Assembly (NCBI GenBank): GCA_018970165.1
Contig: JAGWWZ010000005.1
Span: forward strand, 1-52,482
Origin: Planctomycetota bacterium
GTDB lineage: Bacteria; Planctomycetota; Planctomycetia; Pirellulales; Pirellulaceae
Reading direction: 5' to 3'
DNA: 52,482 nt
The position numbers and the translations under genes were made by a program. Below the pieces are notes generated by a model, which saw only the letters and a list, made by a program, of their open reading frames with translations, did not search any database and was not told where the DNA came from. Positions 1 to 52,482 of this stretch are shown here, one piece after another (positions within the stretch are counted from its first letter, which is position 1; every line of letters begins with the position of its first letter).

Positions 1-180
1 AGCCCCGTCAGTGGCGAAGTCGTCGAGGTTCACTCTGAGTTGGTCGATCATCTCGATCGCTTGAACTCGGATCCATATGAACAGGGTTGGATCATCAAAG
101 TCAAGATCTCCGACCCGAGTGATTTTGATCGATTGATGAATTATGCCGATTACCAAAAGATGTGCGCCGAGCAAGGATAA
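1..180 (+). CDS. gcvH: Glycine cleavage system H protein, C-terminal part
   Basis: This is the 3' end of a gene cut by the window edge; 59 codons remain before TAA at 178-180. The translation begins SPVSGEVVEVHSELVD and continues with DPYEQGWIIKVKISD, which is the conserved C-terminal half of the lipoyl-carrier H protein. H protein shuttles the aminomethyl group between the P and T proteins of the glycine cleavage complex. The lipoylated lysine lies upstream and is outside the window. The next gene, 12 bases downstream, encodes a lipoate ligase-like protein, which fits a carrier and lipoylation-enzyme pair. The family call is strong despite the truncation. Confidence 0.9.
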   Translation, partial: SPVSGEVVEVHSELVDHLDRLNSDPYEQGWIIKVKISDPSDFDRLMNYADYQKMCAEQG

Positions 181-192
181 CGCAGGTCGGTC

Positions 193-915
193 ATGACTCG
201 TATGCAGTCTCGCTCCATAGTGGTTCGTCGCGATCCACCTCTCTCGGGTCAGGCGAATATGGCGATCGACGAAGCCATGCTCGCCGAGGCTCGCCCCGAT
301 AGCCCGATTACGATCCGTCTGTACCAATGGGACCAGCCAACGCTGTCACTTGGACATTTTCAGAACATGGAGCAATGCGAGAAAGACGTTCGCATCAGCC
401 ATGCACCGGAACTGCGGGCGATCCCTTGGGTCAGACGAAAAACGGGAGGCGGAGCGATCCTTCACGACCGCGAATGGACTTACAGTTTCGTTATGCCAGC
501 AGACTCTGACGAGGCGGGCAAAGGGCACAGCGAGGCGTTGTATCGATCGGTGCACGAATCGATTCGCGATGGGTTGGTAGCGTTGGGATGGAACGCCAAG
601 TTAGCCGAGCATTGTACATGTTCACCGATGAATCGTGGCGAAAACGAATCGTTCCTATGCTTTCATCGGCGATCTCCCGTCGATATTGTGGTAGGGGAAA
701 GCAAGGTGGTAGGAAGTGCCCAGCGACGCAGTCGCACCGGGTTATTGCAACACGGAAGCCTATTGGTCAATCGGTCGTTACTTTTCCCGGATCTGTTTGG
801 GCTTGAAGAATTGAGGGATGGTTTTTGCGATCCGATCAACTGGCCGGATTGGCTGGAAGACAAGATTCGTCAAGGGCTGAGGTCGGCGATGGATGGCGTT
901 TGTGAAGTTCCGTAG
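193..915 (+). CDS. Lipoate-protein ligase A family protein
   Basis: This 240-residue protein has the biotin/lipoate ligase fold signatures. They are the N-terminal MAIDEAML segment, the binding loop RRKTGGGAILH at about residues 81-91, and the segment VVGESKVVGSAQRR with the expected catalytic Lys at about residue 171, followed by LLQHGSLL. Family members attach lipoate or octanoate to H protein and 2-oxoacid dehydrogenase E2 subunits. It follows gcvH by 12 bases, so the H protein is a natural substrate and the two genes are probably co-transcribed. At this length it lacks the C-terminal accessory domain of long LplA enzymes. It could be an LplA-type ligase or an LipM-type octanoyltransferase; sequence alone does not decide. 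A second ATG at 202 is an alternative start. Confidence 0.85.
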   Translation: MTRMQSRSIVVRRDPPLSGQANMAIDEAMLAEARPDSPITIRLYQWDQPTLSLGHFQNMEQCEKDVRISHAPELRAIPWVRRKTGGGAILHDREWTYSFVMPADSDEAGKGHSEALYRSVHESIRDGLVALGWNAKLAEHCTCSPMNRGENESFLCFHRRSPVDIVVGESKVVGSAQRRSRTGLLQHGSLLVNRSLLFPDLFGLEELRDGFCDPINWPDWLEDKIRQGLRSAMDGVCEVP

Positions 916-1074
916 TTGAAAATGCCCCTGGATCGGATATTATTGAGTTGGATGCAGGAGGCCCTCAGTACATGCTCAACCTATCCCGAAGGTTCTGTGG
1001 GGTTGTTTTCTTGCCCGCCCATGGGTTTGGTGATACGAAGTGTGCCGTTGGTTAGCGTATGATCTGCTTGTGTG

Positions 1075-1093
1075 ATTCATCGACGCGATGAAT
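1075..1093. promoter_or_regulatory. Perfect 8-bp inverted repeat upstream of the FHA gene
   Basis: ATTCATCG at 1075-1082 and CGATGAAT at 1086-1093 are exact reverse complements separated by ACG. The palindrome sits about 50 bases before the FHA start codon, in a 229-base gap after the lipoate ligase gene. It could be a dimeric-regulator site or a small RNA hairpin. There is no T-run, so a terminator is unlikely. Function is inferred from symmetry and position only. Confidence 0.3.
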
Positions 1094-1144
1094 TCACGCG
1101 AGGGCAAGTCATTGCTCGCTTGATTTTGATCTCGAGGGGTGGCC

Positions 1145-1861
1145 ATGAAAGTGTCGTTGAAGGTTCTTAGCGGAAACCACGAAGGTAAGCTAATCCCTAT
1201 AAAGGACGAGAAATTTTTCGTAGGACGAAGCGAGTCATGTCAACTTCGCCCGAAGAGCGATTCGATCTCTCGTCGGCACTGCGCTATCGTTCAAAGAGAA
1301 GGGAAGGTACTGTTGCTCGACCTCAAGAGTCGCAATGGCACTTTTGTGAACGACAAGCAGCTTTCTCCAGACAAAGCGAAGGTACTGAAATCTGGCGACA
1401 AGATTAAGATCGGCCAGTTAGAGTTTGAAATCTCGATCGAGGTCGGCTTGGCCACAGCCAAGAAGCCGGAAGTTAGCACGGTGAAAGAAGCGGCTGACCG
1501 CTTATCCGAGCAGAAAACAATGCTCGACTCTCGAGAGAGTTTTGATATTGCTTCTTGGTTGTTGGAAGCCGACCAGATCGATCGTCAAGCTACCCATGAT
1601 CCAGAGACTCGCCAGTTTAAGGCGGACGACACAACCTTCTTGGAAGTAGAACACGTAGATTCTGACCAAGCCGCTGAAGAGGAAGGTTCCCCATCCGAAG
1701 GATCCGTAGCATCGGATGAATCACAAGCCGATGCCACCAAGCACAAGCGACCTGAGAAGAAGGGGCCTATGAAGCTTCCCAAGGCCAGCAATGCCCCCAC
1801 GACGAAGAACACGAAAGACGCGGCAGCGGAAACTCTAAAAAAGTACTTTGGTGGCAGGTAG
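1145..1861 (+). CDS. FHA-domain protein
   Basis: The protein has about 238 residues. Residues 1-100 form a forkhead-associated domain with the diagnostic residues in order: GR at 27-28, SISRRH at 40-45 and NGTFVN starting at about 64. FHA domains bind phosphothreonine peptides made by Ser/Thr kinases, which are abundant in planctomycetes. The rest is low-complexity, acidic and then Lys/Pro-rich, and looks disordered; it ends in ETLKKYFGGR. The ATG at 1145 is preferred over the GTG at 1139 because GAGGGG at 1134-1139 is correctly spaced from it. No partner kinase is adjacent, so its target is unknown. Confidence 0.88.
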   Translation: MKVSLKVLSGNHEGKLIPIKDEKFFVGRSESCQLRPKSDSISRRHCAIVQREGKVLLLDLKSRNGTFVNDKQLSPDKAKVLKSGDKIKIGQLEFEISIEVGLATAKKPEVSTVKEAADRLSEQKTMLDSRESFDIASWLLEADQIDRQATHDPETRQFKADDTTFLEVEHVDSDQAAEEEGSPSEGSVASDESQADATKHKRPEKKGPMKLPKASNAPTTKNTKDAAAETLKKYFGGR

Positions 1862-1878
1862 TAAGCGGTAATCGTGCC

Positions 1879-4347
1879 ATGCAACTCCGCGATGCAAGAC
1901 CACGAATCGGAGGGATTGCCTCCGGTACTTCTTTTCTCGTGCTGTCCGCGTTTCTTCTCGTAGCGGTCGCCCAAGCTCAGCAGCAGACTCTGATCTTAGA
2001 CAACGGGTTCGCGATTGGACCCGGTGCGCTTTCGGTCAAGGCGGGGCTCGATACGCAAGGCTCTGCGGAAAGCAACGAGTTCGGCGGTGCACCGAAGATC
2101 GCAGTCATCGACGACGGCTTGCGATGGACTCATGTGAGCACGAAACGGGCTGACCGGCAACCGGAGGAAACCCCACAGCCGCTAAAGATACGTCATCGCA
2201 TCAACCCGGCCGAAGTTTGTCGCAACGATGCGATTATCGCCGGGGGATTAGGAAGTGCCTTTTCCGCCACTCCATTCGATCCTTTTGGACGCCGCATCTA
2301 TTCCTTCGATAACGCCAACAAAAAAATCGTTCAGGGGATCACGGAGATCAGTCCGCTGTATGCGCGTATCCAAGGACTCGAGGGAAAAACAATTCAAACA
2401 TCCGTGACATGGGACACGCGTGTAGCGTTATCGGCCATCCCGCCTCTGCAATTGCGCGACATCCTGATACGCAACGCGGATCCCAATCGCGCCCAAGATT
2501 GGCTCGATATCGTTTCGCTCTACATGGAAGCAAGACGTTATGTCGAAGCTCGCGACATGCTCGTGAGAGCCATAGGGCGGTTTCCAGAATTGGAGAAGAG
2601 CCGGAATCTGCTCAAGCAGATCGACCAACTGCTCGCCGATCAGATGTTTGAAGCGGTGCTTGTCGCACAGAACGCGGGACAGCACGCGATCGCTGAGAAA
2701 ATGCTTCGCTCGTTCGATGCCAAGACCGTATCGATCGAGACTCGACTTAAGATCGATCGCCGGTTGGATGCTGTGGCTACCAGCGCTAAAGAATGCGATC
2801 AAATCCTGACTTGGCTGCGTGAGGATTTGGGTCGGATTGCGGATCCAGCAACTCAACAAGAGTTGCTCAAAGAAGTCGTTGAGATCGCCAGCTATCTGAA
2901 CGCGGATACTCGCGAGCGATTCGCCGATTACATCCGTTTGCGAAGCGACCCTGCGTTGAATGCGGAACAACGAGCTGCTCTGGGAATGGGTGGCTGGTTG
3001 TACGGAGCAGGTCTCGCCGAGCAGAATCTGTCGATCGTTCGATCAGGATACATAGCGCGGCGATTAATCCAAGAGTATCTCGCTTCAGCGAGAAAGAATG
3101 ACCAACTGATCCAGGAATTGAGCAAAATCGAATCAGGCACACCTCGTTACGTCGCCAGAATACTCGCAAACATGGCACCTCCGATTCCGACCGACTCTTC
3201 CCTCTATGCGACTACCGAGGTCAGCCTTTCCGGAGATGAAGAACAAAATGTTGTGAAGCCTATTCCTGGACGTTATGTGATCGAAGTGCCTCTCGGCGGG
3301 GCTATGCGCGGCACTACGGTCCGATATGCGGTGCAGTTGCCGCCGGAATACAACCCCTATCGTCGCTATCCTTGCGTTGTAGCTCTCGGGAGCCGAGAAT
3401 TCTCTATTCTGGACCAACTTGACTGGTGGGTGGGATTAGATCGCTCGGAACTCGATCTTCTCTGTTACGGCGAGGCCGCACGACATGGCTTTATCGTGAT
3501 TTCTCCGGAATGGAATCTACCCAAGCAGCCGATGTACAACTACACGGAGAACGAAAAGGCTCGCGTCCTTGCTCCCCTTCGCGATGCAATGCGACGCTTT
3601 AGCGTTGATACCGATCGAATCTTCGTATCCGGGCATTTCATGGGAGCCGATGCCGCTTGGGACTTGGCTTTCTCGCATCCCGATCTTTGGGCGGGCGCGA
3701 TCATGATCGGCGGAATCGCCGATAAGTTTGTCGTACAGTATTGGGAGAATGCACAGTACGTTCCCACGTACTTCGTCAGCGGCGAGTTCGACGGGGCCAA
3801 CCCGATGCTCCTTAACGGCAGAATCTGGGATAAACTCCTCTCGGATCGGAACATCGATTCCATGGTTACCCTCTATCAGGGGCGAGGGCACGACCACTTC
3901 CAAGAGGAACTTTCTCGGATCATCGATTGGATGCAGGTTCCCTCACACCGCCGAAATTTCACTCCGGAAAAATTTACGGTGCTAACCAGTCGCGCGGGGG
4001 ACCGGTTCTTTTGGTGGTTTGAAACGACCGAACTGTACCCAAAGCAACTCGTGAATCCGCTGCTCAAGCCTGCTGCCTGGATGGAGTACGAGATCGATGC
4101 CTCTCTGAATCGGGAAAACAACGCGGTCCGGGTTGGAAAGGTACCTGCGGACCGCTACACGATATGGCTGAGCGACAACATGGTGGATTTTACCAAAAGG
4201 GTTTCGATCGAAACCAAGGGCTCTTCGCGAAAGATAGATGCAGCGCCCAGCACACAGGTCATGCTGGAAGATGTGCGGGGACGGGGGGACAGGCAGCATC
4301 CATTTTGGTATCGTGTGGATCTACCGATCCGGGATTCCGGACGGTAG
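1879..4347 (+). CDS. Secreted alpha/beta-hydrolase-like protein with altered nucleophile
   Basis: This 822-residue protein has an N-terminal signal peptide (hydrophobic LVLSAFLLVAVAQAQ, about residues 20-34). A helical, repeat-like middle region covers roughly residues 190-430. The C-terminal part resembles PHB-depolymerase or dienelactone-hydrolase-like alpha/beta hydrolases. The nucleophile elbow expected to read GxSxG is GHFMG at residues 585-589 (bases 3631-3645), so Phe stands where Ser should be. A plausible acid (in GEFDG) and His (in GHDHF) remain downstream. The fold is supported but ordinary esterase activity is doubtful. It may be a binding protein or use unusual chemistry. It starts 17 bases after the FHA gene and may be co-transcribed. 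Confidence 0.75.
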   Translation: MQLRDARPRIGGIASGTSFLVLSAFLLVAVAQAQQQTLILDNGFAIGPGALSVKAGLDTQGSAESNEFGGAPKIAVIDDGLRWTHVSTKRADRQPEETPQPLKIRHRINPAEVCRNDAIIAGGLGSAFSATPFDPFGRRIYSFDNANKKIVQGITEISPLYARIQGLEGKTIQTSVTWDTRVALSAIPPLQLRDILIRNADPNRAQDWLDIVSLYMEARRYVEARDMLVRAIGRFPELEKSRNLLKQIDQLLADQMFEAVLVAQNAGQHAIAEKMLRSFDAKTVSIETRLKIDRRLDAVATSAKECDQILTWLREDLGRIADPATQQELLKEVVEIASYLNADTRERFADYIRLRSDPALNAEQRAALGMGGWLYGAGLAEQNLSIVRSGYIARRLIQEYLASARKNDQLIQELSKIESGTPRYVARILANMAPPIPTDSSLYATTEVSLSGDEEQNVVKPIPGRYVIEVPLGGAMRGTTVRYAVQLPPEYNPYRRYPCVVALGSREFSILDQLDWWVGLDRSELDLLCYGEAARHGFIVISPEWNLPKQPMYNYTENEKARVLAPLRDAMRRFSVDTDRIFVSGHFMGADAAWDLAFSHPDLWAGAIMIGGIADKFVVQYWENAQYVPTYFVSGEFDGANPMLLNGRIWDKLLSDRNIDSMVTLYQGRGHDHFQEELSRIIDWMQVPSHRRNFTPEKFTVLTSRAGDRFFWWFETTELYPKQLVNPLLKPAAWMEYEIDASLNRENNAVRVGKVPADRYTIWLSDNMVDFTKRVSIETKGSSRKIDAAPSTQVMLEDVRGRGDRQHPFWYRVDLPIRDSGR

Positions 4348-4378
4348 TTGCGATTCACTGGTCCCTTTCGATTCAACA

Positions 4379-5179
4379 ATGGAACGCATTCTTGTTCTCG
4401 GTGCCCATCCCGATGATGCGGAATTTTTCGCAGGCGGCTTCCTTACCTCGCACGCCGATCGAGGTTCCGCAATATCGATCGTCAGCGTCACCAACGGGCA
4501 ATCCGGACATCATGAGATGCCATCCGACCAGTTAGTCCAACGCCGTCGACGCGAAGCCGCAACCTCCGGTTCGCTGCTCAAGGCCTCCTATGTGACGTGG
4601 GATTTTCCCGATGGATACCTACAACCCACAATCGAACTTCGGGAAGCTATCATCCGCGAGATTCGCGCGTTTCAGCCCTCGCTCGTACTAACACACCGCC
4701 CGTTCGATTACCATCCCGATCATCGAGCTGTGGGGCAAGCAGTGCAAGATGCCTCGTACATGGTTCTGGTTCCCAAGATTGCTCCGGGGCACCCAACGCC
4801 TCCGCGTGAACCGTTGGTGGCGTACATGGTCGATCTATTCACCCGACCATGCCCCTTCCGCGCTGATGTCGTCATCGATGTCAGCTCCTATCTAGATCGC
4901 GTGATCGATTTGCTCAGCTGCCATGAATCACAGTTCCTTGAATGGATACCCTGGATCGAGCGAAACGAACATGGTTTGCCCCGAGAACCCGGGGCAGAGC
5001 AGAGACAATGGCTTCGCAACTGGTATCTCGAACGTACGCGCCCTCGGACTGAGCGATTCTGGAATCAGCAATGGGGGGCTGCACCCGAACTGTTGGAGGC
5101 TTATGAGATCTCCGAATACGCGGGGAGGCCCAACGATGAGTTGCTAGAGCGTCTGTTCCCGTATCGCAAGAAGAGTTGA
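4379..5179 (+). CDS. PIG-L family deacetylase (BshB-like)
   Basis: The 266-residue protein opens with MERILVLGAHPDDAEFFAGG, the zinc-binding AHPDD motif of the PIG-L / LmbE superfamily at residues 9-13. HRPFDYHPDH at about 106-115 supplies the third zinc-ligand His. Relatives deacetylate N-acetylglucosaminyl lipids or GlcNAc-malate in bacillithiol synthesis. The spread of BshB1-like proteins outside bacillithiol producers means the substrate is not fixed here, and no bshA or bshC lies nearby. The ATG at 4379 is chosen because the motif begins a few residues later, as is usual in the family. Its stop overlaps the region just before the next gene. Confidence 0.85.
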   Translation: MERILVLGAHPDDAEFFAGGFLTSHADRGSAISIVSVTNGQSGHHEMPSDQLVQRRRREAATSGSLLKASYVTWDFPDGYLQPTIELREAIIREIRAFQPSLVLTHRPFDYHPDHRAVGQAVQDASYMVLVPKIAPGHPTPPREPLVAYMVDLFTRPCPFRADVVIDVSSYLDRVIDLLSCHESQFLEWIPWIERNEHGLPREPGAEQRQWLRNWYLERTRPRTERFWNQQWGAAPELLEAYEISEYAGRPNDELLERLFPYRKKS

Positions 5180-5193
5180 TGCGGAGGGAATTC

Positions 5194-6234
5194 ATGCAAC
5201 GAATAGCAGTCATCGATTTCGAAACCGCCAATCATCAACCCGGATCGGCGTGCCAACTCGGAATCGTGATTGTCGAATCATGGCGCATCACGAGCGAACA
5301 TCAATGGTTGATTCGTCCGCAGCGAATGTACTTTTCGCCGAGATGCATCGCCGTCCACGGCATCACACCGCGCGATGTCGTCGATTGCCCGACGTGGGAT
5401 CAGGTCTGGGGCGAGATTCAACCATTATTGGAAGGTTCGATCCTCATCGCTCACAACGCGGGGTTCGATGCCAGAGTGCTTCATTCCACATGCGGCCTAT
5501 ATGACCTAGCGTTTTCTCCGCTGGACCTGCAGTGCACTCGGTTGCTTGCCAAAAAGACTTGGCCAACCCTTCCATCCTATGCCCTGGCAAACTTAGCCGA
5601 AAACCTGAACATCGCATTTCGCCACCATGATGCTTTGGAAGACGCGCGGGCGGCGGCCATCATTTTGATCGAGGCAGCGAAGCTCTCAGGCATGGACAAC
5701 CTGGATGCTCTCGAAGACTCACTGGGCGTGACACGAGGCCGCGTTTGGTCGGATCGAGTCCGCTTGCCCCGCTCCATCCGAAGGAACAGGCTCGATCGTG
5801 TCGCCGAACCTGAGGGACGCTACGAACCGCGTGTTTTTCGATCCGATGGCGAGCCAACCCAATCGGCTAGGATCCGTCAGTCTCGACGCTGTGCCGATGA
5901 GATCCTAGCGTGCGTGAAAGGGACCCAACCACTCGCGGGAAAACATGTTCTGTTGCTCAATAGTCTTCTGGGTATGGAACGGGATGATGCGATCGGCTTC
6001 CTGCAGCAACTGGGAGCGGTGGTGCAACCTCGCATCAATCTCCAAACAGACTACGTCATCCTCGGATCACAACCATTCCAGGCTCCCGAATCACCCAGCA
6101 TGCCGATCCAAGCAAGCCCATCAAGCGATATCGCGCAGCGGCAAAAGGATGGTCAGCCGATCCGCATCCTGACTCAACGCCAACTCCTGGCGATGATCCC
6201 CTCCGGACTAGCCATTGCGAGAGGAGATGCATGA
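5194..6234 (+). CDS. DEDDh 3'-5' exonuclease with C-terminal BRCT-like domain
   Basis: The 346-residue protein carries a DnaQ-like exonuclease domain (about 1-170) with D8 and E10 in VIDFET, D92 in HNAGFDARVL, and H145/D150 in HHDALEDARAAA; all five DEDDh residues are present. Residues about 245-295 (PLAGKHVLLLNSLLGMERDD, then LGAVVQPRINLQTDYVILG) resemble a BRCT domain like that of NAD+-dependent ligases. A final segment (RILTQRQLLAMI) completes the BRCT-like pattern after an insertion. The arrangement recalls DNA polymerase III epsilon-like exonucleases used in repair. GGAGGG at 5183-5188 supports ATG 5194 over the earlier TTG 5176 and ATG 5179. The gene overlaps acpS by 4 bases. Confidence 0.85.
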   Translation: MQRIAVIDFETANHQPGSACQLGIVIVESWRITSEHQWLIRPQRMYFSPRCIAVHGITPRDVVDCPTWDQVWGEIQPLLEGSILIAHNAGFDARVLHSTCGLYDLAFSPLDLQCTRLLAKKTWPTLPSYALANLAENLNIAFRHHDALEDARAAAIILIEAAKLSGMDNLDALEDSLGVTRGRVWSDRVRLPRSIRRNRLDRVAEPEGRYEPRVFRSDGEPTQSARIRQSRRCADEILACVKGTQPLAGKHVLLLNSLLGMERDDAIGFLQQLGAVVQPRINLQTDYVILGSQPFQAPESPSMPIQASPSSDIAQRQKDGQPIRILTQRQLLAMIPSGLAIARGDA

Positions 6235-6644
6235 TGAGCCAGAATGCTGCGGGAAACGCGGGGGGAGGAGTGATAGGGATCGGCACCGATATCATCGAAT
6301 GCGCCCGTATTGCGCAGATGATCGAAAAGCACGGTGAAGTATTCCTGACGCGCGTGTTCACCGCCAGAGAGATTCAATACTGCTCGACACGGAGAGCTGC
6401 AAATCAACACTATGCTGGGCGATGGGCGGCCAAGGAAGCGGTCCTCAAGGTTCTCGGAACAGGTTGGGCTCGCGGAATTCTGTGGACGGATATCGAAGTG
6501 GTGAACGAAGTCTCCGGCGCACCGACCATTCGACTCGTCAATCGCGCAGCCGACATCGCTGCCGAACGAGGCATCCGAAACGTGCAAATCTCCATTTCCC
6601 ACTGCCGCGCCTATGCAACCGCGTTTGCCGTTGGAACCGATTGA
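6231..6644 (+). CDS. acpS: Holo-[acyl-carrier-protein] synthase
   Basis: The 137-residue protein matches AcpS: IGIGTDIIECARI with the Mg-binding Asp at about residue 20, FTAREIQYC, and GRWAAKEAVLKVLGTG with the catalytic Glu at about residue 69, then the terminal SISHCRAYATAFAV. AcpS transfers 4'-phosphopantetheine from CoA to apo-ACP in the cytoplasm. Here ATGA at 6231-6234 joins the exonuclease stop to the acpS start, which implies translational coupling. The roughly 13-residue Gly/Ala/Asn-rich N-terminal extension before GIGTD may be non-essential. An ACP gene that would be a substrate is present in the window at 48762. Confidence 0.93.
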   Translation: MMSQNAAGNAGGGVIGIGTDIIECARIAQMIEKHGEVFLTRVFTAREIQYCSTRRAANQHYAGRWAAKEAVLKVLGTGWARGILWTDIEVVNEVSGAPTIRLVNRAADIAAERGIRNVQISISHCRAYATAFAVGTD

Positions 6645-6674
6645 TCCTCTACAAACACAGAAGAGACTAAAGCG

Positions 6675-7829
6675 ATGAGCAAAGCGAAAATGATGGCTGG
6701 CATCCCGACACTCAATGCCGGCTTGTATCGAACCATCCGGTTCCTCGTCGGGGATCCCGCTGTCTACATCGAAGTCATTGATGGAGATTCCAAGCCGTCG
6801 TCGACACTGATCCTTCGGGATATCGAAATGGACCGGGCCAAACAGCACGCTCGCGCCGATTGCGTTGCCTGCCCGGCCGACTTTGCTCCCTCCTCGGGAT
6901 TGTCCGGTGATCGCGAGACAGCGACTGCACAAGCAGCAGCCGAGTTTCTTGTTCGACGCGGTATTGACCGAGTCACGGTCGATCGGTCCCTGCCGATGAT
7001 TTATTGCGAAATGCTGCGGCGCGCGGGAATCGACGCGGTATGCGATCTCGAGTGGGGAGTGCTCGAACGACGCATGAAAGATCAGCAGGAACTGGAGTTT
7101 CTTCGCGCGATTCAGGCAATCACCGAACAAGTGATTGAGCTAGCGTGCACAACCATCGCCAACGCTCATCCGGATGCTCATGGCGTTCTGCAACACGATG
7201 GTCAAGCGTTGACCAGCGAGCGGCTTCGTACCTTGATCGATATCTGGCTGCTGGAACGCAACTGCACCAACCCTGGAGCGATCGTTGCCGGAGGCCCCAT
7301 CGGTGCCGATTGTCATCATCATGGATGCGGACCGCTAAGAACCGGTGAACCGATCATCGTTGACATCTTTCCTCGTTGCAAAAACAGTCTCTACAACGGC
7401 GACTGCACACGGACAGTGGTCCATGGCGATATCCCTGAGGAAGTCTCCCGCATGCATGCGGCCGTAGTTGCTGCAAAGCGTGCTGCTACCGCGGCAGTAA
7501 GATCAGGGGTATCAGGCGACCAAGTTCACCAGGAAACCGTCAAAGCGATCGAGCAGTCAGGTTATCTGATGGGGTTGCCCCCCGAGGGCGCTCCCGACAC
7601 GTTTTGTAGCATGCCGCACGGGACCGGCCATGGTTTGGGGTTGGAGGTCCATGAACCTCCATTGCTTGCAGTAGGAGGTCCACCGTTGCTCGCGGGAGAT
7701 GTCGTTACTATCGAACCGGGTTTGTATTGCAAAGCTTGGGGCGGAGTGCGTGTCGAAGATGTCGTTGTGGTTCGACAAGATGGCTGCGAAAATATCAACC
7801 GTCTCCACGAGGGCTTGCATTGGAAGTAA
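6675..7829 (+). CDS. M24 metallopeptidase (Xaa-Pro aminopeptidase-like)
   Basis: The 384-residue protein has the pita-bread fold with all five dinuclear metal ligands visible: D230 in IIVDIFPR, D243 in NGDCTRTV, H319 in GTGHGLGLEVHEPP, E347 in VVTIEPGLY and E361 in GGVRVEDVVVV. The N-terminal domain (about 1-140) has the creatinase-like form of prolidases and Xaa-Pro aminopeptidases. No signal peptide is seen, so a cytoplasmic role in peptide turnover is likely. It begins 30 bases after acpS on the same strand and is probably the last gene of this run. The exact peptide specificity cannot be read from sequence. Confidence 0.9.
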   Translation: MSKAKMMAGIPTLNAGLYRTIRFLVGDPAVYIEVIDGDSKPSSTLILRDIEMDRAKQHARADCVACPADFAPSSGLSGDRETATAQAAAEFLVRRGIDRVTVDRSLPMIYCEMLRRAGIDAVCDLEWGVLERRMKDQQELEFLRAIQAITEQVIELACTTIANAHPDAHGVLQHDGQALTSERLRTLIDIWLLERNCTNPGAIVAGGPIGADCHHHGCGPLRTGEPIIVDIFPRCKNSLYNGDCTRTVVHGDIPEEVSRMHAAVVAAKRAATAAVRSGVSGDQVHQETVKAIEQSGYLMGLPPEGAPDTFCSMPHGTGHGLGLEVHEPPLLAVGGPPLLAGDVVTIEPGLYCKAWGGVRVEDVVVVRQDGCENINRLHEGLHWK

Positions 7830-7872
7830 CGAATGGTCGCGACGACCGAGATCGAGATTGCTCGAACTGGGA

Positions 7873-8697
7873 TCAAATCGAACGAGCCATCGCGAGAAAG
7901 ACATGAGCCAACCCCGGGTCGCCCCCCAGCGCTCGCGTCAGAAACCACTTTTGCGGCGTGTGGCGTTTCATGCGATCTCGAAATTTGACGCGAAGTTGAT
8001 CCATCAACTCCCCTTCAAACAAGAGATGAGGCTGCACGATAATCGTATCGCACGCCGATGCAGCTGCTCGATCGAATAGTTCGTCCACGTTCGGCGAACC
8101 ACCAGTGAAGAACCCGGTTTCGACCCAGACCACATGATGGCGATGCGGCGTCGCCAATTCAGTCAACTTCCGCATCTGCTCCAAGGCCGCAGGATCGCTT
8201 GCCCCTCGCCCGACCATGGCCAGGCCAATCGTTCCTAGGTAATTCACTGCGAGTTCGCATGGACCGTGACATTCCCCTGCACGCGCGCAATGCTGTTCCG
8301 GACAGCCTGCGGAGAATCCGCGTAACGCGATCTCCTCGTACCGTTTATCCGATAACTCGAGAACGCATGGTTTGGTTCCCAGCGGTGGACTTTGACCAAC
8401 GACTTCGATTTCTAAACGCGAGGCTACCTCAGCAACCGCATCGGGAATATCCGACTTGGCATGCCCCGCTTCAAAGAGCAACACAGGGACCACTTTGACC
8501 CGCCGCAGACCGCATGCCTTCACTCGTTCGAGCGCCTCTTCGATCGTAGGCTGAGCCAATTCGAGAAACGATTCAAAAATCGGGACTCTGGGTTCCAAGC
8601 GGCGCATGGTTTCGACCAAGTGTCGCAATTGGTCGGCCCCAGTTACCTTGCGCGTTCCATGTCCGACGACCAGAATAGCAGCATTAGAGTCGAGCAT
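7873..8697 (-). CDS. Sirohydrochlorin chelatase, CbiX-like, two-domain
   Basis: The 274-residue protein is a tandem of two chelatase-fold halves. The N-terminal half has both metal-binding histidines: H13 in VVGHGTRK and H79 in LLFEAGHAKSDIP. The C-terminal half keeps the fold pattern (LAMVGRGASDPAAL and VQPHLLFEGELMDQL), but Arg stands where the first His would be and the second His is missing, so it is probably structural. Between the halves lie four cysteines, C132, C137, C143 and C147. Related CbiX/SirB enzymes insert Co2+ or Fe2+ into sirohydrochlorin for cobalamin or siroheme. No other tetrapyrrole gene is nearby, so the metal is open. It converges with the M24 gene. Confidence 0.85.
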   Translation of the reverse strand: MLDSNAAILVVGHGTRKVTGADQLRHLVETMRRLEPRVPIFESFLELAQPTIEEALERVKACGLRRVKVVPVLLFEAGHAKSDIPDAVAEVASRLEIEVVGQSPPLGTKPCVLELSDKRYEEIALRGFSAGCPEQHCARAGECHGPCELAVNYLGTIGLAMVGRGASDPAALEQMRKLTELATPHRHHVVWVETGFFTGGSPNVDELFDRAAASACDTIIVQPHLLFEGELMDQLRVKFRDRMKRHTPQKWFLTRALGGDPGLAHVFLAMARSI

Positions 8698-9028
8698 AAC
8701 TTCGGCGCAATTATTTGTTTAGAATACGCGAAAACCCCACGGATCGGAGAGTGAGAGTAGGGTATGTAGGAGGCCTAGGGAAGACGGGGCAGGGATGTTG
8801 GAGCGATTGTGAGGGATGTTCCGGTTAGGCAAAATGGACTGTCGATGGAAGCCGGAATACTGCGGAAAAAGTTGGGTTTTCCTAAAGATCGGTTGGGCAA
8901 CGACTTGCAAGCAGTTTTTCTCGTCCCATCCTTGATTCTGATTTGATACTGAGCGAGCTATCGACAAAAATAGAGTGAATTGCATCCGGATTTTCTAAAG
9001 TTCTTGCCAAGCGTTTAGGTGGCCACCT
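8698..9028. other. Divergent intergenic region, no gene seen
   Basis: These 331 bases separate the divergent chelatase and YTV-repeat genes and should contain both promoters. No RNA gene or convincing small coding region was recognised. AGGTGG at 9017-9022 is a well-placed ribosome binding site for the YTV gene. A weak TTGATA at 8944 lacks a convincing -10 partner, so no promoter is called. Confidence 0.5.
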
Positions 9029-10804
9029 ATGACTCAACGCACACATCGTCGTCGCGTTCTCCTCACAGCTTTGCGGACAACAGGGTTGTCGATCGCTTTT
9101 TCCGGGGTTCCTACATTTCTTGCACTTGCTCAGGAATGCCCACCTGCCATCACGTATCGTTTGCAGAGCGAGACGGTGTACGAGCAAGTTCCAGTAACTA
9201 GAAACCGCATTGAGTATCAGGATGTAATGGTAGAAAAAGAGGTGGTTTCCTACCGCCCGGTCACCGAGACGCGAGTTGAGAAACGACAGTACACGGTCCG
9301 CAAGCCAGTCGTCGAAACCTCTACGGTCAATCAGACATATACCGTGTACAAGCCGGTCACGAAGGTCGACTATGTCGATGAAACCACGATGGTGACCGAG
9401 ACGTCGCAGATCGAGCAAACCGTAACGACCTACAAAACCGTCACCGAGACGCAATATCAAACTCAGTACATTACTGTTCAGAAGCCTGTAACGGAAACAC
9501 AGGTCCAGGTGCAGAACTATCTCGTTCAGCGCCCGGTTACCGAAACAACTTATCAAACGCAGCAATACTCCGTTCAGCGGCCGGTAACGGAGACGACGAT
9601 GCAGTCTCAAACGATCGCCGTTCAGCGTCCGGTAACGGAAACCGTGATGCAGCAGCAGGCCTACACATCCCTGATGCCGGTGACGACGTATCAACCGGCG
9701 ACCGTTGACGCTGGAGGGTATGTAGCCCAGCAGTACATGCAACCTGGCGATGTGCGATACCATCTTCGTTGGCAGCAATCGAACACCGGCATCAATCCGG
9801 CAACGGGCCAACAGGTCTATCAGCGAGGTGGTCTAGCCTGGGTTCCTTACTCCGCCCCAGGGCAAGCATTTACGCAGGTTCAATACCAGCCGAACTATCA
9901 GCAAGTCGCAGTGCCTCAAACCAGCTACATGCCGCAGACCAATACGGTTCAGGTTCCAGTGACTTCCACGCGCATGCAGACCGAGTACATGACTCAGCAA
10001 GTACCGGTGACGGTTCAGAAGATGCAGACCGAGGTCGTACAACAACAGGTTCCCATAACCACGACCCGTATGCAGAGCGAGGTGGTGCAGCAACAGATTC
10101 CGATTACGACAACCCGGATGGAGAATCAGGTTGTTGCCCAGCAGGTCCCAGTTCAAGTCCAAAAGACGATTCCTGTCCAAGAGAAGGTGGTGACGCCGCA
10201 GACGGTGCAAAAACCGGTGACTCGGCGGGTAGCCAAGGAGCGGATTGAGTACGAGCCCGAAACGGTAGTTCGTCCTGTTTCTGTTCAACGCGAGACGTAT
10301 AAGATGGAAGTTGTCACCGAGGATGTTCCTATCCAGACAACGCGAATGGAACGAGTTGTACAAAAGATTCAGGTTCCGCAGCGGATCGCAAGAACCGTCC
10401 AGACGACCGAGATACAACTGGTTCCCCGGATTGTTACTCGTCGCATCCCGGTCGACATGTACGGAAACGTGATTGTCGAATCGGCATTGCCAGCGAGCGA
10501 ATCGAAGTCTTCGACCAGCTTGGTTGTCCCCTCGGATCCGACACCGTCCGTATCCGATATTCCCCGCTCCTCGAAAAAGCCGTCAACGGAATCGGGGGAG
10601 TTGCCTGCACCACAAGAGAAAGAGAAGGGGAACAACGCCACGTCGGAATTGAAGATCGGTCCTGCGAGTGGTGATAGCGAAGCGAACGAGAAGCCTGCTA
10701 TTCCTTCCGGAACGGTTCCTCCAGTGAGTGAGCTATCCTCGAAGGAGAGTGGCTCGAAAAGCGACTCGGAACCAACTCGCATCCGAACCAAATCCGATGA
10801 TTGA
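9029..10804 (+). CDS. YTV-repeat secreted envelope protein
   Basis: The 591-residue protein has a basic N-terminus (RTHRRR), a hydrophobic stretch ending ALAQ and then repeats, so it is exported. Residues about 45-215 consist of 16-residue units such as YLVQRPVTETTYQTQQ. A central segment (about 230-300, VRYHLRWQQSNTGINPATGQ) is followed by a second block of 16-residue units such as VPITTTRMQSEVVQQQ to about residue 380. The tail is Ser/Pro/Glu-rich. This is the planctomycete YTV family, whose members were found in cell-wall preparations of Rhodopirellula; a structural envelope role is therefore likely. The Gln/Thr/Val composition suggests a beta-solenoid-like fold. AGGTGG supports the start. 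Confidence 0.85.
   Translation: MTQRTHRRRVLLTALRTTGLSIAFSGVPTFLALAQECPPAITYRLQSETVYEQVPVTRNRIEYQDVMVEKEVVSYRPVTETRVEKRQYTVRKPVVETSTVNQTYTVYKPVTKVDYVDETTMVTETSQIEQTVTTYKTVTETQYQTQYITVQKPVTETQVQVQNYLVQRPVTETTYQTQQYSVQRPVTETTMQSQTIAVQRPVTETVMQQQAYTSLMPVTTYQPATVDAGGYVAQQYMQPGDVRYHLRWQQSNTGINPATGQQVYQRGGLAWVPYSAPGQAFTQVQYQPNYQQVAVPQTSYMPQTNTVQVPVTSTRMQTEYMTQQVPVTVQKMQTEVVQQQVPITTTRMQSEVVQQQIPITTTRMENQVVAQQVPVQVQKTIPVQEKVVTPQTVQKPVTRRVAKERIEYEPETVVRPVSVQRETYKMEVVTEDVPIQTTRMERVVQKIQVPQRIARTVQTTEIQLVPRIVTRRIPVDMYGNVIVESALPASESKSSTSLVVPSDPTPSVSDIPRSSKKPSTESGELPAPQEKEKGNNATSELKIGPASGDSEANEKPAIPSGTVPPVSELSSKESGSKSDSEPTRIRTKSDD
9210..10190 (+). repeat. Tandem 48-bp protein-coding repeats in the YTV gene
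   Basis: Two blocks repeat with a 16-codon period: VQRPVTET-type units (about 9210-9690) and VPITTTRMQ-type units (about 9950-10190). Neighbouring units such as those at 9525-9665 are similar at the nucleotide level but not identical. The blocks are separated by a non-repetitive segment. Confidence 0.75.
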
Positions 10805-10874
10805 TCGGGGTAGGGGCTGCTGTTAACCCGACACACCCATCATCTAGTAGATAGCCCCGTCGCTATCTCCTTTG

Positions 10875-13403
10875 TTAATTGCCGTTCGATGTTGAGGGTT
10901 TCCTGGTGGTAACGGGACTTGCCTGTAGTTCGCTTAGGTTGATCGCTTGGATTTTAGCCAGCTGACTTCCGACTCCTCCTTGTATTTTTTCAATCATCTC
11001 TTTGGATTTCTGAAACCATGACGGGGCCGTAGCGGGAGCATTGTTCTTTTCGATCAAAGCTCTCTCGTGGTACGCACGTGCCAGAAGCCCGAATGCTTCA
11101 TTGATTTCATAAGTATTCGAATTGATCGTGCGTATTGATTCCAGAATTCCTACATCGCAGTCGCATGCTTTTTCTATGAGGTCCGTAGCAAGTCCGTAAC
11201 CCTTGGGCTCCCCGCGTATTCGGGCGAGATGGAGGAACGCATCAAGTCGGCTGTTCAGGGCGATCAGGTTATTTGACTCAGTCGATTTGATTTTTCCGGG
11301 TATTCTATCCGTGAACTTGAGCAAGCTATCCCAAAGGCGGGCTGAATCGTTCGATCTGTCCAATTCGAAATAAATGATTCCGAGGAGTCTTTGCAGTTGC
11401 AAGGATGCCTTCAGTTTGTCTTCGCTGCTGCTCTCCATGTTTTGGGAAATCTCGTCGATGAAACTTTCGGCGTTTGTGAGGAGAGTGGCATATTCGTAAG
11501 GTACCTGGGTACGCGATTCGGCTCCTAGTTCGTAAAGAGACCAAAGTAACGTTACCTGCATAACCAAGTCTGTCTCGGAGTTTTTTTTGTCAGCATTACT
11601 CTGATTACCGAGTTGTTCGATGCCATTTCGGAACAGATCGGTAAAGCTGTTGCGGACCGACAGCGGAATGTCGTCGACATCATTGGAAAGGCGATTGGTA
11701 GTTTCAATCACAAAGCGAGTACGCTCCTCGGCGATTCGCATATTCACCAGGGATTGTTTTTCTTCTTGGTTCCGCTTCCTATCGGACTCCTGGAGTTGAA
11801 GAAAGAAAAAAATGCTGGTGATCGACAAGGCGATTCCAATGGCAGCGAGCCCTGCCATGACGATGCTGGTGATGCGTAAACGACGAGCTGCTCGTTGGGA
11901 CTCCTCGGCTCGTCGCGATTGCAGTTCGGCAAGCGCGCGGCTCTGTTCAAGCTCCCTTCGTCGTGCAGTTTCCTGTCGCTCCATTTCACGCTTCTGTTCA
12001 GCTTGGCTTCGGTCGAGGAAGTTGAGAGCGAGCTCATAGGACTCGTGATATCTGCTTGCCCAAGCAGCGTTGGTAGGATTACCGCGGCGCCATGCGGTAG
12101 CGACTTGAAGATCCGGATCGCGATAAAGCCCAGACCTGCCCTCGGCGTGGAGTGTTGCGGTTTCTGCGAGACGCCGATAGATTCTGGCTGATTGATGCTC
12201 CTGTTGGACCCATTCTTTCAACGTACTCCAGGCTCGCATCAAACTTTCATGGGAGATATCGACATAGGTATCGCCGTAGATGGTCATCCCTTGAGTTGGG
12301 GTGATGAAAGCGCAGCTCTTGTCTCGAAATGCGTCTATGACAGCGAGTAAGTCATCTTCTTTGCAGTCGATAATTTTCCTGAGATCTTGCAATCTTGTTG
12401 GTCGTCGTGTTTCTCTCTGATCGCTCCCCATTTCCGTGAGTGCTTGAAAGAGTCGTTTCGCGATCGAACGTTGATATTCGGGGAGAAAGGCCAAGACTTC
12501 ATCAGCATGTTGGGAAATCGCGAACTCAACCTCCCCGGCAGATTCAAAATGAGAAAGATCGACTGGCTCATTGTCGAGGTGCCCTTGTTCCCATGCGTCC
12601 CATGTTCGCATTAAGGCATGCTGAAGAAGTGGAAGTTGGTCGTGATTGTCGGAGACGCGATTGAGGAGTTTTTGGAGCAGTCGGTTTGATATAGTTCCCC
12701 CTGCCACTCGGATCGGATTAACGATCGCATCTCGCATTTCCTCGCGGGACATCCGCGGAATCAGGTACTCGCCTCGATTAACCGCCTCTGCGAGTCCAGG
12801 AAAGATGGAGCAATCACCCAAATAGTCCGATCGCATGGTGACGATGATATAGACCCGTCTCTGGCTGCGCGTCGAAGCCTCGAGCAGTGCAGCAACAAAA
12901 TCCGCCGCCTTGACGAGGCTTTGCTCATCCCTTCGCCGGTATCTGAATACTTCCTCGAATTGATCGATCACGAGCAGTAGATTGGTATCGCTTTCTATAC
13001 TGGACTGTTGAATCGCATCGATCAATCCTGACCGGCTTCGATTCAAGCATGCGAGCAATCTTGGAAACAGTTCGTTGCTTGTTTCGTAAAGGTCGGATTG
13101 CTCGAGCGCTCGGGCGAGGTTTTCCATGGGCGAACCGCCGGGCCGGGCGTAGAGAACCTCCCATTTCGAGCCAGCGGAAACGAGCGTACCGCGATGCAGG
13201 GCAGGGATCAGCCCAGCTCGAATCAGAGAGGATTTTCCGCTACCCGATGTTCCAACCACGGCGAGAAAGTGCTGGTTCCGAAGGCGTTTTAGAAGTTCCG
13301 CTATCTGCCCTTCTCGTCCAAAGAACAAGAAATCTTCATCTTCTTGAAATGAGCGGAGGCCGGGAAACGGGTTTCTGGCCAACTCCAGCAACCGCGAACT
13401 CAT
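10875..13403 (-). CDS. nSTAND-type P-loop NTPase with membrane anchor
   Basis: The 842-residue protein begins NPFPGLRSFQEDEDFLFFGR, the entry signature of nSTAND1 NTPases. Walker A is GTSGSGKSS (51-59) and Walker B is LLLVIDQFEE (142-151). Downstream markers include MRSDYLGD (190-197) and RMSREEMRDAI. Residues about 465-508 are a charged coiled coil, about 509-537 a transmembrane helix, and the remainder a helical, TPR-like domain without WD40 repeats. STAND NTPases act as ligand-gated switches in signalling and conflict systems. Its ATG overlaps the kinase-TIR stop by 4 bases (13400-13403), so the two are translationally coupled. The helical C-terminus is the likely sensor (inference). Confidence 0.82.
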   Translation of the reverse strand: MSSRLLELARNPFPGLRSFQEDEDFLFFGREGQIAELLKRLRNQHFLAVVGTSGSGKSSLIRAGLIPALHRGTLVSAGSKWEVLYARPGGSPMENLARALEQSDLYETSNELFPRLLACLNRSRSGLIDAIQQSSIESDTNLLLVIDQFEEVFRYRRRDEQSLVKAADFVAALLEASTRSQRRVYIIVTMRSDYLGDCSIFPGLAEAVNRGEYLIPRMSREEMRDAIVNPIRVAGGTISNRLLQKLLNRVSDNHDQLPLLQHALMRTWDAWEQGHLDNEPVDLSHFESAGEVEFAISQHADEVLAFLPEYQRSIAKRLFQALTEMGSDQRETRRPTRLQDLRKIIDCKEDDLLAVIDAFRDKSCAFITPTQGMTIYGDTYVDISHESLMRAWSTLKEWVQQEHQSARIYRRLAETATLHAEGRSGLYRDPDLQVATAWRRGNPTNAAWASRYHESYELALNFLDRSQAEQKREMERQETARRRELEQSRALAELQSRRAEESQRAARRLRITSIVMAGLAAIGIALSITSIFFFLQLQESDRKRNQEEKQSLVNMRIAEERTRFVIETTNRLSNDVDDIPLSVRNSFTDLFRNGIEQLGNQSNADKKNSETDLVMQVTLLWSLYELGAESRTQVPYEYATLLTNAESFIDEISQNMESSSEDKLKASLQLQRLLGIIYFELDRSNDSARLWDSLLKFTDRIPGKIKSTESNNLIALNSRLDAFLHLARIRGEPKGYGLATDLIEKACDCDVGILESIRTINSNTYEINEAFGLLARAYHERALIEKNNAPATAPSWFQKSKEMIEKIQGGVGSQLAKIQAINLSELQASPVTTRKPSTSNGN

Positions 13404-15910
13404 GAGTCGGATCTCGAAACCTGTCTCTTGGCGGTCGCAATCTTGAGTTGCTCGACAAAGGAAGCCAGTTCGGGGAAATTGCTGGCTTCTGTCTCTCGGA
13501 TCACATCGGTGGTAAGGCTCTTGTATCGATCTTTTCGCGGATCGATCGGTTGAGCGACGAATACTGCTCGGACCGGGATCGGATTGGAGTCGCGATAGCC
13601 TGTTGCCTTAATCAACTCTCTTGCATTGAAATCAACCCAGTGCCTGGTAGTACTTCCGAAATAGATTATCGCTCCATCGCAATTCCGGAGGTTGCTCAAG
13701 TGGATTGCTTGGCAGTCCTCTTCTTCCCCTTGGAAGGAAGGAAACTGGACCTCGACACCGTGGGAGTAGAAATACTCCTCTAACGCGGCTGTTCGGTCCT
13801 CATCAGTAGGATCGCAGATCAAGTATAGACGCGGAGGCATGCCGTTCGTGATTTGTTCAAGCTTCAACGTCGCAGTTTGGCTGAGGATCCGATTCAGGAG
13901 TACGTCTTTTACGGTGCTGATTCGATCCTCAATAATCTCGATTCCCTCGGATTGTTTCGGATCAGATGTGATCATTCGTATCCAGTCTTCCTGCCTGGAG
14001 TCCTTGATCACTCGATCTCTGGGGATCCAAATGATTTGAGGGCAGTCTGTGGTTGAGGCAATGCGATATTGGATAGCAACAATCGATTCCAAGGAGCCCT
14101 CTGGGATCAGACCATAGACTGAGCCGATTGGGTGAATACAGATGCTGGCTGATTCGAGGTGTTGCTTTACCCTGTCTTCGATGGCTGCAAGGTTTCCAGG
14201 TAACGGTAGATCCGGCAACACGATGCAGCGCTTTGCCGTCAGCTCTCGTACCAGCACTTCGCGATCGTGGGCAAGATCGGAAGTTGTTTCAGCGAGATAT
14301 ACCACTGGATGGTCTGCGGAGCGGGACAAGGGTTGAGAGTTTTCCGCGCGTCGAGCACTTTTGATGATATCGAAAATAGCATCAGCCACATCGTAGATGC
14401 GTTCGAAGTATTTCAGCCTTGTCTCTTCCCCCGAGAGTTCATCCAACTCGCGGGTTTTCCCAGTCTGCGGCTCCTGCTCAAAAAACTCAAATTCTCGAAC
14501 TCTTGAAAAGACATTTTTCAATTCCCCTGGGAGTCCCTCATCAGCGACTGGTGTTTTCACGACGCTGATCAAGCGTGACGTCTGCTCCTTTTTTTCAATG
14601 ACATCAGCAAAGCGTTCGATGATTCGCTGACAGTCCTTCACCTTAGTGAACGCAGGACTGATTACCGAGACAAGCGTCTTGGCGGATCCAACCGAATCGA
14701 CAAAAGTTTCATCCATTACTTCCTCGCGATTAGCCGCGAGAGGGACAATCTTTACCGATTCGCCCAAAAGCTGCTCAACGCGGACTGTTACGTTCTTGCG
14801 GAAGTTGGAAACCCAACCTCCCCTTGCATTCGGGTAAGGCTTATCGTCGGCTTGAGCGTAGCTGATGATGACATCGCTGTCCTGAAGCTCCCGGTCCGAT
14901 ATCTTTATCGGCGGCTGAGGATGGTCGATGGTCTTGAATTTCTCAAGGAACCCGCGGAGATCTTTCGCTAAGTCGGCCGCAGATGAATATCGATCGGATA
15001 TCTGATGCGACAAACACTTAGAAACGATCTGCTCCAATTCCTCGGGTATGCTCTCGTCGATTTGTCGAACAGGTTTCGGCCTCGATTGCCTTACCTGTTC
15101 GATTAGTTCCAGGGGATTGCTACTGACGAAGGGTCGTTTATTCGTCAGCATCTCGTAGATGACGATACCTAGAGAGTAAACGTCGGTGCGTCCATCCAAG
15201 CGATGCAAGTCGTTTCGCGCCTGCTCGGGACTCATGTATGCAACGGTGCCAGCGAACTCTTCAGGAAGCTTCCGATGCTCGCGGAGTGCCAACCCGAAGT
15301 CCGTTAAGTACGGGTGATTATTACTGTCGACCAAAATGTTGCCCGGCTTAACATCTCGGTGGATCACTCTGTTCTTGTGGGCGTGTTGCAAAGCGTCGGC
15401 AATGCAAGCTGCTACCCGGAGCAGTTCGCTCCTCGGCAATGCTCTCGAGCGAATGAGTTTCGCGAGATCGCCATTGGGAATGATTTTCGTGACCACGAAA
15501 ACTTCTCCACCCGGTGTGATTCCAACATCATAAACGGGAAGGATGTTCGGGTGATCCAAGCTGGCGATCGTACGTGCCTCGTGGAGGAATTTCTTCCTCA
15601 TCTGCCTGTTGGAAAAAGAATCCTTGGTAATCTTGTAGGCAACGTGTCTTTTCAATTGCCGGTCGAATGCAGCGTAGACAATGGCAAAGCCACCTGACCC
15701 AATTTTATGGTCAAGTCGATATCGAAAGCGAGGATTGACTCGCGGGTCATAGGCCTGATCGTCTTTTGGGGAACCTGGTAGCGTCGAGGGTTGCGTATCC
15801 ACATCATTCTCAGACCCCAATCTGTCTGGAGAATCCTCAGATCTTGGTCCGGACGTTACCAGCGATTCGGTAATGAATTCCTCATCTCGGTTGGATGGAG
15901 GGGTTGTCAT
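13400..15910 (-). CDS. Ser/Thr protein kinase fused to TIR and two TIR/DUF4062-like modules
   Basis: This is an 836-residue multidomain protein. Residues 64-325 are a complete Hanks-type kinase: glycine loop GSGGFAIV (71-78), K93 in AYK, HRDVKPGN (184-191), DFG (204-206) and SPE. Residues about 345-515 resemble a TIR domain (DVIISYAQADD, then TLVSVISPAFTK). Residues about 536-620 resemble DUF4062 (VVYLAETTSDLAHDREVL, then IGSVYGLIPEG). Residues about 693-825 form a third related module (YLICDPTDEDRTAALEEYF, then HWVDFNARELIKA). TIR domains typically cleave NAD+ or make signalling nucleotides; the catalytic Glu cannot be assigned with certainty here. No transmembrane helix is evident. It is coupled to the downstream nSTAND gene and divergent from an ECF sigma gene. 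Confidence 0.82.
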   Translation of the reverse strand: MTTPPSNRDEEFITESLVTSGPRSEDSPDRLGSENDVDTQPSTLPGSPKDDQAYDPRVNPRFRYRLDHKIGSGGFAIVYAAFDRQLKRHVAYKITKDSFSNRQMRKKFLHEARTIASLDHPNILPVYDVGITPGGEVFVVTKIIPNGDLAKLIRSRALPRSELLRVAACIADALQHAHKNRVIHRDVKPGNILVDSNNHPYLTDFGLALREHRKLPEEFAGTVAYMSPEQARNDLHRLDGRTDVYSLGIVIYEMLTNKRPFVSSNPLELIEQVRQSRPKPVRQIDESIPEELEQIVSKCLSHQISDRYSSAADLAKDLRGFLEKFKTIDHPQPPIKISDRELQDSDVIISYAQADDKPYPNARGGWVSNFRKNVTVRVEQLLGESVKIVPLAANREEVMDETFVDSVGSAKTLVSVISPAFTKVKDCQRIIERFADVIEKKEQTSRLISVVKTPVADEGLPGELKNVFSRVREFEFFEQEPQTGKTRELDELSGEETRLKYFERIYDVADAIFDIIKSARRAENSQPLSRSADHPVVYLAETTSDLAHDREVLVRELTAKRCIVLPDLPLPGNLAAIEDRVKQHLESASICIHPIGSVYGLIPEGSLESIVAIQYRIASTTDCPQIIWIPRDRVIKDSRQEDWIRMITSDPKQSEGIEIIEDRISTVKDVLLNRILSQTATLKLEQITNGMPPRLYLICDPTDEDRTAALEEYFYSHGVEVQFPSFQGEEEDCQAIHLSNLRNCDGAIIYFGSTTRHWVDFNARELIKATGYRDSNPIPVRAVFVAQPIDPRKDRYKSLTTDVIRETEASNFPELASFVEQLKIATAKRQVSRSDS

Positions 15911-15996
15911 GTCGCTTACAACTTACTGGTCTGGAAACTCCTACGAACTGTTCGGGGCGTGTCCCGATAACGAACCCTGGAGTCTAGCTAATCACA

Positions 15997-16087
15997 TTCG
16001 CAAAGACAAGAATAAAGACAAGAATGCGGAACCCCAATTTGTCTTGGAACACCAAGGAACCTAACCATGATTCGCTGTCTTTGCGAA
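15997..16087. promoter_or_regulatory. Clustered AAGACA motifs and 12-bp inverted repeat
   Basis: TTCGCAAAGACA (15997-16008) is exactly inverted at 16076-16087. AAAGACAAGAAT occurs twice in tandem (16002-16013 and 16014-16025), and TTGTCTT at 16039-16045 is another inverted AAGACAA. Four copies of AAGACA/TGTCTT thus fall within 90 bases of the region between the kinase-TIR and ECF sigma genes. The layout suggests binding by a regulator or sigma factor controlling both operons; this is inferred from symmetry and location. Confidence 0.45.
16056..16080 (+). promoter_or_regulatory. Candidate ECF-type promoter for the sigma gene
   Basis: GGAAC at 16056-16060 is followed after 16 bases by GTCT at 16077-16080, matching the classical GGAAC / GTCT pattern of many ECF sigma promoters. 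It lies 78 bases before the sigma factor start codon, so the sigma factor may drive its own transcription. A second GGAAC is at 16046-16050. The GTCT lies within the inverted repeat arm at 16076-16087. The match is to a consensus from other bacteria. Confidence 0.4.
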
Positions 16088-16158
16088 AGGTTGTTTCCCC
16101 TGAGGCCTCCAGATATCATTAGAATTACTGAATGTCACCCCCCCACAAGAGATAATCC

Positions 16159-16833
16159 ATGCTTGATTCCGATCGTTTTCCAATGAGCCAAGGCACCGTG
16201 AACGTTCAGGATCTGTTGCATCGATGCAAGCTCGGCGACCGCTTGGCGGAAAACGAACTGATCGCGTCGTATTTCAAAAAATTAGCGGAGCTAGCGCAGC
16301 GAAAGATAGGGGAGAAATTCCAAGGCAAGTTCGATGGCGAGGACATCGCAATCAGCGTGCTTAAATCGGTAGCATTGAGGATGCGATCTGGCAAACTGGA
16401 AATCGAAGACGAGAAACGCTTTTGGGGCCTAGTGCTCGCCGTGATGAAGAACAAGGTTCATCGCCAAATCCAGTATTGGACAGCCCTGGGAAGGACCGTA
16501 CACCGGGAGAACCAAGAATCGTCCCAAGGTGATGACGCCTCGTTGCCTATGATGATTCTCGAAGGGATGAGCCGGGAGCCAACGCCTGAAGAAGCGGTCG
16601 CGACGAACGAATTGCTCCAGCACTTGCTGATAAAGCTCGACGACATCACGATTGACCGATACAGCGAACCGAGTTGCAAGGAAGTTCTTCTTGCCCGGCT
16701 CGAAGGGAAAGAATATGCAGAGATTTGCGATGACATCGAGCGCAAGTATGGGCGAAGGATTTCAACCAAGTCGATCTACTATCGGATGAAGGCAACCGAA
16801 GAAGCCTTGGCGAGTTTCCTAGAGGAAATCTGA
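16159..16833 (+). CDS. ECF-family RNA polymerase sigma factor
   Basis: The 224-residue protein has region 2 in about residues 15-105 (LLHRCKLGDRLAENELI, GEDIAISVLKSVALRM, FWGLVLAVMKNKVHRQIQYW) and region 4 in about 150-215, ending in a helix-turn-helix (SCKEVLLARLEGKEYAEICD, STKSIYYRMKATEEALA). It resembles the planctomycete ECF groups found beside Ser/Thr kinases. No anti-sigma gene is adjacent, so control may come from phosphorylation by the kinase encoded divergently (inference). AAGAGA before ATG 16159 is a reasonable ribosome binding site; a second ATG at 16183 is possible. The divergent region holds an ECF-like promoter. Confidence 0.82.
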   Translation: MLDSDRFPMSQGTVNVQDLLHRCKLGDRLAENELIASYFKKLAELAQRKIGEKFQGKFDGEDIAISVLKSVALRMRSGKLEIEDEKRFWGLVLAVMKNKVHRQIQYWTALGRTVHRENQESSQGDDASLPMMILEGMSREPTPEEAVATNELLQHLLIKLDDITIDRYSEPSCKEVLLARLEGKEYAEICDDIERKYGRRISTKSIYYRMKATEEALASFLEEI

Positions 16834-16861
16834 CGCGACCGTGGAGCGGTCAGAGTTTGTC

Positions 16862-17806
16862 TCACGACATGCGATCGTTATCGAGTTGGAAAATATCCAG
16901 CAAAAGCTTGTTGCATGAGATCGTGATATCGGACTGCCTAATCGCGCTCTCGTTGTGCAGTAGTCGCTTGAACCTACCGTTGCCCAGACAATCAATAGGA
17001 AAGTGGTCGCTGTTGTTCTTAACGTAGATAAACTGTGGCGTTAAAACCGATATGGTGATTTGCTCCCGGCTTGCTTCTTTCACATCCTCTTTGGCAGCAA
17101 TAATCAGTCGATGCAGAGGATCGCCGAACACCATTTCAAAAGGACTAGGCTCCCTAGATTTTTGACGCCCGATAGAGACCCTTTGGATCAAAGGAAAACG
17201 TTTCAGAGTCCGTCGCATCGAGTCGTGGTCGTCCATGTAGCTGGATCCGATAAGCTCCTCATAATCCGTCGACCCTCTCTCCAAAAGCTCAAAGATGATG
17301 GAGTTGGTTTTCGGAGCAATAAATAGTCGATGCTCAGACGGGGGAATGATACAGCCGTACACCGCTTCATAGTCTTCGCTTCGACCTCCATCGGCATACG
17401 CATTTCTCGCTTTCAATTCCTCCCTTGCCAATGTCGGGAACTTCTTTACGGCATTTGGGTTAAGTCCGAGCGTAGAGAGGTACTTGGGGACATTCGGTAA
17501 CTGGTTCAGTTGCGCAAGCAAGATATCCGCAGGAACCTGCTTCCAGTGATTCGATACGTAATCACGCCAAGTTCGCAGACACAAACAGTTGGCGGAGCAA
17601 ATAAGGTCGATTAGAAATTCAGTCCGCAAACCGCTCGGGAGATTCTGGAGGGATTTCGCCAAGCGTCGCGGAAAGTCCCTTGCTATGTCGGGGAAGGTCA
17701 TGTCAGCGACTAGTTCGCGACTACAACTCTCCTCAAATTCGATAAGGTACCGTTCTTCACGCCTGGAATTCCAAGAACTCGGCGGCGTGTTGGACTCTCC
17801 AATCAT
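16862..17806 (-). CDS. Protein of unknown function in the kinase-TIR/STAND island
   Basis: I do not recognise this 314-residue protein. It is soluble-looking, mixed alpha/beta and charged, with no signal peptide or transmembrane helix. Visible features are a Cys-bearing helix (LICSANCLCLRTW, about 68-80), a segment EAVYGCIIPPSEHRLFIAPKTN, and a C-terminal QITISVLTPQFIYVKNNSDHF. It converges with the ECF sigma gene, with 28 bases between the stops. GGAG about 8 bases before the ATG supports the start. Position suggests it belongs to the neighbouring signalling island, but this is only contextual, and it could be independent. Confidence 0.7.
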   Translation of the reverse strand: MIGESNTPPSSWNSRREERYLIEFEESCSRELVADMTFPDIARDFPRRLAKSLQNLPSGLRTEFLIDLICSANCLCLRTWRDYVSNHWKQVPADILLAQLNQLPNVPKYLSTLGLNPNAVKKFPTLAREELKARNAYADGGRSEDYEAVYGCIIPPSEHRLFIAPKTNSIIFELLERGSTDYEELIGSSYMDDHDSMRRTLKRFPLIQRVSIGRQKSREPSPFEMVFGDPLHRLIIAAKEDVKEASREQITISVLTPQFIYVKNNSDHFPIDCLGNGRFKRLLHNESAIRQSDITISCNKLLLDIFQLDNDRMS

Positions 17807-17907
17807 GTCCCAACTCCAAGGAATGCTCGCTCACTCACGATTATTTGACCTAATCCTAGCATGTTAACCACTGCTATTTCCTAAGTCAAACAGCCCCCAA
17901 ACGACAA

Positions 17908-17935
17908 CAGCCCAGCGGTGTCAATCGCCGGGCCG
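17908..17935 (-). terminator. Rho-independent-like terminator of the RTX-calpain gene
   Basis: Read on the minus strand, a 10-bp stem (arms 17926-17935 and 17908-17917, two G-U pairs) encloses an 8-base loop and is followed by TTGTCGTTT. On the plus strand the same two positions are A-C mismatches, so the hairpin suits minus-strand transcripts. It lies 47 bases after the stop codon at 17982. Confidence 0.6.
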
Positions 17936-17981
17936 TTTCTATTTCCGGAATTCCGAATCGCTTGTTTATGGAGTCGCTTGT

Positions 17982-19637
17982 TTACAGGCGAGCCGATTCG
18001 ATACCGCGGCTCCCCAGCCACATCGCGGTCACGAATTGCTGAGCAGAGAGGGTAACCCAGCCATCATTCGCGTTTCCATCGGGAGGAGCCGTGCCATCAA
18101 CGCCCCATGGATTGCGGAGGGTGACCGAAACCGCAATGCCGTTGACATAGTTGACTCGGTGAACCATGTAGGCGTGGTCACCGACGATCGGGACGCTCGT
18201 ACCACTCCTCGCATGGTAGACCACGGCTTTGCCAGCAGCTAATTCTCTGGCCACATAGTCCAACGCTTCGGTCCCTTGATTCCGTGCGAATCCGCGTTGC
18301 GCGTATTCCGTTCCGCCGATGGCCTGGAAGACCTCCATGCCGAATCCACCCTCGATCCCGCTGTAGCCACGGCTCGTGCGATGGAAAGCGAAGGCCTTCT
18401 CGAAGATCGCAACCCAGAGACTGTTGCCCTGACCAAGTTGAGCATACGCTGGTCGGCCACCATTCACATACAGCTCACCATCCACCCGATAGAATCGACC
18501 TCCTAGAGCCGCTCCATAGGTTCCGTCACCGAAATCCACGATCGATCGAAGGATGCTCATGGAGTTTTGTCGAGCAGCCGTGGCTATACCCGCAAGCATC
18601 CAGCAGTCTCCCAAAGCTCCCTGAACAATATCCATTTCACTCGGGCCAGACGCCGAAAACAGTGGATTGGAAGAAAAGTTCACTTTGCTCAGACTGGTTC
18701 TTGCAGTCGGATCAGTAATGTTATCGCCATCGAGTGTGCGGTCGGCACCATTCGCGAAACTGCTCACACGCTTGATTGTCCAGGAATTCTCCATGGCATC
18801 GGCGTCGAGAATGGAATCGCCGTTGTCCATCCAAAGAATGTCGACGCCTGAACCACCCCAGATCCGATCGACAGTGCTGCTATCGACGCTGATAATTGTG
18901 TCCATCCCATCTCCACCAAGGAGTTGATCGGCCCCCAATCCACCGTTGAGATAGTCGTTATCTTCCTGGCCGAACAATGTGTCGTTTCCATCATCGCCGA
19001 ACAAGCGGTCGATTCCTTGGTTCCCCTGCAACTCATCATTGCCAGCTTCGCCATTGAGAATATCGTTCCCCATCCCGCCCATTAACGTGTCGTTCCCACT
19101 CCCGCCGCTAAGTGTGTCATTGCCGCTTCCGCCATCCAAGCGGTCATCGCCATCCATGCCCCTTAGGGTATCATCGCCGTTTCCACCCTGGAGCTCGTCG
19201 TTGCCACCATTGCCCACAAGCGTATCATTGCCATCACCGCCAACGAGCATATCCGCTCCGTTGTAACCCTCGAGATGATCGTTCCCTGCATTTCCAAAAG
19301 CGCGAACCGACAGATTGGGTACCTTGTTCACGAAGCGATCGTTACCGGCTCCTCCTTGAAACTCAACACGGGAAACGGTACTCGCAGCATAACTCCAGGA
19401 ACGATTGGTCGATTGATCATGGACCCGATAATTGCTACCTTCAACTCTTACCTCGACGCTTGTCGATGCATTGTCAGTCCGCACAACCAACGTTCGATCG
19501 GCTGTGAACGAGAGGGAAGCGACCGCCATCAAGTCGCGGCTCTCAAGCGACTCCACAATTGCTCGACGCGTTTGAACGCGACGCATCTTTTTGGCAGGTG
19601 CACGTTTCGACATCCGTTTGTGAATTTTAATAAACAT
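17982..19637 (-). CDS. RTX-repeat protein with calpain-like (C2) cysteine protease domain
   Basis: This 551-residue protein has a basic N-terminus and the planctomycete surface motif [11 protein letters not shown] (27-37). Residues about 95-265 are glycine-aspartate RTX nonapeptides such as [20 protein letters not shown], which bind Ca2+. Residues about 330-551 are a calpain-family peptidase: C345 in [14 protein letters not shown]488 in VGDHAYMVH and N509 in LRNPWG, so the triad is intact. It is probably exported and Ca2+-dependent, with the RTX region assisting folding outside the cell. GGAC precedes the ATG. The fusion of RTX repeats with a calpain domain is known in scattered bacteria but uncommon; substrate unknown. 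Confidence 0.88.
18880..19360 (-). repeat. RTX (GGxGxDxLx) coding repeats
   Basis: About 17-18 consecutive nine-residue units rich in Gly, Asn and Asp encode Ca2+-binding beta-roll turns within the calpain-like protein. The nucleotide sequence repeats with a period of about 27 bases, most clearly at 19060-19250. Confidence 0.8.
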
Positions 19638-19948
19638 TTTGTGGTCCTTTGCGAGGTTTTAGGGGCAACGCGTCCAATGAACATCAAAAGATGATCGCTC
19701 GTTGATATGCCAATGCGGATAGCAAGCATGGACCGGAAATGGTGAACCAGGGAAAATAGAAAAAAAGGTTCAAGCGGCTTCGCCGGTAATGGTGCATCAA
19801 AAAATATTGCTAGCTCTCTAGCAACGATTCCTATGCGAAAGCTGAAACTGGCCTGGGGTTGCAGGCCGATACTTCGTATGGTTGGAATGTATCTCCTTGG
19901 ACCTGAGATCCGCTCGTCGGATTCGTTGCCCGGAACGTAGGTATACCC
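19638..19948. other. Divergent intergenic region with a small perfect hairpin
   Basis: These 311 bases lie between the RTX-calpain gene (-) and the LpoB-like gene (+). TTGCTAG (19807-19813) and CTAGCAA (19818-19824) form a 7-bp stem with a CTCT loop just after an A-rich stretch. No gene, tRNA or clear sigma-70 promoter was recognised. Confidence 0.4.
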
Positions 19949-20620
19949 ATGCGACGTCGAGAATGGCTGATTGGATTGTCTAGTGGATCTCTTTTCTTAT
20001 CCTGCGGTTGTCGCGGCTATCAGCACGGACATCTCTTAAGCGCCAATGACAAGAACATCGTGGGCAGCCACGAGGCAGGTTCAGAGGTATTCGATCCATT
20101 GGTGGACGAGACGGTCGCCAAGCTTCTTGTCCGCCAAGAGCAGGCATGGCCGGAATGCCAAGTCGGTCCCGATGGAATGCCGATGAAGAAGTCGATTTGC
20201 TTTGTCTGCGTCGAAAACAAAATGGCGGAAGACATCGGAGACTTCAAAGATCAACTCTATCAACAGATCGACAGCCGTATCCTCGAATCCAACGCGTTCC
20301 AACCGATCAGCCGACGCATGGTTGACGCCGCTCTGCATGAAACACGCTTGCGCCCCGACTCGCTCATGGTCCCCGACAATATGCGTTTATTCACCTCTGT
20401 CCTTGATCGGAGCGGAGCACCAGTAGATTATTTGCTCTACGCAACACTGACGAGCGGAACTACCAAACGCAACTCCTCGACCCAACGCGATTACCTGCTG
20501 ACGCTCGAGATGGTCAACGTCCATAATGGCCAATACGACAAACAATCGTCGGAGATCCGCAAGGGATACCACAAGACGGCGATGGGGCAGTACTGGAACT
20601 ACAATCCCTTCAAGCGATGA
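19949..20620 (+). CDS. LpoB-like lipoprotein
   Basis: The 223-residue protein starts MRRREWLIGL and has a lipoprotein-type signal with Cys at 19 and 21. The segment from about 80 to 205 (VENKMAEDIGDFKDQLYQQI, then NAFQPISRRMVDAALHETRL, then DYLLYATLTSGT and DYLLTLEMVNVHNG) matches the LpoB / COG3417 pattern. In E. coli LpoB activates the peptidoglycan synthase PBP1b from the outer membrane; family members elsewhere are not characterised. The 3' end overlaps the next gene by 4 bases, and the pair LpoB-like plus COG3014-like is a recurrent one in other bacteria. Family assignment is from pattern recognition only. Confidence 0.65.
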   Translation: MRRREWLIGLSSGSLFLSCGCRGYQHGHLLSANDKNIVGSHEAGSEVFDPLVDETVAKLLVRQEQAWPECQVGPDGMPMKKSICFVCVENKMAEDIGDFKDQLYQQIDSRILESNAFQPISRRMVDAALHETRLRPDSLMVPDNMRLFTSVLDRSGAPVDYLLYATLTSGTTKRNSSTQRDYLLTLEMVNVHNGQYDKQSSEIRKGYHKTAMGQYWNYNPFKR

Positions 20621-21978
20621 TCGGCCGCCTGCAAGCATCGAAGTCTTGGTGGGTTTGCTGCGCTGTAGCGATTGTCCAGATATCTCTTACGACTGGATGT
20701 ACGACCCATGCGAAACGTATTGCGATTCCTCGCACACACTTCTACGATGGTCAGTTCACGGTCTGCCGCGAGCAACTCGAAAAGATCGCAAAGAACCATC
20801 GTCAAGATCGGGACGTCGCCAATCTAGATCTAGCGATGGTCGATTTGCTGGAAGGCCAAACCGAACGAGCAGAGCGGCGACTCCGAGAAGTTCGCGATCG
20901 ATTTGATCATCTGGAGCAGGCATCGTTAACCGAGAAGACGATATCGATGTGGACCGACGACTCGGTTCGCGCCTACGCAGGCGAGGATTACGAAAAAATT
21001 CTGCTGCGTGTCTTCCTGGCCTTAGCCAGTCTCATGCGCGATGGTACCGATGCGGAAAGCTATACCCTTCAGATCCAAGATAAGCATGACGAGATTCGCC
21101 AACGATTGGGCCAAAGCGAAATCGATAACGCAGCCACATCAAATCGCTTCGGATTACCGATCGGTTTCTATCTGCGCGGCATGTTGCGCGAGCAAACACA
21201 TCAAAACTACGACGATGCCCTTCGGGCCTACTCTCAAGCAGCTTCGATCTTGCCCGAGTGTGTACCGCTGCAGTGGGACATGGCAAGAGTGCAGCAAGGA
21301 GTCCATTCCAAGCCTGGTTGCGGTGTGGTGATTGTGTTCGCTATGGTAGGTCGCGGCCCGTACAAAATCGAAGTCAACGAGCGTCCCACCAGCGATGCTC
21401 TGTTGATCGCGGATCGAATCATCTCTGCAGTAGGACCCTACCAGCTCCCTCCTACGATCGCGCCGATCAAAGTACCCGATATCACCGTACCTCCGGGCGA
21501 TGTCGACTCGGTTTTCGTCTCTGTGGAAGGCCAACAGGTCGGTCCCACAGTCTCGCTGGCCAATGTTGAACAACTTGCCGAAACAACCTACCGATCCCAG
21601 CGAGATCAAATCGTAGCCCGCGCAGTTGCTCGGCGAGTCGTCAAAAAAGCGACGGTTGTGACGGCGAAGAATTCGATCGGTGCCAACGATTTGACCGGAC
21701 TCGGAATGGATCTCGCGGGCGTGGCCTGGGAGGCAACCGAAACCGCAGATACCCGTTGCTGGGGCCTGCTCCCTCGTGACATCCAGATTCTACGAGTTGA
21801 GGTGCCTTCGGGGGATCATTCGCTCCAGGTCTCGCCGATGTTTGGCAATTATTTGCACGGTGTACCTCGCGCTGTCGACGTTCATGTCGATGATGGTCGC
21901 AACTCCTATGTGCTTTGTTGGTTCCCAGACTCCCAAACCGCCGGTCGGGTACTTGCCAGCCACGTTCGATCGCGCTAG
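20617..21978 (+). CDS. COG3014-like TPR lipoprotein
   Basis: The 453-residue protein has a lipobox LTTGC (C28). A helical region (FYDGQFTVCREQLEKIAKNH, DLAMVDLLEGQTERAERRL, then YAGEDYEKILLRVFLALASL) shows the arrangement of the COG3014 family, in which a gene partner is usually LpoB- or CsgG-like. GCGVVIVFAMVGRGPYKIEV (about 228-247) is the start of a conserved C-terminal domain. Its ATG overlaps the previous stop (ATGA, 20617-20620), so the two lipoproteins are probably made together and may form an envelope complex. Molecular function is unknown in the family. It converges with hypE. Confidence 0.7.
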   Translation: MIGRLQASKSWWVCCAVAIVQISLTTGCTTHAKRIAIPRTHFYDGQFTVCREQLEKIAKNHRQDRDVANLDLAMVDLLEGQTERAERRLREVRDRFDHLEQASLTEKTISMWTDDSVRAYAGEDYEKILLRVFLALASLMRDGTDAESYTLQIQDKHDEIRQRLGQSEIDNAATSNRFGLPIGFYLRGMLREQTHQNYDDALRAYSQAASILPECVPLQWDMARVQQGVHSKPGCGVVIVFAMVGRGPYKIEVNERPTSDALLIADRIISAVGPYQLPPTIAPIKVPDITVPPGDVDSVFVSVEGQQVGPTVSLANVEQLAETTYRSQRDQIVARAVARRVVKKATVVTAKNSIGANDLTGLGMDLAGVAWEATETADTRCWGLLPRDIQILRVEVPSGDHSLQVSPMFGNYLHGVPRAVDVHVDDGRNSYVLCWFPDSQTAGRVLASHVRSR

Positions 21979-22065
21979 AGAGAAATGGCGTGTCCCACGG
22001 ACTGCGGACGAGCGCGCACGGACGCAGAGTATTCTGTAGCACTTTGACCAGCAGAACGAGCGATC

Positions 22066-23157
22066 TCAGCAGATTCTCGGCAATTGCTCTCCGACTGGTA
22101 TCGGTATCATCCGAACGGTCCCCAAGCGAGTCCGCATGACAACGCGGTGCGATGCATCGGCAACAACTCGCCCAATTCGCGTTGCGTATTGCCCAAGCTG
22201 ATGCGATTTCATGGCGTGCAATACACGATCGACGGAACCATCCGGAACGATCGCGATTACTTTCCCTTCGTTGGCGACTGCGAGGGGATCCAAACCAAAC
22301 AATTCACACGCGGAATGAACTGCAGCATGGACCGGTATCGCGGCTTCATCGAGTTCGATTCCGACCTTTGCAGCTGAGGCAATTTCGTAAAGGGCAGCAG
22401 CAGCACCACCGCGAGTTGGATCGCGCAAACATCGCACCTCCGGACATGTGCCTAACATCGCAGCGACAAGTTCGTAAAGAGGAGCCGTGTCGCTAACGAT
22501 AGGACTTGCAAATTGCATCCCTGCGCGGTGGCTCAGAATTGCCATACCATGATCGCCGAGATTACCGTTGATCACAATCGCATCTCCCGGTTTCGCATGA
22601 CGTATCGATAGATCTATCCCTTCCCGAACCTCGCCAATCCCAGAGGTCGCGATGTAACATCCATCGCCATGCCCTTTCTCCACAACCTTGGTATCTCCCG
22701 CCACCACCGACACACCAACCCGCTTCGCTGCGGTTGCCATTGCATCAACAATGCTTTTCAAGGTCTCGATATCCAGCCCCTCTTCAAGAATGAACGCGGC
22801 GCTTATGGCCAACGGTTTGGCACCTCGCATCGCCAAGTCGTTGACCGTCCCATGGATCGCTAAATCTCCGATGCAACCACCTGGAAAGAATAAAGGCTGA
22901 ACCACATACGCATCGGTCGAGAAGGCCCATCGCCCATGCATCGGCTTGAGTAATGCCGCATCCTCTCGTTCGTTGAGTGCTGGGTTGTCCAATGCGCGAA
23001 GGAAAACATGTTCGAGCAGTTCCTGAGTCATCCTCCCGCCACCCCCGTGGGCCATCACGACGCGTGGGTAGTCGCTCATCGGACGAGGGCACTGGATAGA
23101 ACCGGAGTTTGCGAGCGGTGAATCGATCGAAGAGGAATCGGCAGGGGGATCCATCAT
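22066..23157 (-). CDS. hypE: Hydrogenase maturation protein HypE
   Basis: HypE (about 363 residues) dehydrates a C-terminal thiocarboxamide to the thiocyanate that supplies CN ligands to the [NiFe] centre. Visible marks are [69 protein letters not shown] and the invariant C-terminal PRIC, whose Cys receives the carbamoyl group. The start at 23157 is chosen because its ATG overlaps the hypD stop (ATGA). The open frame continues upstream to 23310 but that part does not look like HypE. A downstream start at [12 protein letters not shown] is also possible. It is the last gene of hypCDE. Confidence 0.93.
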
Positions 23158-24239
23158 GATGTGCGATATTGGTAATGGGCCGCGCAAGCACCCTCGCTCG
23201 AAACCATCGTTGCCCCAAGCGGGGTGCGAGGTGTGCATTCCTTGCCAAATGCTGGGCACTGGCTCGGCTTGATCATGCCCCGAAGTACGTCTCCGGAACG
23301 ACAAATACATGACTCACTCGAGCAAACGCGGACATTCGCGAACTTGATCGAAGCGTCGAAAGCTTCGTAGGCAGGACTCAGCTTCCAACCGCTCCGTGGA
23401 ATCAAACCCAAACCTCGCCAGACTCGATCGGTGACAACGAATACCTCGTCGATTACCTTTTGCGCTTCGATATTCCCTTTCTCGGACACGACGCGAGCAT
23501 AGGCATTCTCCAGCCGATGCTCTCCCGTCTCCAATTGCTTCACCGCACGGCGTATTCCCTCCAGGAGATCGAGCGGCTCAAAGCCCGTTACGACGATCGG
23601 TACACGGTAGGTCTCGCAGAGTCGATGGTAATCGGAATACCCAGTCACGGCGCAAACGTGACCCGCCGCAAGAAAAGCGTTTACTGTGACTCCCGACGAT
23701 CGCATGATCGCTTCGATCGCAGGGGGAACCAACACATGCGCAACGAGCATTGAGAAATTGGCGATGCGATCTCGCTTGGCAATCTTTGCAGCCATCGCAT
23801 TCGCGGGGGCTGTGGTCTCAAATCCGATCGCCAAGAACACGACCTGCTTCTCCGGATGGTTTCGGGCGATTTGAATCGCATCGAGTGGACTATAAACCAC
23901 GCGAACATCGCCGCCGGCTCCTTTGATGCGGATCAAATCCTCCCGAGATCCGGGGACTCGCAGCATATCCCCAAAGGAACACAAAATGGTGCCCGGCAGC
24001 GATGCGAGCGCCAGCGCGTTGTCGATTGTCTCAATCGGAGTGACGCATACTGGGCAACCCGGCCCATGAATCAATTCTATCTGTTTCGGAAGGAGTTGAT
24101 CGATCCCGTGTCGAAGGATCGCATGCGTTTGCCCGCCGCATACCTCCATTATTTTCCAAGGCCGAGTGGTCAGCCTGGCGATTTGTTTCGCAATCTGCAT
24201 CGCCTTGGTGCTATCGCGGTATTCCTCAAGATGTTTCAT
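23154..24239 (-). CDS. hypD: Hydrogenase maturation protein HypD
   Basis: The 361-residue protein has the HypD signatures [31 protein letters not shown] and the C-terminal cysteine-rich [14 protein letters not shown], then [20 protein letters not shown], which ligate a [4Fe-4S] cluster. HypD with HypC is the scaffold on which Fe(CN)2CO is assembled for [NiFe]-hydrogenase. It overlaps hypC by 4 bases upstream and hypE by 4 bases downstream, so hypCDE is a translationally coupled operon. All expected cysteines appear present. No oddity is seen. Confidence 0.95.
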
Positions 24240-24493
24240 GAGTTTCGCAGTTCTTCCAGTCCTTCCTCGAGCAATCCTAATTCCGCAAACGTTCGCAACG
24301 ACTCCAGGGCCGACTGCTCATCGATGCGACTGATCGCAAACCCTACATGCACAATCGCGTATTCACCCACCGCGATGTTCGGCAAGTACTCCAGGCAGAC
24401 CTCTTTGGTGACGCCACCAAACTGCAATCGCCCCATTCGGATGCCGTCCGCTTCGTAGATCGTTTCAACCAAGCCTGGGATCGCTAAACACAT
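24236..24493 (-). CDS. hypC: Hydrogenase maturation chaperone HypC
   Basis: The 85-residue protein begins [12 protein letters not shown], in which Cys2, exposed after Met removal, carries the Fe(CN)2CO group between HypD and the hydrogenase large subunit. The central [16 protein letters not shown] is typical of HypC/HupF. It is the first gene of the coupled hypCDE operon and overlaps hypD by 4 bases (24236-24239). Its start lies 108 bases from the divergent hypA start, so a short shared control region serves both transcription units. Confidence 0.95.
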
Positions 24494-24601
24494 TTTCGTT
24501 TCCGCACCTTTCCATCCCTGTTATACAATAAGGGAGCATATCGAGTCGAATGGCAAAGCCGCCGAATATTCATCCGGCGATCGTAGAGGAACCTAAAACG
24601 C

Positions 24602-25000
24602 ATGCACGAGTTGTCGATCGCTCTCAAACTAGTCGATCTGGCTTGCGAACACGCATCCTCGTGCCAAGAGATGCAGGTGGATGCTGTCCACATCGCCGTC
24701 GGAGCGTTGAGCCACATTCACGAACCATCACTTCTCAGTGGCTTTGCAATCGCTCGCGAAGGAACGCTTGTATCGGAGGCCGAATTGATCATTCGCCAGG
24801 TTCCGCTGGTCCTAGCATGCACCGACTGCGAACGCGATTTTGAATCGAGCGGGATTCAGGATCTGCGTTGCCCGGTTTGCCATGGCTATTCGACTCAGGT
24901 CCGACACGGGAATGAACTCGATTTGGAGTTCCTATCTTTACGACCGCGACAAGATGAAAATATATCAATCGGGTCTGTTTCCAATCCAGCGAGGATCTAA
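24602..25000 (+). CDS. hypA: Nickel-delivery protein HypA
   Basis: The 132-residue protein starts MHELSIALKLVDLACEHA, with the Ni-binding His2. It has the zinc site C73, C76, C90 and C93 as two CxxC motifs (CTDC and CPVC). HypA hands Ni2+ to the hydrogenase large subunit with HypB. The start has little Shine-Dalgarno: AGGAACC lies at about 24588. The stop at 25000 is immediately followed by the hypB ATG, so the two are co-translated. It is divergent from hypC. Confidence 0.94.
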   Translation: MHELSIALKLVDLACEHASSCQEMQVDAVHIAVGALSHIHEPSLLSGFAIAREGTLVSEAELIIRQVPLVLACTDCERDFESSGIQDLRCPVCHGYSTQVRHGNELDLEFLSLRPRQDENISIGSVSNPARI

Positions 25001-25675
25001 ATGATGCAGGAACCCCGGATTCTTCAAGTCCGAACACAGATCCTCAAAAAAAATGACGAACTAGCTCGATCGATGCGAGAGCAGTTCCTGCAGGCGGGTG
25101 TGTTCGTTTCCAACTGGGTTTCCAGTCCCGGCTCTGGCAAAACGACCCTGCTGTTGGAGACGCTGACCCATCTCCGAAATATCGGGCAAAGAGTAGCAGC
25201 GATCGTGGGAGACCTGGAAACCGACAACGATGCCCAACGGCTAGCGCAGAGCGGCGCGCCGGTACGGCAGATCATGACGCATGGTTGTTGCCATCTCGAA
25301 GCGAACATGGTGGAGGAGCAACTCCACAATTGGTCCCTCTCTGATTTCGATTATCTGTTTGTTGAGAACGTAGGCAATCTTGTTTGTCCGACCAGTTGGG
25401 ATCTGGGGGAATCGCTCCGTGTCGCGCTGCTGTCCGTGACGGAGGGAGAAGATAAACCCCTCAAGTATCCTGGATTATTCAATACTTCGGATGTGGCTGT
25501 CCTGACCAAGATCGATTTGTCAGGCCCCTGCGATTTCGATCGCGATCGCGCGTTGGAGAATATTCAACGCGTACGACCGGGGATGCCGGTATTCGAGTTG
25601 TCCGCAAAGAGCGGTGAAGGATTGGATCGTTGGTTTCAATTCCTCATCCATCAGCGCTCCGCCACGATGGGTTAG
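25001..25675 (+). CDS. hypB: Hydrogenase nickel-incorporation GTPase HypB
   Basis: The 224-residue GTPase has the P-loop SSPGSGKTT (41-49), the metal-binding HGCCHLEANMV (C96, C97, H98) and GEDKPLKYPGLF, then VLTKIDLSG. The nucleotide-specificity motif reads TKID where NKxD is usual. The N-terminal His-rich nickel-storage stretch of some HypB proteins is absent, so this one would serve delivery rather than storage. HypB drives GTP-dependent Ni insertion with HypA, encoded immediately upstream without a gap. ATG 25001 is used; the second ATG at 25004 is equivalent. Confidence 0.94.
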   Translation: MMQEPRILQVRTQILKKNDELARSMREQFLQAGVFVSNWVSSPGSGKTTLLLETLTHLRNIGQRVAAIVGDLETDNDAQRLAQSGAPVRQIMTHGCCHLEANMVEEQLHNWSLSDFDYLFVENVGNLVCPTSWDLGESLRVALLSVTEGEDKPLKYPGLFNTSDVAVLTKIDLSGPCDFDRDRALENIQRVRPGMPVFELSAKSGEGLDRWFQFLIHQRSATMG

Positions 25676-25724
25676 CATCACTCGCAGATTCTCGTCTAGC
25701 GTCTTGCATCCGTTCGGTACCCTC

Positions 25725-25760
25725 TTCATATGGGATAAGTAGTTCATGTGGGATAAGTAG
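25725..25760. repeat. 18-bp tandem duplication at the hypF stop codon
   Basis: TTCATATGGGATAAGTAG (25725-25742) and TTCATGTGGGATAAGTAG (25743-25760) differ at one base. The second copy encodes the last residues and stop of HypF on the minus strand. The first copy contains a second stop in the same frame (TATCCCATATGA read on the minus strand), so the duplication doubles the end of the gene. Confidence 0.75.
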
Positions 25761-28095
25761 AGAGATGGGATGCTATCCACGCCTGCCCCAATGCAATCGA
25801 GCCATCATGGCACGGCCATTGCTGATGGTTCAAAACACGAAACCCGGCATCCTCGAGAGATTCCACCGCCAAGCCCAAGAGAAGTTCGTTTTGAAACACT
25901 CCTCCTGATAAACCAATCTCTAATATTTCGATGCAATCGGATGGATGTTTCACGCGGTATCGCGCTGCGACGGTAGTCATCCAAGCGGCAAGGATGCGAT
26001 GAAACCAATGGGCCAATTCTGATCGCGGCGTACCGCTCCGATAACGATTCACCAATTCGCGTACGAACAACACCGTCGGAAAATTGCGTTGCGATTCAGG
26101 CAATACCTGATGCAGCCAACTCCGGTCGGCATCGTTCACGTTCGTACAGGTGGCTTGATTGGCCAATTCCTCCAACTCGATTGCGGCCTGGGCTTCGTAG
26201 GTGATGGAATGTCGAACTCCCAAAAGCGATGCAACTCCGTCGAACAATCGCCCCATGCTGGTTGTTTCGATGCAATGAGTCTGGCGATCCAATAGTTGTT
26301 TGAACAAGTAATTGGCGTCCGGTTCGCCGTCGATTACGCAAGGCAAATCGTTCGTCCATGGGATCCCGGCGAGATGAAGTAGCGAGAGTGCAATGCGATG
26401 CGGGAACCGGACCGCGGCATCACCGCCGGGGAGTTGGAATGGCTGCAGACTGGCGAACCGCTCGAAACGACCATGACGCAGCGCGATGGCTTCGCCTCCC
26501 CAGATCGTTCCATCGTGGCCGTAGCCGGTGCCATCGAATACGAATCCCAACAGGTGGGCTTTTGGATCTCGTTGATGTTCTGCCATCAAAGCCCCGAGAT
26601 GTGCATGGTGATGCTGGATCAGGAAGGGTTGGGTACCGATTCGATGTGCCCGTTCCCTTCCCCATTGCGAAGCGAAATACATGGGATGCCGATCCGATGC
26701 AACTCGCGTGGGGGTTACGGACAATTTCTTTTCCCATCGCATCGCGCTATTCTGCAGACTGTCCATGGCTTGCCGATTGGAGAGGTCGCCGAAGGGCTGA
26801 CTGACATAGGCCCGATTTCCTCGAACGAGACAGAATGTTCCTTTCAAATCCGCGCCGCTTGCCAGGATATCTGTCGATGCGTCTGCAAACGGTATGGCTT
26901 CTGGGACCATACCTCGCGCTCGCCGAAGGGTCGACCGAAGGGTTCCATGGGACGTTTCGCGAAAACGAACGACGGAGTCATCGCACATCTCGATGATTTT
27001 GCGATTATGCAACAGGAATCCATCGGCGATTCCTGATAACCTGTCCACGGCATCATCGTTATCGATCGCGAGGGGTTCGTCGGATCGGTTACCCGATGTC
27101 ATCACCCAGGGGCCCTGAGCTTGGTGCATCAAAAGATGATGGAGGGGGCTGTAGGGAAGCATGATGCCGATCGTCGACAACCCCGGTGCAACGAGGGGTG
27201 ATATATGCGCATCGCGATTCCTTCGCATCAAGACGATTGGGCAGATCCAATCGTTTAGGCCATGCCATGCTTGTGAGGGACCATGAGCGATGGAATGAGC
27301 TAGTTCGTGATCGCGCGCCATCAAGGCGAAAGGTTTCTCGCCTCTTCCTTTCCATCGGCGTAATCTTGCGATCGCAGCATCGTTGCGAGCATCGCATGCC
27401 AGATGAAAACCGCCGATCCCTTTGATGGCGATGATCTGGCCGACTTGAACCGCATGGGTTGCGATCATGATCGGATCGGAACGTGCATCGGTCGAATCTC
27501 CCAACCATGACAATCGCGGCCCGCAATCTGGGCATGCGATGGTTTGGCAATGAAATCGCCGATTGTTGGGATCGCGGTATTCCTCCTCGCAGCGAGAACA
27601 AAGTGGAAACTCTCGCATCGTGGTTCGGGAACGATCGAATGGGAGCGATTCGATGATAGTAAAGCGAGGGCCGCAGTCGTTGCACTGTATGAAGGGATAG
27701 CCGTATCGACGATTGCCTGGGTCGGACATTTCCTCAAGGCATGCGTTGCATGTGGCGCTGTCCGGAGGAATCCTGGGTTGTAGATCTTCGGGGACTGTGG
27801 AGTCGAGGATTTGGAAACCGAGATACTCTCTTGCCGAGCCACGCCCTCGTGCCGGGTGATCGGCCATGGGCTCGATATCGATCCGTTCGATCACTGCGTG
27901 TGGCAACGAGTGCTTTCCGAGACCTTGAATGAATGCACCCATCGACGGCGAGGGGGCACAGGCCTCGATCACGACTTGGTCACCGTGATTGCGCACCGTA
28001 CCCTCGATTTGATGCTGGCGAGCCAATCTCCAGACAAAAGGACGGAATCCGACCCCCTGGACGGTCCCGCAAACGTAAATTCGGCGATGTTCCAT
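25744..28095 (-). CDS. hypF: Carbamoyltransferase HypF
   Basis: The 783-residue protein has the full HypF architecture. The acylphosphatase domain (1-90) carries CGTVQGVGFRPFVWRLA. Two zinc-finger-like cysteine pairs sets (about 117-190) read CNACLEE and CNDCGPRF, then CSRCEEEY and CPDCGPRL. A YrdC-like domain (about 200-400) follows, and a Kae1-like carbamoyltransferase domain includes HHHAHLGALMAEH, GFVFDGTGYGHDGTIWGGEA and the terminal GLSGGVFQNELLL. HypF makes the thiocarboxamide on HypE from carbamoyl phosphate. It converges with hypB and is the sixth hyp gene here, completing A-F. No hydrogenase structural gene is adjacent. Confidence 0.95.
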   Translation of the reverse strand: MEHRRIYVCGTVQGVGFRPFVWRLARQHQIEGTVRNHGDQVVIEACAPSPSMGAFIQGLGKHSLPHAVIERIDIEPMADHPARGRGSAREYLGFQILDSTVPEDLQPRIPPDSATCNACLEEMSDPGNRRYGYPFIQCNDCGPRFTIIESLPFDRSRTTMREFPLCSRCEEEYRDPNNRRFHCQTIACPDCGPRLSWLGDSTDARSDPIMIATHAVQVGQIIAIKGIGGFHLACDARNDAAIARLRRWKGRGEKPFALMARDHELAHSIAHGPSQAWHGLNDWICPIVLMRRNRDAHISPLVAPGLSTIGIMLPYSPLHHLLMHQAQGPWVMTSGNRSDEPLAIDNDDAVDRLSGIADGFLLHNRKIIEMCDDSVVRFRETSHGTLRSTLRRARGMVPEAIPFADASTDILASGADLKGTFCLVRGNRAYVSQPFGDLSNRQAMDSLQNSAMRWEKKLSVTPTRVASDRHPMYFASQWGRERAHRIGTQPFLIQHHHAHLGALMAEHQRDPKAHLLGFVFDGTGYGHDGTIWGGEAIALRHGRFERFASLQPFQLPGGDAAVRFPHRIALSLLHLAGIPWTNDLPCVIDGEPDANYLFKQLLDRQTHCIETTSMGRLFDGVASLLGVRHSITYEAQAAIELEELANQATCTNVNDADRSWLHQVLPESQRNFPTVLFVRELVNRYRSGTPRSELAHWFHRILAAWMTTVAARYRVKHPSDCIEILEIGLSGGVFQNELLLGLAVESLEDAGFRVLNHQQWPCHDGSIALGQAWIASHLSTYPT

Positions 28096-28156
28096 GTTGA
28101 GACTATGATAGTCGTTGCACTTGTTGCGAGTTCCCTCGGTACGCCATCAGGAGCGA

Positions 28157-29056
28157 ATGATGCATCCTCCTTTCACCGAAGATATTGATCGAATCCTCGA
28201 GACCATGGCTCGGCTCTCCGAGGCCGGAGGGGAATCTCTGGACGATCAGATCCATATGTTTCGCAAATCGGGGAAACGGGTCCGGGCCTTGATAGAGCTT
28301 TTCTATCCAGGCCGAGGTGGCGAGGTTCGTAGATTGAGACGCAAAATCGCCGAGGTCGCGAGGACTCTTTCGCATGCTCGCGATCGCCATGTCGCGATAC
28401 GAACGGCCAAGCAGATACTGGCGAGTGTGGAAGGCCCCGTAATCAAGGGGGCGGCAAACCGCATGCTCCAGGAGTTTATCGAAGAATATTCTTCTGACTT
28501 AGAGAAAGACTCGGAAACACTTCGAGGTGGATTCCTTCTCGCATGCCAGCGAATCGGAAAGCTACGCAAACGATTTCGGGAGATAGCAGCCAGCGTAAAG
28601 GCTACAGAGCCGTCCATCGGTTTGTTGCACAGTTACCGGCTTGGCAGAACCAGAGTGAAGCATGTAATGACGGAACCGGTGGAGTCGGAACGATTCCATG
28701 ATCTCAGGAAGGTCACTAAGCAGTTGGGCTACCAAATGGACTGGATGGAGGGTGCCGGGCGGTTGTCGTTGCCGAGCATGAAGAATCGATGCGGAGAACT
28801 TGGGGATCTTTTGGGAGAGGCTTTGGACCTGAAGCGTTTGGCGGAGCAGGTGGAGGATTGGTTGCTCAACAGGCAGGCCGAGGGTGGTAAAGCAAAGAAA
28901 GCGGATGCGAAGGTCGCATCGGAGTTGGTATTGGAGCTTTTCGCTTCTGGGATGGCACAGTGCCGAGAGTCGACGAACTTGGCGTGCCGCTTGTATTTTG
29001 AGGGTGGCAAGTCGTTTAGCCGCCGATTGGGATTCGATGAGTCTGTGAATCGATAG
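28157..29056 (+). CDS. CHAD-domain protein
   Basis: The 299-residue protein is an all-helical CHAD domain protein. It has the pattern of conserved histidines (DDQIHMFRKSGKRVRALIEL, TLSHARDRHVAIRTAKQIL and FHDLRKVTKQLGYQMDWME). CHAD domains bind inorganic polyphosphate and are found on polyphosphate granules. The start at 28157 is preferred because AGGAGCG lies about 8 bases before it; a TTG at 28115 would add 14 residues without support. It diverges from hypF. No polyphosphate kinase lies nearby, so binding is inferred from the family. Confidence 0.87.
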   Translation: MMHPPFTEDIDRILETMARLSEAGGESLDDQIHMFRKSGKRVRALIELFYPGRGGEVRRLRRKIAEVARTLSHARDRHVAIRTAKQILASVEGPVIKGAANRMLQEFIEEYSSDLEKDSETLRGGFLLACQRIGKLRKRFREIAASVKATEPSIGLLHSYRLGRTRVKHVMTEPVESERFHDLRKVTKQLGYQMDWMEGAGRLSLPSMKNRCGELGDLLGEALDLKRLAEQVEDWLLNRQAEGGKAKKADAKVASELVLELFASGMAQCRESTNLACRLYFEGGKSFSRRLGFDESVNR

Positions 29057-29072
29057 AGTTTAGAAAATGAAA

Positions 29073-29097
29073 ACCCCGCTGGATGCTTTCCAGCGGG
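29073..29097. terminator. Bidirectional terminator between CHAD gene and rpoD
   Basis: CCCCGCTGG (29073-29081) and CCAGCGGGG (29089-29097) form a perfect 9-bp GC-rich stem with a 7-base loop. It is flanked by GAAAA upstream and CTTTG downstream, so it can stop transcription on both strands. It lies 17 bases after the CHAD stop and 76 bases after the rpoD stop. Confidence 0.85.
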
Positions 29098-29172
29098 GCT
29101 TTGCGTTGTTGATTATCGGACTGATCGAACCGGCGAATTCGCTTTACGATCAGCGCTGTCGAACCTGGGTCG

Positions 29173-30741
29173 TTAGTCCAGGAAGCCAACCAGTTCCTGG
29201 GATCGGCTGGGCTGTTGAAGTTTGCGCACCGCTTTGGCTTCGATTTGACGGATTCGTTCTCGGGTCACCTTGAAGATGTGCCCGACTTCTTCCAGCGTAT
29301 AGCTGTAACCGTCACCGAGACCGTAGCGGAGTTTGATGATTTCGCGTTCGCGGTAGCTGAGGGTTTTCAGTACGGAGTTGATGCGATTGCGCAACATTTC
29401 TTGGCCAGCACCGATGGCCGGGCTTTCGGCGGTACCGTCCGGTAGGAGGTCGCCGAACTGGCTATCTTCACTGTTGCCGACGGGTCGATCGAGAGAGATG
29501 GGGTATCGGCTCATCGCGAGAACGCGGCGAGCTTCTTCGATGGTCGTTTCTGCTCGCCGAGCGGTTTCTTCGAGAGTCGGTTCGCGGCCCAACTCCTGCA
29601 ACAGTTGGCGCGAGACGTTTCGGACCCGGGACATGGTTTCGACCATGTGGACTGGGATACGAATCGTTCGGCTCTGGTCGGCCACCGCGCGTGTGATAGC
29701 TTGGCGGATCCACCAGGTTGCATAGGTGCAGAATTTGAAACCGCGGCGGTACTCGAACTTGTCCACCGCTCGCATCAGCCCCGCGTTTCCTTCCTGGATA
29801 AGGTCCAGGAAGCTCAAACCGCGGTTGCGATACTTCTTGGCGATCGAGACGACCAAGCGGAGGTTTCCTTCGCTGAGTTGCTTTTTCGCGTGCTGATACT
29901 CGGTGAATACCCGTTTGACCATGTTGACGCGGTTGCGCAACGAGGAGGGGGTTTCTTGAGTGGCGACGAGGATCTGGCGATACTCGCGACGCAGCTGTGC
30001 TACTTGCGAGGGAGCGACTTGGTGGGACTTTAGGGTCGCCAAATCGTGCTTGATCTCATCGATGCGCTCCGAGAGCCGTTCGAGCACGCCGATCATGGCT
30101 TCGATACGTTGGGTGCGGAGTCCCAGTTCCTCGATGAGCCGGACCGCCTTGCGGCGTCGGCGACCGAGACTGAGCCACGCTTCCCGCCGCTTCTTGGCCG
30201 GCAGAGATCGGCTGAGCGCGTCGCGATAATCTCGACGGTTGCGTTTGAGCAGAACATCCAGCGTTTTCAGATTATTGGGCAGACGCCCAAGAATCTGATC
30301 TTTCTCGAGTCGATCTGTGACCGAGACTTGGACCGTCCGATCGAACGGCAGCTCACCGGTGTGAACACGCCGCAGAATCTTGTATGCGTACTGAATCACA
30401 TAGTCGCATTCCAAGAGTTTGGTCCGAAAGCGACGACGAGTTACCTCGATCTTTTTCGCCAAACGGATTTCTTCTTGTCGCGTCAGGAGAGGAATCTCCC
30501 CCATCTGCGTCAGGTACATACGGACCGGATCGTCGGACCAAGTTTCCACATCGTCGATGGAGGAGAGCAAATCATCTTCGCTCTCGAGCTGCACCTGATC
30601 TTCAGGCACAACCACATCGACCACGGTATCGGTCAGCTCTTCGCCTTCTTCTTCCAACGACAGTTTGCGTAAGCCATCCAAGTCATCAGCGCTGCGAGGC
30701 AGATCATCATCAAAATCCAACAGGCCGTCAAACAAGGTCAT
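29173..30741 (-). CDS. rpoD: RNA polymerase primary sigma factor RpoD/SigA
   Basis: The 522-residue protein has an acidic N-terminal region ([18 protein letters not shown]). Conserved sigma-70 regions follow: 1.2 ([20 protein letters not shown]), 2 ([20 protein letters not shown], then AYATWWIRQ-type [20 protein letters not shown]), 3 ([16 protein letters not shown]) and 4 ([20 protein letters not shown], then [17 protein letters not shown]). It directs the core enzyme to housekeeping promoters. GAGGAAC 2 bases before ATG 30741 is the ribosome binding site. The gene stands alone, converging on the CHAD gene at a shared terminator. The long upstream region suggests elaborate control. Confidence 0.95.
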
Positions 30742-31653
30742 AGTTCCTCAAAACCACGAAAAAAATGCAGGATGAGAGTGAGGTCAGCCGGGTGACTATC
30801 CATTCCCTCTCCGAGGCCGCAAATTGAGCGTCCTGAATAAGGCAAAGGAAGTGTAACACCAATCTAACCGCGAACTCGACTCCCGGGATAAATGGTAAAT
30901 TTTTACGAATAATGCGAGCCTACCGTGGCATGAACGCAGATCCTCGCACAGCGGCCGTCATCCACTCAATAACCAAAACGATCAGCCGTAGGGCTATCGT
31001 TCGGGGCAAGCGTTTACGACCGAAACCGACTCTAGTGTAGTTCCCGCGCTCGGTAAAAACACGAGGCAACGAAAAACAGGACTTGAGCAGATTCAGTTTG
31101 TGTTGAATTATCGCACGAAGAAACACGACCATGGAACCATCCGTGTCGCTGTAGCGAGCAGATGACTGCCATCCCTTCGGATCGGATTCATCGGTCGTGT
31201 TTTTGCGATTAGCCCGGACGAGTAAGATAGGATGCCGGGCGCTTTATGTGACTCGGATGAACAGGATCGTATCGGGAAAGGGACTGAACGGCATCGCACC
31301 TAATGCGTAATGAAGTTCAGTCCATCGTCCGCTCGCTCGGGAATGCATCGTTCTCGAATAGCCAGTTGGATCAACCTACGGCTGAACGGGCTTCGACTAC
31401 TTGATTGATTCATTCCCTGGTAATGCAAATATGAACTTGCATCACCAACGCAATCTCATTCTAGCTCGGTCAACCGCCGGGTCTAGTGCTCATCCGCAAC
31501 AACTCCCGAGGTTTAATTACACTAATTTGAGTCTACTTTCATCCCCGCAGACCTGGACTGGACACCGACACGTGACTGGCAGGGGCTGCTAGCAATTTCC
31601 ATACTTCCTAGCCAACCATACTTCCTAGCCAAGTCGATCAAGCCAAGCCGATT
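30742..31653. other. 912-base region without a convincing gene
   Basis: This stretch lies upstream of rpoD (-) and upstream of the zinc-ribbon gene (+). Short open frames are present (for example 30920-31132 minus) but have no homology pattern, no good start signal and unusual composition, so no gene is called. The base composition is lower in GC than the neighbouring coding sequence. No tRNA or known small RNA fold was recognised. The rpoD promoter must be inside it. A 17-bp tandem repeat lies near its right end. Confidence 0.45.
31600..31633. repeat. 17-bp tandem repeat before the zinc-ribbon gene
   Basis: CATACTTCCTAGCCAAC (31600-31616) is repeated as CATACTTCCTAGCCAAG (31617-31633), differing only in the last base. 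It lies about 20 bases before the ATG at 31654. There is no good Shine-Dalgarno sequence, so it could affect translation or mark a recent slip event. Confidence 0.7.
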
Positions 31654-32217
31654 ATGTCTCGATACCTTCTGCCGTGCCCCATGTGCCAAGCCTCGATCTC
31701 AGTCGGGGTTGCTCAAGCCGGTTCATCCATGCCATGTCCGAAATGCGGCAAGGTGGTCGATGTTCCTGGAACTCGCCAATTGCGGTTACTCCCTTCCGAC
31801 TCGCCCCCCAACTTAGTGGGTAAGCAACAGCGTGGGACTCCCGCAGGTAATTCGCTCGGGTTTCGCCTGTTGCTCGCGAGTCTGCTTCTCCTCGGATCTT
31901 TATGCCTGTCGTACGGTTGTTGGCTTGCCTACGAACGTTGGCGGTCCCCGATCGTTTTTGGCCATACCGAGGAGGAGTTCTTCCAAGGTTTGTACGATGA
32001 GTCCATGGCCGAACCTATAGCCATGAGTTGGGAGCATTGGAACTATATGGTGGACGTAGGTTTGCCCGAGGAATCGGAACCGCTTCCCTACTTTCAATTC
32101 AGCCGATATTACGAAGAGCGGAAACCTTGGATGGTGGGATCCTTGGCGTCTGGTGGTTTACTCATCGCCACCTTTTTGGGCCTCAGTTTTTCTACTGCCC
32201 GTCGCAGGCCACGCTAG
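31654..32217 (+). CDS. Zinc-ribbon membrane protein of unknown function
   Basis: The 187-residue protein has an N-terminal zinc ribbon (CPMC at about 8-11 and CPKC at about 28-31) of a type common in planctomycete proteins. A hydrophobic helix follows at about 68-88 (LLLASLLLLGSLCLSYGCWL), then a middle region with many acidic and aromatic residues, and a second helix near the C-terminus (GSLASGGLLIATFLGLSFS). It looks like a membrane protein with two helices. No specific function is known to me. The ribosome binding site is weak. It is followed by a 94-base gap before the HTTM-partner gene on the same strand. Confidence 0.7.
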   Translation: MSRYLLPCPMCQASISVGVAQAGSSMPCPKCGKVVDVPGTRQLRLLPSDSPPNLVGKQQRGTPAGNSLGFRLLLASLLLLGSLCLSYGCWLAYERWRSPIVFGHTEEEFFQGLYDESMAEPIAMSWEHWNYMVDVGLPEESEPLPYFQFSRYYEERKPWMVGSLASGGLLIATFLGLSFSTARRRPR

Positions 32218-32311
32218 TTCGCTTGCACCTACTCCCATTGGTTAGAGCCCCTATTGATTAGACTTCGTCTGATTCGGACACTTGGGTGCATTGAGGAAAA
32301 GGAGTTTGGAA

Positions 32312-33067
32312 ATGAAGCCAACACGGGATCCAACCGAGCTACGGGAATGTCCTCCGACTTGGAAATGGATCTTACTGATCTTGGTTTCCCTGCACTTGAT
32401 AGCGGTTGTGGCGGAGCCCCTCCGTTTTTTTTCTCAGAGCGAATTTCAGTCTAGTCCCGAATTCTTGGCGATTCGACGATGGTCAGCTCCTTATGTCGAA
32501 TGGCTCTATCTGGATCACGGTTATTTTTTCTTTGCACCCAACCCAGGTCCGAGTCACTTGGTAGCAGTCTCGAAGGAATCGGTTCAACCGCAGACTACCA
32601 GCCAAGTGGCGGAACTTGGCTTGCAATTGGACCGCTTCGCGACGGTATTTCCCGATCGGACGAAGCAATGGCCCCGGCTTTTGTATCATCGTTATTTCAT
32701 GCTTTCGGAGTTCTACAACAACACGTTTGCTCCCGATCGGTTGCTACCCGAAGACATGGCGGATGAGGAATTCGTCGTCCGATGGAAGCGGGATAGGATT
32801 CGGTATGAGCGGTTGCAAAGTTCTCTCAGCAATAGTCTTTCGCGATCGCTAGGAGCGGAGCGAGTGACTTTGCATCGAGTGGAGCGCATCCTGTTGACCC
32901 CCGAGCAGGTTCTTAGGCAAGCTTGGCGATTGGACGATCCTCGGGCTTTAGTCTTGCTGGAGGAATCACCCCGTCCACTTCCGCCGCTAGGACCTGTTGC
33001 ACCATCGGTTTCGTTGCCGATGTTGGGACCGGGGGTTGCTTCGGAGAATGAAGGGATTCCCCGGTGA
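32312..33067 (+). CDS. Membrane-anchored partner of the HTTM protein
   Basis: The 251-residue protein has an N-terminal transmembrane helix (WKWILLILVSLHLIAVVAE). The segments YLDHGYFFFAPNPGPSHLV and VFPDRTKQWPRLLYHRYFML recur in planctomycete genes next to HTTM proteins. Most of the protein is predicted outside the membrane. GGAG lies before ATG 32312; the earlier TTG at 32282 is not supported. The stop (33065-33067) overlaps the GTG of the downstream HTTM gene, so the two proteins are co-translated. Function unknown; an accessory subunit of the HTTM protein is the simplest guess. Confidence 0.7.
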   Translation: MKPTRDPTELRECPPTWKWILLILVSLHLIAVVAEPLRFFSQSEFQSSPEFLAIRRWSAPYVEWLYLDHGYFFFAPNPGPSHLVAVSKESVQPQTTSQVAELGLQLDRFATVFPDRTKQWPRLLYHRYFMLSEFYNNTFAPDRLLPEDMADEEFVVRWKRDRIRYERLQSSLSNSLSRSLGAERVTLHRVERILLTPEQVLRQAWRLDDPRALVLLEESPRPLPPLGPVAPSVSLPMLGPGVASENEGIPR

Positions 33068-33960
33068 CATCGAAGACCACGGCATCGAGCCTATTGGATT
33101 TCTTTTTTCGCCCTGGAATGCCCTATGCACTAGCGGCGATTCGCATTGCGACCGGCGCGATGTTGGCCTACATCCATCTGATTTGGATGCTAAGGATGGA
33201 GGCATTCTTCGGCCCGAACGCGTTGTTGAGCAGCGAGTTTATCCGGGGCTTGCACGCTGAGCAATGGAAGTGGACCTACTTGGCCAATACCGAATCAACG
33301 ATGCTCGCATGGGTCCATGAAGTGGTGGCACTGACTGCGGGAGGTTGCATGTGTCTTGGGCTGGCGAGCCGCTGGTCGATACCTATCGCCTGGCTTGCGA
33401 CCTTGTTGACGGCGCATCGTCTGGCTCCGTTCTTATTCGGGCTCGATCAGATTGTTTTGATGTTGACGATGTACTTGTGCATCGCTGACTCGGGAAGTGT
33501 TTGGAGTTTGGATGCCCACCTTGCAGGCAACAAGCCACCGATTGCTTCATGGAACAACAACCTAGCAACCAGGTTGATTCAGTTGCACCTATGTGTGATC
33601 TATCTATTCGGAGGTCTTGGCAAGCTTCGAGGATGGATGTGGTGGGATGGCAGCGCGACGTGGTTCACGGCTGCTTCCTATGAATATCAATCCTCGTCTC
33701 TCCTATGGATCGGATCGGTGCCGACTTTGGGGGCGATTGCAACGCATGCTACCCTCTTTTGGGAATGCTCCTATTCGACGTTGATCTGGAACCGTTGGAC
33801 GCGGCCCTGGATGTTGGCTATTGCGGTCTTAGTCCATGGAGGTATCGCGATTTTTTTGGGAATGATCACCTTTGGAGTCATGATGATCGTCGCGAACATC
33901 GCCTTCATAGATCCCTTGGCTGTTCGGCGTTGCTGTTCTCTGGGTGATCGCAAGGTATGA
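33064..33960 (+). CDS. HTTM-domain membrane protein
   Basis: The 298-residue protein is very hydrophobic with about six to seven transmembrane helices. It has features of the horizontally transferred transmembrane (HTTM) family related to vitamin K-dependent gamma-glutamyl carboxylase: AAIRIATGAMLAYIHLIWML, LGLDQIVLMLTMYL-like FLFGLDQIVLMLTMYLCIAD and HLCVIYLFGGLGKLRGWMWW. GTG at 33064 is the start, overlapping the partner's TGA. Known relatives carboxylate glutamates in proteins, but most bacterial HTTM proteins are uncharacterised and many lack the catalytic lysines. Whether this one is catalytic is undetermined. Confidence 0.8.
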   Translation: MTSKTTASSLLDFFFRPGMPYALAAIRIATGAMLAYIHLIWMLRMEAFFGPNALLSSEFIRGLHAEQWKWTYLANTESTMLAWVHEVVALTAGGCMCLGLASRWSIPIAWLATLLTAHRLAPFLFGLDQIVLMLTMYLCIADSGSVWSLDAHLAGNKPPIASWNNNLATRLIQLHLCVIYLFGGLGKLRGWMWWDGSATWFTAASYEYQSSSLLWIGSVPTLGAIATHATLFWECSYSTLIWNRWTRPWMLAIAVLVHGGIAIFLGMITFGVMMIVANIAFIDPLAVRRCCSLGDRKV

Positions 33961-33990
33961 GAAGTCGAGACTTCGTGTGAACCGCCGAGA

Positions 33991-35277
33991 CTACTTCAGT
34001 GGAGTGACCGGCTTCTCTCCTGAGAATTTAGCGTTGTAGACCGATGGATCAAAAGGATCTTTGGTCCCCTTTTTCTCCGAATGCTTTTGTTCGAGCTTAG
34101 CGATAGCTTCTTCGATCTCCTTGAGTTCCGATGCATTGAGGATGACCGGGGGTGGCGCTGACTTGGCGGGTTTCGAAAGTTTCGCATTCCGATCTTGCTG
34201 CGGCAGGTCTTCGTCGGTCTTCCTTCGGGTTTGCTCTCGAAACGCGCTCTTGGGAACTATTGCCATCGCTGGAGCGACCCGAGCAGGTTCGCTGGCAGTC
34301 GTACCTGATTCGGATTCTGCCAAGGACTTTAACCATTGAAGAACTTTTTCCATAAGCACTCGATCCTCCTCGCGATTGGGTTGAATGCTCGGATTGCGCT
34401 GCGAACCATGAGGGCGAATTGCATACTGTATCAAACTCGTTTGGATAGGCTCCTTATGATCGACATAGGACATAATGGCCTCGAGGTTTCGCTGACTGAG
34501 GGATGCAGCCTGCTCACCGACGGGTTGAAAAATCTGAAAATCCGTCTTGGATAACATTCCATGGCAGCCAGACTGACCGCATCGAGATACGACGATTGGA
34601 AGCACTTCGGTCTGAAAGCTGCGTCGCAGATAGCCGGGAACCACTCGTGGGATACGATCCGATTCAATCTGTACGTCGTTGCCATGCTCTTCGGACAAAG
34701 TCTTAGGCGGTTGGATCACTTCCTCGAAGCTTGCTGGAACGATAGGGTTGGGAATCCCTTGTTCTTCAAGCGCTTGTTGGACTTGGCTGTCGGCGAGAAG
34801 AGCTTGTCGAAGCTGTAGATCTAGTTGTTTGAATTTTGGGGAGGCCGATGCAGTTTTTTCGAGTTCCGTGTAGTGCTCAATCGCTTGGTCGAGCAATCCG
34901 TTTTGGATGCACCACTGGGCCAGGTGCCAATGCTCGCCGGTTCCCCACTTCCGAATCGCTCGGACCTGGAACGTGTAAAGAGCCTCCAGGTTCTTTCCGA
35001 TGGTCAGTACCTGTCGGTTGGGAACGGTGACCTCGTTTCCTTTATCCAGAGCGATCGTGATCCGATCCGCTTGAGGTTTCACGAAACCGTGAATGACGTT
35101 TCCGTGATGAAGCAGGACGTAGCCTTCTCCGTAAAAAGCGATCGGTTGAGGCTCCTTCGTCCCTTTGTTTTGTGCATGCGAACTTGCTCCCCACCCGAAA
35201 ATTGCGAGGGTTGTCCAGAACGTGCAGAACAAAAATCGAAGGACATCACGCATATGGATTGCCTGAAAACTAGCCAT
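33991..35277 (-). CDS. Secreted cytochrome-like protein with a CxxxxCH motif
   Basis: The 428-residue protein has a signal peptide (FLFCTFWTTLAIFGWGASSHAQ, about 15-36) and a helical region. At residues 233-239 it has CGQSGCH, a C-x4-C-H motif in the context RRSFQTEVLPIVVSRCGQSG, like the cytochrome-type domains abundant in planctomycete secreted proteins. The usual heme c motif is CxxCH, so heme attachment here is uncertain. A long Ala/Pro/Lys-rich tail ends the protein. The start at 35277 is chosen because GGAG lies 9 bases before it and the signal peptide follows soon after. It converges with the HTTM gene. Confidence 0.68.
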   Translation of the reverse strand: MASFQAIHMRDVLRFLFCTFWTTLAIFGWGASSHAQNKGTKEPQPIAFYGEGYVLLHHGNVIHGFVKPQADRITIALDKGNEVTVPNRQVLTIGKNLEALYTFQVRAIRKWGTGEHWHLAQWCIQNGLLDQAIEHYTELEKTASASPKFKQLDLQLRQALLADSQVQQALEEQGIPNPIVPASFEEVIQPPKTLSEEHGNDVQIESDRIPRVVPGYLRRSFQTEVLPIVVSRCGQSGCHGMLSKTDFQIFQPVGEQAASLSQRNLEAIMSYVDHKEPIQTSLIQYAIRPHGSQRNPSIQPNREEDRVLMEKVLQWLKSLAESESGTTASEPARVAPAMAIVPKSAFREQTRRKTDEDLPQQDRNAKLSKPAKSAPPPVILNASELKEIEEAIAKLEQKHSEKKGTKDPFDPSVYNAKFSGEKPVTPLK

Positions 35278-35484
35278 GACGAACAACTCCATGCACTTTG
35301 TCTGGGACACTAGCAATTGCCCTGGTCCTGGAGCAAGGCGAATTGCGCCCTATGATTGGCCCCGATGATTTTCACGGCAAACGAGGCAGATTGGGAAGTT
35401 TGGGGTGCTAGGAGGGGGACCCGATGTTCACTACACTGGCACTGGCGGTCGCGCGCCAAGATTTCGCCAACCAAGGAGCAGGCA

Positions 35485-37305
35485 ATGAAATTTCCATCAA
35501 CGTGGCTTCCTTTCCTATCGTTCGCCACGGCCATTTTGTTCCCGATCGGACTGATCGCCCAAGAGTCGACAGGTTCTCGGTGGCCGGAGTTGATCCAGCA
35601 AGCCGAAGCAGGATTGGTACCGGAGAGGATTCCGAGTTCCGATCCCCAACGTCAACAACTGGAAACAGCCCTTCAAAATCTCGACGCTTTTCTTGCGACC
35701 TCACCGACTCAAGGCCTGAGATGGCGCGAGTTTCTAAAGCTCGACGCGGCCGAGCAATCTTTGGCAGAGACCGAACCTAATTTGGGTTTGCTCACCGAAG
35801 TGGAGAAGCGGTTCCGTCAGAATTACCAAGGCCTGGAGATGACCCAATTCACCCAAGTCCGCGATGCGTTGGCTCGCTACGTTCGTTCGCAACGATTCGC
35901 AGCCAAACCGGACAACACAGTGACCATTCTTCGCAATCGCCTACAACGATTGCTGGAGCAGGCACAGGGGCCAAAAGGTTTCAGCGACGTCACCAGTCTG
36001 CATTCCCTCGCTCAAACGGTTTCCTATTTGCACGACAGCAATCAAGCTCCAAGCCTGGTGTCCGAAGTCCGCAATGCGTACGCCAGCCCCAACGCCCGAC
36101 TGGTTTTGGGTAGCGACGTTGTCGAGCAAAGATTCTCTCGTTTGATTAACGAATTCAATCCAATCAATGAAACGATCTTAGGGACGCGGGTGCGAGGTCA
36201 GGGGTATTTGACTGGCAGGGTAGCGCCGCGACTGATCGACGGCCCTTGGCAAGCCACCATGAGCCTCCAGTTGATGGGCGACTTCCAAGGAACTAGTCGT
36301 GGGTACAACCGTTCGGTGGTTCTCAACACATCGAGCCAAGCGGGTATCAATGCTGCCGAGTCGATCGCTTTGACCGAATCCGGACTCGTTACTTTGGGCG
36401 ACACGTTCGCCGATGCCGATCTTCGCACTCGCATCAACAGCATCGAGCATCGGTTGGCGATCGTCCGCAAGATCGCGGCCAAGGAAGCGGCCAAACGCAA
36501 ACCCCAAGCCGACCGGGTCAGCTTGGTTCGATTGGAGAATCGTGTCAAACGTCAATTCCATGAGCAACTTGAAACGCAGTTGTCAGAAGCCAACGTGCGC
36601 TTGCAGGATGCAGCGAAAACCGAGTTGGCAAGGTTGGGAGTCGAGAGGCCGCGACGGACTTCTTGGAGTACTCCGGATTGCATGGCGCTCATTTGGAATG
36701 TTCAAAACGGCACGCAGTTGGCCGCGCCTGGCCCATGCTCCCTCCCGTTGAGTACGCAAGGGATCACTCTTCAAGTCCATCAATCGCTCGTCGGCAACCT
36801 ACTCGATCCGGTGCTCGCCGGGCGGGTGATTCGTAGCGAGGACATGGACGGCTACATTGCCCAGTTCGGTGAGGCAGCCAAACGCATTCCTCGCAAAGAG
36901 GACGACGGTTCTTGGTCGATCACCCTTCAGGGGTTCCAGCCCGTCGAAATCCTGCTCGATGATTCGCTTGTCAAGTTCCGCGTGCGGATCAGCCGTTTGG
37001 ATCGTGAGGACAAATCCTTGGATGCAGCCACGGTCGATGCTGCATACCGCGTCGAAGTTGCCGACGGTCGTGTCCAATTGCATCGCGAAGGGGACGTTAA
37101 TATCGCATTTTCCGAATCGCAACAGAAAGGTGTTTTCGCCGTTGCCTTGCGAACATTCCTCAAAGGCAAGTTCGATCAACTTTTTCGCCCCCAATTGCTC
37201 GAGGAACCCCTCAACTGGGCTGAGAAACTGCCCGATCAAGTCAAAGACTTGCGCCTGGCCGACTTGACGATCGACGATGGTTGGATGCAAGTCCGCTTTC
37301 AATAA
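35485..37305 (+). CDS. Secreted protein of unknown function
   Basis: I do not recognise this 606-residue protein. It starts MKFPSTWLPFLSFATAILFP with a clear signal peptide (cleavage near LIAQES), and AGGAG about 8 bases before ATG 35485 supports the start. An earlier start at 35356 would hide the signal. Helical segments dominate the N-terminal half. The C-terminal half alternates beta-rich stretches (QGYLTGRVAPRLIDGPWQ, then VEILLDDSLVKFRVRISRL) and ends LTIDDGWMQVRFQ, a pattern found in several envelope lipid-binding protein families, though this is not firm. It is followed after 15 bases by a YbaB-like gene. Confidence 0.6.
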   Translation: MKFPSTWLPFLSFATAILFPIGLIAQESTGSRWPELIQQAEAGLVPERIPSSDPQRQQLETALQNLDAFLATSPTQGLRWREFLKLDAAEQSLAETEPNLGLLTEVEKRFRQNYQGLEMTQFTQVRDALARYVRSQRFAAKPDNTVTILRNRLQRLLEQAQGPKGFSDVTSLHSLAQTVSYLHDSNQAPSLVSEVRNAYASPNARLVLGSDVVEQRFSRLINEFNPINETILGTRVRGQGYLTGRVAPRLIDGPWQATMSLQLMGDFQGTSRGYNRSVVLNTSSQAGINAAESIALTESGLVTLGDTFADADLRTRINSIEHRLAIVRKIAAKEAAKRKPQADRVSLVRLENRVKRQFHEQLETQLSEANVRLQDAAKTELARLGVERPRRTSWSTPDCMALIWNVQNGTQLAAPGPCSLPLSTQGITLQVHQSLVGNLLDPVLAGRVIRSEDMDGYIAQFGEAAKRIPRKEDDGSWSITLQGFQPVEILLDDSLVKFRVRISRLDREDKSLDAATVDAAYRVEVADGRVQLHREGDVNIAFSESQQKGVFAVALRTFLKGKFDQLFRPQLLEEPLNWAEKLPDQVKDLRLADLTIDDGWMQVRFQ

Positions 37306-37320
37306 CTTTCTCGCTGTACC

Positions 37321-37677
37321 ATGTTCAAGAATCTGACCAGCCTTCACGCTCTGATGCAAACGGCAACGCGCTTGGGGGATAGGATGCCCGAACTCAAGCG
37401 TCAACTGGCGCTCAAGCGAGTGAGGGGCCGAGCTTGCGAAGGAGACCATGAGGTCAACGTGGAACTCAATGGTCTCGGAGTGGCTCAAACAGTGGAGCTA
37501 TCCGATTCCCTGTTTCATAGCCCCGAACACAAGGCGACCGCGCAGCGTCTGATCCTCGAAGCGATGAATCAAGCGGTCGCTGCTGCCAAGCAGGTTCACG
37601 TTCAAGCCCTTAAGGAACTCACTCACGGCGTCAGTTTGCCGGGCATCGACAAAATGCTCGAGGAAATGGCCAGCTGA
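37321..37677 (+). CDS. YbaB/EbfC-like nucleoid-associated protein
   Basis: The 118-residue protein has the YbaB/EbfC shape: an N-terminal helix (FKNLTSLHALMQTATRLGDR), a beta sheet with conserved glycines (RGRACEGDHEVNVELNGLGV), a helix EHKATAQRLILEAMNQAVAA and the terminal LTHGVSLPGIDKMLEEM, resembling the family's LPG motif. YbaB proteins bind DNA as dimers. The gene is not next to dnaX or recR, the usual neighbours. Lying 15 bases after a secreted-protein gene and before a small unknown gene, it may be part of an unusual operon. Family assignment is probable but not certain. Confidence 0.65.
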   Translation: MFKNLTSLHALMQTATRLGDRMPELKRQLALKRVRGRACEGDHEVNVELNGLGVAQTVELSDSLFHSPEHKATAQRLILEAMNQAVAAAKQVHVQALKELTHGVSLPGIDKMLEEMAS

Positions 37678-37736
37678 TTCAATCGGCCGATTGGTACACT
37701 ATCAATATTCGTACACCATCAATCAGGAGTCTCGTC

Positions 37737-37994
37737 ATGCCGATGGAAAACTACACGCGTCATCAACAAAGTATCATCAAGAACTATTACAAGAATCGAG
37801 ATGATGTGGCATTCCAGCGATCCCAAGAGTTGTTGACGGAACTCTATTTGGCCGAAGGAAAGAAGCGGGAGAAAGTCTGGGAGAGTCTGTTCAAGAACCT
37901 CGAACGCATCGGTGTGCCAGCCGATCAAATCGAACACCTCAAAGCAGAGAAAAAGCCCGAGTTGATCGCCGCACTGCTTGAGAAAAAGCTGTAG
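37737..37994 (+). CDS. Small conserved-looking protein next to the Hsp100-RF fusion
   Basis: The 85-residue protein is soluble and highly charged, all-helical in appearance (YTRHQQSIIKNYYKNRDDVA, then SQELLTELYLAEGKKREKVW). I do not recognise a family. It begins after AGGAG about 11 bases before the ATG and ends 3 bases before the stop of the convergent Hsp100-RF2 gene. It has a normal codon pattern and a good ribosome binding site, so it looks like a true gene. Whether it is functionally linked to YbaB or to the Hsp100 fusion is unknown. Confidence 0.72.
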   Translation: MPMENYTRHQQSIIKNYYKNRDDVAFQRSQELLTELYLAEGKKREKVWESLFKNLERIGVPADQIEHLKAEKKPELIAALLEKKL

Positions 37995-37997
37995 CGA

Positions 37998-40931
37998 TTA
38001 CTTTCGTTCCAGCCAAGCCAACAGAAACGCATCGATCAAACCTGACTCGACATCTTTGATACGTCGCACGGAAACATCTGTTCGAGGATCGCGGACATCG
38101 GATTGGTTTCCAAGCCACCAGCGGCGCACAATCGGGTGCGAAGCGCGAGATACATCGGTGCGATTTTGGTCCATTAAGACTCGTTGCCGTTCGATTTCCG
38201 AACGCATCAGATCTCGAGCGCAATCCTCAGCCGCGCTGGCCTCCAAGTCATTGATCAAACGGATTCTCTGGCCGCTGGGTGTGTAGGTTGCTGTCACTTC
38301 CGTCTTGAGATTCGCGATGTATTTTCCCCTGCCTCGGAGACTTTTTCGAGTGAGCGTGATGAGGGATTTATCGACTTCTTGATTGGCGATCGGCAGTACT
38401 GATACTTTGACCATCGATAGCCCTTTGGACGGCCCTTCGTCGATTTCGTGCAGACCCTGTTCCCCTTCCAGAATCCCGAAAACGGCGATTCCTTCGATCT
38501 GCAATACGATCTGCTTGAGATCACCGCTGTCGAATGACTCTTCGTGAACCGCTGCAGCACGAAAGCCGAGCCGATTCCCCCATGCTCTGTACATGCCCGC
38601 GATTCGGGTTAGGTGCTTGGCGGAACGTTGATCGATAGCGTCGAGAACGATAAACGCATCGCAACGTTGTCTCGAGTCTTCGCAAAGCATGGCAAATCTG
38701 GTTAAGCAGGTCTCGCGCTGATGTTGTTCGATTTCGTAAACGATGGTTGGCAAACCTGCAGTCGAGACGTTTCCCCTTATCTTGCTCAGTCGCGTCTCCA
38801 AGTCGAGATATCCTTTTTCCAGCGACTCGATCACTTCCTGCAGTCTCTCGATCTGATAGAGTTCCGCGAGCTGTTCGGCAGCGGAGCTGGTATCATCCCA
38901 AAAATCACGGGCCCCGCTCTTGCGAACCAGATCGGTTTTTCGATCCGCATAGTTGCGTTCGCGAAAAACACTTTGAATGTTGTCCAGGAGGGTGCGAAAC
39001 TCAACCAATCGCTCGACTGCATGGGCTCGATCGACGAGACGCGTTCGCCCATCCACAGGATCAGCGATCCGAACGCGAGTGTCCAAATGCTGTCGGCGAG
39101 TTCGTTCATTATCGATGCATCTCAGTCTGATCCCATCGCCGGATGGGTAGAGTTGCAGCAGACTCGGCGGATTCTTGGTATCCATCTCGGCGAGGAATCG
39201 CGCCAGCGGCGCAAGCACAAGACGTTCGACGGCTCGCTTGAGAGGCCTTGCACCGTAACGCGCATCGTACCCTACATTAGCTAACAGATCGATTACTCCA
39301 CGATCGATGTCGACTTGTAAACGCCTTCGACGAATTCCATTTCGCATCAACACCGAACCTACCTCACGCGTCGCAAGCGATCGAACGTCTTCGCGGCTCA
39401 GCGAGTCGAATCGGATGATCCGCCCGATCCGGTTGACCAACTCCGGCCTAAAAAAATTCTGGATAGCAAGTTCGATCTGCTCGTCTGAGGATTCCTGGTC
39501 GGCGTCTCCATCGCCCGGTCGAAAACCAAATCCGCTCGCTTCGGGTACCGTCGCCCCCAGGTTGCTGGTCAGAATAATCACGGTCTGTGTGAAGTTGACG
39601 GTTTCCCCGGAAGCTCTGGTCAGTCGGCCTGCATCGAGCAGCTGCAACAGCAAATCGAACACCGATGCATCCGCTTTCTCGATCTCATCGAGCAAGACAA
39701 CCGAGAATGGGTACTGCTTGACGCGAGCCAGCAAACCGCTGGGCGAATCGGGCATGTTCGGGCGTCCGACCAGTTTTACAACTGCTTCATAACTTTGGTA
39801 CTCCGACATATCCAAGCGGATGAGCCGATCGGAGCTTCCGAATAAATACTGGGCTAGCGATCGAGCGAGTTCCGTCTTGCCTACCCCCGTCGGACCGACG
39901 AATAGAAAAGTTCCCAAAGGCTTGGATGGATCGGTCAACCCCGCTTTAATCAATGCGATCAGATCGACAACTGCGTGGATCGCGTTTCGCTGGCCGACGA
40001 GCCGCTCGTAAAAGAAACTCCGAACCTCATCGAGATGCAGAGGAATGGTGTCGTCCAGCATTCGGCGCGGTGTGCCTGTGATTTGCGACAAAGCTTCAAT
40101 CACACATTCTGGTCGTATGTCCCATTGGGGAAATGAAGATCGATCTGGGCTAACATCCTCTAGGATTTTCGGTAGAAGAATGGACTCTTCAACTGAGGCT
40201 TCCATCAACCGAATCGCCCCCGCAGGTCTTGCCATATCCGGAAAATAGACCTCGGCCAGTTCAGCCGCACGATCGAGAGTCTCCGGCGTCCAGCGGATCA
40301 AGCATCCATGCTCTTGGCTGAGCATATCTTCCATCTTCGCTCCCACGTTTTTCAAGACCTTTCTCGAATCGCTCGAAGAATGAGGTTCGATCAGGATCCT
40401 GTCGACCAGTCGCGAGAACCATGGGAAGGCCTCGATGTGTTTCTTGTAATTCTCCGGGGTGGCCTCGCCAAAGATAATGACATCCTCGCGATCCATCAAA
40501 GGTGCGAATGCAGACGCCATCGTTTCGTCGCACCCATCGTACCTTCCAACTCCGGTAAGGTTGACGAAATCAGTGAACCAAATAGCGATCTTCGCATCCT
40601 TGCGAGCGATATCGGTCATTTCCTTGACAACGGCTTGCCATTCACCGATGTACTTCTTTCCCGCGATCAACGCGCTGGTATTGGTTTCGAGAATTGTCCA
40701 GCGAGGATTCTTGCCTGCGGCAAGTTGAATAGCCGCGTTTCGAATCAATAGAGATTTTCCGACCCCCGAGGGACCTACCAGCAAGAACGATCGACCCACC
40801 TTAAGGATTTGGGTGCAGATCCGTTCCAACTCCCGTTCACGCTGAAAGATTTGTCCGGTTTGCGACGAAGGTCCCCAAACGCGGCCGAACTCGATGAGTT
40901 GACTTTCAAGTGAACGAGGGCCTTCAGTCAT
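37998..40931 (-). CDS. ClpB/Hsp100-like tandem AAA+ ATPase fused to a degenerate class-I release factor
   Basis: The 977-residue protein has two AAA+ modules followed by an RF2-like module. AAA1 (about 30-260) has Walker A GPSGVGKS (53-60), pore loop KKYIGEW (92-98) and a Walker B whose Glu is replaced (FTDF, 119-122). AAA2 (about 300-600) has GPTGVGKT (346-353), LLDEIEKAD (413-421), sensor SNL and FRPELVNRIGR. There is no Clp N-domain or M-domain. Residues about 640-977 align with E. coli RF2 along its length: DFWDD (676-680), GIAVFGILEGEQGLHEID, RGRGKYIANLKTEV and the terminal VRDPRTDVSVRRIKDVESGL. The GGQ and SPF motifs are lost. It may act on stalled ribosomes or on release complexes; this is inference. 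Confidence 0.85.
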   Translation of the reverse strand: MTEGPRSLESQLIEFGRVWGPSSQTGQIFQRERELERICTQILKVGRSFLLVGPSGVGKSLLIRNAAIQLAAGKNPRWTILETNTSALIAGKKYIGEWQAVVKEMTDIARKDAKIAIWFTDFVNLTGVGRYDGCDETMASAFAPLMDREDVIIFGEATPENYKKHIEAFPWFSRLVDRILIEPHSSSDSRKVLKNVGAKMEDMLSQEHGCLIRWTPETLDRAAELAEVYFPDMARPAGAIRLMEASVEESILLPKILEDVSPDRSSFPQWDIRPECVIEALSQITGTPRRMLDDTIPLHLDEVRSFFYERLVGQRNAIHAVVDLIALIKAGLTDPSKPLGTFLFVGPTGVGKTELARSLAQYLFGSSDRLIRLDMSEYQSYEAVVKLVGRPNMPDSPSGLLARVKQYPFSVVLLDEIEKADASVFDLLLQLLDAGRLTRASGETVNFTQTVIILTSNLGATVPEASGFGFRPGDGDADQESSDEQIELAIQNFFRPELVNRIGRIIRFDSLSREDVRSLATREVGSVLMRNGIRRRRLQVDIDRGVIDLLANVGYDARYGARPLKRAVERLVLAPLARFLAEMDTKNPPSLLQLYPSGDGIRLRCIDNERTRRQHLDTRVRIADPVDGRTRLVDRAHAVERLVEFRTLLDNIQSVFRERNYADRKTDLVRKSGARDFWDDTSSAAEQLAELYQIERLQEVIESLEKGYLDLETRLSKIRGNVSTAGLPTIVYEIEQHQRETCLTRFAMLCEDSRQRCDAFIVLDAIDQRSAKHLTRIAGMYRAWGNRLGFRAAAVHEESFDSGDLKQIVLQIEGIAVFGILEGEQGLHEIDEGPSKGLSMVKVSVLPIANQEVDKSLITLTRKSLRGRGKYIANLKTEVTATYTPSGQRIRLINDLEASAAEDCARDLMRSEIERQRVLMDQNRTDVSRASHPIVRRWWLGNQSDVRDPRTDVSVRRIKDVESGLIDAFLLAWLERK

Positions 40932-41248
40932 GGGAAACTCGTTGGGTCAAATCAAGGGTAGAACTTGCTAAGGCTTAAGGTAGCGCAGCACGTATGTTTT
41001 TCAATGCCCAATTCGCTCCTTTTGCTGAAACAACGACGCGGAATCTGTCTACAGCTATCAATCGAAATATCTCCAACCACATGAAAGACTTCAGAAAAAG
41101 CGTGGACGTATATTTCAATACAGCAGTCATCCCGATGCAAAAAACTTCGACTTTCCGACAAAAGGCTTTGTGATTACATCTATCTCAAATTAAGATCGTG
41201 GGTTCTTTGTAGAAGGTTTCATTTCAATAGCATAGGGAGACAAACAAC
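40932..41248. other. Divergent intergenic region upstream of the Hsp100-RF gene
   Basis: These 317 bases separate the Hsp100-RF2 gene (-) from the small basic protein gene (+). The region is relatively AT-rich and should hold both promoters. One candidate for the plus strand is given separately. No RNA gene or other coding region was recognised. Confidence 0.45.
41168..41196 (+). promoter_or_regulatory. Candidate sigma-70 promoter for the small basic protein gene
   Basis: TTGTGA (41168-41173) is followed after 17 bases by TAAGAT (41191-41196). Each matches its consensus hexamer at 4 of 6 positions with ideal spacing. It would give a leader of about 45 bases before the TTG start at 41249, which has AGGGAG at 41234-41239. 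Confidence 0.4.
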
Positions 41249-41602
41249 TTGAAAAAGGGAACCAAACGTGCGTCGAGCGTATCGCAGATCATTCGCGATT
41301 ACGCCGAAAAGAATCCAGGTCTTGGTCCAACCCAGATCGCTAAGGACTTGACGGCCCAGGGACACAATGCCTACCCTGCCTTAGTCAGCCAAGCAATTGG
41401 AAAGACTGGCAAAAAGAAAGGTAAACGAAAACTCACCTCCAAGCGAGGTCGTAAACCTGGAAACGCGAAGGCATCTCAGGGTGCGGATTTGAATCTGTTG
41501 TCCCTCAAAGCTGCCTCGGACCTCATCAAAGCGAGTGGATCTGCAGACGACGCGATCGCTTCCATTCGGACGTACCAGAAACTCTCGGCGATGTTTCAAT
41601 AA
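41249..41602 (+). CDS. Small basic helix-turn-helix-like protein
   Basis: The 117-residue protein is read from a TTG start, supported by AGGGAG at 41234-41239. It opens MKKGTKRASSVSQIIRDYAE and has a helix-turn-helix-like segment (GPTQIAKDLTAQGHNAYPAL), followed by a strongly basic linker (GKKKGKRKLTSKRGRKPG) and a C-terminal helix. Similar proteins with a short HTH-like domain and a basic linker recur in planctomycetes. DNA binding is probable from the charge and pattern, but the target is unknown. It is followed by a 385-base gap with a strong hairpin. Confidence 0.72.
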   Translation: MKKGTKRASSVSQIIRDYAEKNPGLGPTQIAKDLTAQGHNAYPALVSQAIGKTGKKKGKRKLTSKRGRKPGNAKASQGADLNLLSLKAASDLIKASGSADDAIASIRTYQKLSAMFQ

Positions 41603-41986
41603 CTCGCCGGGTCAACTTCCTCAAACCCGATGGGCGATCTCGAATCGCTTCCACGTCACCGCCCGATGAAGTCCTTAAATCGCTGGAATGATCATGCTGG
41701 CCGACCAGGTCCTCTTTCGCATGAACTAGATGGTAGTGAAACTCTTTCTTGACTTGGTTTCGCGGCGAGTGGCGAAACCAAGTGGTGGTACTTGAGCAGT
41801 GCCTAAGAACAAGTTTGCGTTGAGTTTGCCGGATTCTCCGAATGCTCCGAAACCCATCTCGCTTACCCGACCGTCAGTCTCATCGCAATAGACAGTTGTT
41901 TCGTGGTTTATTGAAAGTCCCTTTGCTTTCGGGTCGATACCCCAGGGGATAGAGGATCGATAGGATCGGAACACGGAGGGAACCGC
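41603..41986. other. Intergenic region with hairpin, no gene seen
   Basis: This 384-base stretch between the basic protein and the WD40 gene, both on the plus strand, holds the inverted repeat at 41752-41783 and GGAGGG, the WD40 gene's ribosome binding site, at about 41975. No additional coding region was supported. Confidence 0.45.
41752..41783. repeat. 12-bp perfect inverted repeat hairpin
   Basis: ACTTGGTTTCGC (41752-41763) is the exact reverse complement of GCGAAACCAAGT (41772-41783), with an 8-base loop GGCGAGTG. No T-run follows on either strand, so it does not fit a simple terminator. It lies 149 bases after one stop codon and about 200 before the WD40 start. Confidence 0.7.
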
Positions 41987-43114
41987 ATGAGGCGGTGGTT
42001 GTCGGGTGTATGCTGCTGGATGATTTGCGGCCCATGCTGGGCGCTGCTTTCATTCGCAGACCTGTGTGCACAGGATGCGGAGTGTATCCCTCCCTCTGTA
42101 ATTGATTTGAGCCCTCTTGCCGGGCAAGCCGAGTCGCCGGTTATTACCGCGATGGCGATTGCTCCGAACGCGATGGGAATCGCAGTTGCTGGAGACGATC
42201 ACTCGATACGATTGCTCGACCCTGTCGATGGTAGGAGTGTCGCAAGTGCTGTGCTTCACAAAGACTGGGTCCGATGTCTCGTCTATTCACCAGGCGGCCG
42301 TCGATTAGCATCATGCGGCCATGATGGTGAAGTTCGTGTATGGGAGATCGATAACACGAAGAATGAGTTGCGATTGCTTATTCAAAAGAACGCAAATCAT
42401 GCGATATTGAGCCTCGCCTTTGCCAGCGAAAACGAAGTCTATGCTGTCGGCTTTGCGGATGCCGTATATCGTCTGGACATCGCGGAAGACGAGTTGAGCG
42501 TCGACCACCGTTGCGATTGCAATGATTTAAGATCGATCGACATCTCAAAAGATGGCCGATGGATGGCGTATGGAGGACGGGACGGAATTGTCCGATTGCA
42601 TGGCTTGGTCCGTCCCGATCATTTGCTGACTAGTGCTGCACCGCCATCTTCAAATACAACTCCTAACCTGTCAGCTCATCTGCATTACGAGCGCATTCTG
42701 TCGATACGTTTTGCGGAAGACAGCAAGTCGATCTTTTCCTGCGGACAGGACCGACGCTTGGTGCAATGGGAACCACCGAGCAATCGAATTCTGGCAAGCT
42801 TGGATGTGCAAGCTGGGAAACTGATGGCGATCTGTCAGCTAGAAAACGGTTTGGTCGCGGTCTCGGGCTCCGACAATACGATCCGCATCCTGGATCCTCG
42901 GCAATCCAAGAACGTCGCGAAACTAGTCGGACATGACGGTTCGGTGGCTGTTCTTCAAAGGACTTCAAGTCATCTTTTTTCGGGAAGCTTCGATACCACG
43001 GTGCGAACTTGGAATATCGAAGAAGCAGTTCGAGGACTGGACAAGAGTGGCAGATTCGTCCATCCGGTCTCCGCACAGTTTGAAGACTCAAGCTCTCAGG
43101 AGCCGATTCGATGA
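41987..43114 (+). CDS. Secreted WD40-repeat protein (seven-bladed propeller)
   Basis: The 375-residue protein has a signal peptide (VCCWMICGPCWALLSFADLC) and then seven WD40-like repeats. Recognisable blades include VITAMAIAPNAMGIAVAGDD, WVRCLVYSPGGRRLASCGHD, SIRFAEDSKSIFSCGQDRRL and VAVLQRTSSHLFSGSFDTTV, matching the number needed for one closed beta-propeller. It is likely a periplasmic or secreted protein-binding scaffold. GGAGGG about 6 bases before the ATG supports the start. The stop overlaps the next gene by 4 bases (ATGA, 43111-43114), so the two proteins are translationally coupled and probably act together at the cell surface. Confidence 0.85.
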   Translation: MRRWLSGVCCWMICGPCWALLSFADLCAQDAECIPPSVIDLSPLAGQAESPVITAMAIAPNAMGIAVAGDDHSIRLLDPVDGRSVASAVLHKDWVRCLVYSPGGRRLASCGHDGEVRVWEIDNTKNELRLLIQKNANHAILSLAFASENEVYAVGFADAVYRLDIAEDELSVDHRCDCNDLRSIDISKDGRWMAYGGRDGIVRLHGLVRPDHLLTSAAPPSSNTTPNLSAHLHYERILSIRFAEDSKSIFSCGQDRRLVQWEPPSNRILASLDVQAGKLMAICQLENGLVAVSGSDNTIRILDPRQSKNVAKLVGHDGSVAVLQRTSSHLFSGSFDTTVRTWNIEEAVRGLDKSGRFVHPVSAQFEDSSSQEPIR

Positions 43115-46100
43115 TACGCAAATCGATTCGATCTACTCAACTCGAGAGCTTGGAAGCTCGCAGATTGTTCAATGTGGACGTTGATCCGATTCGTGTCGGA
43201 ACCGTGTATGTAGAAGCCGACTCAGGTAGCGATGCACACGGGGATTCGTTCTATGTGACCTTTCAAGGTGGTGCGCCCGGTACTCAGCTAAACCGTTTGG
43301 TGATTCGCACCGACCAAGGAGCACCAGGCTTCACGGTCGCCGATAATCTGTTTGACACGATCGATGGTGGTCGAGGCGCAGATCACGCTCACCCGTTCGT
43401 GATCGAGTCGATCGTGGCTGCGAAACCGGGAGCGCGTGTTCAAGCGACGGTCGCCGATGGCGGCATGGAGTTGGTTCTCAATTTTCAAAACTTCTTCGCT
43501 GGCGATCGCATCCATTTCTCCATCGATGTCGATGAAGTCCAGCACTTGTATTCGGTTGCCAACATCGCCGAGTTCAACGAAGGACTCGATCCCATTACTT
43601 CGGGTGCCGAGTTCGAGGGGTCAACGATGGTGGCCAGTTTCACCGCCCCCCGCTTTGAAGATGCATCTGTGGATGGGCGATTTATCAATCGCTATGACCC
43701 TCTGGTCGGTCCAGCCAATCTCGATCTTCCCGCAGACAACGAGGGAGGTTTGAGAGATCGAACGGCAGGAACGGCCGCGAGTTTGCAACAGAAACCCAAA
43801 CCGATCAGTCTGGCAGGCGTGGTCTTTGTCGACAACAACCTCAACCTGGACCAGGATTCGGGCGAATCGGGGATCGCTGGAGTATCGCTCGAACTATTCC
43901 GGCTCGAAGGGGATCGCTTCATTACCACAGGACATCGCGCGACAACCGATGCGATGGGGCGATACGAGTTCGGGATGGGACTGGGGCTGCAGCCCGGGAC
44001 CTATCGCATTCGCGAAACACAGCCCGATGGCTATTTCAGTGTCGGTGCTATCCCTGGATTGCTGGATGGCACTGGGCGATTGGGAGAAAATGTCCTGGGA
44101 AATCCCGACGTTCTCACCGAAATCGCGATCCTGCAAGGAGACAGTCGCGGAACGGAACTGAACTTCGCGGAGGCACAGCCTGCACGAATCTCAGGCTATG
44201 TTTATCGAGACAATAACAACGATGGCATCCGCGGGGCCAATGAAGGAGGACTGTCCAACGTCGAGATTCGACTGACTTCCATCATGACGATCACGGGAGA
44301 GTCTATCTCGAAAACGACTCGCACCAATGCGAATGGAGCCTATTCGTTTTTGACGCTCCCTCCAGGTATTTATACCATCGCTGAAATACAACCCGCTGGG
44401 TTCCTCGACGGGATCGACAGCGTGGGAACCGTAGGAGGAGCGTTTCGAGGAACGATTCTCGACAATGACGAGTTGACTCAAATCGTGCTCGATGGGAACG
44501 ATTCGGGGATCGAGTACAACTTCGGTGAAATCGAGCCGTCCTCTTTATCGGGTCGAGTTACTGCCGTGGTGCCTGGCTATCGATGCTTCAGCGACGAGCC
44601 GGCGAGCAAGATCGTATTACCCGGCGTTCGAATCGATTTGGTTGCGGACGATGGCCGAATTGCAGCCACGACTTTCACCACCGACGACGGTTCCTACCGC
44701 TTCGACGGTTTGCCACCCGGAGTCTATGGTATTGTAGAGACGCAACCCGCAGGCCTATTCAACGGTGGAACGCGAGCAGGTACCATCGAAGGAGCACAGG
44801 TTGGCAATGCAGTGAGCGGCACTCAGATCGTTTCCATTGCGTTGCAAGGCGGTCAGGATGGAATTCGTTACGATTTCTGCGAAGTGCGTCCCGCTGCAAT
44901 ATCAGGTTATGTCTTCAAGGACGGAAGAGACTTGGTCACTCCAGATGGGCTGCCTCCTGCGGATTTGCGAGGGATCCGAGATGGGGTTCGGACTCCGGAC
45001 GACCAACCGTTGGCTGGGGTGGTCTTGGAGTTGCGGCGAGTCGACGGTGCTCCCGCAGGCTCGAGCGATGCATTGCCGGGAACGTACGATGGAGATGTAC
45101 TTCGCGTCCAAACCAACGCGGATGGATACTACGAATTTATTGGCTTAAGGCCAGGAAAATACCACGTTTATCAGGCCCAACCTTCGGAGTATTTCGACGG
45201 CCTCGATACTCCAGGAAGTTCCGGTGGTGTAGCCGACAATCCTTTTGATCCGGTACTCGATCCCGTGATTGAAGCATTGCTTGAGAGTTTGCGGCAAGAT
45301 CCCGCGACCGATCCCAATCGCGATGCGATTCTGTTGATCGATGCGATCACCGCTTCAATGTCTGTGGAGAATAACTTCAGCGAGATTGTCGTCTTGCCTG
45401 AGAACAAGAGTCCGCCGCCAGTCATTGTGGACCCTCCTCCGAAACCACCTACTCCACCGCAGCCTCCAGCACCTCCCATCGAGCGACCTCCTGGGCCGCA
45501 ATCACGAATACCTGAAGGTGGAAGCGTGCCGCAACCGTTGCCGCAGTTCCTGATTCTATCACCACCGATCGGAAGAGCGCCGGATGTCTCCCTAGCTGGC
45601 TATGCTGTCGAGTATGCATGGCACCTGAGTATTATCGATGCAGGAGAGCCTCGAGGGTATCGAAGCGATAAAAAAGTAGTCCAATCGGAGCTCGTGCGAG
45701 CGACCAAGTTGCTGGATATCACCCACTGGACGATTGATACTTTGAATCGAGGCAAGTGGTATATCGTTTCCAGGTCGCCATCGTTTCAGAGGAACGCTTT
45801 CAGCATCCGGGGCGCCAAGCAGTTGGCGGGTGATTTCAACGGCGACGGCAGAGACGAATTAGCCCTTTTCCGAGACGGGGAATGGTTGCTCGACATCAAT
45901 AGCAACGGCGAATGGGATCGAGGTGACATGTGGATCCGTTTGGGAGATCGTGGTGACCTGCCAGTAGTCGGAGATTGGGACGGAGACGGCAAGGATGATA
46001 TCGGAATCTATGGCGTGGAGTGGGAAGGAGACGGCGAACGCATTGCTCGCGAACCGGGTTTGCCCGATCCCTCCAACCGCCACCTGAGCCGCCCCAAGAA

Positions 46101-46629
46101 TATTTCCGAGATCGAGTGGGAGGTTTTGGATAAAACGACTCGAGAACGGATCCGTTATCGAGTGATGCAGCGCAGTGCACAAGGCGAGGGACGAGCCGAT
46201 CCCATCGATCACGTGTTCCGATTCGGGGATGATGGCATACAGCCCATCGCTGGCGATTTCAACGGCAGCGGCATCTCCAAGATCGGAATCTTTCGCGATG
46301 GCAAATGGAAACTCGACATCGATGGTGATGGCCGATTTGAATCGGATCGCGATGTGGAGTTTGTGTTCGGCAAGGCGGGCGACATTGCGATCGTCGGCGA
46401 CTTCAACGGCGATGGTCTCGATGAGATCGCCATCGTGCGAGGCAACCAAGTCATCGTCGACAGCAACGGAAATGGACGCCTAGATATCACCGACCGAGTC
46501 TTCGAAATCGAAGGGGAAGGGGACGGAATCGTTGTCGGGGATTTCGATGGCGATGGCATCGACGAAGCGGCTTTCTATTCCATCGGTCGCGACAACGATC
46601 CCGGAATTAGGCAGGCGAAAGCGGGCTGA
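43111..46629 (+). CDS. Large planctomycete surface protein with SdrD-B and FG-GAP-like repeats
   Basis: The 1172-residue protein starts with QLESLEARRLFNVD (10-23), the N-terminal motif typical of planctomycete surface proteins. A beta-rich N-domain is followed by about four SdrD/Cna-B-like repeats. Examples are ISLAGVVFVDNNLNLDQDSG (about residue 231), RISGYVYRDNNNDGIRGANE (about 361), SLSGRV (about 477) and AISGYVFKDG (about 597). A proline hinge (PPPKPPTPPQPPAPP, about 776-790) precedes a C-terminal set of FG-GAP-like repeats (AGDFNGDGRDELALFRDGEW, about 909-928; VGDFNGDGLDEIAIVRG, about 1097). Adhesion or envelope structure is likely. It starts 4 bases inside the WD40 gene. Confidence 0.87.
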   Translation: MIRKSIRSTQLESLEARRLFNVDVDPIRVGTVYVEADSGSDAHGDSFYVTFQGGAPGTQLNRLVIRTDQGAPGFTVADNLFDTIDGGRGADHAHPFVIESIVAAKPGARVQATVADGGMELVLNFQNFFAGDRIHFSIDVDEVQHLYSVANIAEFNEGLDPITSGAEFEGSTMVASFTAPRFEDASVDGRFINRYDPLVGPANLDLPADNEGGLRDRTAGTAASLQQKPKPISLAGVVFVDNNLNLDQDSGESGIAGVSLELFRLEGDRFITTGHRATTDAMGRYEFGMGLGLQPGTYRIRETQPDGYFSVGAIPGLLDGTGRLGENVLGNPDVLTEIAILQGDSRGTELNFAEAQPARISGYVYRDNNNDGIRGANEGGLSNVEIRLTSIMTITGESISKTTRTNANGAYSFLTLPPGIYTIAEIQPAGFLDGIDSVGTVGGAFRGTILDNDELTQIVLDGNDSGIEYNFGEIEPSSLSGRVTAVVPGYRCFSDEPASKIVLPGVRIDLVADDGRIAATTFTTDDGSYRFDGLPPGVYGIVETQPAGLFNGGTRAGTIEGAQVGNAVSGTQIVSIALQGGQDGIRYDFCEVRPAAISGYVFKDGRDLVTPDGLPPADLRGIRDGVRTPDDQPLAGVVLELRRVDGAPAGSSDALPGTYDGDVLRVQTNADGYYEFIGLRPGKYHVYQAQPSEYFDGLDTPGSSGGVADNPFDPVLDPVIEALLESLRQDPATDPNRDAILLIDAITASMSVENNFSEIVVLPENKSPPPVIVDPPPKPPTPPQPPAPPIERPPGPQSRIPEGGSVPQPLPQFLILSPPIGRAPDVSLAGYAVEYAWHLSIIDAGEPRGYRSDKKVVQSELVRATKLLDITHWTIDTLNRGKWYIVSRSPSFQRNAFSIRGAKQLAGDFNGDGRDELALFRDGEWLLDINSNGEWDRGDMWIRLGDRGDLPVVGDWDGDGKDDIGIYGVEWEGDGERIAREPGLPDPSNRHLSRPKNISEIEWEVLDKTTRERIRYRVMQRSAQGEGRADPIDHVFRFGDDGIQPIAGDFNGSGISKIGIFRDGKWKLDIDGDGRFESDRDVEFVFGKAGDIAIVGDFNGDGLDEIAIVRGNQVIVDSNGNGRLDITDRVFEIEGEGDGIVVGDFDGDGIDEAAFYSIGRDNDPGIRQAKAG

Positions 46630-46719
46630 TTCCGCCGCATCGATCTAGGACGGTTTACAATTCGCCGTCGGGCAAGCAGACTAGAGAGGTCTCCACATTG
46701 GCCCCCGGCGTATCCTAAG

Positions 46720-48597
46720 ATGCACACCAAGAAAATTCTGATAGGGATTGTGATCCTGTCGGCGATCGGAATTCATTCCCAACTCGCTATTTCGCAACAA
46801 CCTATGCCTCATCCTCATCCCATTCAATACCGACTCTCATTTCGTCAAGCTGCAACGCATCGGGTGGACGTCGAGGCTTCGATACCCACCGATGGAGCGA
46901 AGTCCATTCGCTTGATGATGCCGGTATGGACACCCGGTTCCTATCTGATTCGCGAATACGCGCGGCATGTGGAAACCATCGCAGCTCGCGACGGCACCAG
47001 CAATCAACCATTGAATATCATCAAAGTCGACAAGAATCACTGGAAAGTCGATTGCGAAGGGGTTCAGGAAGTAGTGGTCGATTACGTGCTTTATGGACGG
47101 GAGATGGGTGTTCGAACCAATTGGATTGAGAACGAATTCGCTTTCTTGACCGGGGCGGCAACGTTCTTGACCCGAGATGACGCTCTCGATCGTCCCCATA
47201 TTGTCCGAATCGATGCGATTCCAGAGTGGACCGATGTCGCAACCAGTTTGAAGCCCTTGGAGACTCGCGATCACTGGACCCGGCGCGCCGCCGACTATCA
47301 CGAGTTAGTCGACAGCCCGATCGTCCTGGGCAACCTCGATCTTCAATCCGAAACGATCGGTGGAGCGACCCATCACTTGGCGAGTCTGGGAACAGATTCG
47401 ATGTGGGATACCGCTCGGGCCATGAAGGATGTGGCAAAGATCGTTGAGATCGAACAGAAGTTTTGGGGGGAAACACCCTATCAAGAGTATTGGTTTCTCA
47501 ATCTCGCCACGGAGTCGGGTGGAGGATTGGAACACGACAACAGCTGTGTGCTGATGACCAGCAGATGGACGCAGCGTCAGAAATCGAAATACGTTGACTG
47601 GCTCTCTCTTGTATCGCATGAATTCTTCCACGTTTGGAACGTGCGACGGCTCCGACCGCGAGCTCTCCAAAACTACGACTACAACAACGAGCAGTACATG
47701 CGCGAACTGTGGGTGGCCGAGGGATTGACCAGCTACTACGACAACCTATTCGTCGTCCGCGCAGATCTATGTACAACGGGCGAGTATCTCGAGCGGGTCA
47801 GCAAGGACATCCAAACCGTCGAGAACTCCCCAGGTCGATCGGTACAAAATTTGGAGGACAGCAGCTTCGATACATGGATCAAATTTTATCGCCCTGATGA
47901 AAATGCCAACAACAGTCGCGTCAGCTACTATGTCAAAGGCTCGCTGGTCGGGTTGCTTGCCGACGCCGAGATCCGTTTGGCGACCGACAACTGCAAATCG
48001 CTCGACGACTGCATGCGATTGCTGTGGCAACGACATCGAACCGGCGGCTACACCAACGCCGACGTCGAGGCGATCCTGGTCGAAGTGGGCGGGGAGCCCC
48101 TTCGCGGATGGCTCGGATCGAAACTGAGAGAAACGACCGACCTCGACTACTCGCGACTCCTTGCGTGCTATGGACTGAAGTGGAAAGATAGAAATTCCGA
48201 CAGCACTACCGCACCGTCAGCTACACCTGCAATGCTCGGCATGGAAATCTCCAATCAGGGCGGAAAAGCCATGGTGGACAAAGTCGCCGTCGGTGGGGCA
48301 GCGGCCGCAGCAGGCATACAATCCGGAGACGAATTGATCGGATGGGATGGCTACCGGATCACGCAGGAACAATGGTCGGATCGCTTGGGGCTGTATCGAG
48401 CCGGCGATCGCGTTGCTGCCACAATTGCCCGGCGTGGTAAGTTGCTGGAAGTTCCATTGGAGATTCCCCCCTCCAAGCCCCTCTCCTGGAACCTGGTCCG
48501 GACCGATTCACCCGACGAAAAACAGCAGGAACGCTGGCGAAGTTGGCTCGGCCAGGGCAGTTCGGGGCCCGAGGAAAAAATCGAAAAAGGGGAATAA
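46720..48597 (+). CDS. Secreted M61-family aminopeptidase with PDZ domain
   Basis: The 625-residue protein has a signal peptide (MHTKKILIGIVILSAIG) and the M61 glycyl aminopeptidase architecture. An N-terminal beta domain is followed by the catalytic domain with HEFFH (300-304) and the downstream Glu in WVAEGLTSYY (E334), giving the gluzincin zinc site. The SGGGLEH segment at about 266-272 is typical of the family. A PDZ domain lies at about 515-600 (KAMVDKVAVGGAAAAAGIQS). It probably trims peptides outside the cytoplasm. There is no strong Shine-Dalgarno sequence before the ATG. The 164 bases to the next gene contain no recognised element. Confidence 0.88.
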   Translation: MHTKKILIGIVILSAIGIHSQLAISQQPMPHPHPIQYRLSFRQAATHRVDVEASIPTDGAKSIRLMMPVWTPGSYLIREYARHVETIAARDGTSNQPLNIIKVDKNHWKVDCEGVQEVVVDYVLYGREMGVRTNWIENEFAFLTGAATFLTRDDALDRPHIVRIDAIPEWTDVATSLKPLETRDHWTRRAADYHELVDSPIVLGNLDLQSETIGGATHHLASLGTDSMWDTARAMKDVAKIVEIEQKFWGETPYQEYWFLNLATESGGGLEHDNSCVLMTSRWTQRQKSKYVDWLSLVSHEFFHVWNVRRLRPRALQNYDYNNEQYMRELWVAEGLTSYYDNLFVVRADLCTTGEYLERVSKDIQTVENSPGRSVQNLEDSSFDTWIKFYRPDENANNSRVSYYVKGSLVGLLADAEIRLATDNCKSLDDCMRLLWQRHRTGGYTNADVEAILVEVGGEPLRGWLGSKLRETTDLDYSRLLACYGLKWKDRNSDSTTAPSATPAMLGMEISNQGGKAMVDKVAVGGAAAAAGIQSGDELIGWDGYRITQEQWSDRLGLYRAGDRVAATIARRGKLLEVPLEIPPSKPLSWNLVRTDSPDEKQQERWRSWLGQGSSGPEEKIEKGE

Positions 48598-48761
48598 CCC
48601 TAGCTCAACCCTTCGAAAATTGGGAATCGGGACTAGCGAAACCCCAAGAAAAAAGGTATTTACATTTCCTCAAACAACCAAGTTGCGACAAGACTTGTGC
48701 AGACAGGTGCCTTGTCGACAACCTCAACGTTGACTTGTTTTTGGTCCAAGGGAAATTCGAA

Positions 48762-49145
48762 ATGTCAGTGAATGAAGAGGTCTTTTCAAAGGTTCAATCG
48801 GCCCTAGTGGATGCCCTGGGTGTCGACGACGACGAGGTAACGCCAGAAGCAACCATCGTTGGAGACCTGGAAGCCGAATCGATCGATTTCCTAGATATTG
48901 TGTTCAAGTTAGAAAAAGCATTTGGCATCAAAATCCAAACGGAAGAACTCTTCCCCAAGGATATCCTCACCGAAGGGACCTATGTTCAAGACGGTAAGGT
49001 TAACTCGAACGGGCTCTCGGAATTGAAGAGAAGAATGCCATGGGCTGACCTCTCCAAATTTGAAGCCAATCCTCGCATTCAAGACTTTGGCGATCTGCTG
49101 ACGGTGAGCGATCTGTGTCGATATGTTCAGTCCAAGCTGGCCTAG
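48762..49145 (+). CDS. Acyl carrier protein
   Basis: The 127-residue protein has an ACP domain with the phosphopantetheine-attachment serine at residue 40 in DLEAESIDFLDIVFKLEKAF, preceded by the acidic helix VDDDEVTPEATIVG. It is longer than a typical ACP (about 80 residues), with a C-terminal extension LKRRMPWADLSKFEANPRIQ containing more helices. AGGGA before ATG 48762 supports this start. It is followed by FabZ-like and FabF genes, which suggests a dedicated acyl-chain pathway rather than the general fatty acid synthase. AcpS, able to activate it, is also encoded in this window. Confidence 0.85.
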   Translation: MSVNEEVFSKVQSALVDALGVDDDEVTPEATIVGDLEAESIDFLDIVFKLEKAFGIKIQTEELFPKDILTEGTYVQDGKVNSNGLSELKRRMPWADLSKFEANPRIQDFGDLLTVSDLCRYVQSKLA

Positions 49146-49186
49146 CGGACTGCTGATTTTATTGGCTTTCAAGAGAGTAACGCTCT

Positions 49187-49735
49187 GTGCGGTGGTTCTG
49201 GATTGATCGATTCATCGAGTTCGTTCGAGATACTCGGGCTGTCTCAATCAAGCATATTTGTTTCGGCGAGGAAGCTGTAGACGATTATTCGCCTGGATTT
49301 CCCCACTATCCGCATTCTCTAATGATCGAGGGAATGGCGCAGACGGGTGGCCTGCTGGTCTCGGAGGCCGAAGGATTCGTTCGCAAGACCGTGCTGGCAA
49401 AAATTTCGAAAGCACAGTTTTTCGACCTGGTTGTGCCTGGGGATACTATGCGTTTGACCGCAATAGTCCAGGATAAACAGCCTGCTGGAGCGGTGGTCAA
49501 CGGCCAAATTCAGATCGATAATCGAACGATCGCAGACATGGAGTTGTGGTTTGCTTTTCTTGACGGACGTTACGGAGAGCAGGCCCTGTTCACTCCCGAA
49601 GATCTTTTGAGAACCCTGCGTGTGATGCGCATGTTCGACGTTGCTGTAGATCAAAACGGGAATAAAATACACGCTCCTGCACACATGATCGAAGCCGAAC
49701 GGCAGGCGGCTGTAGCGATTCGGGCGGCTTTGTGA
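49187..49735 (+). CDS. FabZ-like hot-dog dehydratase
   Basis: The 182-residue protein has the hot-dog fold pattern of 3-hydroxyacyl-ACP dehydratases, with IEGMAQTGGLLV holding the catalytic-helix Glu and LAKISKAQFFDLVVPGDTM as the following core. The canonical catalytic HFPGxP segment reads GFPHYP, so the His is displaced by Gly, with another His three residues on. Start is a GTG at 49187 with AGAGAG upstream. Between an ACP and a FabF gene it would dehydrate 3-hydroxyacyl-ACP. The altered site makes activity uncertain; a second possibility is that it is a binding or condensing partner. Confidence 0.75.
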   Translation: MRWFWIDRFIEFVRDTRAVSIKHICFGEEAVDDYSPGFPHYPHSLMIEGMAQTGGLLVSEAEGFVRKTVLAKISKAQFFDLVVPGDTMRLTAIVQDKQPAGAVVNGQIQIDNRTIADMELWFAFLDGRYGEQALFTPEDLLRTLRVMRMFDVAVDQNGNKIHAPAHMIEAERQAAVAIRAAL

Positions 49736-49796
49736 TCGAGTCTCATCCTGAGTGCAGACAGGTTTGGCTTAAGCTTTTTCAAGAGTGGATGGTTCG

Positions 49797-51092
49797 ATGC
49801 GTCGGCGTGTAGTCGTAACCGGAATGGGTATCGTCAACCCTCTTGGCCATGACGTTGCCACAATGTGGAACGCTTTGCTCGAAGGACGAAGCGGAGTGGG
49901 CCCGATTACCATCTTCGATGCCCTTGGTTATCCAACCACGATAGCAGCGGAAGTCAAAAATTGGGACGTCTCCCTCGTCGGCGAGGATCGTCTCTATTGG
50001 GATATAAGAGGTAGGCATACCCGGTTCGCTGTCGGGGCTGCAAAGCAAGCGATTCTTCAATCCGGAATCTTGGATTCAAAGATTGATCCCAATCGCCTTG
50101 GAGTTTATCTCGGAGCTGGCGAGGGAAACCAAAACTTTGCCAGTTTCACCTCAATGGTATCCGCAGGCTTGCGAAACGGGTCATTCGACTTAAGCGGATT
50201 CTTTGAACGAGGTTTGCAGACGATGGATCCCGCTGCAGAAATGGAGCAAGAGCCCAATATGCCCGCAGCGCATCTCGCCGATCTATTCAATGCCCAAGGA
50301 CACAACTCCAATTGCCTCACTGCATGCGCCGCAAGCAGTCAAGCCGTGGGGGAAGCAACCGAACTGATCCGCTCCGGAGAGGCCGATGCCATGATCGCCG
50401 GGGGTTGCCACAGCATGATCCATCCTTTTGGCTTGACCGGATTCAGTCTGCTCACAACCCTATCGCAACGGAACTCCGACCCCACGAAAGCATCTCGACC
50501 TTTCGATCGAGAACGGGATGGGTTTGTTCTCGGCGAGGGAGCTGCGATCGTCATCCTCGAGGAATTTGAACACGCTCGGCGACGCGGAGCGGAAATCTAC
50601 GGCGAGATCCTCGGTTATGGCAGCACCGCCGATGCCTATCGGATCACGGACATTCATCCCGAAGGACGGGGTGCGATTGGCTGCATGAAACATTCGATCG
50701 CAGATGCCAAACTCAATCTCGAAGAAATCGGCTACGTCAATGCTCACGGAACCAGCACTGCCGTGAACGATCGAACCGAGACCCTGGCATGTAAAGGAGT
50801 ATTCGGTGAACGAGCTAAGCTCACGCCAATCTCCAGTACCAAGAGCATGATGGGACACCTGATTGCCGCAGCGGGAGCAACCGAAATGATCGTTTGTTTG
50901 CTCGCGATCCGAAACAGTATCCTTCCGCCGACAATCAACCAGGAATATCCCGACCCGGACTGCGACCTCGACTATATCCCTAACGTTGCGCGCCCGGCAA
51001 AGATCAAGGCCGCGCTCAATAACAGCTTCGGCTTCGGTGGGCAAAACGTCTCCTTGACCGTGGGAACTCTTCGCAACGGGTCGAGCGCATGA
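49797..51092 (+). CDS. fabF: 3-oxoacyl-ACP synthase II-like (FabF)
   Basis: The 431-residue protein is a condensing enzyme of the thiolase fold with the full triad: C177 in NCLTACAASSQ, H317 in NAHGTSTAVND and H354 in SSTKSMMGHLIAAAG. FabF condenses acyl-ACP with malonyl-ACP and decarboxylates. The start at ATG 49797 (MRRRVVVTGMGIVNPLG) matches the family N-terminus; an in-frame GTG at 49785 is less likely. It is followed by a gene starting at 51089 that overlaps the stop by 4 bases. With ACP and FabZ-like genes it forms a compact acyl-elongation module. Confidence 0.93.
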   Translation: MRRRVVVTGMGIVNPLGHDVATMWNALLEGRSGVGPITIFDALGYPTTIAAEVKNWDVSLVGEDRLYWDIRGRHTRFAVGAAKQAILQSGILDSKIDPNRLGVYLGAGEGNQNFASFTSMVSAGLRNGSFDLSGFFERGLQTMDPAAEMEQEPNMPAAHLADLFNAQGHNSNCLTACAASSQAVGEATELIRSGEADAMIAGGCHSMIHPFGLTGFSLLTTLSQRNSDPTKASRPFDRERDGFVLGEGAAIVILEEFEHARRRGAEIYGEILGYGSTADAYRITDIHPEGRGAIGCMKHSIADAKLNLEEIGYVNAHGTSTAVNDRTETLACKGVFGERAKLTPISSTKSMMGHLIAAAGATEMIVCLLAIRNSILPPTINQEYPDPDCDLDYIPNVARPAKIKAALNNSFGFGGQNVSLTVGTLRNGSSA

Positions 51093-51502
51093 TCTCTGAC
51101 CCGGTTCTCTTGGCTTATCTGGAGGAATCCCTTTCCGGCGAAGTGATGGCCACGATTGAAAATGAACTGCGTCGAGATTCGAAACTGAGAGATCGTCTAT
51201 CCGCATTGATTGCCCAGCGCGAGTCCGGAGTTCATTCCGTAGGAGATATTTGGCGCAGGAATCGGCTCTCGTGCCCAACGCGCGAAGAGTTGGGAAGCTA
51301 TCTGCTGGGGGCCATGATGGATGATGCGGCCCAGTACGTCCAGTTTCATATCAAACAGATCGGTTGCAGATATTGCCAGGCCAACTTGGAGGATCTGAAA
51401 GCCGCCGAGGAGTCGTCGGCTAACGCCGCCAACGTTCAACAACGCCGCAATCGTTTTTTCCAGAGCAGCGTTGGACGAATCCAAAAGTTTCCAGAACGGT
51501 AG
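51089..51502 (+). CDS. zf-HC2-like putative zinc-binding protein
   Basis: The 137-residue protein has the start segment VLLAYLEESLSGEVMATIEN found in planctomycete proteins, followed by a possible zinc site. The pattern RLSCPTREELGSYLLGAMMD (Cys near 62) and QFHIKQIGCRYC (H near 87, Cys near 93 and 96) resembles anti-sigma zinc fingers (Cys, His, CxxC). No transmembrane helix is evident, so it would be cytoplasmic. The ATGA overlap with fabF (51089-51092) implies co-translation. A regulator of the fatty-acid module is one guess; no partner sigma factor is nearby. Confidence 0.65.
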   Translation: MISDPVLLAYLEESLSGEVMATIENELRRDSKLRDRLSALIAQRESGVHSVGDIWRRNRLSCPTREELGSYLLGAMMDDAAQYVQFHIKQIGCRYCQANLEDLKAAEESSANAANVQQRRNRFFQSSVGRIQKFPER

Positions 51503-51509
51503 ATCCTAG

Positions 51510-51968
51510 ATGCGCATCGGACAGATCATCACTGTGGTCACAGACCGAAAGTTCGGATTCATTCGCTCCGAACACTTTCGAGAAGACGTCTTCTTCCATT
51601 TCACTACCCTCCAAGGCCTAAACCCCAAACGACTGCGTATCGGTCAGGATGTGGAATTCGAGATCGATGAATTGCTGAGAATCAACAAGCAAAAGCTCGA
51701 AGCCATCCTCGTTCAGGAACCGACCAAGCCTCTTTCGCATACGCTTCAGGAGGAGACTGTCCCGGGCTTCAAAGCAGCCCATCATCCCAAGGCTCGCCGA
51801 AAAAAACCGAGTTGGAAAAGAGGCTCCAGCGATAAGCCAAGCGATGTAGATAGCATAAAACAAGAAGAAACTCAGGCCGCTTCGCAAACTCCAGAACCGA
51901 TTGCTCCCGATTCGATTGCTTCCGAACCGCCCACCCCTTCCGACTCGAGCGACATTCAAGCCAGTTGA
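51510..51968 (+). CDS. Cold-shock-domain-like RNA-binding protein
   Basis: The 152-residue protein has an N-terminal cold-shock-like OB fold: RKFGFIRSEHFREDVFFHF carries the two aromatic nucleic-acid-binding motifs (KFGFI and DVFFHF), preceded by IGQIITVV and followed by RIGQDVEFEIDE. The C-terminal half (about 75-152) is disordered, first basic and Lys/Arg/Ser-rich, then acidic and Pro-rich. It likely binds RNA or single-stranded DNA. The gene begins 7 bases after the zf-HC2-like gene and may be in the same transcript. The substrate and any link to fatty acid synthesis are not known. Confidence 0.8.
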   Translation: MRIGQIITVVTDRKFGFIRSEHFREDVFFHFTTLQGLNPKRLRIGQDVEFEIDELLRINKQKLEAILVQEPTKPLSHTLQEETVPGFKAAHHPKARRKKPSWKRGSSDKPSDVDSIKQEETQAASQTPEPIAPDSIASEPPTPSDSSDIQAS

Positions 51969-51997
51969 TAATCTCAGCTCAACCAAGAGGTAACCCG

Positions 51998-52482
51998 ATG
52001 CGGCACATGATCACGCTTGATCTTCGATTGAGACTGCGAAACCGCTTCCGCGCTTTTGGGTCGGCCATCAAGTTAGGTTTACTCATCGCGTGTGGATCTG
52101 TGCAACCGGCCGTTGCGCAGGAAGATGCCAAGCGGGTCGCGGATCGTTTCGAGATATCGGAAGAAGCTCGCGGCATTCATCAGCGAGGGTATGTTTTCGA
52201 CGGCCACAACGATCTTCCCTGGGAGATTCGGACCCATGTCCCGGGACGCTTCGATGAGATCGATTTGCGTCAGCCTCAACCCAAAATGCACACCGATATC
52301 GATCGCTTGCGACGAGGAAATGTCGGGGCTCAGTTTTGGTCGGTGTATGTTTCGGTCGACACGATCGAAAAGGGAAACGCCTTCCAGACAACCGTGGAAC
52401 AGATTCGCCTCGTCGACGAGATGCTCACCCGCTATCCCGATGTCTTCGAATTAGCCCTCAATGCCGAGGATGTCGAGCGCAT
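51998..52482 (+). CDS. Membrane dipeptidase (M19), N-terminal part
   Basis: The gene is cut by the window edge; 161 codons are visible. A signal peptide (about 1-40, ending VQPAVAQ) precedes an M19 renal-dipeptidase-like start with DGHNDLPWE (zinc ligands H70 and D72), then TDIDRLRRGNVGAQFWSVYV, a strongly conserved stretch. M19 enzymes cleave dipeptides, including D-amino-acid-containing ones, outside the cytoplasm. AAGAGG about 8 bases before ATG 51998 supports the start. Later metal ligands and the C-terminus lie outside the window, so completeness cannot be judged. Confidence 0.88.
   Translation, partial: MRHMITLDLRLRLRNRFRAFGSAIKLGLLIACGSVQPAVAQEDAKRVADRFEISEEARGIHQRGYVFDGHNDLPWEIRTHVPGRFDEIDLRQPQPKMHTDIDRLRRGNVGAQFWSVYVSVDTIEKGNAFQTTVEQIRLVDEMLTRYPDVFELALNAEDVER

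Follow-up and report, generated by a model that had tools for sequence, protein, structure and literature searches.

We found that the window (the whole analysed stretch of 52,482 nucleotides from a Planctomycetota bacterium) encodes a protein in which two AAA+ domains of the Hsp100 type are followed by a module that, judged by its sequence, is derived from full-length release factor 2 (RF2). The gene is a single complete frame, as a preliminary description of the locus had stated (Table 1), and the fusion is real and far beyond chance, because the matches to the Pfam and prfB profiles and to RF2 structures in the PDB are strong. The catalytic and the stop-codon-reading motifs of RF2 are both lost in the copies compared, so that the release factor module has probably been diverted to another use. 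Our leading explanation, in which our confidence is evenly divided, is an Hsp100-class remodelling ATPase carrying a dead RF2 as a built-in C-terminal adaptor.

Table 1. Features of the fusion gene in window coordinates
Feature	Residues	Position	Strand	Evidence
Fusion gene, complete from ATG to stop	977 aa	37998..40931	-	open reading frame
First AAA+ domain (D1), borders estimated	~29-250	40182..40847	-	Pfam AAA, best stretch 50-151
D1 Walker A, GPSGVGKS	53-60	40752..40775	-	Lys in 21/21 rows covering the site
D1 pore loop AGKKYIGEW, aromatic kept	90-98	40638..40664	-	Y/F/W in 21/21 rows covering the site
D1 Walker-B site AIWFTDF	116-122	40566..40586	-	Asp-Glu pair in 0/22 rows
Second AAA+ domain (D2), large part	337-503	39423..39923	-	Pfam AAA_2, E 2.5e-45
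D2 Walker A, GPTGVGKT	346-353	39873..39896	-	Lys in 22/22 rows
D2 pore-loop place LVGRPNMPDSPSGL, without GYVG	387-400	39732..39773	-	GYVG/GFVG in 0/22 rows
D2 Walker B, VVLLDE	411-416	39684..39701	-	Asp and Glu in 22/22 rows
D2 small domain, including sensor-2 GAR	511-584	39180..39401	-	Pfam ClpB_D2-small, E 3.2e-12
Linker	585-645	38997..39179	-	gap between Pfam and prfB matches
RF2-derived module	646-974	38010..38996	-	prfB, E 2.7e-18; PCRF; family profile, E 3.5e-52
FWDD	677-680	38892..38903	-	F in 28/30, W in 29/30 rows counted
SPF codon-reading loop site GLHEIDEGPSKGLSM	826-840	38412..38456	-	SPF/SPY in 0/31 rows
SLRGRGKYI, replacing the GGQ loop	864-872	38316..38342	-	GGQ at the site in 0/31 rows
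C-terminal segment (RF2 domain 4), VRRWWLG..VRDPRTD	935-974	38010..38129	-	9/26 invariant columns

Both origins put forward in the preliminary description were borne out by profile searches. The Hsp100 origin follows from the Pfam AAA_2 and ClpB_D2-small matches. For the part ascribed to RF2 (residues ~640-977), Pfam PCRF was matched at residues 664-830 (E 1e-8; 35.6 bits, cut-off 24), and the NCBIfam prfB model (TIGR00020) scored 66.1 bits, far under its cut-off of 370. With the last 360 residues as query, RF2 chains in the PDB were matched (E 1.2e-10), and a profile built from 31 modules matched RF2 structures over profile positions 57-399 of 402 (E 3.5e-52), as compared with E 1.8e-6 and 3.4e-5 for structures of PrfH. 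Module and RF2 share parts in the same order over the length of RF2. The alignment to RF2, thought to run from DFWDD to the C-terminus, does reach the C-terminus but starts before FWDD, at residue 646. An orthologue (P0002) with 53% identity to the window protein aligns across residues 11-976; the identity of other modules to the window's module is loose (21-46%).

The preliminary description was silent on the missing GGQ and SPF. Compared with canonical RF2, 25 of 128 invariant columns are retained. Most of these are glycines or hydrophobic or aromatic residues, and a few are charged or His (E824, H828, R936, D948); Gly826 and His828 occur in 30/30 rows counted. With the borders of the RF2 domains set by us, the C-terminal segment is the best-retained large part; domain 2 keeps 10/53 invariant columns and the GGQ domain 4/42. 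The underlying module alignment (A5) excludes two near-identical fused copies (L062, L118) and a fragment (L079), and another fragment (L069) was excluded from the conserved-column counts and from the tree. In one row (L129) a GGQ string is present off-site, N-terminal to the module, and two loci (L163, L171) are ordinary RF2, with GGQ plus SPY or SPF. The module is under purifying selection: its dN/dS was 0.118-0.335, versus 0.109-0.264 for the motor, in six non-saturated pairs, three of which were drawn from the same three genomes.

The search of planctomycete genomes proposed in the preliminary description retrieved the fusion from 12 of 396 genomes within the order and from 23 of 392 in a sample of the phylum, and both counts include the genome of the window; it was also found in one Verrucomicrobia genome. 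This patchy spread would also fit a niche function or one that moved horizontally, which speaks against our leading explanation. An assembly chimera could be excluded, the identical joint being present in many genomes. In the tree the fused modules make up one side of a branch with an SH-aLRT support of 100 (30 fused versus 45 canonical rows), and because they lie on one side of this fully supported branch a single capture of RF2 by the motor is likely. A phage origin was dropped, as one scan of viral contigs gave no relative, and so was a defence system, as PADLOC matches of the fusion protein P0001 are confined to residues 301-459, within the AAA+ part. Two genomes (G022 and G024) contain AAA+ paralogues with different C-terminal regions of similar length at the same place; these paralogues (L024/L025 and L028/L029) were excluded from every count. 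A GEEHGVHHF stretch in the pair L028/L029 recalls the GLH site and is missing from the pair L024/L025. In profile comparisons of the paralogue C-termini with the module, kinship was not established (probability 10.6%, E 0.0029; probability 1.0%, E 0.052).

The motor was analysed in an alignment (A6) whose 22 rows represent part of the known fusion copies. With the ClpB/Hsp104 disaggregase (TIGR03346) it shares two AAA+ domains, a D2 with its catalytic residues, the D2 small domain and the aromatic D1 pore loop. The ClpB-like pore loop and Walker motifs named in the preliminary description are thus partly kept, but the D1 Walker-B pair and the GYVG of D2 are gone, and the label "unfoldase" is uncertain because the D1 active site and the D2 pore loop are altered. 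In place of the Asp-Glu pair of the ClpB and ClpC of the same genome, the window protein has Thr-Asp. Across the 22 rows the Asp position is occupied by P (10), T (7), G (3) or S (2) and the Glu position by D (16), N (5) or A (1); judging from the residues, the change from Glu to Asp in 16/22 rows may leave D1 some residual activity. The D1 Arg-finger position holds Arg in 16/22 rows, Lys in 4 and other residues in 2. In D2, sensor 1, the Arg finger and the sensor-2 Arg are present in 22/22 rows; any aromatic in the pore-loop stretch is found in 3/22, whereas the two ordinary Hsp100s that the genome encodes carry GYVG or GFVG. Between two reference positions in D1 and D2 lie 103-156 residues, versus 249 in the genome's ClpB, and there is therefore no M-domain of ClpB size. 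In the window protein D1 begins at about residue 29, and the N-terminus ahead of it is too short for a Clp N-domain; HEAT repeats precede the motor in 6 of 8 deeper fusion members scanned. The fusion protein misses the curated ClpB cut-off (327.6 versus 1232.1 bits). The genome encodes its own ClpB (1266.8 bits), RF1 and RF2 (456.8 bits), all above the curated cut-offs.

Hsp100 proteins are usually targeted via N-domains, M-domains or separate adaptors. In our leading explanation, a whole RF2 would have been taken over, probably once, as the C-terminal domain of an Hsp100-class ATPase. D1 would bind nucleotide and provide ring cohesion with little or no hydrolysis, and D2 would be the ATP-hydrolysing ring. 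Gripping would fall to the aromatic pore loops of D1, since such loops are missing from D2. The RF2 module would recruit or position a specific partner, replacing the missing N-domain and M-domain; peptide release would be no part of the activity. For an additional domain an adaptor role is the assumption made by default, and the module may just hold the ring together.

The retention of the entire RF2 layout, and of more than one domain, raises the alternative of a ribosome-bound motor. That the RF2 fold docks at the A site or factor-binding region, neither reading codons nor cutting, and that the ring thereupon remodels or extracts a bound factor, a stalled complex or a nascent chain at this place, appears unlikely to us. 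Hsp100 rings do act on protein complexes, and the largest numbers of retained columns fall in the C-terminal segment and in part of domain 2; however, SPF is absent from 31/31 modules, 38 of the 42 invariant GGQ-domain positions are lost, domain 3 is shorter (mean 71 residues versus 89 in canonical RF2), and the part of the neighbours that was searched included no gene recognised as ribosomal or as belonging to rescue. A ribosome-remodelling ring centred on Planctomycetota, with the RF2 body, no longer reading codons or catalysing, as a tRNA-shaped key that loads the Hsp100 motor at the ribosomal A site or factor site, and with ATP hydrolysis in D2 driving out the stuck factor or chain, seems rather doubtful as well. 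Alternatively, an RF2 without SPF and GGQ could bind a transcript, the RNA loading the ring, which we regard as improbable. According to passages of PMC5897788, the chloroplast PrfB3 of Arabidopsis is an RF2 descendant with the same double loss that took on a new job, stabilising petB mRNA in plants, and is thus a direct precedent. The helical part of the modules is also less acidic than in canonical RF2 (mean charge -2.1 versus -12.5, a loose comparison with lengths of 124 versus 98 residues), but domain 3 has no clear gain in positive charge (+0.8 versus +0.6), and 20 of 21 loci have no tRNA or tmRNA near the fusion, a single tRNA lying near L068.

A decoy or regulator of ordinary termination, in which the module binds RF3, the PrmC methylase or RF2 itself, would agree with the RF2 descent and with the ordinary RF2 encoded in the same genome. 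The GGQ loop is the site modified by PrmC, though, and this target is lost, and we hold such a role to be very improbable. We see similarly little prospect that the module is a scaffold only, for instance for oligomerisation, and has no client-specific role: many kept columns resemble fold-determining positions, as far as residue types indicate, and the AAA+ paralogues carry other C-terminal regions at the same place, but the dN/dS of the module is similar to that of the motor, and the charged or polar residues H828, R936 and D948 are kept across nearly the whole family. The overall prfB match is what speaks for a working release factor on an Hsp100 motor. With GGQ missing from its site and SPF missing in every one of the 31 modules, we rejected this reading as hardly credible. 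In view of the same counts, the poor retention of the GGQ domain and the ordinary RF1 and RF2 of the genome, a function in release, or in the stalled termination considered in the preliminary description, is not supported.

In line with the preliminary description, which knew of no characterised protein joining an Hsp100 motor to a class-I release factor, no such fusion was recognised among the papers listed in literature searches, judged at the level of titles and the beginnings of abstracts, and none is described in section 2.4 and other passages of a review on release-factor evolution (PMC6514570). PrfB3, for which the passages of PMC5897788 mention no AAA+ motor, differs from the fusion in this respect. 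The rescue factors RFH/PrfH and ArfB are likewise side branches of the bacterial release factor family and, according to passages of PMC6514570, keep the catalytic glutamine. In eukaryotic ribosome quality control, Vms1/ANKZF1 and Cdc48 also combine a release-factor-type protein with an AAA+ chaperone; as described in passages of PMC6514570, however, these are two separate proteins, and the release-factor type is structurally unrelated. If the ribosome-remodelling reading were true, the fusion would be the bacterial equivalent of Cdc48 paired with Vms1, built into one protein, and if it acts on ribosomes at all, an unrecognised bacterial quality-control machine. A complete translation factor has here become a domain of another protein, is maintained by selection and has lost the two activities that define it; this would be a bacterial case of RF2 repurposing alongside plant PrfB3. 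A first ring without the Walker-B pair and a second without a pore loop also test ideas on how double-ring motors move their clients.

Neighbouring genes were taken from codon-score gene calls, and among the part of them that was searched no clear lead to an operon partner emerged. Small conserved reading frames beside three loci of family f51 were dropped since by eye they resemble reverse-strand readings. When the calls were clustered, several neighbours recurred: an aldehyde dehydrogenase (L121 and three f8 loci), an ABC ATPase (L112, L123), a sigma factor (L117, L129), a TIG/PD40 protein (L120, L124) and a DUF6807 protein (L064, and L028 beside a paralogue). Neighbours recurring in at least two families belong to common protein families, none directly adjoins the fusion gene, and they were taken as probably due to chance. 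Four f51 loci have a sigma factor and an HD phosphohydrolase in common and the f8 loci are collinear; these shared neighbours are ordinary synteny. Ser/Thr kinase or FHA genes lie beside L115, L117 and L121, three loci that belong to the same family; L111 has a histidine kinase beside it, and the orthologue in G002 a TPR protein of 1431 residues with a C39-type peptidase domain.

The fusion of an AAA+ motor to an RF2-like module in one reading frame, as claimed in the preliminary description, is borne out: AAA_2, AAA, ClpB_D2-small and PCRF all exceed their Pfam cut-offs in the 977-aa fusion protein, PCRF being one of the profiles proposed there for checking the C-terminal part, and its C-terminal 360 residues hit RF2 chains in the PDB at 1.2e-10. 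In NCBIfam the protein scores 327.6 bits against ClpB (cut-off 1232.1) and, over residues 646–974, 66.1 bits against prfB (cut-off 370). The genome (330 contigs, 95.9% complete) holds a single fusion copy; its separate RF2, RF1 and ClpB score 456.8, 458.5 and 1266.8 bits, respectively, each exceeding its cut-off.

The fusion protein belongs to a family and is not a lone case. An orthologue in a same-genus genome (G002) is 53% identical, the match spanning residues 11–976, and the search of planctomycete genomes suggested earlier found the same fusion at both levels sampled. A search of 396 genomes of the order with the C-terminal part gave 153 that exceeded the threshold of 1e-14; 12 of these reach at least 127 bits, and the scores then drop to 72 bits, where ordinary-RF2-sized frames start. 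Contig ends truncate three of the 12, and in one of these (G045) only the module is seen. In the phylum sample 34 of 392 genomes exceeded 1e-55, and 23 of them, the window's own included, were counted as fused (frames of 961 to 1554 aa, at least 240 bits); sequences were inspected for 20 of the other 22 copies, G451 and G620 (cut short) being taken from table values only. The remaining 11 matches have frames of 348–419 aa and at most 217 bits, with GGQ present in all nine inspected. Among Verrucomicrobia, 3 of 288 genomes exceeded 1e-58, i.e. one previously found fusion genome and two ordinary RF2 with GGQ. All four passing genomes among 100 sampled around a contig labelled Actinomycetota carry ordinary RF2 with GGQ; the genome that seeded this sample contains a 248-residue module fragment, which may represent a misbinned contig. 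Ten loci came from a scan of named genomes, one of them (L077) an ordinary RF2; a scan of viral contigs gave no relative.

One capture of RF2 is the simplest reading of a tree built from 30 fused modules together with 42 RF2 and 3 RF1 (quick method without bootstrap, rooted at the midpoint, L078 and L112 on long branches), in which every fused module lies on the same side of one branch (SH-aLRT 100). Because RF1 is placed within RF2 on weak forks, the tree does not settle where exactly within RF1/RF2 the modules originated; the fused-module profile, matching RF2 at 3.5e-52 vs 1.7e-34 for the best RF1, favours RF2. The modules of family f8 cluster together, as do those of family f40. Those of family f1 are scattered, the window and G002 beside f8 and G153 beside f2, and the Verrucomicrobia copy is nested among Planctomycetota copies, which makes some transfer likely.

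Judged from its alignment to two ordinary Hsp100 proteins encoded in the same genome (one ClpB by NCBIfam, the other named ClpC by us and passing no cut-off shown), the motor is altered relative to ordinary Hsp100; motif names and roles are those of ClpB. D1 retains Walker A and the pore-loop aromatic (21/21 rows covering each) and has lost the Asp-Glu pair of Walker B: all 22 rows have T, G, S or P in place of the Asp, and the Glu is replaced by Asp in 16, by Asn in 5 and by Ala in 1. At the site of the D1 Arg finger, 16 rows have Arg, 4 have Lys and 2 have another residue. In D2 the Walker A Lys, Walker-B Asp and Glu, sensor-1 Asn, Arg finger and sensor-2 Arg are present in 22/22 rows; the pore loop reads GYVG or GFVG in none of the 22, with any aromatic residue in that stretch in three. 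The motor has no insert of M-domain size. HEAT repeats are N-terminal in six of eight deeper members scanned. Separately, two same-genus genomes carry Hsp100-type genes side by side (1143 aa and 789 or 780 aa), and in L024 Walker B of D1 and the pore loop of D2 are changed much as in the fusion family; the larger protein ends in an unassigned C-terminal region. Another two-AAA+ protein (L028, L029) has a C-terminal stretch, GEEHGVHHF, reminiscent of the module's GLH site; comparison with the module gave no firm sign of kinship.

The release factor part is predicted to be dead. Only 25 of 128 columns at least 90% conserved in 16 ordinary RF2 rows are retained (in at least 70% of 30 fused rows counted): by domain, with borders of our own, 2/7 in the helical part, 10/53 in domain 2, 4/42 in the GGQ domain and 9/26 in the C-terminal segment. 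Active peptide release is nearly excluded, as GGQ at its site and SPF or SPY each occur in 0/31 fused rows; in row L129 a GGQ string occurs away from this site, in front of the module. Retained are the FW pair, much of the terminal R.Y.L....VRD..TG and, preceding the lost loop, the Gly and His of GLH. All eight deeper members scanned score above the PCRF cut-off (24 bits), the lowest being L078 at 24.9 and L129 at 29.2. Despite the lost motifs the module is under selection, with dN/dS of 0.118–0.335 vs 0.109–0.264 for the motor (six pairs, three of which come from one set of three genomes; the pair window vs G002, a seventh, is saturated).

The best-supported view, which we hold with middling confidence, is that of an Hsp100-class remodeller in which a dead RF2, once captured, would serve as a built-in adaptor. 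Docking of the fusion on ribosomes without catalysis seems rather unlikely, and RNA binding by the module more doubtful still; PMC5897788 describes PrfB3 as a protein that stabilises petB mRNA, its SPF and GGQ having been lost. It is improbable that the module regulates termination, and equally so that it is a pure scaffold. No recognised description of an Hsp100/AAA+–release factor fusion appeared in the literature listed, judged by titles and abstract starts and with subscription journals mostly outside coverage, nor does one occur in section 2.4 of PMC6514570 or in its passages on AAA+, fusion and planctomycetes.

No constant partner was found among the family's neighbours searched (part of them against Pfam), and few neighbours recur. 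The 85-aa ORF beside the fusion gene has no Pfam match at 0.01, and the other flanking genes in the window (YbaB, WD40, M61 peptidase) show no visible link. Elsewhere in the window, a small ORF is hypC-like by eye, with no NCBIfam match at 1e-20; hypA lies just under its cut-off (86.5 vs 88.1), and hypE, hypD, hypB and hypF are above curated cut-offs.

Coordinates of the fusion gene, its neighbours and related loci
Feature	Sequence	Position	Strand	Remark
Fusion gene	window	37998-40931	-	uninterrupted frame, ATG to stop, 977 residues
85-aa ORF	window	37737-37994	+	ends three bases from fusion gene's stop, opposite strand
TPR protein with C39-type peptidase domain	L027	13642-17937		1431 aa; directly downstream of G002 orthologue
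FHA or Ser/Thr kinase genes	L115	5609-6172, 10213-11439		adjoin fusion, f40; FHA by eye
FHA or Ser/Thr kinase gene	L117	4977-7088		adjoins fusion, f40
FHA or Ser/Thr kinase gene	L121	12838-14487		adjoins fusion, f40
Hsp100-type gene pair	L024	6666-12474		same-genus genome
Hsp100-type gene pair	L025	6062-11843		same-genus genome
Two-AAA+ protein	L028	8339-11926		1195 aa
Two-AAA+ protein	L029	4652-8152		1166 aa
hypC-like small ORF	window	24236-24493		
Hydrogenase maturation genes	window	22066-28095
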